Assembly (NCBI GenBank): GCA_951217055.1
Contig: OX578280.1
Span: 43,589,882 to 43,653,881 of the forward strand
DNA length: 64,000 nt
Source of the DNA: Gerris lacustris
Lineage: Eukaryota; Arthropoda; Insecta; Hemiptera; Gerridae
Direction: 5' to 3'
Shown here: positions 1 to 64,000 of the stretch, piece by piece
How the letters are laid out: each line of letters begins with the position of its first letter
Position numbering within the stretch: position 1 is the first letter of the stretch
Program-made: the position numbers and the translations under genes
The notes under the pieces: model-generated
The model's input: only the letters and a program-made list of their open reading frames with translations
Database searches by the model: none
Told to the model about the DNA's origin: nothing

Positions 1-1450
<1,450 letters not shown>

Positions 1451-1453
<3 letters not shown>

Positions 1454-3859
1454 CTTCTTCTTCAAAGTGCAATTTTACTCTTTTTTTACTTTTCTCATAT
1501 TCATAACATTTACATAGAAAGTATCACTAATGGTCTTATTAGTCTAAAAAGGGGTTAGCAAACGTAGAGAGAAATTATTGTGATGGTGCGGTTATTCGAT
1601 TTGGAGATGTTGATGGATTTTCTCGTTTTAAAGCCCTCTGAGTTTAAAAAGTGTTGTTTTTAATATTCCTAGACAGAAATCAGTCATCAGAGAACTTTTT
1701 AGTCTCGTGTCTGTCTGTCAGTCTATCGTTCTACAGTTTTCTGAACCGTCATATCGTTTTGTCGAAAGGAGCCCACTGATTTTCCTATATTAATTTCAAC
1801 TATTTGTGCCAAATTTATTTTTTCCTAATTGATCCTTTTATTTTTTGTGTAAAAGAATCGGTACGACAATCATATACATAAAAGACTAAATTTAAATCCA
1901 ATAATATCTTTAATAATTTTACCGATTTATTTTTAAATATTTAAAAAGTTTTTAACTGGAAGTATTTTACTTTTTAATTTTCCCAAAGTCACTTAAATTA
2001 TTTTTATTTTCGTCAATATTTCAGAAATTAGATTTTTCCGGGTAAATTACTCATATGGTTAGATTCGTATTTTAATTTCACAACCGACATCGACAACCGA
2101 TATCGACTCAATAGTTTAGGCTCCACGTGACAGCACGGAATACAAAAACGACATACACTATTTTAATAATTTTTTTTGGACTCAGGGCACCTCAAAACGT
2201 GTCATCACAATACTTTCTCTTTATATATACTACTTATATTGAAAGTAAAAGTAAAAATGGGGAAAAATTAATTATATTAGGTCGCAAAAATAGGTCGTAA
2301 AAGCAAAACATCATTAAAGTACGCGATTGGGGTGTGGGGAAGCTATGTTCCATCCTAATTTTATCGTATATTTAAGATCTTTTTGAGATTAAATTCAAAC
2401 TTAATTAAAATATAGTTATTTATACTTAATAATAATAATAATTAAAAAATAGTTTTTTTTCATGTAATAAATAGTCTTCAGGCAGCGTTACGCAGGGTGT
2501 TTAGTAATGAATGAAACATAATGAAGTCCTGATCAGTTTTTATATGAAGGCTTTGGAATCGAAACTATATAGCCATTTCATTTTATGGCTTGGCCTACGG
2601 CTTAACATGGTACTACAGTATGTTATCACTAGGAAACATATCACCTTATTTTTAGCATGAGCCCCGCTAGGATGGGGGTAAAGGCTAGTTGTATATATAT
2701 TTTAAATTGCACTATAAAGAATGATGCGACCTAGTAATATAAAGATATCGAGATCGAGTTAAAATTCGAAATCATATCCCTTATCGACTGACTCAATATC
2801 TCTAAATAGTTTCTCAAGATTCTTGACAGGGAGAAACTCACAGACCTGTCTCGGGCAGACTTTTCTATATAAAAAAAGTAAAACAGTTTTTCCTCCTTTC
2901 ATTTTCTTAAGTTATATCAAAATTGGCAGGGTAAACCCTTACTTCCACCCCCACCCTCCGAGTGTCAATTTCAACTTGGTAAAGGGAGTAAAAAGTATTG
3001 GTTTTAACGTAGTTAGATAAATCAATGTCCGGTCCCCTCCCACAAACCCCTCCCCCTCCGGCTTCCTCGGTGTAAAAACTGGGACGCAGTCCGTACCCTC
3101 TCTTGGCCTTTTAGAATTTACGGCTCGAAGGAAGGGGGTGGATTTCGCAAAGTTTTTCTGAGTCGGAAAGGGATAGGTTAAGGAGGTCAGGTCCCCATGT
3201 TTTTTTTTTGACGATCTGGCCCAGAGGACCAAACATTTTCTCTGCGTTTAGGAGGACAAGGCACCGCCCACTTCCCGTCAAAAGAGGTAAAGAAGAAAGT
3301 TTTTTGGAAAAACGTTGTTCGGACGAGGTTAAAGGAAAAGCGGGTTTAGGGGTTGGACATTGCGATATGAAGAATACACGAAGATATAAACCCTAAAAAC
3401 TAGAGGATACCAAACAAAAAAAGGAGAAAATAAAAGGATAGTAAAACTTGGGTCAAAAGCACCAACAAATAAAACAACACGTGGAAGAGAAAAACACCCA
3501 CACTTGAAATAACCCAAGATACAATCTTACAGCCCGCGACTACTTTACCTTTCTCAAAAATACAAACAGGAGAGACCTAGTTCAGGCACATGTCTCCTCG
3601 AATAAAGACAACTCGAGGAACGTGCCCTGACAAATATTAACCAACAAAAAGACTCCCGTCCAATGAAAATGTTGCTTGCAATCTGGGTCGACTCAAACTG
3701 TCAGCTCAAATAAAACTAACAGCTCATCAACAAATGAACTATCTAATTTCAAATCTAACAACCTTTTATTAAGAATCTTTTAAAACTTCCAAGGAACCCG
3801 AATCAACATTGCTCATATTAAACTATTTATAAAAAATTAATTACTGTTAAAATAATTAG

Positions 3860-3861
<2 letters not shown>
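1451..3861. other. Non-coding stretch with small mobile-element fragments
   Basis: No convincing gene. Around 1660-1735 lies a decayed internal piece of the MITE-A family (the AGACAGAAATC...TCAGAGAAC...GTGTCTGTCTGTC track). Around 2655-2690 an element end reads CCCCGCTAGGATGGGGG followed by CTAGT, resembling ends at 16590-16622 and 55260-55300. A purine-rich segment covers about 3260-3480. Short open frames at 2823-3020, 2939-3232 and 3208-3396 resemble nothing I recognise. Confidence 0.55.

Positions 3862-3912
<51 letters not shown>
3862..3912. repeat. (AT)n microsatellite followed by (TG)n
   Basis: About 50 bp of AT dinucleotides running into a short TG-rich tail. Confidence 0.95.
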
Positions 3913-3915
<3 letters not shown>

Positions 3916-4371
3916 GTGTGTGTGTTTGTTTGATTATATAGGTGTGGCACATAGCTTTCTCGCATCCTATTACGAACTTTATTGATTCAATGCTTTTACA
4001 AACCATTATTGTATATTTTGTTTTATTGTTTCCCCGGTTTTTTTAATCTGTCAAAATTGTTTCGATTTTTTACATGAATTAAAGTATCAATTTAGAAAAA
4101 ATTAAAGAGCGCAGACAGTTCAAATTAATCTGGGGCTATCTGCGGGTTACTTTCGATAAACTATAAAAGTTTCATAGAAATCAGATAAGTATTTTTGATT
4201 GGAGCTATAGGTGTGAATAAATGTATGTTTGTGCGCATGTGGAATAGAAACAAACAGGCGCAGAAGGTTGAAACTTATGTGGGACCAACAATAGGCTAAT
4301 CTTGATTTACCATCGCAATTTCATAAAAATCAGACGAATAGTTTTTAAGATATGAGGGTTCGCAAAATTTG

Positions 4372-4528
4372 AGTGACAGACAGACCGATTCACAGACACG
4401 GAACCAAAAATACCCTGATGTCTGAAGCGGATTTCTGTATTGAAATTTTTGAAAATGGAGACAAAATATTTTCGTTCTTCAGAACGATCACATACTTCCG
4501 TTACCTTCGGTAAGCTCGGAAGCAAAAT
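4372..4528 (-). mobile_element. MITE-A family copy, reverse orientation, truncated
   Basis: Read on the minus strand this begins with the family end at about 4528 (GCTTCCGAGCTTACCGAAGG), followed by the GATCGTTCTGAAGAACGAAAA hairpin module and the GTGTCTGTCTGTC track that ends near 4372. It matches the full-length copy at 14574-14859 but lacks the second terminal repeat. No protein is encoded. Confidence 0.75.
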
Positions 4529-4650
4529 AATAACCCTAAAAAGCCTATTTCAAATTAATGAAAAAAATTAAACTATAACAAAAGGTGCCAAAAAATATTG
4601 TTTTTAAAAAGTAAATAAGAAAAACGGATACAGTTATGGTCCGATAATCG

Positions 4651-4893
4651 ATGGTTTTTGCAACATTATTCAAAACAATTATTATTTTAATTTGCATATG
4701 CGCTGTAACGGTGAGTATTGCTTTAAGTCAACAACCTAAACCGCCTTTTTCTGGACCTATCACAAAAAGCGTTGTGTTACAACAAATCATGATGCAAGAA
4801 ATACCTGCTCCCAAAACTTCGTTATTTTTATTTTGGAACTATTTAGGTAATCAATATCCAAATAAATTATATTATAAAAATTACCTTCCTTAA
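4651..4893 (+). CDS. Small ORF with signal-peptide-like N-terminus, unrecognised
   Basis: An 80-residue ATG-to-stop frame. Residues 5-25 are strongly hydrophobic (rich in Ile, Leu, Val, Cys), followed by SQQPKPPF, which looks like a secretory signal with cleavage near residue 26. The remaining ~54 residues are polar to mixed, with no motif I know. The upstream base context is unremarkable and no splice structure is evident. It may be a chance frame in AT-rich DNA; the signal-like start is the only reason to list it. Confidence 0.2.
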   Translation: MVFATLFKTIIILICICAVTVSIALSQQPKPPFSGPITKSVVLQQIMMQEIPAPKTSLFLFWNYLGNQYPNKLYYKNYLP

Positions 4894-5084
4894 AAGGCTT
4901 CTCAAAATCATTAGAAAGAGCCATGTTTAATAATATTACAATAAGACACCAAATGCAAACATTTTAAATTATTTACTTGTATATTTATATGTTGCCTTGT
5001 TTATCTACTCATTAAATCAAATTGTACTACTATCATGCATTAGTAGTTGATTCATAATAACATTACTAAGTTTAATTGGTTTAT

Positions 5085-5365
5085 TAGTCTACTTGTGTCT
5101 TGTATGTTTAATCTTACTTTACTTGGGGCTTGATTGTGTCGTAATTGTTTGCTTGTGGCTTGATTGTGTCTTAAATGTTTAATTTTTCTATATCGTTTAC
5201 TTGTGTCCTAAAGGTTTACTCTTGTTTACTTGTTTCTTAATTGTTTACTTTTGCCTTGATTTACTGTTTTTTACGTCTTGATTGATTTCGATTACTCTTG
5301 TATACTTGTCTTTTTTTAATCGTTTTCTCTTTTACTTGAGCCTGGATGGTTCCCTTTTTTACTTG
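5085..5365. repeat. Degenerate minisatellite-like stretch
   Basis: A motif near GTTTACTTGTGTCTTGATT recurs roughly ten times with heavy drift (for example near 5096, 5119, 5150, 5203, 5223 and 5240). The spacing is irregular at about 20-40 bp, so this is a cryptic or old tandem repeat, not a clean array. The rest of 4894-5855 is AT-rich and shows nothing else. Confidence 0.45.
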
Positions 5366-5857
5366 TGTTTTAGTTTACTCTAGGTGACTTGGTGTTATCA
5401 CTAAAAGTAGCTTACTGTTGTTTACTTTCAATAGTGTAAGTAGTGTCTGTTGCCTTTATAAGACTCTATGATATATATCAGTGTAATGTGATTACATCCC
5501 TAGCTAGAGGTATATTATTACAATGTATTAGCTGCTTTTCTAGCTTATCCTTTCCTCTCTCTCTCCAAACCCTTTGATCTAATATTGAATAACATTGCCT
5601 TTATATTATATTTATCTCTCTAGTGTATTTTGTCAAATCTCAGTTTATCCTTTATAAATTATTATTGATATTGTCTATTTATTTGTCACGTTATTTTTCT
5701 TTACTCACGATTTCTAGGATTTTATGACTTTCATTTCATTACCTATTTGATTACTTAAGTGTATTTGCACTTGTCTTGGTCTTTGTCTTTTTTTTAAGTG
5801 TATTTTATTCCAGAGATTTAATTAAATAATATATTATTGCTTTTAATATAATTATAA

Positions 5858-5998
5858 GTTTAAATATAATTTAAATCAAATTATAATTATTATTAACTAC
5901 GGGAAACAGACAGAGAAAAATACACTCCAGCACCGGGATTTGAACCACGGGCCTCTATATTTCCAGTATAGAGTTCTACCAACTAAGCTACGCCGGAG
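5858..5998 (-). mobile_element. tRNA-headed SINE-like unit
   Basis: On the minus strand, 5997-5926 folds as a tRNA of 72 nt. It has a 7-bp acceptor stem (TCCGGCG with TGCTGGA), an A-box (TAGCTTAGTTGG), a perfect 5-bp anticodon stem CTATA/TATAG around CTGGAAA, and a B-box-like GGTTCAAATCC. The T stem and D stem contain mismatches and the GGA anticodon does not fit a class II serine tRNA, so it is not a working tRNA. The tRNA part runs straight into a body (GTGTATTTTTCTCTGTCTG, then an AT-rich tail). A second copy of the whole unit lies at 6214. This is the layout of a tRNA-derived SINE transcribed by RNA polymerase III. Confidence 0.65.
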
Positions 5999-6213
5999 AA
6001 TGATTTTCTCTGACGTTAATGATACCTTGTCCCGAATTTAAGCTTTAAATTTTCCATAAATCTGAGAAGTCAACATTAATGAAATAGAAATAGACCGAGA
6101 AATTACGCTTATAATTATTGTAAAGTACCCAATTAGTACCTGTACCTAGTGCAATCAATTAGAAATTCATATTTTACGATTTTGGTAGTATTCATACTAC
6201 GGAAAGATTAAAT

Positions 6214-6390
6214 TTTAATTTAAATCAAAATATAATTATTATTAACTACGGGAAACAGACTGAGAAAAATACACTCCAGCGCCGGGATTTGAACCACGGG
6301 CCTCTATACTGGAAATATAGAGGCCCGTAGTTCAAATCCCGGCGTCTGTTTCCCGTAGTTAATAATAATTATAATTTGATTTAAATTATA
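6214..6390. mobile_element. Snap-back inverted dimer of the tRNA-headed SINE-like unit
   Basis: The left arm (about 6214-6306) repeats the unit at 5858-5998 in the same orientation but stops inside the anticodon arm. The sequence then reverses and runs back out as the reverse complement to about 6390. The right arm lacks about 20 bp at the acceptor/body junction (after ATCCCGGCG it jumps to TCTGTTTCCC). The axis of symmetry sits at the anticodon loop. Confidence 0.75.
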
Positions 6391-6404
6391 ATTATTTAGT
6401 ATAT

Positions 6405-6550
6405 TTTTTCCAAGCTTACCGATGGTAACGGAAGCATTGTGATCGTTCTGAAGAACGAAAATTTGTGTCTCCAGATTAAAAAAATTCTTTGAAAGAAATA
6501 AGTTTGTGACAGCAGGGCACATGTTGGCCTTGTGTCTGTCTGGCTGACGT
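6405..6550 (+). mobile_element. MITE-A family copy, diverged
   Basis: Carries the AAGCTTACCGATGGTAACGG palindrome, then GATCGTTCTGAAGAACGAAAA and, after about 90 bp, TTGTGTCTGTCTGGCTGAC. More diverged than the 14574 copy, with no clear right terminal repeat. It begins about 15 bp after the snap-back SINE dimer. Confidence 0.7.
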
Positions 6551-7364
6551 TCAACATTTTTTGAGAACTAACATTCCGATTTTGTATTCATATTTTGATC
6601 GCAGGTCATAATTAGACCATTCCGCATGCGCACGAACTTTTTTTTTATTAAAACTTATATCATCAAATATACTTATCTGATATTTAAGAAATGTAGCCCG
6701 CAGGTAGCTTCAGATTCTATTTTTTGCTAAATCGGTTTTAATGTAAAATAACACAATTATGACAATATTCTGTCTGGTAAAAAAAATATTTCGTCAATTA
6801 GTGTGCCACATAGCTTTCACATAGTATACTTAATGGTGTTATGATTTTACAGCCTATAATTGTCTAATTTATTTAGATTTCCCCCTATTCTTCCCCGCCT
6901 CCGGAATTTGAGCTTCGGGTCGTTGAGTTTGCAACGTTACTGCTACCCTTTACTCCACTGTCCTTTGTAATTTTGTACCATTATTGTCGTCCTTCGTCCT
7001 ACATTTTTAATTTTTTAATTTGCTACATTGCTACTACTTAGAAACTGAAAGCAAAAATAAAAAGTTTGTAAACGTGAATACTGGCACTAGCTTCACACTA
7101 ACAACAACAACAAACCAATTTAAGTTTGTAACGTTTTTGATTAACCGCATCCTTGACTGGTTCGGGAAAATGGGTAATTGTAGCCGCCATGACTCTAACC
7201 ATAACAAGCCGTTAGTATTTTTAAACGCTTTCTTAGTCTCTTTATCTTTTGTTGTGGGCCCCAAATGAAGATTTAAGTATTTATTGAAATGTTAGGAAAA
7301 ACTTGAAGAATTTTGTAGTTGTTTGGCCAATTCTTGGGTTTTATTGTTATCTATCTATTATATT
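6551..7364. other. Non-coding stretch
   Basis: No recognisable gene. At 6803-6830 there is a piece of a dispersed repeat (GTGCCACATAGCTTTC) also seen near 3946-3962, 48370 and, reversed, at 55285-55302. The overlapping frames at 7020-7268 and 7034-7264 on opposite strands have no recognisable protein features. Confidence 0.5.
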
Positions 7365-8896
<1,532 letters not shown>

Positions 8897-10560
8897 AAGT
8901 AGTGAGGTTTGTTTCCTTGTATGTAAATTTTATTGATTGTAGGGTCTATAGAAAAAAAATTAAAAGCTCACTTTTGCGATATTTCGACCCCTCTTTGGGT
9001 CATCTTCAAGCTGACTAGAGGATTACTGATGTATCCTGTTCATTCTAAAAAAATATTTTTATTCAAACGAGAGTGGGAATAGTCAATTGTTAAAGGGGGT
9101 TATTTTTTCAAAAATCCATAGATATTCTGTCACTATTTCTTAATGTTTAATAATCATAATTTTATATATAAATATATATATACAGGATGTATCAATTTCA
9201 GATGGACATTGAAAAAGGGGTATATCTACAGGTCATTTGGAGCAAAAACATTCATATGCTATAGTCCAATTCTCAACCGTGTAGGAGCTATAAGCGAAGA
9301 TAGACTGTGTTAAAAACAATCGAACTTTACCTTATAAAACAAAAATAACTCAAAAAATATTAATCTAGAACAATGAATGAGCACTTGTTGGAAAGAGCAG
9401 GAAATTTCCTTTAAAGTGATGTATGTTTTAGTTGACTTGTTGCCTTTTTAGTGTGATCCAAAGCTGTTTGAAAACCAAAAAAAAAAATTTTTTTAAACAA
9501 ATCTGAAAAACGTTGAGCCCACATATCGATATGACCCGAATGGGAGAAAGTTAGGAAACGCTGGTTCTATTAATAAGCTTTAAACCGATACCAAATACTT
9601 CAAAATATCCCAACTGTAAGTGGGCGAACAAACCATCGTTTTAGAAAAAAACATGTCGTGCTTGCAGCTGATGTTGGGTAGGGCTTATTATTAGTGATTT
9701 TTTTCAGAAAACTCTTTATTACTCATAAACTAAAATGGCTAAAAGGACGCGGTTTTTGCCAATCAAAAGGACATCGAATCCCATTTAATACTCACATTTT
9801 GCTTACCTAAGAATTTTAATTCATCTTAACGAACATCTTTTCATCTTGACGCAGAATGGATCCCTATACCTAGGGCTTCTCCTCTGCACGACTAAAGAGA
9901 AAAATTTGAAATTTTAATGACAACTTTTAATGTTGGAGTATGTAGAGGCTTTTTAATAAATTAAAACACATTTATTAATGACTTAGTAATAGTTTAAAAA
10001 AAAGAAATTACATTTAAAAAATCCACTTTTATTAACCAAATTAATGTTAAAATGAATTGGAAAAATGTAAAATTATACTTATTTACTGTGGCGATACTAA
10101 GATTTTTTAATTATTATAAACAAATTAATTAATTAATTCCAATTAAAATTAAATTGAAATTTTAGTTCTCTAACTAGAAGATCTATTATTGTAAAATATA
10201 CTTATCATGGTATCTCAAGGCAGAAGCTGCTCAAAATGGCCGCCACCTATTTGGCCGCCAATATAAATTTTATATAGATAATTGTGAAGCATTAAGGAAT
10301 AGTGACAGACAGAATAACTATGGATTTTTGGAAAAAAATAACCCCATTTTTAACAATTGGCTATAACCACTCTGGTTTTAAATGACATCTTTACATGTTA
10401 TTAATATATTATTAAGTCATTTCATTGATAAGTTAACTTTTATTATATATAAATGGTAAATGCAAATTATAAAAATAAATTTTATATATTTTTTATTGTC
10501 ATCAGAAGATGAAAATGCCGAGATGTGGACGAAATATTGCAGAACTTTAGAAAATAGTTT
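8897..10560. mobile_element. Long-inverted-repeat element, copy 1, with other DNA in its loop
   Basis: The left arm (8897-9165) carries the family track TAAAAGCTCACTTTTG, GATATTTCGACCCCTCTTTGGG and a segment of GTCAATTGTTAAAGG with a GTCACTATTTC end. The right arm (about 10262-10560) is its imperfect reverse complement, best between 10290 and 10375 and again at the GGACGAAATATTGC end. The layout matches copy 2 at 52087-52655, where the arms are separated by only about 75 bp. Here the loop holds about 1.1 kb of unrelated sequence. Confidence 0.6.
9176..10255. mobile_element. Insertion-like DNA in the loop of the long-inverted-repeat element
   Basis: It begins at TATATATACAGGATGTATC, a style of terminus also seen at 26150 (TATACAGGGTGTCCCAAG), and ends near ATTTGGCCGCCAATATAAAT. 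It has no open frame of note and no recognised protein. Its absence from the second family copy is the main reason to treat it as an insertion. Confidence 0.35.
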
Positions 10561-10689
10561 TTAAAACATGTTTTTAATTATTTTCCTTTGAAGTAAGAAG
10601 AAATTTAAAATTAAAGTAACCAACCGATGAATTAACATTAATTTTATATTCCTGTATAGATTTCATTAAATTCCTATAAAGAATTTTAA

Positions 10690-10790
10690 TCTATTCGGAC
10701 AGCTGAAGAATAGGTTCTAAACTCAAGAGATCCCTGTTCGATTTACGGCCGCAAGATGTCTTTTTTATCTGACTTTTACCTTTTTCTTTT
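10690..10790 (+). mobile_element. SINE fragment with tRNA-like B-box
   Basis: Contains GATCCCTGTTCGATTTACGG followed by CGCAAGATGTCTTTTTTATC. The same order (B-box-like CCTGGTTCGATTTCC, then CAC AATGTTTTTTATC) occurs at 17327-17367, so both look like pieces of one tRNA-related family. No convincing A-box survives. Confidence 0.4.
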
Positions 10791-11523
10791 AAAATTGATT
10801 TAAATAATAAATTATACAGTGTAGTGTAGCCGTTTTCCTTTGAAGTTGTCACAAATAAACATACAAACCAAAAGTAAACAGATCAAGGGTTTGGGGCAGA
10901 ATATCATTCTAAATGTAGAGGAAGACATTTTATTATTTGCATCAAATGGAATTGGCATGATTTACGTGTGTCTATTTGTCAAGGGTTAATACTGCTTGTC
11001 GGTCACAGCTTAAAGATAGAACTTTATTTCAGAATAATTTTTATTACTCAAATAACCTTTTTCCCTGACATTCAGAAATTCCATATAGTTAAATGTATTT
11101 AATACTAGCTATTTTCTCCCTTAGTTTGAGTTCATCTTTTTGCTTTAAAATATTGCTATTTATTTTATTGTTATTATTATTGTGACATTTTCTGTGTGTG
11201 AATGTAATTTAATGTAATGCATTCCTTATGGTATTTTGTAGATGACGTTTTCCACTTCAAAGCTGCTTTTTTAAAGCTGTTATTTAAATGCGGGGTTTTC
11301 TTGTGGAAATGCTTTGGAATTTCTCATTTTCCTCTTTTATTTATAAAAAAAGGAAAAGATTCTATTAAAATAAGAGGATTTTATTTATATCGTTTGTTGT
11401 GAGACCTTTACTTTTTATAAAAGACGTATGGTTTAAATTAATTTTCTCTTGAATATTACAATTTTGTAAAATGAATCGGATCAAAACTTATATACTTAAT
11501 TTTATTTTTAAAACCGGAAATAA

Positions 11524-11525
<2 letters not shown>
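10791..11525. other. AT-rich non-coding DNA
   Basis: Only a 61-residue frame at 11217-11402 with no recognisable features. Nothing else is supported. Confidence 0.55.
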
Positions 11526-11584
<59 letters not shown>

Positions 11585-11600
11585 GTGTGTGTGTGTATGT
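11526..11600. repeat. Compound microsatellite (CA)n(TA)n(GT)n
   Basis: About 36 bp of CA, then about 22 bp of TA, then GTGTGTGTGTATGTG. The CA and GT flanks are complementary, so the tract can fold on itself around the TA core. Confidence 0.95.
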
Positions 11601-12112
11601 GTTTATTAAAACTTTTTCCTCTTTTATAAACCCTAGATGTGTTAAAGAAATTAAAATATTTTCAATCTTATCTATTTTATGTAAAGTTTATTTTGAAAAT
11701 CATATATCATAAATTTAAGGATTGCATTTGATGTTTTTGAAATTAATAACATTGTTTTAAGAATTCTTTATCTGGTAACAATATTGCACTGAGAGAAACA
11801 AAATTCGTGTAAATTAACAAACAAAATAATTTAGGAAAATAAATTTAACTTGTATAAAAGTCGCTTTCCGGAAAAGGGATCTAGTTTTTCGTGGTAAACG
11901 CACATTCAGATGGAAACTAGAAATGCTTTCAGTGAAATTATCAAAACGGGGACTACCATAATAAATATTTTTGTGACAAGATTATAGGTTTTTTTTCCAA
12001 TTTGTTTTGATTTTTTGATGTTTAAAAATATTTAAAAAAGTATATACACATATTATGTTTATTTGTTATATGTCTGTTTTTTATCATATATATATATATG
12101 TATATGTATATT

Positions 12113-12971
12113 AGGGTGGGTCGAAAAAACACTTTTTTCGAGATCTTAACCACCGTACCTCTAAAAACTTGCCATTTCATGAGAAAACCCCGAGGAAAAA
12201 AATTGAGCCAAATCGGGCCCCCCTAGGTCTCCCGCTGGGGGGTCAAAGTTTTGAAATTTTTGAAAAAACACAATTTAAACTAATTTTTTGTGCTTTTTTA
12301 CTATGTTAGTTATTTTTAATCTATGTTTAAATGCCTTAATGTTTCTATAATCTGCAATTGTTTTTGTATAAGAAAATGCCTTTATGTGATAAAAAATAAA
12401 TAATAAGATGTAACATAACAAATGACATATATAATAATTTTGGTAAAAACCCAAAACGTCAAATTAAACTATTTTTAAATTTTAGGTTGCCTCTCCTAGC
12501 TTATTTTTGACTTATAGTGCTACAAATCAAAAACAATTATCAGAACTTACCACAAGAAGGTATTTGCAATTCGAGCTCCACCTGATAACCCCCCCTGTTT
12601 TTGGAAAATTCAATTAGTGCGAATTAAATTTGAGAATTTTATCATTACTTGCAACTAAATACAAACTACTGTTTTTTTAAACTACTATAGCAATATATAC
12701 AATACTTATATTTTACTTATATATATTATACAAATTAATTATAATTACAAAATTAAACTAATATGTCTGATTAAATTTTTTATAATCTAAACGGAAAAAT
12801 CTTTTTTTCTTAAACAAAGCAGCCTTTATTTTGTAGAATTATGTAAATAAATCGTCAATCCTCATAAATAAAAATGAACTAATACAATTTGAGTAAAAAA
12901 GTTACCTAATAGTACATTAAATGTTTTAATGAGTATGACTATTTCTAAAATCTAAATTATTATCTAATTTA

Positions 12972-13014
<43 letters not shown>

Positions 13015-13443
13015 TTAAAATAGACTGCCAATTGGTGTGGCATCTTACCTCACTAACGAAGCATCTTACCCCAAGGTAGAGGGGTAAGATGTCACCAGCG
13101 AATCTGACCACATAGCAAGAGATTAAATAATGTTGGTACGGTTTAAATATTAAAATCTTATTGATAACTAAGACTATAGTACATATCAATAAAAATATTA
13201 ACTAGAAAATATTTTAATTCATCAGTCATTATTAAGCATGAGTTATATCAAAAAGGTAAATAATGTACTTAGTCAAATTTTAGAAAAACGGATTGAAGAT
13301 GGAGACGTAGAAGCGTTGCTCTAGAGAGTTCTTCCATAATTAAAGGTTAATCAACTATAATTAATGCGTCCTAGCGGTCTATCTGTGAATTATTAGCAAG
13401 TGGCGTCTTACCCACCCTTACCATCTTACCCCGCCCTACCCTA
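12113..13443. mobile_element. Candidate DNA transposon with short GGGT-type ends
   Basis: The left end reads TAGGGTGGGTCG (about 12112-12123) and the right end, read outward on the minus strand, TAGGGTAGGGCG (13432-13443); both lie in TA-rich flanks. The interior is non-coding. Near the right end are repeated CATCTTACCCC-like blocks (13041, 13062, 13081 reversed, 13406, 13422). The ends are short and imperfect, so this could be two separate elements. Confidence 0.35.
12978..13011. repeat. Poly(A) tract
   Basis: About 34 consecutive A residues; could mark the tail of a retroposed sequence, but nothing recognisable precedes it. Confidence 0.9.
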
Positions 13444-13468
13444 TATATATATATATAAACAATTTCTA

Positions 13469-13570
13469 ATGACAGGCATTTTTATTTGAGTATGTGGACG
13501 CACTCAAGTCCCACAGCCAATTATTTCCTCGATATGCCTCTATAAATTCGTACTGACCGGTATTATCCAT
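13469..13570 (-). pseudogene. MADF-like DNA-binding domain fragment
   Basis: On the minus strand an ATG at 13570 opens about 34 residues before a stop: a short polar lead, then EFIEAYRGNNWLWDLSAS and TYSNKN. The order hydrophobic/acidic-Tyr-Arg, Leu-Trp-Asp, then Tyr-x-Asn-Lys matches the start of MADF domains, found in insect transcription factors and in accessory proteins of PIF/Harbinger transposons. Only the N-terminal third is present. Upstream codons (to 13741) are open but look unrelated. It could be a host exon fragment or a transposon remnant. Confidence 0.4.
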
Positions 13571-14573
13571 TTTAAAAACGATAAAAAGTGCTCCACGAAG
13601 AATAGGTTTTTGTGTTGTTGGGTGCACTAGATGTACCTTACGGCCATACGGTGGGTTAGGGGCGGGCCTGGTTGGATCTGTGTCGGAAGCACGGGGAATC
13701 CTACACGACCTTGACATTCGGCATGTTGCTAACCACCCCACTCACAACCCACCGTACCATATTGGCTCATCGGACTGCGTGTTGTACTGTAAGTTGGACC
13801 GTGAATGGCTGGCTATAGAATCTAGTTGTCAAGTCTTAAGTGAATGTCGAAGAATGAAATAAACGTGTGTCCGGGTTGTTTTCTTCTTTATTGTCGTTGT
13901 ATCAAGTCTGTAACGTGGGTTGAATTGTATCTCTCATTTACAGAGAAGTCTCGGAAAGCAGTGGTTTGTCAGTGATTTCTAGTAGTATCTTTTCGACCCT
14001 ATGTGGAAGTGGATATTTACAGACTGTTGGAAGTATTATTACTATAGCTGGAAGATGTTTGTCCTTCTCTCGAGGGACTGCAATGTTCCTTAGGTTCTAG
14101 GAAGAAATTGAGGTCTTTGCTGTAGCTGTAGTCGTTACAGTTTGAAGAGGTCCTTGGAGCAGGTTACATAGGGCTTCCCAGCTAGGTAATTACCTACTCC
14201 TGCCGAGCATTGCTAGCGGAGGCAGTCTGCCATGTTACCTCTCTCCCCCCTACATTCCACCTTAATACCCTTGACTGCATCTTTTTTTCCTTTTCGCCAA
14301 CTTACGGGGAATTTTCTCTCACTATACTCTCTCCGACTGAAAACTGATTTATCGTAACATTTTATTTTCGTCAAATATTATAAGTAATTTTCACGTCTCG
14401 TTATTACTTTTTTTACTTTCTCGTACAGCATTTTTCTTTCCCTTACATTACATTACTTTTCGCCAGGTATCGTTTTCTTTCTTTGTCCCGTGTTTTACAT
14501 TACTTTCTTTTTTCAGTAAAAAAAAAGAAGATTATTTTCCTCCAAGTTTTATTCAGTTAAAATAAATTATGTC
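13571..14573. other. Non-coding stretch
   Basis: The 60- to 90-residue frames around 13680-13862 have no recognisable content. From 13860 to 14573 I see no gene or repeat. Confidence 0.5.
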
Positions 14574-14859
14574 ATTTTGCTTCCGAGTTCACCGAAGGTA
14601 ACGGAAGCTATGTGATCGTTCTGAAGAACGAAAATATTTTTTATCTCCGATTTCAAAAATTCCAAGACAGAAATCCGTTTCAGACATCAGGGAACATTTT
14701 TGGTCCCGTGTCTGTCTGTCGGTCTGTCTGATTTATTACTGAAAATAAATCTGATTTTATTTAAAATCGAATACAAAAAGTTAACCCTTTTTAAATTTAC
14801 CGGATTTGTCTTGGAATTTTTGAAATCAGAGACACCTTCGGTAAGCTCAGAAGCAAAAT
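14574..14859 (+). mobile_element. MITE-A, full-length reference copy
   Basis: About 286 bp with imperfect ~26-bp terminal inverted repeats: ATTTTGCTTCCGAG with ACCGAAGGT at 14574-14599, and the reverse complement (ACCTTCGGTAAG then CAGAAGCAAAAT) at 14834-14859. The left end contains nested palindromes (TTCCG...CGGAA and ACCGAAGGT), followed by GATCGTTCTGAAGAACGAAAA and the GTGTCTGTCTGTCGG track. It has no coding capacity. Other copies are at 4372, 6405, 20860, 42682, 45190 and 53250. The transposase superfamily cannot be assigned from these ends. Confidence 0.7.
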
Positions 14860-14951
14860 TTATTGTTATTTGTTGATACCGTTGACTCCTCTCCTAATTC
14901 AATTTTTGACATAAAACCCCAAGGTGACATCTTCAGATCTGAGAGACTCAG

Positions 14952-14989
14952 AACCACGCGAGTTCACCTTCAGGTGAACTCGCGTGGTT
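14952..14989. repeat. Perfect 18-bp hairpin
   Basis: AACCACGCGAGTTCACCT (14952-14969) and its exact reverse complement (14972-14989) are separated by only two bases. It is GC-rich against an AT-rich background and lies just upstream of the BEL relic. It could be a cruciform or a retained terminal structure of that relic; the role is unknown. Confidence 0.85.
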
Positions 14990-14999
14990 GTTGAGAGAT

Positions 15000-15960
15000 G
15001 GTTGTGAAGAGACAAATTGTAAGTTGCAAGTATTACCGAAATTAGGATTTTAGAAGAATTAAAGAGTAGAGGAATTCATATAAATGACGTAGGACAATCA
15101 GACATGCCAATAGACATTTTGATAGGGGCAGATGGGATAGGAGAAATATTTAGAGGGATAGTTGTCAAATTATATTGTGGTTTAGTAGCGATAGATACCG
15201 AGCTAGGATGGTCAGTTATTGGTAAAACTCAGTCAAGAAGTATAACTCCAGAGCTCTGTATAGCTACGCTTCTTTCATTGGAAGAAACAGAGATAGCACA
15301 CCAATGGTGGTTAGATGCTGAAATAAATTTAGATCAGAAAGAAAAGAAGTCACAGTTGAAGAGAGCTACTAAAGAGCATTTTTTAGAATCGGTTAAATTA
15401 AGCATTGCTGCAACACCGGTTAGACCAGTGTTTGATGCCTCTTGTAGAGAGAAGGGAAATCCTTCATTAAATAAGTGTTTGGAAAAGGGGCCAAATTTAA
15501 TTTCTAGCATCAGGTTAATGAAAAATTTGTTAAAAAAAAATACTAGGTAGGGCAGTTTTATGTTTTGAGCAGATGAGTACCAAGTAGCGTTCTTTGCGAG
15601 AGCGGGGAGTCCAGTACAGTTAAATTGAACGAAGTAGTAGCTCTGAATAAAAGAAGCTCCGTGCGCAAAATATTGCCTCAAGAAGCGATTTTGCAAAAAT
15701 TATATCGGGATGGTTACCACCAAGAGACCACACAGTGATGCTACGAAAAGGATTGAATGGCTATTAGCTCTGGTGGTCGATATTGAGCAAGTACAGATGG
15801 CGGCCGACGGTTGATCAAGCTTAAGACTGCGTCAGGAGAGATGACCAGACCTGTACAAAGGTTATACCATATACAGGTACATTCTGAAGAAATGCAGGCA
15901 CCCGCCACCAGCTTCTCGGTGTGGAGGATGTTAGATGTTGCCAGGGTTTTTTTTAATGTT
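15000..15960 (+). pseudogene. Degraded BEL/Pao retrotransposon with internal deletions
   Basis: The frame at 15104-15550 starts inside the BEL aspartic-protease C-terminal region (motif DILIGADG, then ELGWSVIG), runs through a divergent linker, and jumps to the start of reverse transcriptase (PVRPVFDAS, then NKCLEKGPNL), so several hundred codons are missing. After a stop at about 15548, a short frame at 15811-15900 matches the integrase C-terminal region (KTASGEMTRPVQRLY). RNase H, the integrase core and most of RT are absent. It is older than the element at 27267. I see no paired LTRs. Confidence 0.8.
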
Positions 15961-17235
15961 TATATTTTAATTATTGTTTTTGTGTCAAAGAAAATATAAT
16001 GTCTGACTCGTTTAAGATTCGAAGAAAAGAGTTTCATTTTTTGAGTAAAAATAATTTAAATATTTTAAGTGTAAGAACTTATAGTTCTATTAAGTTGTTC
16101 TTACATTAGTAGAAGCGTCGAGCCTGTGCTATTTGGCCGTTTTCTATTATATTTGGCATACATGTACAGAAAAATTATGCCATGTAGCGAAATTGAGCTC
16201 ATAACGGGGAAACGGTTGCGACGATTTTGTTTAAAAATGTTAATTTTGTGGTCCTGTTTTGTTTAATACTAATCTAATCATGTAAGTCGTTTTTCCAGGA
16301 AACAAAATAACTTTTTAAGCATGTTTAGTAGTAATTAAACTTAGTAATTGTAATTAATATAGTGTCACTCTGTATTTGAAAAAGTTTTTTCGAGTTAGTC
16401 GTCGATATTTTCATCTTTTTTTTTGTAAAGTAATAATATTCTGGAAAAGAGAGTAAACTAAATGCTTAATCTAGCCCACTAATTAGGATCTTGTAAATTT
16501 ATTTATTGGTCTTTTGTTTTAAACTATTAAGGAATTTAATTTAATTGCTAGGCCTACAAGATAATAAGAAACATACTAATACCCAGCATGAGCTCCGCGC
16601 GGGTTGTGGGGGAGAAAGCTAGTATTTTGTAAATCTTTTCAAAAGTCAATAATTTATATGACTTCTATTCTGTTTTTCTTTCTTCTCTGGAAATTAATTA
16701 CTGAATTTTTTAAGTGACTGAATTATAATTTTACGAGCCCTTAGACCCTTGGCAACGGGCTTAAGTATATATTTAGAAAAAAATTAAATTAAGTAAATCA
16801 ATTTAGATAAGCTGTTGTTATTATATGTATTTGAACAAAACAAACATTTATTTTTATCGGAATAAATTATGTTTTCCTTGGCTTAGCAATATCAAATCAT
16901 TTTGAGGTGTGTCGTTGGGATACTTGTTTTGTTCAATTGTACCCCCTCCCCCTATTGCGGGGAAAATTCGTTTCCAAGGGCTAATAAAGTTATTATGAAA
17001 GTTCTGTGGAACTGCTATAATTAAAATGTAATACACCTTTATGGTATTTTAATAATTATGTATGCTTAATTATATAAATTTAATCTGTTTCAGGTATGAA
17101 GAAGTTGAATATTGTTATTACTGAATAGGTATGTGTATTTATTTATGTTTAGTATAATAATTAGTTTTTTCCCCTTTTTACTTTCTTTTATGCGTAGTAT
17201 ATTTAGAGAGAAAGTATTGTGTTACCTTAATAATT
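15961..17235. other. Non-coding stretch with one element end
   Basis: At 16590-16622 the sequence CTCCGCGCGGGTTGTGGGGG leads to AGAAAGCTAGT, an element end resembling those at 2655-2690 and, reversed, 54573. At 16125-16210 a TTTGGCATACATGTACAG track with AACGG downstream resembles 17925-17945, part of a diffuse repeat. No gene. Confidence 0.5.
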
Positions 17236-17375
17236 CCATTAAAATCACAGGGACGTACTTTTTAAGGTTCGTAGATGATTAAGCATACCGTTATAATTAT
17301 GTTTTGTTTTCTTCGACCTCAGGGGTCCCTGGTTCGATTTCCTGGGGGGTCACAATGTTTTTTATCGGTAATAAC
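17236..17375 (+). mobile_element. SINE fragment with tRNA-like B-box
   Basis: GGTCCCTGGTTCGATTTCCT at 17326-17345 is a good T-arm/B-box, followed by CACAATGTTTTTTATC, as in the fragment at 10690. The upstream 70 bp may be the rest of a decayed tRNA head, but no A-box can be placed with confidence. Confidence 0.4.
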
Positions 17376-18824
17376 AACTAGATAAACTACATTTTTCAGG
17401 AAATTTTATTGCTCCACCATAAGGTATAATCATGAATTATATCAAAATTTTAGGACTAGCCATTATATATTGATTGGGGGGGGGGGGTTTGTTTTGGGTA
17501 TATTTTGATTCTAAACCAATAAAGAATGCAAAATTTAAAAAAGCATATATAATATATATTTGTATCCTACTCTTCACCTGCTTTCATTTGTTACCCCACT
17601 CAAAATTTAAAAAAATATAAATTTTTTGTCACATTTTTGCGAATTGCCCTTGCGCATATTTTTCCTATGGTTGGGTAAAAAAGTTGCCTAAGTGTTTTAA
17701 ATTTCAGCTCTTTGGCTTAAATGGTTCGGGTGCTATCAACCAAAGAGCGTCGGACAGACGGACATATTACCCTTTTGATTGATTCACTTGTTTTGAGATC
17801 CTCAGAGTCAAAGAGTAGTTTTTACAAGGGTTTTTTTAAAAAATGTTTATATGTCAAATATTGTCTCTAGTCTGTTGTTTTGCGTCTGTGCAGACACTTA
17901 GACCTAAATTGCTCGACCGATTTCGATGAAATTCGGCATACATGTACTCCGATACTAAATCGAGAAATTAATTTTAGCCATTAATTTAGGGCTTACCTCT
18001 CTAAATGAAAGAATCTAATCATATAAGTTGTATATATTTAGTTGCATATAAAAGTCTAGTTTTCGAGGTATCGGTTAAAAAAAAATTTATTTTGCCTAAA
18101 ATCACCCGTTGAACATTTAAATAAATATGATTAATAATAAATTCTTTAAATTAGGTTTTATGGGATTTAAATACAGTATGGGTCTTTTTTATTATTGCCT
18201 CCCCCCCCCCTCCAATATTACTATGTATAATGTGTAGTGAAAACGTTATGTTCAATGTTGTTTGACCGATTTTTTAATGTTCATTGAAATAAGTTTAAAA
18301 TCTTATTAGATCCTTATATTTCTGTTTTCATAATCAAATTTTTATTGGTAAAAAAAATTAACAGATAGATCGGAGGTTAAAAAATAATTTGTTCATAAAA
18401 TGAAAGAAGATGTTTAGACTGATTAACACGAACTAAACAAGTCTATTCCTAGAAAGGAAGGCGACATTTAAAAAAGAGGGAAATAAAATTAACGGGGGAA
18501 AATTGTAATGAAAAATAAAAGCAGAGTTGATGTTTTTAAGAGGGAAGTCTGGATTAATAGCTTTAGGAGTTAAAGCTGCTCCAGGCAACAGAAACACCGA
18601 CACTCGCTTCCACATCTCAAACTATTTTTAACACACTCCCAAGAAAATATTTTTCTTTTTATTTTCAATGGGAATAACAACAACCATGTGATGTTTTTTT
18701 TTTTAACAGAAACATCCCCTGTTTAATTCTGAAATAGGGTAGACTATCAGTCAATGAAATCTATTTAAATCAGAGTATCAAAGAATTAACTTCATTCGGA
18801 AAAAATCACTGAGTCTACACTTAG
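17376..18824. other. Non-coding stretch with homopolymer G and C runs
   Basis: A G run at about 17475-17487 and a C run at about 18204-18213. Diffuse repeat sequence at 17875-17950 (CGACCGATTTCGATGAAATT). No gene is supported; the 60-residue frame at 18433-18615 is unremarkable. Confidence 0.5.
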
Positions 18825-19090
18825 TAGTACGACTTATTCATGAAACTAGTAGTATGAGGTTTATTCATAAACGTATATAGTATTCTTTTGGGCCTGATGA
18901 TGCTTCAAGAGGATGTGAAATATTGCAAAAAGTGGTAGTTGTTTTTATTAATACCCTAAAGACCTGACATAAATAATTAAAGTATAAACGTCGTTGTACG
19001 ACTTATTCATAAAACTAGTTGTACGACTTAATCATAAACGCAGAAGTACGACTTATTCATAACTAGTAATACAGTACGACTTATTCTTAA
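18825..19090 (+). repeat. ~24-bp minisatellite interrupted by an inserted fragment
   Basis: A unit near GTACGACTTATTCATAAAAC, usually followed by TAGT, recurs at about 18827, 18849, 18994, 19020, 19046 and 19075. Between copies two and three (about 18873-18990) lies unrelated sequence containing TGATGCTTCAAGAGGATG and GAAATATTGCAAAA, which is the end module of the long-inverted-repeat family at 52087. Confidence 0.7.
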
Positions 19091-19851
19091 ATCGAAGATA
19101 AAATTAACAATTTTCCTGTACAAAAATCGGTGTGTCAAACTCAAACACAACTTTCTTATATAGATACTGATTTTAAATTCAATAATATCTAATTTAATTA
19201 CTTAATTTAAAACATTTGAAAAAGTGTTTAACAGGTGATTATTAACACCTCTCTTTTCGATTTTCAGCAAAATCATATTTCTTATGATCAATAACTCGAA
19301 ACATATTTTTTACGGGAATACGACTTAAATGGTTAGATTCGTATTCAAATAGAGTAAATGGACAACATTTTAGATTTTTTTTTAGTCAGAATCATTGAAA
19401 GCATTTTTGAGAAATAATTTTGTTTAATTTTTTTAAGGGGAGTAGCGCCTCCAATTTTGGACTAAAATTTTATTCACAATTTCGTATCTTGATACGATTC
19501 TTCTGAACATGTGTACCAAATTTTATAAACATCAGTCCAGTGGTTTAGATTCCACTTGTCTGCACAGAAGTATTTTTTTTTTTTTAATAACAGTTTTTGG
19601 ACTCAGTGGTCCTTAAAACGTGAAAATCTATCAATATCTAAATGTTTTCATGCTATAAGAATAATTTTTCTCTATGAATTTTTCTTTATGCTATGTATAT
19701 TATGATAAAGTAAAAACAAAACCTAATAGTTCATAATAATGCATATATAGATTATCGATTGTAAATCGAATAAAAATTGAGGATAATGTGTATCAGGTAG
19801 TTGATTTTTGATCACTTTATTTATCAACGTTGTAGTAGGAATTAACACCTG
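19091..19851. other. AT-rich non-coding DNA
   Basis: Diffuse repeat sequence at 19500-19565 (CCAAATTTTATAAACATCAG followed by GTGGTTTAGA); otherwise nothing I can name. Confidence 0.5.
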
Positions 19852-19855
19852 TTAA

Positions 19856-20113
19856 GGTGGCCACAGACGTCGTTCTTTTTGGCAGTTTTAACCGTACAAA
19901 CACGAACAACGAAGGTAGCCATAAAACCCGTACTTTTTGACTGCGTCGTCCCACTCACGAGCCGATTTGAACGACACGTTCAATACGGACGGTTAAAATC
20001 AAGCTGCAGCAGATATTTTTGAACGCCGGCAAGAAGGACGGTTTCTAGCCACACACCGACAGTTTTACCCGTACGGTTAAAACTGCCAAAAAAGAACGAC
20101 GTCTATGGCCACT
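19856..20113. mobile_element. MITE of 258 bp flanked by TTAA
   Basis: Terminal inverted repeats of about 45 bp: GGTGGCCACAGACGTCGTTC at the left, and at the right GAACGACGTCTATGGCCACT in reverse complement, continuing inward as GGCAGTTTTAACCGTAC on both sides. TTAA abuts both ends (19852-19855 and 20114-20117), as expected for piggyBac-type insertion, although TTA/TAA (Harbinger type) can also be read. It is GC-richer than its surroundings and non-coding. Confidence 0.8.
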
Positions 20114-20859
20114 TTAATGGTTTTAGTGGTTGAAGTCAGCTGTTTCTTTGCTTTATTCAAAAATAATAATAAGTAGAAAAAGAGAGTTATTCTCTTGGGA
20201 AGTAAGAAGAGTTAACTTTGAGAAAGAGAGAATTGCATTAAATAAAATGTTATGTCTTAATCCTTTCTGTTAACTAAATTGTAATCTTTATTAAGACATA
20301 ATGGAGATGCAACGAATTGTAACTTTGCGCTGCTTTAATTAAGTATAAAAATTTAATTTAACTTGACAATTTAGTATTTTATTAAATTGATTAATTTAAA
20401 AGTTTTTAGTTGTGACTACTATTATTAATTTTAACAATGTAATTAAATTGACTGTTTTACCTATAATATAGATCTATACACTATCTTCAACGAAAACCTT
20501 AGTTCCAGACCCCCTCTGAAAAAAAGTCAGCCTATTTACATAGTGGCCAAGTCTGCTGTTTCTTTAGTTGATAACCTCACTTCTCTTTTATTTTATTCCT
20601 TATAATTTGACCAGTTTCTGGAAAGTAGGCATAAATCAGACTTAGCCGCAAAGTAGATTTCACTACTTTGATAGGTTAATTTTTTTAGGAGGGGGCTGGA
20701 AAAGTTAGTGATTTAGTAACAAATTGACTAAGAATAATTTTTTTCGTTGATTTGTTACAGTGTAGAGCGAGAGCACAAAAATTGCAATTTTCAAGGACAC
20801 AATGGCACAAAGATGAATTGGTCCATAGTAGATCGAATATATTTTTGTTAATAAAATAA

Positions 20860-20935
20860 TATTTTTGCTCTTCAGAACGATCACATAGCTTCCGTTACCT
20901 TCGGTAATCTCGGCGGCAGCAAAAAAATTAAAAAA
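20860..20935 (-). mobile_element. MITE-A fragment, reverse orientation
   Basis: Contains TCTTCAGAACGATCACATAG and CTTCCGTTACCTTCGGTAAT, the reverse complement of the MITE-A left end; the rest of the element is missing. Confidence 0.7.
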
Positions 20936-22292
20936 GGAATCAATTTTAAAATATTAGTTTAACTAGATTCTCTATTCTATTGGTAGAAAAAAGTTAGTCG
21001 AAATAAAAACTTAGTTTAATTTAATTTTTACGAAAATTGTCATTTGAATAAAGATGGAGATAATGATTCTAAAGTCGTTTAGATAAAGTAAATTGTAGTA
21101 GATAGAGTATGTAAATTATCCAACTATTTTTGAAGCAACAATGTGCATTTTTTTGTTTCTTCACAAAACACGAATAGAAAAAGAAATATATAAAAGTGAA
21201 AAGAGAGAAAATATTTATACAAGATGGGGAGAAAACAAGATAGAAAGAAAACAAGATTGTATAGAGGAAAAGGATATTAGATAATTCTAGCAGAGTCGAG
21301 GAGCCGGGAAAGAGAGAGAGAGAGAAAAAAGGGAAATATTATTTTTTTAAGTTTCTTTTAGCGAGAGAGGGAGACTATCCACTTAAGAGACTGTGGGAGT
21401 GATACGGATAATGCAAGGAACAAGTTAGGCGTCGGAACACCCAGCAAATAAGAAGGGTAAAGGAAGAAATGAAAAATTAATAATGCATATGACACCGGAA
21501 GGGGGGGAAGGTTAGGGGTTAGGATCGTTCCTAGTAAGGTTTAGGACCAATTTCTCGCCGGCTCCCTGTGTCGGAGGAACAAGGATCGCCTGATTCATAA
21601 ATCAGGAAATTCAGGGTTGTTTTTTCTCCTACCCTCCTTCCCAACCCAATAACCCAGAAATTGGTTTTTCTATTGTTTATTGCTTCTTTTTTCTTTCTTT
21701 TTCTATCCTTGGTGTGTCTGCGGAGTTTCAAAAACACCCTGGCGTAGTTTCACCATGAGAAATCCCCCTTCAACATACACCCTCCACCTTCGGCAAGAGA
21801 AAAGAAAAACATACTTCAAACTCTTTCTTCTCACGCCTCTACCTGTCTCATAAATAGTCAGTAGTTTTCTACCGAACTGGCTTTCATGAAGTTCACTTTT
21901 TTTTTTATTTGGTCTTTGCCTTTTTTTATTATCTATCGGCACCATTTCACTAATCCTTTTTTCTATTTTACTCTTTACAACAAACCAATATATCAAACTA
22001 AAGACAACTTTACTTAAACTTTTCTTCTTTCAATGAAACTGAACAAGTTTATAAGAAATTGAATGTAATCAATTTTGGTATCTTTTCTTTTTAATCTTGC
22101 TAGACTGCAACAAGTAATTTGAGGATGGCTCGGATCAGGCCCCTTACGTAATAGTATGATTAGAGTGTGGAAAACATATAAAGTTTTTATATGTTGATAT
22201 GACATAAATGTTCAAGTTAAAGTTTTATGTTTTTTTACCTCTATAGCTATGATCTAACCCTGAGTGGTTCTCGATCCTAGGGCTCAATTACT

Positions 22293-22309
22293 GGGGGGGG
22301 GGGGGGGGG
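22293..22309. repeat. Poly(G) run
   Basis: Seventeen consecutive G residues. Together with similar runs at about 17475, 35489 (C) and 42859 it is a local source of quadruplex-prone and assembly-error-prone sequence. Confidence 0.9.
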
Positions 22310-22949
22310 AGCACCACTAGACGGAAGTTCCAACCCGAAAATATAATAGTCTCGGCTCCCCTGTAACATGTGGAGACATAATATAGTGGTTAGAATAAGA
22401 TGAACTGCTGCTGTCGTGGCAAAGAATTTTTAATTTTTAGGTTTTCCAGTGATAACCTAGAAAGCATTTGGAAACACTAACTAGGTTGACCGAAAAGGAA
22501 AAGTAACCGAACAGCAGACCTATATCTGTTCCTAAACCCTCGGTTATTTTAGCCATCGTCTTGGGTGGTTGCAACCGCCTCGGCCCAGCTCAGATCATGG
22601 TTAGTTCGGTTAGTGTCCGTAAAATGTTAACTTCTATTATTGGCACTATTTTATAGTTATTTATAAATTAAAAACTTTTTTACTTCTGGTACTCCTTCAT
22701 TTTGTATCATTTCTGTCCTTCTTCATCCTTTATTTTGTAATTAAAAAATCATCGAATGTAGTCCACTTAAGTACGAATCTAACTAACCATATTTATGTAA
22801 AAAAAAATGTATAGACCTTTTTGTATAGTTTTTATTGTATGTCCTGTCTCCTTTTTAACGAATAGGACTATTTCACATATTCGCCGCTGGGTCGGTATTT
22901 TAATGTTTAATAATTTGTGAGAAGATATTTCCATGTTTGTAATCATATT

Positions 22950-24375
22950 TCTCCTCGATCTTTGATTACTTCATTTCCAATTTCATCTGGCCCTGGAGCT
23001 TTCTTACTTTTTAACTTCTTCAACACTTATCTAACTTCATCAGCTCTTACATCTATTTAGCCTCTCGTTTCAGATGTAGATTTAATGTGTGAGCCCGACG
23101 TATATAAAATATTTTCCCTTTATAAGCTCTATAGGTAATATTTTTTAATAACTACACCGACTATTACTTTTTTTTTATTTAAGACCTCTGTTGCGCCTCT
23201 TTTCAAAGAGGTCTCCCTGTAGCTATTTCTTTTTTCACTAATTTTATTACTTTGTTTCTAGTGAGTATTTGTTTTGCTTTTTCTTCCTTAGCTTTTTGTA
23301 GTTCCATAATAATTTTCTTTCTAATAAGGTTTTTGATCCTGTAGACTCTATTTCTTCTTTTGTTCTTTTTATACCTACCTTTTTTTTTTTAGCATTTGAC
23401 CGTTTCTGTAATAAGTTCAATGTTTCTTCAGAAATTTTGTGCAGATAACTTTTCTTTTTGAGTTTATCATTATTTTCTTTCTGCGTGCTTTAAGGGCTAT
23501 TATTAGGAGTCTGAATGAATTTGTCTTATATTTTTTGTATATCAATCTAGTTTATCTTAGCTTTATGAAGGATTTTTCTAAACTTCTTGAAAACTCCTTT
23601 ATTATTTCTATTTGGAGGTATAAATTTTCTATTGTGGCCACGAAAATTCCATGTTCTCTTCACTTTTTTAATATTAAGAGTCAATCTTACCATTCTATGG
23701 TCCAAGCTAAAACTCAGTTTTTTAACAACTGAAATTTTTTTACTTCCCTAAGTGAGCTAATAAAAATTTAATCTAGTTGATATTTTTCCTTTTTAGCGGA
23801 AATCAAAGTCCAGTTTTTACTTGATGTTTTCCTCATAAAAAAAGTTTCCAATTTTCAACCTTAAGGCCTTTGAATATCTATAATCCTTATTCCTCCTTTA
23901 TTTTTATTTCCTTCTACAAATTTCCCATAATATCTTCTTCGCCTGGTATTTTTAGACCTAGTCGTTCGTTAAAATCTTCTAGTAGAACCCGTGTGTAATT
24001 TTTCTTTCAGTTGAGATAACTTTCTCATTAAGTAATTGGTAGATATAATCTTTATCTTTGTCTGATGTCTCTGCTATAGGGGAGTATGTATGTACTAGAG
24101 TTAGTTTCTTCTAAGTCTGTTAAAGTGATAGGAAGTTTTGCTAAACTTGTATTTATTTCTTTAAACTTAATAACATTATTTGTCTATTTCTTGTCTACTA
24201 AAAATAACCTACCCTAGCTTGGCCTTTATCAGCATTAGAATTCGTAAATATGTTACGTGTTAAGTCTCACCTCCGCTATGCTGACTATGTCTTATTTCAT
24301 TTTGCTGATGGCTAACTCCTGCTTTATATGTATTTTTTCTCCAAGTAATGTCCCTGTGTTCAAATCAGCGATCCT
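22950..24375 (-). pseudogene. LINE retrotransposon relic: endonuclease and start of reverse transcriptase
   Basis: Read on the minus strand from about 24375, conceptual translation in shifting frames gives the apurinic endonuclease order: an N-terminal DIVSIAEVRL block (about 24290), a YSPIAETSDK block (about 24080) and the C-terminal DHRMVRLTLN block (23702 downward). Further on, KAPGPDEIGNEVIK at about 22960-23003 is the RT-start motif of many LINEs. Stops and frameshifts are frequent and the RT core (YADD box) is not found, so it is a dead 5' part. The EN type resembles RTE/CR1-like LINEs; clade assignment is tentative. Confidence 0.75.
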
Positions 24376-24404
24376 TACCTAATCCTTAACATTGTTTTTT
24401 CCGG

Positions 24405-24408
<4 letters not shown>

Positions 24409-24453
<45 letters not shown>
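24409..24453. repeat. Poly(T) tract
   Basis: Forty-five T residues lying between the LINE relic and the Gypsy gag relic. On the minus strand this is a poly(A) stretch just upstream of the LINE endonuclease. Confidence 0.95.
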
Positions 24454-24454
<1 letters not shown>

Positions 24455-24759
24455 TATTTACTCTGTTTTCATTGTTTTTACTTATAGCGTGTGTATTTGA
24501 ATGTGGTACTGGAGGTTTTATAGCAGGGACTGACACATTTTCTCCGTTCTCCTCGGATAGATTTTCTTTTCCTGTTTCCTGGGTGTCATTGGGTTGAGAT
24601 TTACGTAAGAATCTGTCGAGATTGTTTGGTTTAAAATTATTGTTGAAACCTTTGACCTTGATAGATTGAATAAAGGTTTTCTAACATTATTATCTGGAGA
24701 AAATTCTTCACCTCTATAAGTTCTACCTCTCTCTTGCTTTCCTTCCATGCCCTTCTAGT

Positions 24760-25490
24760 TCCTGTAGAGGTGTTAGTTTAACGTTGATTACCATTTTATC
24801 ATAGTTGTCGGGAATTGTTTTATTAGCTCATGTTGCCAGTCTACGTTTTCTTTCCCTACAAAGAGCTGATCCCTAATTCTCTCTTCTTTGGATTTACCAA
24901 AATCACAGTGCCCCGCTAACGATTTCAATTAATTGATGTACTGTGTTAGTGAATCAGATGGTCTCTGAAACCTCAATGAAAATTCTCGTCTTTCTCCCTG
25001 GATAAACACTTTTTTCCATAAAAATTGTTTAAAACTAATTTTAGATCCCTGTAGTTAATTTTGTTGATGTCATCTGGCCGAAAATGATCTACTAATAATT
25101 TGTAAGCCCCCGATCCAATTTTTGAAAGTAATAAAATCGATTTTATATTTGAACCCCCCTCTATGTCGATTCCATGTAATATGAATTCTGTTTCAAATCT
25201 AGCGATGTAGTATTCCCATTCCTCATTTCCCTGGTCAAAGGAATTAAATTTAAAGTCCTTATAATTTATTGGTTTGCCTGTGATGGCGGTACATGCTTAT
25301 GACTATGGACAATACAATCAGTGGTTATCGATTGAGGTGAACCTTGGTGTTGTTTAGATGGCCCCACATCTTCACCAGATGACTCGTCCTCTTCCAAAAC
25401 TGAATTGTTTTTCCTTTGTTGGGCCCTGGTTTTCTTTGGTTCTTGTTCGTTGCTAATTCGTTGCGTTTTCTTTTTTATTTTTTACCTCGT
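24760..25490 (-). pseudogene. Ty3/Gypsy-type gag relic
   Basis: On the minus strand from about 25300 the translation gives a retrotransposon Gag core: a WEYYIARFE block, a LLSKIGSGAYKLL block, then SLRFQRPSDSLTQYI, LKSLAGHCDFG and ERIRDQLFVG. This order (Phe/Gln-rich helix, Cys-Asp-Phe, then Arg-Asp-Gln-Leu) is typical of Ty3/Gypsy Gag capsid domains. At least one stop and frameshifts interrupt it. Upstream, at about 25486-25497 (minus strand TTTGGCGACGAGG), lies a possible primer-binding site. Protease, RT and integrase are missing. Confidence 0.7.
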
Positions 25491-25497
25491 CGCCAAA

Positions 25498-25844
25498 TGA
25501 AGTATAACACAAGTTCATTACAACTCCAAAACAAGACTGGTTTATTTTATGTCATTTCACAACAACACAACATTTGACAGCTCAAGTCAATACAACAATT
25601 AATAAATACAAAATTCGAAATTCCATACACTACAATAGTTATACGTCAATTTCCTTCTTTATTTCTAAATATAGATAAACAATTGTGAGAGTGTGTTTAT
25701 GTGTGTATATATATTTACTAATACATTTTCCTAGTTTATCACATGTAATAGTGACTATTTAAAAAAAAAAGTTAGCCTCATGTTATTGGGAAAATTTATG
25801 AAGAAACCCCTACGTGGGAAGGCAAAATATTGCGACTTTTAAAG
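25498..25844. other. Possible decayed LTR and flank
   Basis: If the site at 25486-25497 is a primer-binding site, an LTR of the Gypsy relic should lie directly beyond it; the sequence there begins TGAAGTATAACACAAG. No second LTR copy is found in the window, so this cannot be confirmed. Confidence 0.3.
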
Positions 25845-27261
25845 TAAAGGCCGGTATACACGGGGACACTTTTGCTGCTAGAGTGGGTGTCTAGATCGAG
25901 TGTCACAGTGGAGACACCGCCTAGAGTGATGCTAGACTACCCCCACTTCTCTCTAGCTGATGTCGCTCGCCGTGTCTGATATCTTCGTGTAGACACCTCT
26001 CAGTTTGTTCTAGCTATCGGTCTAGGTCAGTTTCAGCTAGGTGAAACTTGTTAGCTAGAGCAGAATGCCTACAACCACAGCAGGGCAGCGTTCCTTCCAT
26101 TTTCCTGATGTATTGTTCCATATTTGTTAATGTCTATGTCTTTTATATATATACAGGGTGTCCCAAGTCTAAATATTAAAACTCAAGGAGCTTATTTAGG
26201 AACCCAACTTTATTTCTACCAGTTATTCTGAAATCAGTATCCCTCCATTAATTTTTTTTTTTTTTTTACATAATCAATTTTATTACTTGTAATTTCAAGT
26301 GATTTGAAGACGTACTATGAATCTAGTTAATGAGTTCGAATATTTTTATATTTTATTAATAAACTATGTCTCGCCTCGATATTATCAGCCACGATGAAGC
26401 CCGAGGGACGAGGAAAATAACAGTCAAATCCACTTGTAAATGGATAAAATATTGACGTCATTAAATAATTATAAATAAAATACACATGGGTAGATATTCT
26501 TTTTTTTAAATAAAGTAAAGAATGATAATAAAGCCAACTAGAAAATAAACTTTGGTTTAAGACTTATACGAACTAAAAAAGATGATTAGATATAACTTTA
26601 AAAAGAGATTTAAATATATCTTTAGAAAAAAGATTTACAAATTAGATTTAATAGTTTTGTTTTAAAAAATGTAATATAAAAAATTGATAAGTAAAAAAAG
26701 GTTTAATGAATAAACAGTTTTTAAGTTGTAATAGCCACAATGTAAAATAATAATAATTATGAAATAGTAAAAATGAATTAGTATATAATAATATAATGTA
26801 TTAGAGGTAGAGAGGTGTATGTAAAACTTTCCAACCAACACAGTCCTGTTGAGTCACTCGATGAGTGGCTGATAGTCAGTTACAATAGTCATTTATGTAT
26901 ATGAAAATCAACACTACAAATAGAATAGATAAATTATAGAAAGAGGCTGGTATCAAAGATACAAATTAAATAAGATATAATAATTTCAAACAGTATATAA
27001 ACATAATAAAATAGACTAAAATGGTAATGCTAAACAAGGCAGTATGTGAATCTACTAGGAATGCGGAGACCAAATGAAGTGTACTAGATTAGAAAAACGC
27101 GACACCGTGTGGACAGTCCGGACACTGCTCTAGGAACTTTATTCAAGGTCACTCCCCGAGACTATTCTCGGAGACTAGTCTAGCCAAATTTTGGCCCTCA
27201 GTGTAGACAGATAGGACACCGATCTCGCTAGACTGTCTCGCTCTAGGTGTCCCCGTGTATA

Positions 27262-27266
27262 CCGGC
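27262..27266. repeat. Target-site duplication of the BEL element, left copy
   Basis: CCGGC immediately before the 5' LTR, repeated at 33235-33239 after the 3' LTR. Five bases is usual for BEL/Pao integrase. Confidence 0.95.
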
Positions 27267-27458
27267 TGTAAATAATTTATTTAGCTTGGTTGCTATGACA
27301 TTTGTTTTGTTTTGATTTGTATTATTTAAAAAAAATAAATGTCAGTTGCCTTCTTCGAAGCGTCAACGTTAGACGTGAATTTGTCTTTTCAATTTTCTTT
27401 CTCTATACTTTATCATTATTGTTTAAGTCCTTTGCTCGCCGCTTAGTATAACTCAACA
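27267..27458 (+). repeat. BEL/Pao 5' LTR, 192 bp
   Basis: Begins TGTAAATAATT and ends AACTCAACA, giving the canonical TG...CA boundary. I find no difference from the 3' LTR at 33043-33234 on direct reading. It holds the core promoter described separately, and an AATAAA at 27334-27339 just upstream of the predicted start site, which in the 3' LTR would act as the poly(A) signal and imply a very short R region. Confidence 0.97.
27342..27377 (+). promoter_or_regulatory. LTR core promoter: initiator plus DPE
   Basis: TCAGT at 27342-27346 matches the arthropod initiator with A+1 at 27344. AGACGTG at 27371-27377 starts exactly at +28, the required position of the downstream promoter element, and fits its consensus fully. 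No TATA box sits at -30 (the TATTTAAA at 27323-27330 is too close). A TATA-less Inr+DPE promoter is typical of Drosophila retrotransposons. The same pair occurs in the 3' LTR at 33118 and 33147. Confidence 0.8.
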
Positions 27459-27463
27459 TTTGT

Positions 27464-27481
27464 TGGTCCTTTGGGTTAGTG
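27464..27481 (+). promoter_or_regulatory. Primer-binding site of the BEL element
   Basis: TGGTCCTTTGGGTTAG starts five bases after the 5' LTR. The leading TGG is complementary to a tRNA CCA end. The tRNA species is not assigned. Confidence 0.7.
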
Positions 27482-27505
27482 AACAAGCGCGATTACAGTG
27501 TGACA

Positions 27506-30500
27506 ATGTTGACGCGGGCAAAAGGATTAGAGTTAGAACAGGCACGGAAGTTGGGTTTGAAGAGCGAAGAGGAAGCTAATTCAGAGTCGGCAGTTACAAC
27601 AATACCCGTGGAAACAGGGGAGCCGGCAAGGGGCAGTGTGACGAAGGTGGCTTGCTCAAGATCTTCTCGAGCGTCTGTCTGCAGTGAGCAGAGGCGGCAG
27701 CTAGAGCTGCAGCTAAAGACAGAAGAGAAAATCGCGAGACTTCGCCAAGAGGCCCGGGATGAGAAAACTGCACTACTTCGTTTGGAACAGCAAATCGAAG
27801 AACTGAAGCTGCAGGAACAGAGTCGGCGGGGCTCACAATGCAGTAGCAGGACTAGCATTCGTACTGAAAACGACATGGCGATTCCGGACATAACTGAAGA
27901 GCGAACTAAAACCTGGGTAAATTCCGTGACAGCGGAGAAGGTTGCAAAGGTAAAAAATAACATCCATTTTAAGACTGCTTGTCAAGTAGAGGGACAAGAC
28001 AGTAAAACTAAGGTTGAGACTGTTGAGCCTAAGTTTGCGCACTTTCTTGCGCGGCAAACGGGGTTCAGAGAACTGCTACCGTTCTCGGGTGACCCGGTTG
28101 AGTGGCCGGCCTTCATTGCGCATTATGAAAGAACGGCACTAGCGTGTAATTATTCACCTGAAGAAAACGCTGTCAGGTTACAAAAAGCGTTAAAGGGGAA
28201 GGCACGTGATGCTGTTGAGGGATTACTTCCCTATCCTAACTGTGTGTCAACCGTACTAGACACACTTAAAATTCGTTTTGGTAGGCCGGAGTATATAGTT
28301 AAAAGACTAATACTAAATGCTCAAAAAATAACAACGCTTAAAGATGAAAAACTTGACAGCTTGCTTGACTTTGCGACTGCTGTGCTTAATATTGTTGTGG
28401 CACTACAAAATCTTAACTGCCCAGGGCACCTAGAAAATCCACAGTTGCTTGAGGACTTAGTTAATAAGTTACCACCTAGAATGCGCTTAGAGTGGGGTGA
28501 GCACATATTAACAACTAATGAATCTGGTCTTATACAATTTAACAGGTGGATGCAAAGAAAAGCAAATGCACTTTGCATGGTTTCTACCCCAGTGTTTGTA
28601 CAGGGACATTCAAGTGGACAACGGAAGGACTCGAAAACAGTGCTACTAGCCAGGGACGAGGTTTTGGCGCCAAATAGAGATGCAATAGAGAACGTCGCGA
28701 CCGTGGACAGCGCTCATCAACCATTTGGAGCTACACCTAGAAAACAAGTCTGCGCTTACTGCAACTCAGCCCTGCATACAGTGCGTAAGTGTAGTGAATT
28801 TCTTAAGATGTCTGTAACTGATCGTCGCAGTTGGGTGGCGGACAATAAAAGGTGCTATGTTTGCCTTTTAGCATCGCATTTTGCGGCCAGATGTAGGCTT
28901 AAAAAACGATGTGGTGAAGGGGGCTGCAAGGCAAGACACAACGCTTTACTGCACGTAGAAAAGACAGCGATAAACATGACATCGGAGATAAGCAAACACG
29001 CCGAATATAAAGACGAACAAATAGGGGGCACGTCAATGTTGCCAAAATCCTGCAACGTCACCAAAGGTTCCAATGTGGTATTGCTCAGTGTATTGCCAGT
29101 CACTCTCAAAGGTCCAAGTAAAGAAGTAAGAACCTACGCTCTTCTTGATAGTGGTTCTTCGGTAACACTTTGTGATGCTAAAATAGCGCAAGAGTTAGGT
29201 TGCATCGAAGGTGATAAAGCTGCGGAAGATGCGTTAGAGTTACAGTGGGTGAATGGGCAGGTGGCTGTCAATGATTCATTTAGGATTAATTTAAGCATCA
29301 AAGGAACGCATCTCAGTAAATATTTTGAGCTAAAAAATGTGAGAACTGTTCCCAATCTTGCATTGCCACAACAGACACTTAATACTAAGGATGTAACGGC
29401 GCAGTGGCCTCAATTCAACCGTGTACCTTTAAGTAATCTAAACAACATCAGGCCTACTTTATTAATTGGTCAAGATAACTGGAGACTGTTAGTGGCGAGA
29501 GAGGTACTTGAAGGTCCGGCAGAGGGTCCAGTAGCTACTAAAACCAGGTTGGGTTGGACCCTTCACGGGAAAATGGAGGTGTCAAGTGGTCACGGGGAGC
29601 GGAGTGTGGCAAGTGTTTTGTGTATGCACGATTTTAACGATACTAATAGCGATATCTATTTACATGATCTGATAAAGACTTCTTTCGCATTAGATGACTA
29701 TGGTGTGAAGCCAACCACTAACACCGAGAAAGCTGAAGACCAACGAGCGCGGAACTTACTTAAGATTACGACGAGAAGAAGAGAGCCTCATAGGTGGGAG
29801 ACCGGGCTTTTGTGGCGAGAAGACGAAGTCCGGATGCCAGCTAGCAGATCAGCAGCGATGCGAAGGCTCCATCTAATTGAGAAGCGAATGGATAGGGACA
29901 GCCAGTTCGCGATGGCATATACTGCGAAAATGAATGACTTCATTGATAAGGGTTACGCAAGAAAACTTTCTGGTAATGAAGTGAAGAGCTTGTTGACATC
30001 AAACAAAGCATGGTATCTTCCTGATATGCCCGTAGTGAATCCTAACAAACCAACCAAACTAAGAATCGTGTTTGATGCCGCGGCAAAGGTTAGAGGTGTT
30101 AGTCTGAATAGCTCACTGCTTAAGGGTCCAGATAACTTTTCATCAATGTTAGGAATAATTTACAAATTCAGGCAGGGTGAAATAGCCTTTAGTGGTGATA
30201 TTAGGGAGATGTATTGCCAGATAGGCATAATAAGTGAAGACCAGCCAGCACAATTGTTTCTTTGGAGAGGCACAGAGCGACAGACGCCACCAGAGATTTA
30301 TGTAATGCAAGTGATGATTTTTGGAGCTGTTTGTTCACCATTTGCTGCCCAGGAAATCAGGAACATTAATGCGAAGTTATTTGAAGACACTTATCCAGAG
30401 GCAGTTGGTGCCATTTGTGAAAGGCATTACATGGATGATTACCTAGACAGTGTACATTCGGAAGAAGAGGCTATCCAGCGGATTAAAGAAGTTGCGCACA

Positions 30501-30967
30501 TACACGCTTCTGGAGGTTTCATAATGCATGAGTGGCTCAGCAACTCAGAGTTGGTATTGAACTCTACAAGGAACATTAACGTCAGTGAGGAAAATTCACC
30601 AACAACGAGTGTGGCAATGAAAGAACTGGGTAATGCTGGGATAGGATTGGTTAAAGGTAAAGTTTTAGGTTTATTGTGGGACCCTAGAAGGGACACGCTT
30701 AAGTATGAACTAAGGTTTAGCAAGCTGAAGCCAGGCGTATTAAACGAGCAGTACAAACCAACAAAACGTGAAGTGACCCAAGCAGTTATGGCGGTGTTTG
30801 ATCCATTAGGATTAGCGGCGAACATCATGGTACAAGGCAAGATGCTCATGCAACGATTATGGCGCGCAGGAATAAGCTGGGACCAGCCTCTCCTTGAAGA
30901 GCAGAAACCTGTGTGGCAGCGTTGGATTCGCTTGAGGTACCACGGTGCTATAAAGGTTCGGTTTTAA
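27506..30967 (+). CDS. BEL/Pao Gag-Pol, first frame: Gag, protease, reverse transcriptase
   Basis: A GTG-started frame is open from 27479, but the first ATG is at 27506, giving 1,153 residues; ATG is the better eukaryotic start. Residues ~61-106 are a charged coiled coil. Residues ~186-330 form the BEL Gag capsid-like region. Two CX2CX4HX4C zinc knuckles lie at 416-429 and 450-463, followed by a partial third Cys/His cluster. The aspartic protease has DSGSS at ~548. Reverse transcriptase starts near residue 850, and its catalytic box YMDD is at 975-978 (30428-30439). The frame ends abruptly after the RT connection region (WQRWI at ~1138), where the RNase H should follow. RNase H continues in the -1 frame, so this product lacks RNase H and integrase unless frameshifting occurs. 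Confidence 0.92.
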   Translation: MLTRAKGLELEQARKLGLKSEEEANSESAVTTIPVETGEPARGSVTKVACSRSSRASVCSEQRRQLELQLKTEEKIARLRQEARDEKTALLRLEQQIEELKLQEQSRRGSQCSSRTSIRTENDMAIPDITEERTKTWVNSVTAEKVAKVKNNIHFKTACQVEGQDSKTKVETVEPKFAHFLARQTGFRELLPFSGDPVEWPAFIAHYERTALACNYSPEENAVRLQKALKGKARDAVEGLLPYPNCVSTVLDTLKIRFGRPEYIVKRLILNAQKITTLKDEKLDSLLDFATAVLNIVVALQNLNCPGHLENPQLLEDLVNKLPPRMRLEWGEHILTTNESGLIQFNRWMQRKANALCMVSTPVFVQGHSSGQRKDSKTVLLARDEVLAPNRDAIENVATVDSAHQPFGATPRKQVCAYCNSALHTVRKCSEFLKMSVTDRRSWVADNKRCYVCLLASHFAARCRLKKRCGEGGCKARHNALLHVEKTAINMTSEISKHAEYKDEQIGGTSMLPKSCNVTKGSNVVLLSVLPVTLKGPSKEVRTYALLDSGSSVTLCDAKIAQELGCIEGDKAAEDALELQWVNGQVAVNDSFRINLSIKGTHLSKYFELKNVRTVPNLALPQQTLNTKDVTAQWPQFNRVPLSNLNNIRPTLLIGQDNWRLLVAREVLEGPAEGPVATKTRLGWTLHGKMEVSSGHGERSVASVLCMHDFNDTNSDIYLHDLIKTSFALDDYGVKPTTNTEKAEDQRARNLLKITTRRREPHRWETGLLWREDEVRMPASRSAAMRRLHLIEKRMDRDSQFAMAYTAKMNDFIDKGYARKLSGNEVKSLLTSNKAWYLPDMPVVNPNKPTKLRIVFDAAAKVRGVSLNSSLLKGPDNFSSMLGIIYKFRQGEIAFSGDIREMYCQIGIISEDQPAQLFLWRGTERQTPPEIYVMQVMIFGAVCSPFAAQEIRNINAKLFEDTYPEAVGAICERHYMDDYLDSVHSEEEAIQRIKEVAHIHASGGFIMHEWLSNSELVLNSTRNINVSEENSPTTSVAMKELGNAGIGLVKGKVLGLLWDPRRDTLKYELRFSKLKPGVLNEQYKPTKREVTQAVMAVFDPLGLAANIMVQGKMLMQRLWRAGISWDQPLLEEQKPVWQRWIRLRYHGAIKVRF

Positions 30968-33015
30968 CTGCTGCAGACATTAGTTTACATGTGTTTTGTG
31001 ATGCCAGCGAAGAGGCATATGCTGCAGTAGCATACTTTAGGGTAGTGGGAAGCACGGGTGTTGAGGTTTCGTTTATAGCCGCAAAGTCACGGGTAGCGCC
31101 TTTGAAGCCTGTCACGATCCCTAGGCTAGAACTGCAAGCAGCAGTTTTGGGCAGCAGATTAGCCAAAAATATTGTGGAAAACCACAGCATAGCTATAACA
31201 TCTCTAAATTTATGGACTGACTCCCAAGCTGTGTTGTGTTGGTTAAAATCGGGGCCTCATAGGTTCAAGACATTTGTAGCTCACAGGGTAGCAGAAGTTC
31301 AAGAACTGACCAAAGATGCAACGTGGCGGTGGGTTCCAAGCCAGCTAAATCCTGCAGATCTTGCAACAAAATATCATCCCAATTACAATCCAACATTCTG
31401 GATGGAGGGGCCACAGTTTTTACAAGTGAAAGAGCAAAGCTGGCCAAAACCAAATGTACACCACGAGGCAACATTAGATCGGCAAGTTTTAGAGATAAAA
31501 CCTCAAACTGTTAATGTAATCAACACTAAAAAGGAGGATTATTTAGAAGCTCTGCCATCAGTGTTTTGCACCAATCGATGGCTGAAATTAGTGCGAAGCA
31601 CAGCCCGCATGTTAAAGTTAATTGATCTGTGCAGAAAACATGTGACAGAAAAGAAGATCGACCCTAGTGATATCAAGAGAGCAGAAGTGTGCTGGAGTAA
31701 GTTAGTGCAGCGAGAGTGCTTTCTGACTGATGTTAAAGATCTCCAAGCGGAAAGAAAACTTAGCATGAAGAGCAGGCTAATAGGGCTTTCCCCATATTGT
31801 GACGAAGCAGGAGTGCTACGCGTAGGCGGTCGTGTCGAAAGGATAAAGGATGTCAGTTGGGATGCGCGTCATCCTGTTATTTTAGCACCAGAACACAGGT
31901 ACACCGAGCTACTAATTCTGCACTATCATTGCGCTTTAGGACACGCGAACAACAACACTGTTATCAATAACGTCCGGCAGAAATTTTGGATTCCAAGACT
32001 ACGGCAAGTAGTCAAGAAAGTTGTTAGTAGGTGTATGGAATGCCGAGTCAAAAAAGCTAAGCCAAACCCACCTTTAATGGCGGCATTACCAGCTTGTCGC
32101 TTAGGGCACCATATGAGACCTTTTACATTTACAGGTTTAGATTATTTCGGTCCTTTCAACGTGACTATTGGAAGAAGACGCGAGTTGCGGTATGGTGTTT
32201 TGTTCACGTGCTTAACAGTACGAGCTGTACACCTGGAGATAGCAAACTCGCTAACCACTGATAGCGCCATACTTGCCATTAGAAGATTTATAAGTCGCAG
32301 AGGGGAGCCGAAAGAATTCTGGTCAGACAACGGCACTAATCTTCGAGGGGCCGAGAGTGAACTCCGTAGAGCTCGTTTGGAGATCAATCAGGACAGGCTA
32401 GAACAACATCTAGCTCGGTACCACGAGACGAAGTGGAAATTCATATCCCCGGCGTCACCTCACATGGGTGGTGCTTGGGAAAGATTAGTAAGATCAGTAA
32501 AGACGGCACTAAATGCCATTATGTCGGATAGAGTTGTCAGAGAGGAGGTACTTTCAACATTAATGGTGGAAGCAGAAAATATTGTCAATCAAAGACCATT
32601 GACGGACGTACCAGTGGAGTCAGAAGCTGATGAGGCACTTACGCCAAATCATTTTCTAAAGGGGTTATCTAGCGGATCACCATCACCGGGTGTTTTTACT
32701 GATGATGATCTAAACCTAAGACGGCAATGGAGAATTGCTGAGCGATTGGTTGACCACTTTTGGCATAGATGGGTGCGCGAGTATATGCCGACATTAACGC
32801 GAAGAACCAAGTGGCAGAAACCAAGTGAACCAATTAAGGAAGGTGACCTGGTGGTGCTGGTAGACCAGAGAGGCAAAAGGAACACTTGGCCGAGAGGAGT
32901 GATCGCTGCCACTTTCCCCGGACAGGATGGTCAGGTGAGGGTTGTTGATGTCCGTACAGTGAACGGTGTTCTTCGAAGACCAGCGACTTCGATCGCAAAG
33001 ATTGATGTACAATGA
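30913..33015 (+). CDS. BEL/Pao Pol, second frame: RNase H and integrase
   Basis: Open in the -1 frame relative to Gag-Pol, overlapping it by 55 bp. The first codon of the open stretch is GTG, so it probably has no initiation codon of its own. RNase H carries VFCDAS (catalytic Asp at 31000), RLELQAA and LWTDSQA blocks. The integrase has an HHCC zinc finger (His at ~337 to Cys at ~376), the DDE triad at 32140, 32326 and 32479 (51 residues between second Asp and Glu), and a C-terminal DUF5641-type region (WHRWVREY to WPRGVI). The stop at 33013-33015 lies 27 bp before the 3' LTR. Domains look intact. The break is best explained by a single-base indel between about 30920 and 30945; I see no canonical slippery heptamer there. 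Confidence 0.9.
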   Translation: MAALDSLEVPRCYKGSVLTAADISLHVFCDASEEAYAAVAYFRVVGSTGVEVSFIAAKSRVAPLKPVTIPRLELQAAVLGSRLAKNIVENHSIAITSLNLWTDSQAVLCWLKSGPHRFKTFVAHRVAEVQELTKDATWRWVPSQLNPADLATKYHPNYNPTFWMEGPQFLQVKEQSWPKPNVHHEATLDRQVLEIKPQTVNVINTKKEDYLEALPSVFCTNRWLKLVRSTARMLKLIDLCRKHVTEKKIDPSDIKRAEVCWSKLVQRECFLTDVKDLQAERKLSMKSRLIGLSPYCDEAGVLRVGGRVERIKDVSWDARHPVILAPEHRYTELLILHYHCALGHANNNTVINNVRQKFWIPRLRQVVKKVVSRCMECRVKKAKPNPPLMAALPACRLGHHMRPFTFTGLDYFGPFNVTIGRRRELRYGVLFTCLTVRAVHLEIANSLTTDSAILAIRRFISRRGEPKEFWSDNGTNLRGAESELRRARLEINQDRLEQHLARYHETKWKFISPASPHMGGAWERLVRSVKTALNAIMSDRVVREEVLSTLMVEAENIVNQRPLTDVPVESEADEALTPNHFLKGLSSGSPSPGVFTDDDLNLRRQWRIAERLVDHFWHRWVREYMPTLTRRTKWQKPSEPIKEGDLVVLVDQRGKRNTWPRGVIAATFPGQDGQVRVVDVRTVNGVLRRPATSIAKIDVQ

Positions 33016-33029
33016 ACAACATACTCTTT

Positions 33030-33041
33030 GGGGTGGGAAAA
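33030..33041 (+). promoter_or_regulatory. Polypurine tract of the BEL element
   Basis: GGGGTGGGAAAA ends one base before the 3' LTR (33043). It primes plus-strand DNA synthesis in LTR retrotransposons. Confidence 0.85.
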
Positions 33042-33042
33042 T

Positions 33043-33234
33043 TGTAAATAATTTATTTAGCTTGGTTGCTATGACATTTGTTTTGTTTTGATTTGTATTA
33101 TTTAAAAAAAATAAATGTCAGTTGCCTTCTTCGAAGCGTCAACGTTAGACGTGAATTTGTCTTTTCAATTTTCTTTCTCTATACTTTATCATTATTGTTT
33201 AAGTCCTTTGCTCGCCGCTTAGTATAACTCAACA
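33043..33234 (+). repeat. BEL/Pao 3' LTR, 192 bp
   Basis: Identical on direct reading to 27267-27458, including the eight-A run. AATAAA at 33110-33115 is the likely polyadenylation signal. Confidence 0.97.
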
Positions 33235-33239
33235 CCGGC
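33235..33239. repeat. Target-site duplication of the BEL element, right copy
   Basis: CCGGC, matching 27262-27266. One copy belongs to the interrupted Harbinger-like terminal repeat. Confidence 0.95.
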
Positions 33240-33244
33240 CTTAA

Positions 33245-36200
33245 GACATTTTAATTTCAAAAATCATATAAGCCCAAAAAATAAAAAATAAAATAAAAAA
33301 AATAAAAAATTGGAAAGAAGAGTTCAACTCTAAAAAAGGAATAAATGATGAAATTGCAAAGGGTGGAAGGTAGGGTTCAATTCCCCGCCAGGGGAATCGA
33401 ATCAATAATGACGAAATGAAACCGTGAAAACTCGAAACAACTAACTAATGGAAAAAACTGGATGAAGAAATTATTTATATGAGAAAGCTTAGTACGAGTT
33501 GTATCGAATAGTTTTTTTTTTTATTTTGTACTCAGAAACTTTAAACGATAAAAATAAGTTTTTAAATGTGAGTATTCGTACTAGCTTCATACCTAAACCA
33601 AACAAAAAACTATTTAAGTTTATAATGATTTTGGATGACTGTTACCACAACAAAGAGGCGGTCGACCTGGCCAGTGTTCTAGGAGTCCGAATATAGCCTT
33701 AAAATTACCTGATTCATCCAGCCTGGAAGATTACGGCCTAGATAAGCAAGAGCATTTAGAAATAACGGATGTGGAATAATTGGGTAAAAAAAAACAGACA
33801 CATATACTGCCCTCCCCAACGTAAGTCTAAAGATTCAATTTAATCCTTAGCCAACCAATTCTTAAGCACCGCATCGTTTTATGTTCTCCTTTGGGAGGTG
33901 AACATTTTTTCCCCTCGATAATCAAAATTTCCACTCGCATTTTACGTTTTAGACCCTCCTGAACAAATTTAGTGTCGTGTCTGTCGGTCTGTGTGTACAC
34001 AAATCCTTGTCACACGCACATAGCTTTGGGTTTGATGAAATTTGTAGGGATTACGAGGGTTAGGCTTTGGATGGTTCTCTGTGAATTTCATCGCTCGTGG
34101 ATCAATGGTCCTCTCCGCAAGCTCAAATGTAAAATCCTCTAAACGTCAATTTCTCGCGACCTAATGGTCCGTTTTCGCTTCAATTTGGAGAATAGTTAAG
34201 GAATGAAAGTATGATCATACCATATGAATTTCATAATGGATCGGATCAGTTGTAGCTACGATCATTGGCAAATATGACATCCTTGCCACACGCATAACTT
34301 TTACAATATTTATGTGAATTCGTGAAATTTTCAGGGATTGTGATTTTCAGGGAGTGCCGGTGATGCCTTACATGATGTCATTGTAATTCGATTTATAGTA
34401 GCCTCTGAGCATGCGCAAACGTAAAAATCCGCCAAACCTCAAGGTTAAACGAACCGATTTTCCTAAGAGTGTGTGACTGATATTTAGTGACTGACCTATA
34501 GATTTAAAGATGATCCTCCATGTTTTTTTTTTTAGGAAGCTAAGTGCCACACTAATTAGAAGTTATTCTAAAGTTATTACACCTGAGAGCTGATTCTGTA
34601 ACTTCTTTTATTTTACTTATGTCAAGCTTAGGGTATTTATAAAATTGTCGGTTTCCGACGCGAGTGTATAAAGTGATGTCTGCGCTGTTGGCGGCCGAGT
34701 ACCGAACTGCGCCGAGGAAGCATCTTTTTGTAGTTGTAATTTTATTGTTAGTGATATGTGATAACGACTACAAAGCTAAACTCCTTTCAGCTCTTCGTTA
34801 TTTATTTGTTCTTCTACTTTCGTTTAGAATTAAAAATACGTATTGTTTGTGTTAATTTGCAATAGGGCATTATTTTGTATAGGGTGTGGTTGGCCTTCAG
34901 TTCTGGCCCCCACCATATTCCTCTAGTTCTAGCTCTAGAAGTCTGTCGGCCTACAACCGCTCTAGAGTTAGGCTGCATACATAATATGTACATACCTACA
35001 TAAAATAAACTTTTTCTAACTTATTTTTTTTTGTCTTGTTCTTTGAACTTAATACATTTTGTTCTAACTCTAAATTTCTTATTATTTTGGATATCCGAGA
35101 ATATCCCTACACTTATAACGTGTATGTTATATATCATTACTATCTAATGTATTTTTGTAGTAATAATAACAATATTATTTGTTAAATAAAGTGGATGTTA
35201 CTAAAAACAGTCGAGTCAATAAAAAGTCAATAACAAGTCTAATAAAAGTTATTTCAGGCGTCCGAAACCAAAAATGTAAACAATGGCGGCCTTCAGTGTG
35301 GATTTTGACTTCAATTTTCGATATAACTACATAACCTGATGGATACCAACTTCACTTTTAGAGTTGTGGTATATCCAAACCAAATCATCAAATTTTTGTA
35401 GTTTAACAACTACTATATTACAGATTCACGTAGCCAGGCTGGTATGAGTGGTTTCAAAGTTACAGAATCGACCCCTAGGAACAACAAATCCCCCCCCCCC
35501 CCCCCTTTATGATATTTAATTGACCCTTATACAAAGAAAGTAGAAGAAAGACCCTAACAATAAAAAAGATAATTTATTCCAACCAATTTATTTTTATATT
35601 GGAGCTTCTTTTGTATTTTACCATCATTGAACATCCGGAGAATAACGCCAATAAAATGAAAATAAATAAATAAAACAAGATCAATCCAACGACCAGGCAA
35701 TACAGGGGGAAAAAGTGGCACAAACGAGATGTCTGTACAAACACCCAAGACGAGGAAGAAAGACTTGTTGTAGACGTTTTAGTCTTGGGGTTCCGAACAG
35801 ACCTTCTAAAAAAATAAGGGCATCACTTTCAAGAGGGCGCCACCTTAGCACCCGTGTGGGAGTAGGACGACGTTTTATGGAGCTTTAATCTTAATGTCAT
35901 CTTCATGCCCTTCGCCCTTTCACCGTTTTATATCTTATCAATTTTTTTCCTCTACCCAATACAAGACCTTTTTTATATCCTTGCTCCTGTACATGATCGA
36001 GAAAGCGGCCCTTTTCTTGTCACCTTTTTTTTCTTCCTTCCGCCACACTCGGGGGAAAATAAAGAAAACCAGTCAGTAGTGAGCGAGAAAGAAAATCCTT
36101 CCTTTTTTGTCGTCTCGTGTGCCCTTTAACCTATAACAATCCTCCTTCTACTCACTTCTTTGTGATAACAGCTTATAATAATATGGAAAAAGTAATTTTT

Positions 36201-37397
36201 GCCCCTTTGCCGTCGTACATAAAATCGTTAGCAAAGATGCAATAGAAAATAAGAGAATCTTTTCGATGTGAAATACTCCTGGTAGTGACAATTTGTAAAA
36301 AATAAAAAAAGGTTCATTCAAATTAAATGAATGCTCATTATTATTATTATTATTATTATCTAATTACTAAATAGAGAAGTAAATTAATAAATATATAATT
36401 TGTTTATTCTAGAGCTAATGATTTAGAATTAGTCTTACGTGTCCATAATAAATTTAAGTCTAGGATAGAATTAATTGAAAATATCCAAAATCAACTGCTC
36501 ATCACATATTTTAAGAAATTGAAAACAAGCCATATACAGATATACATAAAGTGCGAGGAACTTCATTTTAGTAGCTAATTGAATAGAGCATACCTCTAAA
36601 AGGTGACACATAACAAATTGGCCAATAGAGGTAACACCGGGAGACCACCCATAGGGAGACCAAACCAGCACCTTCAAACACAAAATACTTGGCCTCACAT
36701 ACTAATTCTAGGAAAGAAAGAAACAACTGTTCTGACATCCCCGTGCTCCTGCCAAATTTAGAGCATTCTTACTAACTAATTGGAATGCTAAATCTAATGG
36801 AATATTAGTAGAAAGAGATTGCACATCTAGACATCATAGTCGTGCTATAATCTAAGAAATGCTGAGACAATATCTCCTTAAAAGTAACAGATTTCTTCAC
36901 ATTGAATTTTTTGTCAACAACAATTGTCAGATTTTAATGGTATTTATTTTATCGTTCAAGTTTACAGCTAGTGAAAGTCGATGTTAGGCGGGAGAATACG
37001 GGAAGTTGACGTAGTTATCTTGAAGACACCGCAAGAGCTGCACTAGAAATTGTTTCGTATTATTGTTAAATCTTTACATTATATTTATTTATTTTAATAC
37101 AAATTACAAAGATATCCACACATAAAAATAAATGTTAATATAATTTACAATTACCATTGCAGAAGATACATTTAATTTGTTTAGCTGGCCGCAAAAGCAG
37201 TAGCTTGAGCGCGACTCAGCTATTTAAGACTAATTTATACGAGGTGCTTTTTATATATTATACAAGTTGGTAGGAATTATTTAGTTTTTAGTAGTTTTCT
37301 TATAAAAGATGCTTTTATACAATAATGATACATATTATAAACTAATAACTATAATTAATAACTATAAATATATAGATATAATTTTGAATATTTATTT
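33245..37397. other. Long non-coding stretch
   Basis: No gene is supported. Contents: a B-box-like hairpin at 33374-33403 (own entry); A/T-rich low complexity near 33280-33310; a decayed repeat at 33940-34380 with internal near-duplication (AATCCTTGTCACACGCACAT near 34004 and ATCCTTGCCACACGCATAAC near 34280); an element-like TATAGGGTGTGGTTGGCCTT end at 34878; an 18-base C run at 35489-35506; and a short ATT repeat at 36338-36358. Short frames at 34664, 35554, 35894 and 36471 show no domain. Confidence 0.5.
33374..33403. repeat. Hairpin made of two opposed B-box-like sequences
   Basis: GGTTCAATTCCCC and its near-perfect reverse complement GGGGAATCGAATC are separated by GCCA (13-bp stem with one mismatch and one wobble). 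Each arm resembles a tRNA T-arm/B-box, as if two tRNA-derived sequences met head to head. Confidence 0.6.
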
Positions 37398-37694
37398 ATT
37401 TTATTTATTTATTTTATTTATTTTAATTATTTTATTTATTTTATTTATTTTATTTATTTATTTTATTTATTTTATTTATTTATTTTATTTATTTTATTTA
37501 TTTTATTTATTTTATTTATTTTATTTATTTTATTTATTTTATTTATTTTATTTATTTTATTTATTTTATTTATTTTATTTATTTTATTTATTTTATTTAT
37601 TTTATTTATTTTATTTATTTTATTTATTTTATTTATTTTATTTATTTTATTTATTTTATTTATTTTATTTATTTTATTTATTTTATTTATTTTA
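37398..37694 (+). repeat. 9-bp minisatellite (TTTTATTTA)n
   Basis: About 30 units, nearly uniform from 37490 onward and slightly irregular at the left edge. Because the unit is a multiple of three it stays open and would encode repeating Phe-Tyr-Leu in the frame 37309-37887; I do not regard that as a gene. Confidence 0.95.
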
Positions 37695-38049
37695 TATTCA
37701 ATTTATTATATACATAACAATAAAGATAAGAGTAAAAGTTCAAACATCTATACTAAATACACATACATATATACAATATTTTCTTAAGTATTATTTTTAT
37801 TTGTATTCGATGAGAGTCACTTTACCACTTCTTTTTTATACTTTTCACACTCATGTAAGTCTGTGGCTCGTTTTGGAAGTTGGTTAAAATATTTATAAGC
37901 TACTGTGCTAGCGTGGTTTTGAAGTAGATTAGAGTGGTACGATTGGTTTTTAATTTGTTTACTTGTTTTGTATCGTGTCTGGTATGGGTGATTGAATAAT
38001 TAGATTAATCACCCATTAATTAGATGGGTGATTGAATAATTAGATATAG

Positions 38050-38845
38050 GTCATTAATGTAAATAAGAAAATTTAATGGCGAGAGGACTGTGCCTTGAGC
38101 CGTGCCTATTTTTACTTTAGCCGATTTACTGTAATTGTTATTACCCTTATTACCCTTTGCGATCTCTCTGAGAGATAACTATTAAACAAATTTAGCGGTA
38201 CTCCTCTGATTCCGTACATTTCTAATTTTTCTATAAGTTTAATGTGGGACATAGTGCCAAATGCCTTTTTTAAATCTAAGAAAACAGCAATAACTTTCTT
38301 TTCTTATCTAGGTTTTTAATTATTTGTTCAGTTAGATAGTATAAGGCATCAGATGTGTTTTTTCCTTCTCTAAAACCATACTGTGTGTCTGCTAGAATAT
38401 TAGTTTTGTCTAAGAATTTTTGCAAACGGTGTTTTATGAATTTTTCAAAAATTTTTGATAAAGTGGTTACTAAAGAAATTGGTCTATAGTTATTTGGGTC
38501 CGATTTATCTCCGTCTTTGTGTAGTGGAGTCACAATAGCCTCCTTAAAAGAAACTGGGAAGTACCCTATATATAGGGCCTGGTTGAATATATGAACTAGA
38601 GGTTTTTGTAACATGCTTTAATTATGTTAGTGGATATTGAGTCAGTTCCTGTGGAAGTATTGTTTTTTAAGTTATTTATATATTTCAAGATCTCCTGGTC
38701 TGTTGTGGGCGGTAGAAAGATTGATTTAGCGTTTCTGTGTATTTTTACTGCAGTCGCAGTATTTTATCTGTTTATCGGCTAACGATTCACCAACAGAAGA
38801 GAAATGGTTGTTTAAGATTTCAGCTATTTCATTAATGTTTGATTC
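38050..38845 (-). pseudogene. LINE reverse transcriptase relic
   Basis: On the minus strand the frame 38614-38276 reads as the RT fingers region: TPLHKDGDK, NNYRPISLV, then TQYGFREGKNTSDAL. After a frameshift near 38300 the catalytic block VFLDLKKAF (about 38258-38287) follows, then SYLSERSQRV, another frameshift, and GTAQGTVLSPL near 38080. Upstream, shifted frames at 38640-38845 give INEIAEILNNHFSSVG and an LPPTTDQEI block, which precede RT in CR1/Jockey-like LINEs. The Asp-Asp box is beyond the break and not seen, and at least three frame changes make it non-functional. Confidence 0.8.
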
Positions 38846-38849
38846 TTTT

Positions 38850-38937
38850 TTAAATATAAAGTTTTTTAAACTTTAAATATAAAGTTTTTTAAACTTTAAA
38901 TATAAAGTTTTTTAAACTTTAAATATAAAGTTTTTTT
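38850..38937. repeat. 23-bp tandem repeat, about 3.7 copies
   Basis: The unit AAATATAAAGTTTTTTAAAC plus TTT is repeated without change. It contains the near-palindrome AAACTTTAAATATAAAGTTT, so single strands can fold into serial hairpins. It abuts the 5' side of the LINE relic. Confidence 0.9.
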
Positions 38938-38939
38938 GT

Positions 38940-41021
38940 TTTTTTTAAATTATTTTTTAAATATAAAGTCATTCAAGTCTTATTCGAAATCTGTCTTCCA
39001 TTCTTAACAACAATATTGTTTAAATGGCCCATGACTGATTATGACAATGCACGCATGAGACTATTGGCATACGACATAATAGGCCATAAAGGACCGGAAT
39101 ACCTGGTTAATGCTACTTGGCGAGTCCATATAGCTAAGTGCCAATTCAGTATATGATTTTAACTTAGAACCTTAACGAGAGTAATGTAACCTAATGTAGG
39201 CAACTCATCTACAATTTTGTTTGCAACATAAAGCCTATAAGTTAAGGATCCCGAGTTAATCTAGAATAGGTATCGTCATCACGTAATAAAGTTGTCATAT
39301 TCATAACATACTATTCTTTCTTCATTATAATTGTGTTTACTCCCTTTGCCACTTTTTCAAAAATTTACAATACAAAAATTTCAGGGTATTTTTTTTTTTT
39401 TTTTTTTTAAGAAATGTACGTGTTCTATTAAAACACCGCTGAACCTCTTAGACTTGTCGAATTTAACAACTTAGAGCTGCACTTAAACAGCGTACGTGGT
39501 TAGTGATATGATAACAATAACGCAGTGAATCGTGAATCATTGCATTATCAGAATTATTTAAATCAACACTACTAAAACTTTTTCTAAATAACTTATGACA
39601 TCAAACACTGGTAAATCTTCCTGACGACTACAACCCATTGCAAATTTATCTCCTATAGCTATAGAAAACAATTGCAAATTATCTTGTGGAATTTCCACAT
39701 CCGTCAAAACAGTAGTTGCTGCATATAATTTTAGTAGATTTTTTGAAGTTTTATATATATATATACATATATAGGTAATTTTATTTTTTCTGTTTCAAAA
39801 AACTTTTAAAAAAAGAATATTTTTATACATTAATTTTAGTTATTTGACTTTTTGTGTTTTAGCGAATTTACGAAAAAAAAATAAGCTATTGCAATGGCTT
39901 CAAAATTTTTGAAAATTTTCTTCATGGAAATCCGTTTTAGACCATTCTTAATCGATTCCTGAAATTTAACACTTTTTTCTGTATATATGTATATATGTCT
40001 GTTTATATGTATGTATATATGTATGCATATATGTGTGTCACTCCAGACGATATCTCACGCTAGAATGCACTTAAAAAATCCATACAAATTTTAAAATGTC
40101 AATAATATTAAAAGAAAGGATGAGTTCGTTGGCCAGAATTTTTTGGCTTTATTGAGGGGTTAAATTTAGTATTTAAAATAAATTCCTCCTTTGTAATTAG
40201 TTTTTTGTTCTTTTCAATTTTTTTTTTTTAATAATTATTATAATAAGCTTTTTTATTTATTTTTAAAAGGTGATAAGAGGTTTTTATGTCTGGAAAACAT
40301 TATTTTTATATTGCTATTTTTATATTATTAATATTGAAGACTGTTCAAGGAGATGGGAAATTCTATATTATGATTATTTTTATTTATAAATTTATTACAA
40401 AATGTTTCACGTTGCTTCGTTTCCATAATTGCATTTCTGTTATTCCGTGACTCTAATACTTCTACTTCATTTTTTTATTTTTTTTCAATTCCTAATTCTT
40501 CTCTATTGAATAAAAAAAAAGATTCAAGAAGCGACAAAAAAGTTTCCATTTATTGAGCTAAGGGAAAATAAAAAAAGAAAGACACAGCACGTACAAGTTT
40601 CCCGGGAAATCAAATTTAATTAATTTTTCTTTTTTTACACTCTTGGGTTTTGTTCCAGGATGATATAAATTGGAACGGAAAATGTCACGCCATTGTGACA
40701 TTCTTTCAAATTGATTATTATATATATGTGTATAGTTCTCACATATATAGATAGTTCTCACTCTTCATCTTTTTCCCCTATTATTTAGAATTCCACTCGT
40801 ATGCATGGAAGACTGACATTTTTAAAATTTAAAATTATACCTTGTGGCTTAATGGATTTTAAAACCGTGAATCAATATCGATATTTTGCACCATCTTAAT
40901 ACTTAATAATCATATGTGTACTTCATAATATGTGAAGAAATTGAGTATAAGTTATATATTTATTTATTTAAATAATAAAAAAAGAAAAAGATTCAATATA
41001 TCAAGTTATGTCTTTTGGTTA
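38940..41021. other. AT-rich non-coding DNA
   Basis: A T run at about 39389-39408, short TATATGTATG-type microsatellite at 39980-40030, and nothing that looks like a gene. The 67-residue frame at 40558-40761 is unremarkable. Confidence 0.5.
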
Positions 41022-41182
41022 ATAAAGAAGCCTTTCTAGAATACGTACTTTGTTTTTGACTGTATCGATAGTTAGTCACGGCTTTCATTCAGTATTCGAC
41101 TAACTTGCTAACTCCGTGGTGCAACAGCCTGTTGAGTAGAGTTTTTATAACTAAGAAATATCTTTATTTAAAATTGTCAAAT
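41022..41182 (+). repeat. 161-bp direct repeat, left copy
   Basis: Begins ATAAAGAAGCCTTTCTAGAA and ends AAATTGTCAAAT. It recurs at 41521-41681 with only two substitutions seen, giving a 499-bp period. There is no LTR-type TG...CA boundary, so a recent tandem duplication is more likely than a terminal-repeat retrotransposon. Confidence 0.9.
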
Positions 41183-41213
41183 GTTAAATAAACTAATTGT
41201 CAAATGTCGTTTA

Positions 41214-41520
41214 AAATTAACTTTCAATGTTAACATTTTTTGAGTTAATTTATAGTCGTGATTCAGTATAAACTAATATAAAACAAAAAACTTTAAAAAT
41301 TCGACTTGAAAACAATAAAATTTCTCTGAAAATGTATACAATTTCTTAGCTATATAAACTTGCTCGTACTTATTCCCCAAAATAAACACAATTGCCTTTT
41401 AGAATATTCGCTTTGAAAAAAAAAAATAAAATATAAGAATTCGTTTAAAGCTTTTTTCACGATGAAAAAGAAGAACTATAAATAAGTTTATAAAAGAAAG
41501 AGAAAAATTGAGATATTGAG
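41214..41520 (+). repeat. ~300-bp dispersed repeat, copy 1
   Basis: The block from TTAACTTTCAATGTTAAC to AATTGAGATATTGAGA recurs at 43410-43703 with a handful of substitutions and a small deletion in an A run. It fills the space between the two 161-bp direct repeats. Confidence 0.85.
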
Positions 41521-41681
41521 ATAAAGAAGCCTTTCTAGAATACGTACTTTGTTTTTGACTGTATCGATAGTTAGTCACGGCTTTCATTCAGTATTCGACT
41601 AACTTGCTAACTCCGTGGTGCAACAGCCTGTCGAGTAGAGTTTTTATAACTAAGAAATATCTTTCTTTAAAATTGTCAAAT
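41521..41681 (+). repeat. 161-bp direct repeat, right copy
   Basis: Near-identical partner of 41022-41182 (differences: CTGTTGAG/CTGTCGAG and CTTTATTTA/CTTTCTTTA). Confidence 0.9.
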
Positions 41682-42681
41682 AAACAATATTAATCGTTAA
41701 AAGGAAAACTTTTAACTATCTCTAAAGCTTTGAACAAGTTACAGGCAAAAAACAATTATCAGAGTTTTTTTTATTAATTTAGAAATTAATTTTAACAAAA
41801 TTTAAGCTGACAATGAAGTTAACATAAATGAGAGGTCATATTTAAAGTAGTATAGTTTTTATTTTTTACACCAGTGTCTTGTGTTTTATACATTTTAATA
41901 AAATTAAAAACATGTGTCCTTAACTCGAGCTTAGTTAACCATCTCTTGTTTTTACTTCTGTTAGTTTTTTCTTCTTTTTTTTTGGCTGGAGGTGAAAACT
42001 TGCTGGGTGAAATTGTGTTATTCCCTAGGGAATAAAAGTCGGTGAAAACTATTTTGGACTAGACTTAATCTGAAGTGAACTGAGGGAAACTACTCGGGCT
42101 TTAAAAGCAAGCTCAATTCCCCTTGATAAAGACAAGGTTTAGAGTGGTCTTGCTTGTCTTTTATCCATGCTAGTGAACATTTTCTTTACTTAATTTTTCC
42201 AAATTTTATTTTTGAACAATTTTGTTTTTCTTGTAAAAAAGGAATAAAATAAACATTTTGTTGTGCATTATATATGCCATTACTTTCTATAGGAATAAAA
42301 GAAGATATTTCTTTACTAAAAGTATCTTTATTGCACTAAGCCGGCTTTTATCCACTATTGGGACTGCAACCTATAGTGCAGGTAAACAGCGTAGTAAAAA
42401 TGTGCAGGAGAAAGACTTGACTAATGTTGAATATACAAAGACCTGCTTCAAACGTGACAATATACAATTTGCACAGAAGAATGAAATCACAGATTGACTT
42501 TGTCCCACCGCACCGCATCGGACATGGAGTTCACAAAATATGGGTATTCACAAAAAAAAATTTACTGACACGCGCATTGACAGATAGACAACGTCTGAAA
42601 TGCGTTTTAGTTGTAAAAAAATAGTATTATCAATTATTGACTTTAGAGACATGTGGAGGAAGCTACGATCACACAAATTTC
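41682..42681. other. Non-coding stretch
   Basis: Two overlapping frames at 42258-42497 and 42424-42624 (79 and 66 residues) have no recognisable domain. Nothing else is seen. Confidence 0.5.
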
Positions 42682-42760
42682 TTCCGAGCTTATCGAAGGT
42701 AACGGAAGAGATGTGATCGTTCTGAATATTTTTGGTCCCGTGTCTGTTTGACGGTCTTAT
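42682..42760 (+). mobile_element. MITE-A copy with internal deletion
   Basis: TTCCGAGCTTATCGAAGG, then TGATCGTTCTGAA, runs directly into TTTTTGGTCCCGTGTCTGTT, skipping about 70 bp present in the copy at 14574. Confidence 0.7.
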
Positions 42761-43409
42761 CTGTGGTTCAACAAACTTCTTATCAGATTTTAATAAAATT
42801 TACCATTAAAATTTGGCCCAGGAGCAGTACATCGATGTTTCCTTGAGTCCCCTGGAAGGGGGGGGGGGGGGATTGAAATCTCATGTGCACAGTGACCTTC
42901 CTTGTGTTTTGAAGGTCAATTTTAAAATATTGCATCAAGCTTGGAATAAAACTGTGGATATGTATAATAAACGATCACACCCACAGACCCTCTTCTTTGT
43001 ATACAGAATACATGTATAGATATAGTTCTACAATAGTAGCTATAATATTAATATTGTAATAATTTCGTAAGAGAGATAGAGATTGTAAAAAAGAGGTTTA
43101 TTCGATTCGCTTGAATAATTCAGGCCTGATGTTTTTATAAAACTCTGTGCAAGGCTCCTTTATAAGGATTCAAAGAATAGTTGGATATTTGAGTAATTTG
43201 CAGGCAACGGATTTGCGCAATGACGATGGCAAGAATATTAATGTTGAAAGCGGTGAGACGTAGCCAACACAAATGGAAATATTCATAGAGAGTAACTCTT
43301 TTTTACTATCCTTATTCTAAATATAATTGTAAAATATCCCGTTGTTTTCTCGACTTAAAATTTTTACTGGTTGCATTTCTATTTTATCTACTCGTATTTT
43401 TCAAATTAA
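42761..43409. other. Non-coding stretch with a G run
   Basis: A 12-base G run at about 42859-42870. The 68-residue frame across it (42813-43019) has no recognisable feature. Confidence 0.5.
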
Positions 43410-43703
43410 TTTTCAACGTTAACATTTTTTGAGTTAATTTATAGTCGTGATTCAGTATAAACTATTAGAAAACAAAAAACTTTAAAAATTCGACTTGAAA
43501 ACAATAAAATTTCTTTGAAAATGTATACCATTTCTTAACTATATCGACTTGGTCGTACTTATTCCCCAAAATAAACACAATTGCCTTTTAGAATATTCGC
43601 TTTGAAAAAAAATATAAGAATTCGTTTAAAGCTTTTTTCACGATGAAAAAGAAGAACTATAAATAAGTTTATAAAAGAGAAAGAAAAATTGAGATATTGA
43701 GAG
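43410..43703 (+). repeat. ~300-bp dispersed repeat, copy 2
   Basis: Matches 41214-41520 at high identity by eye; both flanks differ, so the repeat unit is about 300 bp. Confidence 0.85.
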
Positions 43704-45015
43704 AATATGAGAGACGGCGAAAGAGCAAACACTCTTCTATATTAATGTAAGATAGAAGCGCATCATAATTTATTCATCGCATCAATTTCAATTTACTTTG
43801 CTTAACTATTTTCAACTCACACCCGACTCGGTCAGGTTTTTTACTTCTTATTCCCCGCTCGTCTGCTTTCCACCACACTTTCCTTTCTGCATCTTCTTAT
43901 GACGTCATACTTTCCATCTCTTTTCCATTTATTTTCCCTTCCGTTTTTTTCACCGAGTTTTTTATGCACAGAGATGGAGAAAGAAAGAGTAAAAGAAAAC
44001 GTGAAAATATGGAAGAACAGAGTTTTTACTCGGATTAAAATGAATTTTTCACTCAAGTGTAAAAGAAGAGGGAAATATACGGGACAGAAATGAAAATATG
44101 CAGTATGTATAAAATAACCAAACAAGAATATGGACAAACTAAAAGAAATAAAACTTTTGTACCTATGTAAATTGAAAACATCTATAATTTTATAGTGAAG
44201 ACTTAAGAGAGAAATACAATGTAGATAATTCGAATTTTTTTCCCCAGTAAATTTCTCAGTGAGTATATATTAATGGACACTTTTCATTGCAAAAGTGACA
44301 TTACCTGGGTGGTATGCAAATTATACTAGGCATCGCCTAGCTTTATCATAGAAGCGAGCGTATAGTAATAAATATGAATTGCATATTATTGAGAAAATAG
44401 ATAATCATGATTCTATCAAGTTGAAATGTTGCATGTCTCTTTCAATTATACTTTAGACGATGTTAATGAAGTTTTATTAAAATCGTTACGTTAGAATGTA
44501 AGATATCGGTAAAAACGTTGTTTTTTCTACTTTTAACGTGTAGGTGTAGGTCCGCTTTAATAGTTTTAACGATCTTTATTAATTCATAACGGTGTCGCTT
44601 ACTAAAAAATGTTGTTTGAAAAAAATGTTCGTCTCACGAATAGGTGATAATAGAATCTTTTTCCCATTCTGGAAATCCAATTTTACATTTGAAGCTCACT
44701 TTTACGCGAGAGTTGCGCGCGGAATCTTGGACGGATAAGGCTGTCCAACGAACTTACCCTGAGCATTTGTAAAAAGAACATGCATACCAAATTTCAACTA
44801 AACACATTTAGTTGAACATTTATTTAAGTTATCGTCGGACACATAAACGTTACTGACAGACAGACACACAGACAAGATGAATAGTTTGTTGAATGTAAAA
44901 AGCTCACTTTTACAAAGAAAAACATATAAACACTCTTGTATATAATAATAATATCACTTAGTCTAATTTATCTCTGAAGACCTTGAGATATTTAGTATAA
45001 AGTACTTTAGGAGAG
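43704..45015. other. Non-coding stretch, part of an inverted dispersed pair
   Basis: The segment 44415-44525 (containing TATACTTTAGACGATGTTAA and GATATCGGTAAAAACGTTG) is the imperfect reverse complement of about 48800-48900. Around 44690-44890 lies diffuse repeat sequence (GACAGACAGACACACAGACA). Overlapping frames at 43841-44137 and 43899-44093 are not convincing. Confidence 0.5.
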
Positions 45016-45053
45016 AGGAATATCACACTTTTAATAAAAAGTGTGATATTCCT
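45016..45053. repeat. 17-bp perfect hairpin
   Basis: AGGAATATCACACTTTT and its exact reverse complement are separated by AATA. A further AGAGA/TCTCT pairing extends it outward, and AGTACTTT lies on both sides as a direct repeat (45001-45008 and 45060-45067). Confidence 0.85.
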
Positions 45054-45189
45054 GTCTCTAAGTACTTTGTATTACTACCTAAGGGAGGCAGTTAATAACA
45101 AATATTATTTGTTGATAATCTGTGTATTGTCATAAGCTATAAATAAAATACAGACCGGTTTACAGAAGATAATTTTTTTGTTTGATGTA

Positions 45190-45245
45190 TTTCTTCCGAG
45201 CTAACTGAAAGTAACGGAAACACTGTGATTTATCTGAAGAGCGAA
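45190..45245 (+). mobile_element. MITE-A fragment, diverged
   Basis: TTCCGAGCTAACTGAAAGTA followed by CGGAAACACTGTGAT and CTGAAGAGCGAAA: the left end only. Confidence 0.55.
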
Positions 45246-45449
45246 ATATTGTATGTATGGGTTATGACAATATACTGATTAAAAGAACAAGTAATATCTT
45301 TTTGTTATTTACTACCTTTATTTGTTTACCTTCATTATTAAAAATTACAATACAATGACAATCTTAATCAATATTTTTATCTGAATGTAGACCAATTTCA
45401 ACAACAGACCTTTTTTTGCCTTTCAGTACATCGCTTCGGTCAAAGAAAA

Positions 45450-45515
45450 AGAAAAGGTTCTTGGTTTCAAGTCGCAGTGGTAGAGTGTATTTTTTCTGTG
45501 TATCTCCCTTCTATA
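45450..45515 (+). mobile_element. SINE-like fragment related to the tRNA-headed unit at 5858
   Basis: CTTGGTTTCAAGTCGCAGTGG resembles a decayed T arm, and directly after it GAGTGTATTTTTTCTGTG and TATCTCCC parallel the body that follows the tRNA part at 5858-5926 (GAGTGTATTTTTCTCTGTC, TTTCCC). The head upstream is not recognisable. Confidence 0.4.
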
Positions 45516-46666
45516 TAATGTCTAATTCAATTCAAAATTGTTTAAAATTCTCTTGTATACATTTAAAAAAATAATGTTTATAATTGCATAGCACTATTTT
45601 GTATAGTTTATAATATTATTACGGATATTTGTTTACAGTAAGTAATACAACATATTAAGTTTAACATACATAATAAATTCTTCCGGAAAATCTCTTACAT
45701 TTTTCCATTACCTTAAAATTAGTTATTCCAGGGTGGGTTTCGTTTTGAATAAATTTTGTTGGCGCTCTACTGTTTCTTAAGTGGGTGTAAAGCATAACCT
45801 TCTCTCCCTCTCCCTCCCCCCCCCCATAACGAAATAACCTTCCAGACGGTTTCATCTGAGTAACAACCAACATTGTATGATATGAATCCTAAAAAAAAAA
45901 ATATGTTTTCATATTTACATTTATTAATCTTCCAATCAATAAATGCTTTATAGTACATTACGCGCATTATAGTGCGGAAAGTAGCATTTTGCATGCGAGT
46001 GTGGAGTTTGCACCCGAGCGACAGCTAGGGTAGTAAAACCACAAGAGCAAAGCAAATGCCGTTTTCGCACGAGTTGCGTACCGTACTTTATCTGCGATTG
46101 TTGGATTTTAATAATAAATACAGCAAAAAATATGAATTAACTTCCTGTATATAAGTTCGTATTTCTCTTTTGATAAAGATGAAATTAATTCATTAGTTGT
46201 ATTTTGTGCCGAATTAATTATTTCGGGAGGCGTATTATTCTACTCATTTTCGTCTTATCACTTAAATCACTCATTGTTTTTCACTAAAAACTCTATGTAA
46301 ACAGTTACTTTAGTTAAAGAAACAGCAAATTAGTTTTTTTAGGTGTAAACAAATTCGTTAATCGTGCGTAAAAGTGAAGAATTCTTCTTCTTTACCACCC
46401 TAGGGCGGAAAAAAGAGGAATTATAAAAACGGGCATGCGCAATGAATACAAGTACGTAAAGAATCACTTTCCACGCATCTAAACAGAGATACAATGTTTA
46501 TATTTCGTATCAATCATAGATAAAATATTCTATAATGATCACCGAAGGTGAGTGGGAATCCCAGAGAGGTGAGACATGCTTAACACTAATGATCTCATTG
46601 AGTTGTTGAGTAAAGTGGGCGGACCCCCGTTCTATAATAACCTTAATGCTGTTGATCAAGCGTTAT
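45516..46666. other. Non-coding stretch
   Basis: C-rich patch at 45815-45827; short frames at 45661-45994 without features. From 46535 to 46660 the base composition is more even than in the surroundings, but I recognise nothing. Confidence 0.45.
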
Positions 46667-46856
<190 letters not shown>

Positions 46857-46863
46857 TCTCAGG

Positions 46864-46906
46864 GCATCGTCGGGCCCCTGATGAGTCGGACGCGACGAAA
46901 CGATGC
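46864..46906 (+). ncRNA. Hammerhead ribozyme 1
   Basis: All conserved core elements are present in order: stem III 5' strand GCATCG (46864-46869), U16.1 and C17 (46870-46871, a GUC cleavage site), stem I hexamer GGGCCC (46872-46877), CUGAUGA (46878-46884), stem II GTCG/CGAC (46885-46888, 46893-46896) around GACG, GAAA (46897-46900), stem III 3' strand CGATGC (46901-46906). The 10.1-11.1 pair is G-C and A15.1-U16.1 is kept. The open helix is III, so it is type III. Predicted cleavage follows C46871. Stem I has no loop, so cis folding is doubtful and dimeric folding more likely. Confidence 0.9.
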
Positions 46907-46954
46907 AGGACATGGCGTAATGCCGAGCCAACATCTTTGTGACGTATTGTCTAG

Positions 46955-47028
46955 TGTTGGAACAACTCCTATGTGTCACGCTTGCGTAGCACATCCCTTG
47001 GTGTCTCTCACTACACAAATTGTGTACC
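46955..47028 (+). repeat. Arm-equivalent segment of unit 1
   Basis: Same orientation and sequence as 47262-47335 except for two substitutions (GAACAACTCC against GAACAGCTCC; GCGTAGCACA against GCGTGGCACA). It can also pair with the left arm at 46783-46856, enclosing ribozyme 1 alone. Confidence 0.9.
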
Positions 47029-47170
47029 TTATATTGCAGTGTGCAAAAACACGGTATTACATTGCTGATTTGTTTTGCCTGCCAAGCAAGAATGGCGTTG
47101 TGAGAGCACGCTCGTCTCTGATAAAGCCCTATTGATCTTCTTGAGTTGGTATAGGTCCAGAGTTGGGTGG

Positions 47171-47213
47171 GCATCGTCGGGCCCCTGATGAGTCGGACGC
47201 GACGAAACGATGC
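47171..47213 (+). ncRNA. Hammerhead ribozyme 2
   Basis: Base-for-base the same 43-nt motif as ribozyme 1: GCATCG (47171-47176), UC with cleavage after C47178, GGGCCC (47179-47184), CUGAUGA (47185-47191), GTCG/GACG/CGAC (47192-47203), GAAA (47204-47207), CGATGC (47208-47213). Cleavage at both sites would release a 307-nt RNA (46872-47178) with the 5'-OH and 2',3'-cyclic phosphate ends typical of hammerhead products. Confidence 0.9.
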
Positions 47214-47261
47214 AGTACATGGCGTAATGCCGAGCCAACATCTTTGTGACGTATTGTCTAG

Positions 47262-47335
47262 TGTTGGAACAGCTCCTATGTGTCACGCTTGCGTGGCACA
47301 TCCCTTGGTGTCTCTCACTACACAAATTGTGTACC
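47262..47335 (+). repeat. 74-bp inverted arm of the ribozyme element, right
   Basis: Perfect partner of 46783-46856. In it, 47278-47301 forms an 11-bp hairpin (ATGTGTCACGC, TT, GCGTGGCACAT, one T-G wobble). Confidence 0.95.
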
Positions 47336-47371
47336 TTATATTGCAGTGTGCAAAAACACGGTATTACATTG

Positions 47372-47471
<100 letters not shown>

Positions 47472-47640
47472 GAATAATAAATATTAATCAATTTTACAAA
47501 TATTTCTGTATTATTAAAATAGTTTGTCCAGTGAATAAATGGAAGTTGTATTTTTAATTTAAGTGCAATGTTCAAAGAATATGTAACAAGATGGGTCTGA
47601 TGTGAATCTGGCTGAATCTCAAGTAAATCTTCCTGAGTTA

Positions 47641-47860
47641 ATTTGACTAGAACCCTGGTGTGGGAGAGGGGAGAGCATGGGCTAGCCATTATTAAAGTTA
47701 AGCAGCTGCGAGTGTAGTCACCACTTGGACGGGTGATTTTGGGGGAGATCCTAGGTTCAGTTCCCTGACCGGGCCCCTCGGTTTCATCCTGCATCGCTAT
47801 ATAAATGGTTAGCTGCCTATGTGAAGCGGTGACTAACTGGTTGCACATTTCATATAATAT
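47641..47860 (+). mobile_element. 5S rRNA-headed SINE-like element
   Basis: 47694-47736 resembles the internal control region of 5S rRNA genes: AAAGTTAAGC (A box), then AGTGTAGTCACCACTTGGAC and GGGTGA (box C region). About 15 bp later comes a B-box-like GGTTCAGTTCCC (47754-47765), then a body GGGCCCCTCGG, TTTCATCCTGCATCGCTATA, TAAATGG shared with the reverse-strand SINE at 60475. A 5S head on a retroposed body is the definition of the SINE3 class. Flanks are AT-rich; the tail is not distinct. A plain 5S pseudogene would not share the body. Confidence 0.65.
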
Positions 47861-47984
47861 GATTCTTTAAATAAGTATTTTTAAATTTTAGATCTCTTTT
47901 TTTATCATAGATATTCTATTTTTTTTTTTTGTGCTTTCAATTTAAAAAAATAAAAGTCACTTGTAATTTATACAAGAGTAAGAA

Positions 47985-48239
47985 ATGCGTCAAAGCAATT
48001 TGTTCACTGAAGCAGCTCATAATTTTATTTGGAAAAAGCTCGACGAATTGCTAAATGTTGAAGAAGATTGTTTCTCTATTGTCGAATTTAATGTTAAGAA
48101 AGTTTTTATTAAAACTAACTTTAGAACTCCTTCGAAGGATTTAGTGAAATTTCGTTTTACTAGAGAATTCTTCTCCCAAGTTTCTAAAACCATCAAAGTC
48201 TCCAAACTAGATATAATAATAAATAAATATAATATTTAA
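47985..48239 (+). CDS. Unrecognised 84-residue ORF
   Basis: ATG-to-stop frame with fairly balanced composition for this region: charged, with FIWKKLDELL, FNVKKVFIKT and LVKFRFTREF, suggesting a mixed alpha/beta fold. No motif I know, no signal peptide, no splice evidence. It could be a fragment of a host exon or chance. Confidence 0.2.
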   Translation: MRQSNLFTEAAHNFIWKKLDELLNVEEDCFSIVEFNVKKVFIKTNFRTPSKDLVKFRFTREFFSQVSKTIKVSKLDIIINKYNI

Positions 48240-51200
48240 CTTTTTACCGAAACTTTCTTTTATTTATTTATTATCTCTTCCGTGTAATAATTTTAGGTGT
48301 ATATATAATTATTATTAACGTTTTTAAAACTATGTATGATGAAAGAATTAAAAAATTATCGGCCAATTCGTGTGGTATATTGCTTCCTCGCATTCTATAG
48401 TGTACTTGAATGATGTTATGCTTTTACAAACATTATTATTGGAACGAAGTTCCTTGTGGCAAGTTCTGGAGCCCGGGAGTGAATCCGAAAAAAACGACTG
48501 TCACGAAACCACCGTCACAAGACCAAGCTTCACGAAATCTACCGATGACGATAACTTGAGTAAAAGATGTCTGAGTTAGTTGAAATTTGGTACACATGAC
48601 CATTTTACCAATGCCCAGGCTGAGTAAAATTCCAATAGGCTCCAATAAAATTGGAATTTTAGGACAGAGAAAAATTCTAACTTCATCTATTTAATGACAC
48701 AAACTTTTTAAATCATTTTTTTTTTTTTTAGTAATACGAACACCGACACTGCTAAAGATTGCTAAATTTATTAAAGTGGACCTAAACGTTTAAAATAAAG
48801 AAAACAACGTTTTTACCGATATCTTACGTTCTAACGTAACGATTTTAATTAAAATTCATACACATCGTCTAAAGTACAATTGAAACAGGCATGTAAAATT
48901 TCAACCTATATACAAGACGAAGTTATTACGTATTAAAGTGATATATTTTATAATATTTTAAATGAAGTAATAAATATGCCGGCGGAGTCTGAGGGAACAG
49001 TCGTGTTCCGTCACTACAAGCATCTGTTCTAACTATAAACTCATCATGATTAACTTATTTCAATATACATTACATTATTTATTGCAAGACGCTCGCTTCA
49101 ATGTTAAATAAATGCTTTTCTTTTAATTTGGCCTTAACTCTGCTAGTACATATAGTTAGTTACTTTCAATGTTTTCTCTTTTCTAACTCTGCCATATATA
49201 AGTAGTTAGTGCGGTAAAACTTAGCAGTGTGATTTTATAATTTATATGTAATGAAAAGCGTTCCTACCGGGTGTCCCGCGACACCACGCGTAGTTTACTT
49301 ATTCATTTCTAATTTACTTAATTTTTCCCTTAAGTATGCATACTTAGGTTTTTACAGAATGGGATCCGGCCAGTTTACTGATCTACTTGATTTGATCACC
49401 AGTGTGAAGCATGTGTTCCCTTTCTGGGGTTCCAACTACCAAGAGTTGCGAGTACGCCAACCACTCATTTACCCTTGGTTCTCTTTATTAAAATCTTTAT
49501 TTTTCAGGGTCCTAATTTAACCTCAAGATATATTTTTTTTTTAACAAGTTCTTTATTAGCATAAGTAACAAAAAAATTATTTGTGTTTACTGGAGCCATA
49601 ATGTTATTATGAGAGGGGTTAACCTCAAGATATTAAATTTGTTATACAAATATTATTTTAAAACAATTGTTTAAAATACTAATATATTTCAAAAGACTAT
49701 ATATCGATACCTTCATTCTATCTTACCTAAAGGTATTGTATTTTGACATATATACATTGTAAAAGTATAGTTAACAAAAGAACTTGAACATCGAATTTCA
49801 ACAAAAACAACTGTTTAAACTTCATGCGTCAAAAAGACGGTAGACGGACAGGACTTTTTTTAAGATCATTGTTTTGGCTTCAGGGATTTCTAAAAAACGT
49901 ATAAATTTAACGAAATCTCAATATTGAATTTTCGCATAACACTTTTTGCACATCTTCATATTATGTAGCACGAGAAGGAAAAAATGCGATAGCACAGCCT
50001 CGAAAGATGCTTCTCATTGAAAGAAGAAATACTGAACAATCTGGGCTTAACGCTGCATTTTTTGTTGGTTTAATATCTAAGGTCGTTAGGACAAGAATTT
50101 TAGTACAAGTCAGAGAATAATTAGAAGTTTAGACGACCATTAGAAGTTAAGTTAGAACGCGGAGTTTCCATCATGGCTTCTAATTGTAGTTGTCAAACTT
50201 TTCTAACAACATTAAGTCGGTAGAATGCATCAATCGATACAGTCATTTGTATGTATTGTATTTATATTTAACTTCTCCGTTAGTACAACCCAGATTACTT
50301 TCCAATATAATGGATAGGGACGATTGTTATAACTCACACAGATAAGTAGATAACGTCATCAGTCGGAAAATCAATCCTCTCTTGTAAAATTTAGAACATC
50401 GACATGTGTTTAAAATTTAGTTTATGAAGAAACGCTTTAAGCTTTTTACAAAAGCTTTTCAAAACTTTTTAATCTATATAAGATCCATGAGACGCTTATA
50501 TGCGAATGGATTTGGAATACGTTGGAAAGGGAATTTACTCGATGTAGAATATACTTTCCTTGATATTTCTTAAGCCTTATTGGGTAGATGGTTTTGATAT
50601 GAAAAATAATGTTGGCATCACATTTGACTCTTTTTTTTAGATTGTCTACCTTTACTTTTTTATATTTTAACATTTTTATATTTGATATTTAGTGTTTAAA
50701 TATTGTATTTAGATAAAAAATAATCTTTAGTTGTCATTATTATTATTATAATTTGGATTATTTAATCTTTGTTTAGATTTAATTTCTTTATGTTCGTAAG
50801 TTGGAACTTGGAACACTGGAGTGCGGTAAAGTAAAACGAGTGCGGGAAAGATAGTAAGTGCAGGAATCTGTTGTTTTGCGTACTATTTTGAGTGCGATTA
50901 CTACCACTTTATCGGTCAACTGTAAGTAGGAAAAGTAATAAATGTGAACTATAGGTGTTTCAGCACACACTACTTACGGTGATTTAACAAATAGGACGAA
51001 TTCGATAGCCATCCGTTTCGGTCCAGCTGCATTAAGATAGTGGACATTCAAAATGTTTTAGCTATAACTTTTAAACAATTTATTTTTATGATGTGAAACA
51101 AATGCCTTTATTTGCTTTTTTTAGTCCAATCCGTTCTCAATATAATAATTTTTTAAGATTTTTGTTTCGGGGAAAATTTTTCTCAAAAGATATGCGCCGT

Positions 51201-52086
51201 ATGGAAAATTCCTTCAAACCCGTATTTTTGTTTCTTGACATAAAAAACTATGATGTTTTCCTTTGATTCGTTAAAATAATAGAGAGGTGGATATGAAAAA
51301 CGAAATTTTCGAGGGAACATGACGGTAAGATGAATACAAAAACGAATCCAGGATGTCCTCCTCTTTCATGTAACTTACCACATGACGCATTTTTGTAAGA
51401 ATAATGACCTAATCCTTAATTTTCAATCCTTTGATTTTGAGGGATGTTTTTCGGGGCTTTCCTTTAATTTTCCTGTGTTATTAATAATATACTTACTTAA
51501 CTGCTAAGTTTAAATTGTTAAGTGTAGTTTTGGAGATCAGGGTGCGTTAAAGACAGATAAGAAGGAATGTATAAGTCATCGTTTTTGCCTAAGACCCCTA
51601 AAAATAAATAAAATGTATGTGTTTTCTATTAATACATATTAAAATAATAAATTTATTAATTTTTCACCAAAGGTAAGGTGAATATTGAATCGGTTAAACT
51701 ATTAAAATATTCAAAAGGGGTAAAAATTCAAAAAGTATCATTCACATGAAAATACTAAAGTTTTCGTATAAAAGTGAGTTAAACTTATCATTGTTTTTTT
51801 TTTTTTTTATCGTTTTTTCCAAAATAAATTGAATAAAGCTTTCTTTAATTTTATCTTCCTCTGCATACTTTTCACTTAATTCCATTTTATATTAAACAAA
51901 ATAAACAAGCAGAATCAACAAAAAGACAACATTTAAAATAAATAATTTGTGGAAGTGAAACTTTTTAATTAAGTTATAAATTAAAAATTGAATTTACATC
52001 TAAAATTTAATGAACAAAAAGTATTTTGGTATGGATAATATAAACAAACTAAATTAAAAATTATTACTTTTTTTAAAATTTTATTT
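48240..52086. other. Long non-coding stretch
   Basis: Contents: a dispersed repeat piece at 48370-48440 (TGTGGTATATTGCTTCCTCG, GCTTTTACAAACATTATT) related to 3946-4010; the inverted partner of 44415-44525 at 48800-48905; T runs at about 48718-48729 and 51786-51809. Frames at 48370, 49251 and 50446 have no recognisable domain. I see no gene. Confidence 0.5.
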
Positions 52087-52655
52087 GAATTCTTATTGAA
52101 AGTAGGATCTAAAGGGAAAAATTAAAAGCTCACTTTTGTAATATTTCGACCCCTGTTTGGGTCATCTTCAGGCTGACTAAAATATCACTATTCAATCCTG
52201 CTATTTATTTTTTTATTCTAAAAGATCCTTTTACTGTAAGGTTCTTTTATTCTAATTCTAAGTGGTTATTGTCAATAGTTTGGGATAATTTTTCTATAAT
52301 TCCATATTTATTCTATGACTGTCATTATTGGTTAATGAAGCTTCAAAGTTTTTTTAAAAAATATATACACTATTATCCAGGTAACTTAACCCAATACAAC
52401 TGTCTCAAGGCAAGTCTATCAACAATTTTGAAGCTGTATTAACCAATAGTGACAGTCATAGAATAACTATGGAATTTTAGAAAATAATATCCCAAACCTA
52501 TTGACTATAACCACACATTTTTTAGCAAGAACAGGATGGAATATTAATCATCTAGTCAGCTTGAAGATTACCCAAAGAGGGGTCGAAATATTGCAAAATT
52601 GAGTTTTTAATTTTTTCCTTTAGACCCTACTACCAATAGAATTACATACAATGAA
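52087..52655. mobile_element. Long-inverted-repeat (foldback) element, copy 2
   Basis: The left arm 52087-52350 and right arm 52426-52655 are imperfect reverse complements over about 230-260 bp with only ~75 bp between. The outer ends carry AGTAGGATCTAAAGG and its partner CCTTTAGACCCTACTA. The next block reads AAAAGCTCACTTTTG, ATATTTCGACCCCTGTTTGG, GTCATCTTC. The inner ends are TGACTGTCATTATTGG and CTTCAAA. No coding capacity. Copy 1 is at 8897-10560 and a fragment sits in the minisatellite at 18873-18990. Confidence 0.85.
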
Positions 52656-54037
52656 ACAAAACTTACTACTTACTTTTATTTGAATGTATTTTCATATTAA
52701 TAATGAAATTATAATAATGGAATACTGAATAATAATGAAGCCTACTCCATAATGAAATGCCAATAGTATTTTCATATGAAATTTAAAAATGATTTGCTAA
52801 CAGTCAAATAGAATGAATTGTACGTTCATTACATTACAGGACAATTATGAATATATTGCCGAAGGAAATTATGATATCTTAAGTCCACATTCACACTGGA
52901 GATTCCGGAATCCGATTCGCGAATGAGATTCTAACGAAACCAAGAGTTTATTGGTACCCGTAGACTACGATTCCGGTAGGGGATTTGTATGACATTCTAA
53001 AGTCCTGCCGCCAGGCATCGACGCCCGCCAAAATTCTTTCTTTTAAGAATCAAGCGGCTGATGTTACAGTGTGCCAAAATGAAATGAACAGTGCGCTGCT
53101 ATACGGGCTTATTTAGACAAGGTTCCGAATCGCTTCGCACTATAACCTGCTTGCTATTTATTTACGTTTAATAAAATATTTTAACTATAAATAAGCATAT
53201 AATAATATTAATACAATGAATTATTTGATATAATATTACAAATATTGCTTCTGAGCTTACCGAAGGTAACGGAAGCATTGTGTTCACTTTTGAGAACGAA
53301 AAACTGTATTACACTTATACCTCAAAATTTCAAAAAAAAAAAAAGATGCAAATTATAAACCTTAAAATTGTTTTTTAATCTAAAATATTCTTATTGTAAA
53401 TCTGCAAATATATATTATTAAAATAGAAAAAAGTAGGCCTGATCCACAGCTGGGTAGGGCTGACTTGGGAAAATCTCATATATCTTGTAAGTGGTATTTG
53501 GGTTCCATGTTTTTCTTTGATTAAAATAGGTCGTGATCGCTACCAGTGGTTTTATTTCTGATGTACTCATACTTCTATTCCTCCTTCCTACTCACCCCCC
53601 ACCACCATCATAATGTTACAACTCAAATTTACTAGAGATGTCAGTGGTCGTATGTTCAGGAAATAGGGCAATAAACAAGTAAGGGGCAGAAAAATGACAG
53701 TTTATAAGTATTGACATTTGGATACTGAAAAACCTATATATAAGGCAATAAGGTTGAAGTATCCGTGATCTATAATTAATTAATGAATGTAAATTAATCT
53801 ACTTTATTCTTTGATTATATTTTTCTACTGAAATTAAGAATTTTTTTGAAGATGTTTTTCTAAGATTACTTGTTTAAAGTTTTTATCATATTAAGTAGTT
53901 TCAAAGTTACTAAATTTCAAACTTTGTGTAATATTATGAAAGTTAATGTGAAGTGGCGAGGGAAAGCAAAGAGAGGGGGTTCTCTTATTCTTCTCTATTC
54001 ATACATCTTAAAACTTTATTCCTAATTATTCTTGGTA

Positions 54038-54042
<5 letters not shown>
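52656..54042. other. Non-coding stretch
   Basis: Contains the MITE-A fragment at 53250 and, at 52880-53000, a GC-richer patch (GAGATTCCGGAATCCGATTC, GTAGACTACGATTCCGGTAG) with internal short palindromes that may be another MITE, though no terminal repeat pair could be closed. Confidence 0.45.
53250..53305 (+). mobile_element. MITE-A fragment
   Basis: TTGCTTCTGAGCTTACCGAA, GGTAACGGAAGCATTGTG and GAGAACGAAAA: left end only. Confidence 0.7.

Positions 54043-54126
<84 letters not shown>
54043..54126. repeat. (AT)n microsatellite joined to poly(T)
   Basis: About 57 bp of AT followed by about 27 T residues. Confidence 0.97.
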
Positions 54127-54130
<4 letters not shown>

Positions 54131-54572
54131 AACTAATTATATTTTGTATATTAAATTTCGGTAAAGACCCCTTGAAAAGGTTTCGACGTAAATAATTAAT
54201 AAATAATTATTCGGCTATAAGCTGACAGACTTAATTAAAAGCAACGACGTCTATTTAATCAACCTAATGACCCTATTTCTATTTAAAGGTAAAAAGCTTT
54301 GATGAGTATGCCGTTTCAACAAAGATATTTGAAAATATGTACCTTTACACAAAAAAACTAAAATATATGTATAATTTATTAATATTTATGTGGTTTTTGT
54401 AGAAATATTAAAATATTTTATTATATAATTAAACACTATTAAATAATTTTTAAATGCAAGTGGAAATAAGACAGGGAAATAAAATAATCTCAATAATTAA
54501 TTAATTAAAATTAATTTGCTACTTCTTAGAAACGTTATTTTATAGTTGTATAATTCATGTTAATTTAATTAC

Positions 54573-55302
54573 TAGTTGGATGTCCTTGCTTCGCAACCGA
54601 GTGTCTTACAGGAGAGATTATTTTAATTTTATGTTATAAAAAATAAACACTTAATTATTATACATATTAAATATACTTAACTTCGCTTCTAATACTCCGA
54701 TTCACCTGAAAACTTCACCGATAAAAAAGAATTATTCTTTATGACACATTAATGTGACTTGTGGTGGAGCTAACCAATTAAGGACGAAGGAATACTTTAT
54801 TAGGGACATTTATTATTTTAAATAGAAGGTGTGCAATGCAGTTGTATGCTTGCAATATTGAGCTGAGCGTGCGTTTTAATCTTAAACAATAAACATTTTT
54901 TAATTTTTAATTAAAAAGAATTTTTTCCTGTTTTTCTATTTTACCCCCCTCTTAAATGAAAATATGACAAAAGTGAACATAACAGCAGTAACTCTACTCT
55001 TAAGGAGCTTTTCAACGACATGCATCATGAAGGGCATATTTTAACTTTTATGCCCCGTACCCCTGTTTACCAATTTGGGCCATTTCAGATGTATACCTTC
55101 CAGTGGTTGGTCACTATGACCGTGCCGAAATTTGTGCGGATCGGTTCAGCCGTTTAGGAGGAGTATGTGTCCAACCAAATGCAAAGTGTAGTATAAGACA
55201 AAACATGAATCGTTTCCTAAATATAAAATATAAGCATTATTATTATTTTAAATTTTAGTCCACATCGGGATTATTAGCGGGAGAAAGCTATGTGCCACTT
55301 TA
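54573..55302. mobile_element. Probable non-autonomous mobile element
   Basis: The left edge (ACTAGTTGGATGTCCTTGCT, TCGCAACCG) looks like the reversed end module seen at 7940-7968. The right part has CCGTGCCGAAATTTGTGCGG, ATCGGTTCAGCCGTTTAGGA, a module widespread near the 3' ends of insect elements. The end reads CGGGATTATTAGCGGGAGAA then AGCTATGTGCCAC. No coding capacity. Boundaries are approximate and it may be two adjoining fragments. Confidence 0.4.
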
Positions 55303-55424
55303 ATTGGCAGACTATTTTCCGAAGCGTTGGTAAATCTGCAATTTTAATTTTTTATTTGTCTGATCCTCGCTATAGTCAATTGATAATCTATTCACAGTCG
55401 ACAAACCACATAGTACTTATATTA

Positions 55425-55677
55425 ATGAAAGAGGACAGTAGTTCAATAACCAAACAACGTCTTCACACAACGCCAATTGTTATTGAAATAATTGACCGAT
55501 TTCGGCTGTTCTAAAGCAGGCTTATTCAAATAATCTAGAGGTTACTAGATCGACTTCGAAAGTAAAAGTGAAGAAGGCTGCTTTAAAATAGCCGAAATCG
55601 GTCAATTGTTTCAATTACAATTTTTTGTGTGAAGACGTTGTTCGGTTATTGAACTAACTACACCTCTTTCATGATGA
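55425..55677. mobile_element. Foldback/MITE-like inverted repeat, ~250 bp
   Basis: The left arm (55425-55521: ATGAAAGAGG, AGTTCAATAACCAAACAACG, CAATTGACCGATTTCGGCT in part) pairs with the right arm (55576-55677), leaving a ~55-bp loop. Arms are imperfect (several substitutions and a small indel). The frame 55290-55514 simply crosses the left arm. Confidence 0.75.
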
Positions 55678-57774
55678 GTCGCTATCACAAATTGGAGGAA
55701 AACACAGTCGAGTATTTATTATAAGGTCTTTTTACATGAAAATTCTATTCAAAGTGTTATGGAACTGCACTGGAGAAATTAGAACCGATTTAAGTGAAAT
55801 TGTAAGACAATCATAATAATTTAGGATATATTTTTCTTTTATACCCAAACACATTAATGGTATTAGTTTTTCAAATAAATTATGTAAGTATATCAGTTCG
55901 ATAATCAGACAAACAGACTCTCTCTTAGATTTCTCTTATTATATCTACTTCTTATGCATCGTCGTAGATAATGACGGAAAAAAAGATTCTTCATAAAAAA
56001 GTGAAATAGATTTTATTGGTATTTTAATAGATTGGCATTTTTTGTATTGGACTTACTTATATATTGCGTTAAACAAAAAAAAACTTAGTATCGATTGCGG
56101 ATTGTACACATAATGTAATCCAAAAATAATAGTTTCGAAATCATTTTAACTACTGAAGTCAAAAATATTGATGCTTATGTGTTCTCTAAATATCTGAATG
56201 CCGTAAGAGAGTAATAAACTTCGATATTCGTGGTAAAAGAAACAAGAAACTGGAAACTAGTGAAAGGCCTTTGTTGGTGACTGCGGACTTTTAAAGAAGT
56301 ATATCATTAATTTAAATATAAACTTTTACTAGCACTTTGAGCAAAGTACCGAGAAAAGAGCACTTGGAAAAGATTAGAACAATAATAAAAAATAATTAAA
56401 AGAATGGAAGTAAGTACAAGAATAATGCGGTGTTCAGTAAATTAAAGGAAATTGTAAATAGAGTGAAGAAAATAAAAGTAAGTTAAAATAAATATAAGTA
56501 AGCTGTTTCTAAGGATAAAACTTTTAACTAAATGTAAGAAAAGAGAATATAAATAAGATTAATTCTAGTCCAAGCATCATGAAGGACTTCATTTTATAAC
56601 TTAACGTTTTGTAATAAAAAACAAAAAAACAATAAATGCTAATTTATTCTAAGAGCTGTAAAAACACGATGAATTCACTTCTTTGCTTTCTCTTTCCCAG
56701 TCTTAACAATACCTTTAACAAATTGTAACGAGAAATAAAAAAAAGAACAAATAGGCTTTATTATTTTTGAAAACAAAAGAATGAGAAAATATATTTTAAA
56801 GAAAATGAGTGTTTTATATAAATATACAAATGTATATAAATAAATTATGTTAAAAACAAGTTTTGTTCTGTTTTCCCTATTTTGTGTCGGGAAAATAAAG
56901 AAAAATCAGAGGCAATTTTTATCTTGGTTGAATTGTAATGAAGCCTAAAGGGCTATGTTTAGAAAATTAAAGAAAAGAAATACCTCTTTTACAAGTTGTT
57001 GCCCCTCAGTCAAGATTCGTTTCTTTCTTTTTTTAAACGTTTTTTTTCTGAAATAAAATAACGGAAAGAGACCGAAAAAGACGGAGAACGAATAAGACAC
57101 ATTATTATATTATAATAAAAGAAATAAAAATAAGGTCATAGTGTCTCGTAGAAAAGGTAGGGGGAAGGAAAGTACAATACCCTTTTTTTTCAATTTTCTT
57201 CAATTTAATATTACATGACGATAATATTAATAATATATCCACTTCTATTTATAAATTACAAAAATATTATTCAAATTATTACAATTTCTCATATTTTCTC
57301 AGAGAAAATATAGTTCCTGAGAAAATGATACATAAAGATAACAGAATGGGGAGTGTGTATAGCAAATGGGAAAATATGTGTATAGCAAAGGCAGCTGTGC
57401 AATGGAAATTAAAATAAATTTATGTATGAGAGTTTGTCTATCGTTTTTTTTTAAATGTTTTTATATTAATAAGTTTTCAAACTTATCGGAACCGCTTTTT
57501 GTGTAATATATATTTTGGAGTCATTTTTGACATTAGTCGTGCCTTTTTGCTAGTAGTTTATGTAAAAATGATAGGGATTTTTTGAGATTTTTATAGATAA
57601 ATAAAAATGGGGTTCTTAGATATTTTAGGCATAAAAGGGTAGTTTTAGGTATAACTTGTCCGTTTTTTTTTGTTTTGTTTTTTTGTAAGCATTTTTATAA
57701 CACCATTTGACTAATTGTATAGAAAAATGTAATTTAGATTAAGCGAATTATTACTAATAATATTACAGATTAGT
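55678..57774. other. AT-rich non-coding DNA
   Basis: Purine-rich between about 56340 and 57180. No gene, RNA or named repeat is supported. Confidence 0.55.
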
Positions 57775-60285
57775 TTTAATATGGACAACAGCGTTACTAG
57801 TGTTAATAGCGTTGAGGGATTAGAATAATTTATTACGGAAGGAAAAGAACTTATGTCAGAAGGAAAATTTGACCTTAGAGCTTGAGAAACTACAGATTAT
57901 AAGGATGGTTTGATGGAGTCAAAGAAACTTGTGAAACAAATGTGTTAGGTTTAAAGTCGAATAGAGTGGCCGATACTTTAGGTGTCAGTTCGGAGTCCAT
58001 TAGTCAGTTAAAGGATGGTGTGATCACAAAAAAAAATCCATTCGTTCACAAACCATTTAATCCAATCGGGATTTTTTCCCCAGTGGCTTTAATACCCAAG
58101 ATATTACTGCAAAATACAATAAAAAAAAGTTGAGATGAGGAAGTAGACAGTGAGACGTGTAATTATGTTTATCTCCAGTAGGGATAAAAAGTTATGATTT
58201 TGAATTAGTTTAGAGGGACTAAAACAGGTCTTTTCATCCCTGAACTCAAAAAGTAGGGAGAGTAGTAAAGTAGGGCAAAAAAGTAAAGATTGCAACTTAA
58301 TTATTTTATAAATAGTAGAAAATGAATGGCTAATGTTATGAAGTTGTTGAAATCAGGTTGGCGGCACTGCGCTTTTTTGACAATGTTTATATATTGTTTA
58401 TAACCTGCATCTAAATAACCTTCTATATGAGTTTAATTCCAATTCTTATTTGTTTTTCTTATTGAATCTCTTATATCGGCTATTAAAAGTGCTAATAATT
58501 ATTGTTATTTATTATAATAATAAATAAAAACTGTGCAATGGACGAAAATGTGTATTTTCTTCCTACTGGAGATAAAATATTGTATGTACCTCGTGAGTAA
58601 AGTGCCATTATTCCCCTCGCGGTAATTGTCTCCCTCGGCTGCGTCTCGGGAATTAAAGAGTCTAATTCCCTCGGCTTCGCCTCGGGATTTAGGGACCATG
58701 GTTCATTCGGCTTCGCCTCAAGAACCAACTTTTTCGCTCAGGGAATAATGGCTTACTTTACTCCCTAGGTGCATAAATAACTATTAGACGTTGGGTAATT
58801 GCCAGCATTAGCTGATTATCAAGTTAATATCTAGATGTTTTTAGGTCTAATTTTAGACGAATGTAAGTTAAGTATCCATATGTTTAGTGATGCAAGCATA
58901 AATACATATGCATAACTGTTGCATTTATTAGAGCCTAGAGTTTGAGTGGAGTTAGAGTGCAATTAATACAAGCAAAATCTCGCTGCAATTGATAATTAGA
59001 GATAAAAAAAAAAAAAAAATGTCTCTTCTGACAGGCAATGTAAAGAAGAATCCTTTTAGTGAAACATTTGAAAAATTTGATCGTTACATAAGGTGTTACG
59101 GGTTTTAGCTTTAGTTCTTCGTTTTGTACATAATACTAAATATAAAGAAAGTAAAGTATATGGGGTGTTACTATCAATGAAATTTAATCAGCAGAAATAT
59201 ATGTATTAAAAGTTGTGCTGAGAGAATCCTTTTTAGGGATTAAGGATAATATTATTCAGAGTTAAAATACATTTGGAGATAGTTTAGGTTTAATTAGACT
59301 AAGTACAAAGATTACAGCACTTGAAAATTCTCCAAATTTCCTTCAGCCAGTTGTAGTTCCGTCAAATCATTTCTTTGTTTCTCCTTCTAATTAGAACCAA
59401 CTAATTCTAATTAATTACCGACTAATAAGGTCGGTACATATTAAAAATTGTCTTGTTGGTGTTCAAGGTGTGTTAAGTATTTTGGGGGAGAAGTTCTGGA
59501 TAATAGGAGGACGCTGCACTATTAAACCAGTTTAAATCTGTTGTTTGTCAAAAATAGAGGTCAAACCTTTGGCTACTGATCCCTGTCCATTGCCATCAGA
59601 TAGGACTCGGGATGCCCGAGTCTTTGAAGTTAAGGGGGTTAATTACTCTGAACTAATTTTATTGAGAGGAGGAGTGTAAGCTGGGATTGGTTTCATTTAC
59701 ATTGTGGTGTTTAAAGAACTGTTCATTTTGAGTTAGTACCTTTTCTTTGTACAGATATGTTTATACAGGTTCTTAGGAGATTTGCGGCTAAGTAAAAATT
59801 GGGCGTCCCTCAGTTATCCATTCAGATAATAGAAGTCCATTCAGATAGTAGAATTTTGTAGATGCGAATAATTCATTTAAAAATATAGACTCAGATCAAG
59901 TAGGTAACCACTGTGCAGAAAAACGCATCATGTGGAAATTCTCTTCTTAAGAAGATCCTTAATAGAGCGAGTCTAACTTATGAGGAGAGGCTATCTGTGC
60001 TGTTCGATTAGATTGTGAATCAGTAATAAATTACAAACCCTTAAATTACGATTCCGAAGATCCCACGGACCTATTACCTCTCACTTCAAATATAGTTTTA
60101 CAAGAACCTTAAGAATCTAGGCTTCCTGAATGCGACTTGAACTCATACCTTAATCGGCGTGCCAAGTGGAGGCAACTTCTGCAAGAACAAAGAATGTAAG
60201 AGTCGTTCGGCTGTGGACAGCAAAGGGAGAAGTACTACGGCCCCTGAGGAAGTTGTACCCTTTGGAGATGACTTCAGAAAACAGG
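57775..60285 (+). pseudogene. Heavily decayed BEL/Pao retrotransposon (pol)
   Basis: At 57781 a MDNS block stands where BEL elements have the RT catalytic box, followed by EGKFDLRA and, after a frameshift near 57930, VLGLKSNRVADTLGV and FNPIGIFSPVALIPKILL (RT connection). From about 59470 shifting frames give integrase pieces: KFWIIGGR (zinc-finger region), RDARVFEVKGV, LILLRGG (start of the catalytic core), then ESVINYKPLNY and EDPTDLLPLTSN (C-terminal part of the core) and RAKWRQLLQEQ. RNase H is largely replaced by unrelated DNA, including the MITE at 58584. Stops are numerous. It is the oldest-looking of the three BEL copies. Confidence 0.8.
58584..58773. mobile_element. Small inverted-repeat element with GC-rich CTCGG modules
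   Basis: Terminal repeats of about 30 bp: GTGAGTAAAGTGCCATTATT at the left and AATAATGGCTTACTTTACTC at the right. The interior contains three ~37-bp units around the near-palindrome CCCTCGGCTTCGCCTCGGG (58632-58650, 58668-58686, 58704-58720), the third decayed. It lies inside the BEL relic, so it inserted later. The minus-strand frames at 58492-58728 are products of these repeats. Confidence 0.75.
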
Positions 60286-60474
60286 CTCATGACTTATAAT
60301 AAATTATCTCTGAAGTTAATTTAGGTGGGAGTGTGTTAGATTTGGGGTATTTTGATATTGACACAATTTAATGTTTTTGAATGTCTTATTCTTTTAAAGT
60401 CACGCCTTATTTATATAAAGAGCTCTGTTCTTATATATACGAACTTCTGTACTTAAAACATTTCTTCATACTAA

Positions 60475-60695
60475 TGGATGACTTGGGGTTGGTATGTCGC
60501 TCTATCAGCTGCCTTAGTAATGGCTTCCGTAACCTGGGTGACGTCATTTAACTCAAGTAGCCTCCCATTTATACAGCGATGCTGGGTGAAAACACCGAGT
60601 GTGGGGCCCTTGCCGGAGTTGGGAATCGAAACCGAAACCTCCTTTATGATAGGCGGATTCGGTAGCAATAAGCTACCGGGGACCCCGTTTTTTAA
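60475..60695 (-). mobile_element. tRNA-headed SINE-like element sharing a body with the 5S-headed one
   Basis: Read on the minus strand: a D-arm-like hairpin GGTAGCTTATTGCTACC (60677-60661), an anticodon-like loop ATCATAA with CAT at 60648-60646 (methionine-like), and a B-box-like GGTTTCGATTCCC (about 60634-60622). Then comes a body GGGCCCCACACTCGGTG, TTTTCACCCAGCATCGCTGT, ATAAATGGG (60610-60560). The body matches 47766-47810 of the 5S-headed element clearly. The open frames on both strands here (60471-60702) are incidental. Confidence 0.6.
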
Positions 60696-60700
60696 TAACT

Positions 60701-61298
60701 AGAAAAAGGGGGTTTCGCTCCCCCTCTGTATTTTATCTAAACTTTGATAGTGTTAGTGGCAGAGCCCTTACCTACTGCTAAAATAATTCTCTAAGCGTAT
60801 GTATAACATATTACATTGCATCGGTTCAGGTTTCATACGCCTGCAAAACATAAGGAGTCTGGTGACGAAGTTAAACGTCAATATAATATTTTGTAGAATG
60901 AGCCTAAAATTATCTTGTATATTATTATACACAAACAAGCTACGTCTATATGTTTATAAAATTAAAGCTTTTTCTGTAATTGTTTTATCAGAATTGAAAA
61001 ATGTAAACGGATTATATAATACAGTTGATTTTAAACATGTATTTTGGCAGTTAGCAGTTATTTTGGCAGTGGTTTAGTTATTATTTCGTTTTAAATTGTT
61101 TTTACATTTAAAGGTCGTTGTAATTATAAAACTCTTTAACAGTGTAATTGTAGGTTTCTCGTTACATAAGAAACCCTTGAAGTTATAATTTGTTCAAATG
61201 AGTCAGGGTTAAAAAAAAATAATAATAATAAAATAATAATACATGACATTCCCTTAAACGCACACTCTGTATTATGATTGTTTTTTTTATTTCCATGA
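60701..61298. other. Non-coding stretch
   Basis: The frame 60799-61077 (92 residues) has no motif I recognise, and its composition is that of the surrounding DNA. Confidence 0.45.
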
Positions 61299-62772
61299 AA
61301 ATGGAAGTATGGTGATACCCTTCAAACCGTGATTCCGAGATCTCTGTGATGGAGGGGACTTAAGAACCCGGGGATATCATTAAAATCCGTTTCATATACA
61401 TATATGTCTGTGCGTACGTATGTATATAAGTCCGTATACGTTCGTTCGGAACTTTAAACCTTTATAACATCGCTTCAAGACATCGGTATTAAGATGCGTT
61501 TTCCGGCATTTTTTAGAACTTTTGTCGGAAAAACTGATGGCACAATCCCGAACCTCCTAGCTCGACGTTTCGGAGCTGCAGTCACTTAAGCACGAAATTG
61601 GTCTGTCGACGATAGCTTCAGTTGGCTTTATTTGATTTCAATTTCCTTTGGGGTATATATGTGTCCTATATGGTAGATTGTACCTATACGTTTTGAGCAC
61701 AACCGGTTTAGGGGATATTGGCATTTTAGTGTTTTTTGGGCAGTTGTGTCCGTCCAGTTGATTGTATCCAAACAATTCTTGCGTTAAAATATGCAGCTTG
61801 TAGACTACTTTTGAATGGATATTAGCATGATTACCAAATATCGAGTATAAGCACCAAAAAATGAAACAAAAGTATCATATTGAAATTTTGGTAATTTATA
61901 CTCAGTTCTCTCTTGCTCACGTATTGACACCACTACATTTCATGGAAGTCAGGTGTGGAATTTCCACACCGGTACTTTTTTTGTAGTCGTATTTTATATT
62001 TAAATGGCATAAATATACATTTATATATTTGAAAGGCTGGCTGTTTCTTTACCTGATGATTAATCATTTAACATAAACAGTTTCTTATGAATATCATAAA
62101 TAAATCATATTAAAGTACCGGTGTGGAAATCCCACACTGACTTCCATGAAATGTTGTGTTGTCAAGATTTATTTAATAGCTTAAATAACCACATCGAAAA
62201 ATAGCCAAAATTTCAATATGATACTTTTATGTTTCATTTTTTGGTGCTTATACTCGATATTTGGTAATCATGCTAATATCCATTCAAAAGTAACACAAGC
62301 TGCGTGTTTTAACGCAAGAATTGTTTGGATACAATCAACTGGAAGGACACAACATTTTTTTATAAAAAACACTAAAATGCCAATATCTCCCAAACCGCTT
62401 GTCCGATTGTGCTTACAAAGTATAGGTACAATCTACCATAAAGGACACATATATACCCCAAAGGTAAAAATAAAGCCTACTGAAGTTATCGTCGACAGAC
62501 CGATTTCATACTTATGTGACTGTAGCTACGATGTTCGGGTTTGCGCCATCAGTTTTTCCGACAAAAGTTCTAAAAAATACCGCAAACTGCATGCATCTCA
62601 ATACGATGTCTTGAGGCGATTTTATAAAAGTTCCGAACGAACGTACGTACATACATACTTACGCACAATCATATATGTGTATGAAACAGATTTTTATATC
62701 CCCGGGTTCGTAAGACCCCTCCTTCACAGAGATCTCGGAATCACGTCTTGGAGGGTATGCCTCACTTATTTC
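61299..62772. mobile_element. Foldback element with ~670-bp inverted arms
   Basis: The left arm (61299-61978) and right arm (62114-62772) are imperfect reverse complements along their whole length. Examples are CGTGATTCCGAGATCTCTGT against ACAGAGATCTCGGAATCACG at the outer ends, and ACACCGGTAC against GTACCGGTGTGGAAAT at the inner ends. A loop of ~135 bp separates them. The arms include a TATGT/ACGTACG-type simple repeat. Scattered substitutions and indels show that it is not recent. The 186-residue frame 62218-62778 lies entirely in the right arm. Superfamily unknown; no transposase. Confidence 0.85.
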
Positions 62773-62804
62773 TATTAATTGTTAAACAGTATTTACTTAA
62801 TGAA

Positions 62805-62869
62805 TCTAGGTCTTCCGGTGGTGACCGCGTCTCGAAGGGTGTATTGCAGGTCCCACCGGAGGACCTAGA
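62805..62869. repeat. Stable 21-bp hairpin with one bulge
   Basis: TCTAGGTCTTCCGGTGG (62805-62821), a bulged T, then GACC pair with GGTC and CCACCGGAGGACCTAGA (62849-62869), with one G-T wobble and a 22-nt loop. It is GC-rich in an AT-rich setting, 32 bp beyond the foldback element. Confidence 0.8.
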
Positions 62870-64000
62870 ACTTTATTATAATTCTAACCACAGAAGCCTA
62901 CGAACTTTACTATTTACGTACGTTTAGGGCTCTTTTAATTGAATATATTTCAAATGTTGTATTCGTATTTAAGGGCATTATGTACTTTAAATGCATTCTA
63001 TTTCAACGACTATATTCTTAATTGAAATTGCTGCGAGTGTCCATGAGGTCTTCAATTCAGAGACTTACAATTTTAAAACTTCGTGTGTTCGTTTGTCTGA
63101 CGATAACTGGCGTAAAAATTGACCGATATTAACAAAATTTTGCACATCTCTGCATTTGTGAAAACTATAGTTTTTAGAAATTTGATACTAAATATTCTGT
63201 CAATCTTCCAAAAAAAAATGTTAGTCAGCATTACCTGTTTTATATAGTTTTAAAAATAACGATATGATAGGTCACTCAAACATATGTCCTACTAAGGAAT
63301 TTTATCCGATGCCTTTTTTGATTTTATTTATAAATGCAAGAAAAATTTGTAAATTCTACTTAATTCGTTGAACTGTGAATCGATTGCTCCATCAAGATAT
63401 ATCATAGGATTACATTATGATTTGTTTTCAGTGTAACAAGTTGCTTTATTATATTGTCCAGAAGCCGTTATCTTAAATTTATAATTGTAATTCCTTCCTA
63501 TGGTTTCATTGTGGTTTATGCAGCTGTGGACATTGTAATTACCTGAGGACGCCTGAGACCAAATACAAAGTAATTAATAGTTATGAATTTTGATGAGGAA
63601 TGCATTTTGACACCGTTTTAATGTTTTAGTTTGTTGTTGCAAGAGGTATGTAATTTGCAACAAGATATTGTGTTTCTATTTGTAATCTATCTGTTTGTTT
63701 TAAGTTTTGGTTGAGGAGGTTGATGATAGTAAAGGAAGGGAAGAAGCCAAGTTGTTTTAGGATGGCCACGAGCTCTGTCATCTCAAGTTGTTGCTTCATG
63801 CATATGAATCTAAAACGGTTTCATTTTCCTCAGCTCCCACTCTATTCTGCTACCCAGTATGGCCAAACTCTATTTCAAAACCCTCGCTCCTACCAACTCT
63901 TTATTATCTTGCTATTCAAATTTCGACCTTATATTCAAATTTAACTTCCAACTTGATTGCCATTTTAAGTGCATTTAGTGTCCTAGGTCCTAGAGGAGAG
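62870..64000. other. Non-coding stretch to window end
   Basis: Diffuse insect-type repeat sequence at 63085-63150 (GTTTGTCTGACGATAACTGG, TTGACCGATATTAACAAAAT). The frame 63711-63944 (77 residues) is unrecognised and may continue beyond the window. Confidence 0.45.

Follow-up and report, generated by a model that had tools for sequence, protein, structure and literature searches.

Does a hammerhead ribozyme that has no closed helix I still have a way to cut, and what kind of element carries it? The question is raised by a locus of Gerris lacustris, for which an earlier note had proposed two complete hammerheads in tandem. The locus lies in the window, the whole 64,000-nt stretch of DNA that was analysed. 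The cores and their parts are listed below in positions of the window, + being the forward strand.

46864-46906, +: hammerhead core copy 1, type III order with open helix III, found by Rfam and motif search
46864-46870, +: 5' strand of helix III, copy 1
46871, +: H17, the cleavage-site nucleotide of copy 1
46872-46877, +: loopless palindromic GGGCCC in place of helix I, copy 1; proposed partner 47179-47184
46878-46884, +: CUGAUGA, copy 1
46885-46896, +: stem II, copy 1
46897-46900, +: GAAA, copy 1
46900-46906, +: 3' strand of helix III, copy 1
47171-47213, +: hammerhead core copy 2, identical to copy 1, with H17 at 47178
47179-47184, +: GGGCCC, copy 2

Both 43-nt hammerhead cores are real. In RNA, each is composed of GCAUCGU, C17, GGGCCC, CUGAUGA, GUCG-GACG-CGAC, GAAA and (A)CGAUGC in this order, and the NUH, CUGANGA and GAAA elements follow each other as in type III hammerheads. 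Stem II has 4 bp (GUCG/CGAC) closed by the loop GACG and stem III has 7 bp, comprising 6 bp and the A15.1-U16.1 pair; both stems are entirely Watson-Crick in the two cores. Covariance search revealed that RF00008 (Hammerhead_3) matches exactly both core intervals with 42.6 bits each, which corresponds to E=5.9e-8 for the 601 nt searched and to E=6.2e-6 when the whole window is searched with all 4227 families. As this score is under the gathering score of RF00008 (48.5 bits), neither core appeared in the default Rfam scan of the whole window, where a tRNA alone was reported. No further copy of the motif with up to 3 mismatches was found in the 64-kb window, and none with up to 3 mismatches in 100 shuffles. 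The two cores represent a single duplicated observation and not two independent ones. The earlier note was borne out on the identity of the two motifs and their 307-bp spacing, on the presence of GUC, CUGAUGA, stem II, GAAA and stem III in the right order in both copies, and on the cuts predicted after 46871 and 47178. The covariance check that it had proposed stood in part, giving a type III match at the exact coordinates with a score below the cut-off. Its description of the hammerheads as complete had to be given up, since helix I is represented by a GGGCCC without loop which cannot close inside one copy.

This GGGCCC fills the stretch from the cleavage site to C3, where a helix I closed by a loop is missing. 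A single copy is predicted to favour other folds, and its helix I cannot close alone. In single-copy pieces of 101-104 nt, the probability of helix III was at most 0.05, and the cleavage-site strand was paired with CUGAUGA in a competing 7-bp hairpin. Three type III hammerheads with all helices present, from one viral contig of IMG/VR (L008), were folded as controls; they share that contig and hence are not independent.

L008 11694-11750, -: type III hammerhead, Rfam
L008 11223-11279, -: type III hammerhead, Rfam
L008 9729-9785, -: type III hammerhead, Rfam

These score 46.7, 43.0 and 37.2 bits, all below the gathering score, and the minimum free energy (MFE) fold of the monomer was the hammerhead in 3/3 with helix I at 0.92-0.98. 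Two other readings of the Gerris cores were rejected by eye. For a type I reading, with helix III closed 3' of GAAA and a new NUH downstream, the helix I partner of the nearby GUA is not adjacent to CUGAUGA. For an alternative helix I of GGGC/GCCC with the cleavage site further 5', the preceding bases are CA in copy 1 and GT/TG in copy 2, and not UH.

Folding of the two cores together gave a different picture from the fold of one. The MFE structure of the cofold is a complete double hammerhead of -41.9 kcal/mol, compared with 2 x -15.1 kcal/mol. In it the two GGGCCC form a common 6-bp helix I and helix III is swapped, each of the two helices III taking its 5' strand from one copy and its 3' strand from the other, and each helix II forms within its own copy; pair probabilities are about 0.94 for helix III and 0.89 for helix I. 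The L008 controls, folded two at a time, kept helix I within each copy. All 4096 six-mers were tried at the GGGCCC site, and the dimer fold was obtained from 9 of the 64 palindromes and from 0 of the 4032 others. The mean gain in pairing energy was -8.7 kcal/mol for palindromes and -8.6 kcal/mol for other six-mers, with -11.7 kcal/mol for GGGCCC and -12.9 kcal/mol for the non-palindrome CGGGCC. As the mean gain is equal in palindromes and others, the gain is not diagnostic, and what a palindrome decides is the fold.

Fold prediction in cis showed a strong dependence on the ends of the transcript. Transcripts from 46862 to 47213 or 47220 form the site-1 hammerhead from both copies, with helix III at 0.89-0.92 and helix I at 0.63-0.64, while helix III of site 2 is at most 0.041 throughout. 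Helix III of site 1 takes values of 0.17-0.44 for 3' ends at 47230, 47250 and 47270, is 0 for 3' ends at 47300, 47340 and 47376, and is at most 0.005 once the left arm described below is included. Between two molecules with 7 nt of 5' and 14-56 nt of 3' flank, helix III reached at most 0.26 in six pairs. As the fold is lost in longer transcripts and with the left arm, cleavage, if any, would most likely take place during transcription, from copies without the inverted arm.

The surroundings of the cores were then resolved into the following features.

46690-46781, no strand: (TA)46 microsatellite, 5' side of the insertion
46777-46856, -: inverted left arm, reverse complement of 47262-47341 in unit 2 (98.75%); possible twin-priming product
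46862-47069, +: unit 1, 208-bp direct repeat with 3 differences from unit 2
46955-47031, +: right arm 1, pairing with the left arm as a hairpin of ~80 bp around copy 1
46872-47178, +: putative 307-nt RNA that cutting at both sites would release, from coordinates
47070-47168, +: 99-bp spacer between the repeats, not repeated elsewhere in the window
47169-47376, +: unit 2, second 208-bp copy, ending at the 3' (TA)n
47376-47469, no strand: (TA)47 microsatellite, 3' side

The direct repeat units are identical at 205/208 positions, and the sense part (46862-47376) amounts to 1.68 copies of a 307-bp unit. One such element locus is present in the 64-kb window. Reading it as an insertion is supported by its GC content (0.49 against 0.325 for the window), by (TA)n on both sides, and by a piece of 74 nt in the left arm (46783-46856) which is the exact reverse complement of 47262-47335. 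The near-identical units suggest a recent insertion, although the three differences could predate it. An inverted 5' piece of this sort, which the earlier note did not mention, is what target-primed reverse transcription leaves behind when twin priming occurs, as in L1 elements. At its outer junction the left arm enters (TA)n where the unit has TTATAT; TATA is common to both, with one mismatch beside it, and a 3' end in (TA)n could have served as primer on the RNA at this TTATAT site. Twin priming does not account for about 5 nt at the inner junction. The junction between arm and unit 1 (46851-46861) reads CCAACATCT-CA, and CCAACATCT recurs inside the unit at 46928-46936, a possible template jump. 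The ~80-bp hairpin has an energy of -180.2 kcal/mol over 291 nt (z -18.75), and in this genomic copy the left arm is predicted to enclose the first ribozyme in it, disrupting the hammerhead fold. A search for Pol III boxes gave eight A-box-like sites, each one mismatch away, and B-box matches that were weak; no promoter is claimed. The three ORFs of 100 aa or more that overlap the element had no Pfam match at E<=1, in agreement, as far as tested, with the statement of the earlier note that no protein is encoded. Its other proposal, release of a 307-nt RNA, is right in spacing and cut positions and is plausible only if two copies pair.

Other repeats and elements are also present in the window. 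A BEL/Pao LTR retrotransposon at 27267-33234 has 192-bp terminal repeats that are 100% identical, as in a young copy; a Peptidase_A17 domain is divided between its two overlapping ORFs (27479-30967 and 30913-33015), so that the reading frame is interrupted. BEL/Pao elements are known from animals. Among the 120 matches listed, of 1861, for its protein P0002, the named ones are mostly from insects, along with a sponge, a ribbon worm and two springtails, and identities are 41-49% except one of 55% over 46% of the query in the springtail Allacma fusca. The host was accordingly placed among the animals, probably the arthropods. A tRNA-Ser-like sequence at 5925-5997 (-) lies in a ~118-bp repeat (5856-5973 and 6204-6322) with 91% identity between the neighbouring copies, and looks like a tRNA-derived SINE and not a gene. 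An imperfect palindrome of 1.4 kb (61315-62758) is 77% identical to its own reverse complement, and smaller palindromes are situated at 52078-52652, 55425-55672 and 6211-6393. The stretch 47660-47860 had by eye the look of a 5S rRNA-derived SINE; it gave 0 Rfam matches at E<=5 and was dropped.

The locus is best explained as an insertion of retrozyme-like type, young and non-autonomous, whose loopless type III hammerhead works, if at all, as a double hammerhead sharing helix I. A probability of roughly 0.46 is given to this reading. According to it, target-primed reverse transcription with twin priming would have placed 1.68 copies of the 307-bp unit in (TA)n. The hammerhead is type III in order and without loop I, and its helix I is the self-complementary GGGCCC. 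Within a multimer, or from one transcript to another, the GGGCCC of two copies are predicted to pair as a common 6-bp helix I, and the strands of helix III to be exchanged, 5' with 3', between the copies. Each site would then be cut by the CUGAUGA-stem II-GAAA of the other copy, and both cuts together would release the 307-nt unit, which, once alone, could not rebuild helix I and would not cut itself again. The released unit may be circularised, and the element may be mobile. Against the double hammerhead, the absence of loop I means absence of the contacts between loop I and loop II that speed natural hammerheads. The stronger claim, that this is an obligate double hammerhead in a mobile animal element which shares a palindromic helix I and not helix III, whose multimers cleave while the unit-length RNA does not, and whose monomer circle would be protected by its own architecture, is tentative and somewhat doubtful.

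The main rival is decay, and it is plausible enough to be kept in view throughout. It supposes that an ordinary retrozyme or satellite hammerhead lost its loop I by deletion, and that the two copies were inherited from a single defective parent and do not cleave. It agrees with the Rfam alignment, which fits the cores only through a deletion of 7 model positions in helix and loop I (4 more are omitted in loop II). Deletion of a loop from a GGG/CCC stem gives a palindrome automatically, the pairing energy is not special to palindromes, and the full sense transcript, like those with the left arm, is predicted to be without hammerhead. Other features speak against decay: neither copy has lost a core nucleotide or any pair of stem II or of the 7-bp stem III, the lesion is common to the two copies and so predates the duplication, and since only 9 of 4096 six-mers gave the dimer fold, decay would have reached one of them by a modest coincidence. 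Considering both, the likeliest working account is a double hammerhead with a common helix I, carried by a retrozyme-like insertion.

The arms of the element could also be read as those of a foldback or MITE-like hairpin DNA element, with terminal inverted repeats of ~80 bp and TA target sites, in whose loop the hammerhead would be incidental. The near-perfect inverted arms beside TA (46777-46856 and 46955-47034) fit this. However, unit 2 carries a right arm but no left one, the last right arm is separated from (TA)n by ~35 nt of unit sequence, and the left arm is closer to unit 2 than to unit 1 (1 mismatch against 3). A 5' inversion of a tandem repeat is the simpler account, and the foldback reading is improbable.

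Even less credit is given to activity of a single copy with a minimal helix I, in which one G-C pair closes a 4-nt loop. The core and stems II and III are intact, and the bare 43-nt monomer showed helix III at 0.60; on the other side, the same monomer had helix II at 0.16 and helix I at 0.0, and its MFE fold is not a hammerhead. In fold prediction the sole possible G-C pair in helix I costs 2.2 kcal/mol (from -12.8 to -10.6), and the 47-nt monomer favours another fold (-15.1 against -12.8 kcal/mol), which makes this mode of action very unlikely.

A bare descriptor is weak evidence in a large scan, and the covariance score carries more weight. Among 12912 dinucleotide-shuffled windows a loose hammerhead descriptor gave 563 matches (94 in 1839 shuffles in a first run) and a stricter one, with stem II of at least 4 and stem III of at least 7, GU allowed and linker of at most 10 nt, gave 19; the actual motif is tighter than that, having GUC and all pairs Watson-Crick. 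Chance resemblance within an unrelated repeat, which such matches in shuffled windows might suggest, is hardly credible in view of the E value of 6.2e-6 over the whole window and all families and of the direct repeat, whose start only 2 nt 5' of the motif supports the motif being part of the element.

Recurrence of the loopless form was searched by patterns that fix parts of stem II or the composition of the six-mer; other loopless forms would escape them. The pattern GTC-N6-CTGATGAGTC...GACGAAAC gave 2 viral and 3 prokaryote matches, with a palindromic six-mer in 0/5 and an Rfam hammerhead at E<=0.01 in 0/5 loci. Another pattern, in which the six-mer was restricted to G and C, gave 26 viral matches, and 27 motifs were examined when L005 is included. 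Two of the 27 were palindromic (L015 and L023, the same sequence) and were rejected, having no stem II and a stem III of 1 bp. By eye, five of the 26 viral matches had the look of ordinary hammerheads in which the pattern had caught the loop; among these five, an Rfam match at E<=0.01 was obtained in L008 alone, for its three motifs. Exact words of the element were found in no viral contig, and blastn of the element gave no match in phage records.

The resemblance to retrozyme and Penelope-type hammerhead repeats, which the earlier note had pointed out, is supported by the 307-bp tandem spacing and the 1.68 units. The comparisons that follow draw on parts of the cited papers and hold for those parts. 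Animal non-LTR retrozymes are tandem non-coding repeats of ~170-400 nt with type I hammerheads, of which dimers occur, and unit-length RNA is known from them (Cervera and de la Pena 2020, PMC7229834); those of amphibians need dimeric hammerheads (PMC7229834). The present element is like them in its short tandem repeats, with a hammerhead in each and without a recognised protein, and unlike them in its type III order, strong helix III and lack of a closed helix I. The direct repeats (pseudo-LTRs) of Penelope-like elements hold type I hammerheads without helix III, for which cleavage as dimers is considered possible (Lunse, Weinberg and Breaker 2017, via PMC7761336 and PMC6155905). One missing helix, direct repeats and possible cleavage as a dimer are common to both, whereas here the missing helix is helix I and the type is III. 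The ORF for reverse transcriptase and GIY-YIG endonuclease of Penelope-like elements was not found at this locus, where the spacer is 99 bp and the ORFs over the element have no Pfam domain; the locus may still be a non-autonomous Penelope-like derivative. In a lizard Penelope-like element, hammerhead mutants left insertion in vitro unchanged (PMC11167929), and accordingly mobility of an element of this kind need not depend on its hammerhead.

Double hammerheads offer a closer comparison of the fold. In those of avocado sunblotch viroid and of a newt satellite, the elongated helix is III (PMC6155905). As predicted for the Gerris element, two tandem copies pair in them to form stable active sites; helix III is common there, while helix I would be common here. 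For the pDo500 satellite of Dolichopoda cave crickets, a double hammerhead has been proposed with helices I and II intermolecular and helix III within one copy, and its copies can also fold singly (Rojas 2000, via PMC2837043). An intermolecular helix I therefore has precedent, in the proposal for an insect satellite; unlike in pDo500, no single-copy form is predicted here and helix III is swapped.

Type III hammerheads have been reported as uncommon in animal genomes. Those of termite and dipteran genomes and of HDV-like RNAs have longer-than-usual helices I and II with a pseudoknot, and the termite ones are isolated motifs, while typical sizes are 6 bp for helix I and 4 bp with a 4-nt loop for helix II (PMC7936874). 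The predicted dimer matches these typical sizes, and like the termite and fly cases it comes from arthropod DNA; it differs from them in its loopless helix I of six nucleotides and in its tandem repeat. In the open-access papers searched, no type III hammerhead was found described whose helix I is loopless and palindromic. The standard covariance cut-off misses this motif, and more of them may be overlooked in animal genomes. In the literature compared here, helix III is mostly the one that dimer-dependent hammerheads have given up. Should the same hold for helix I, collapsing one helix into a palindrome and acting as a dimer would be a more general solution, and, if true, it suggests how a circular RNA made by ribozymes could avoid being cut again.
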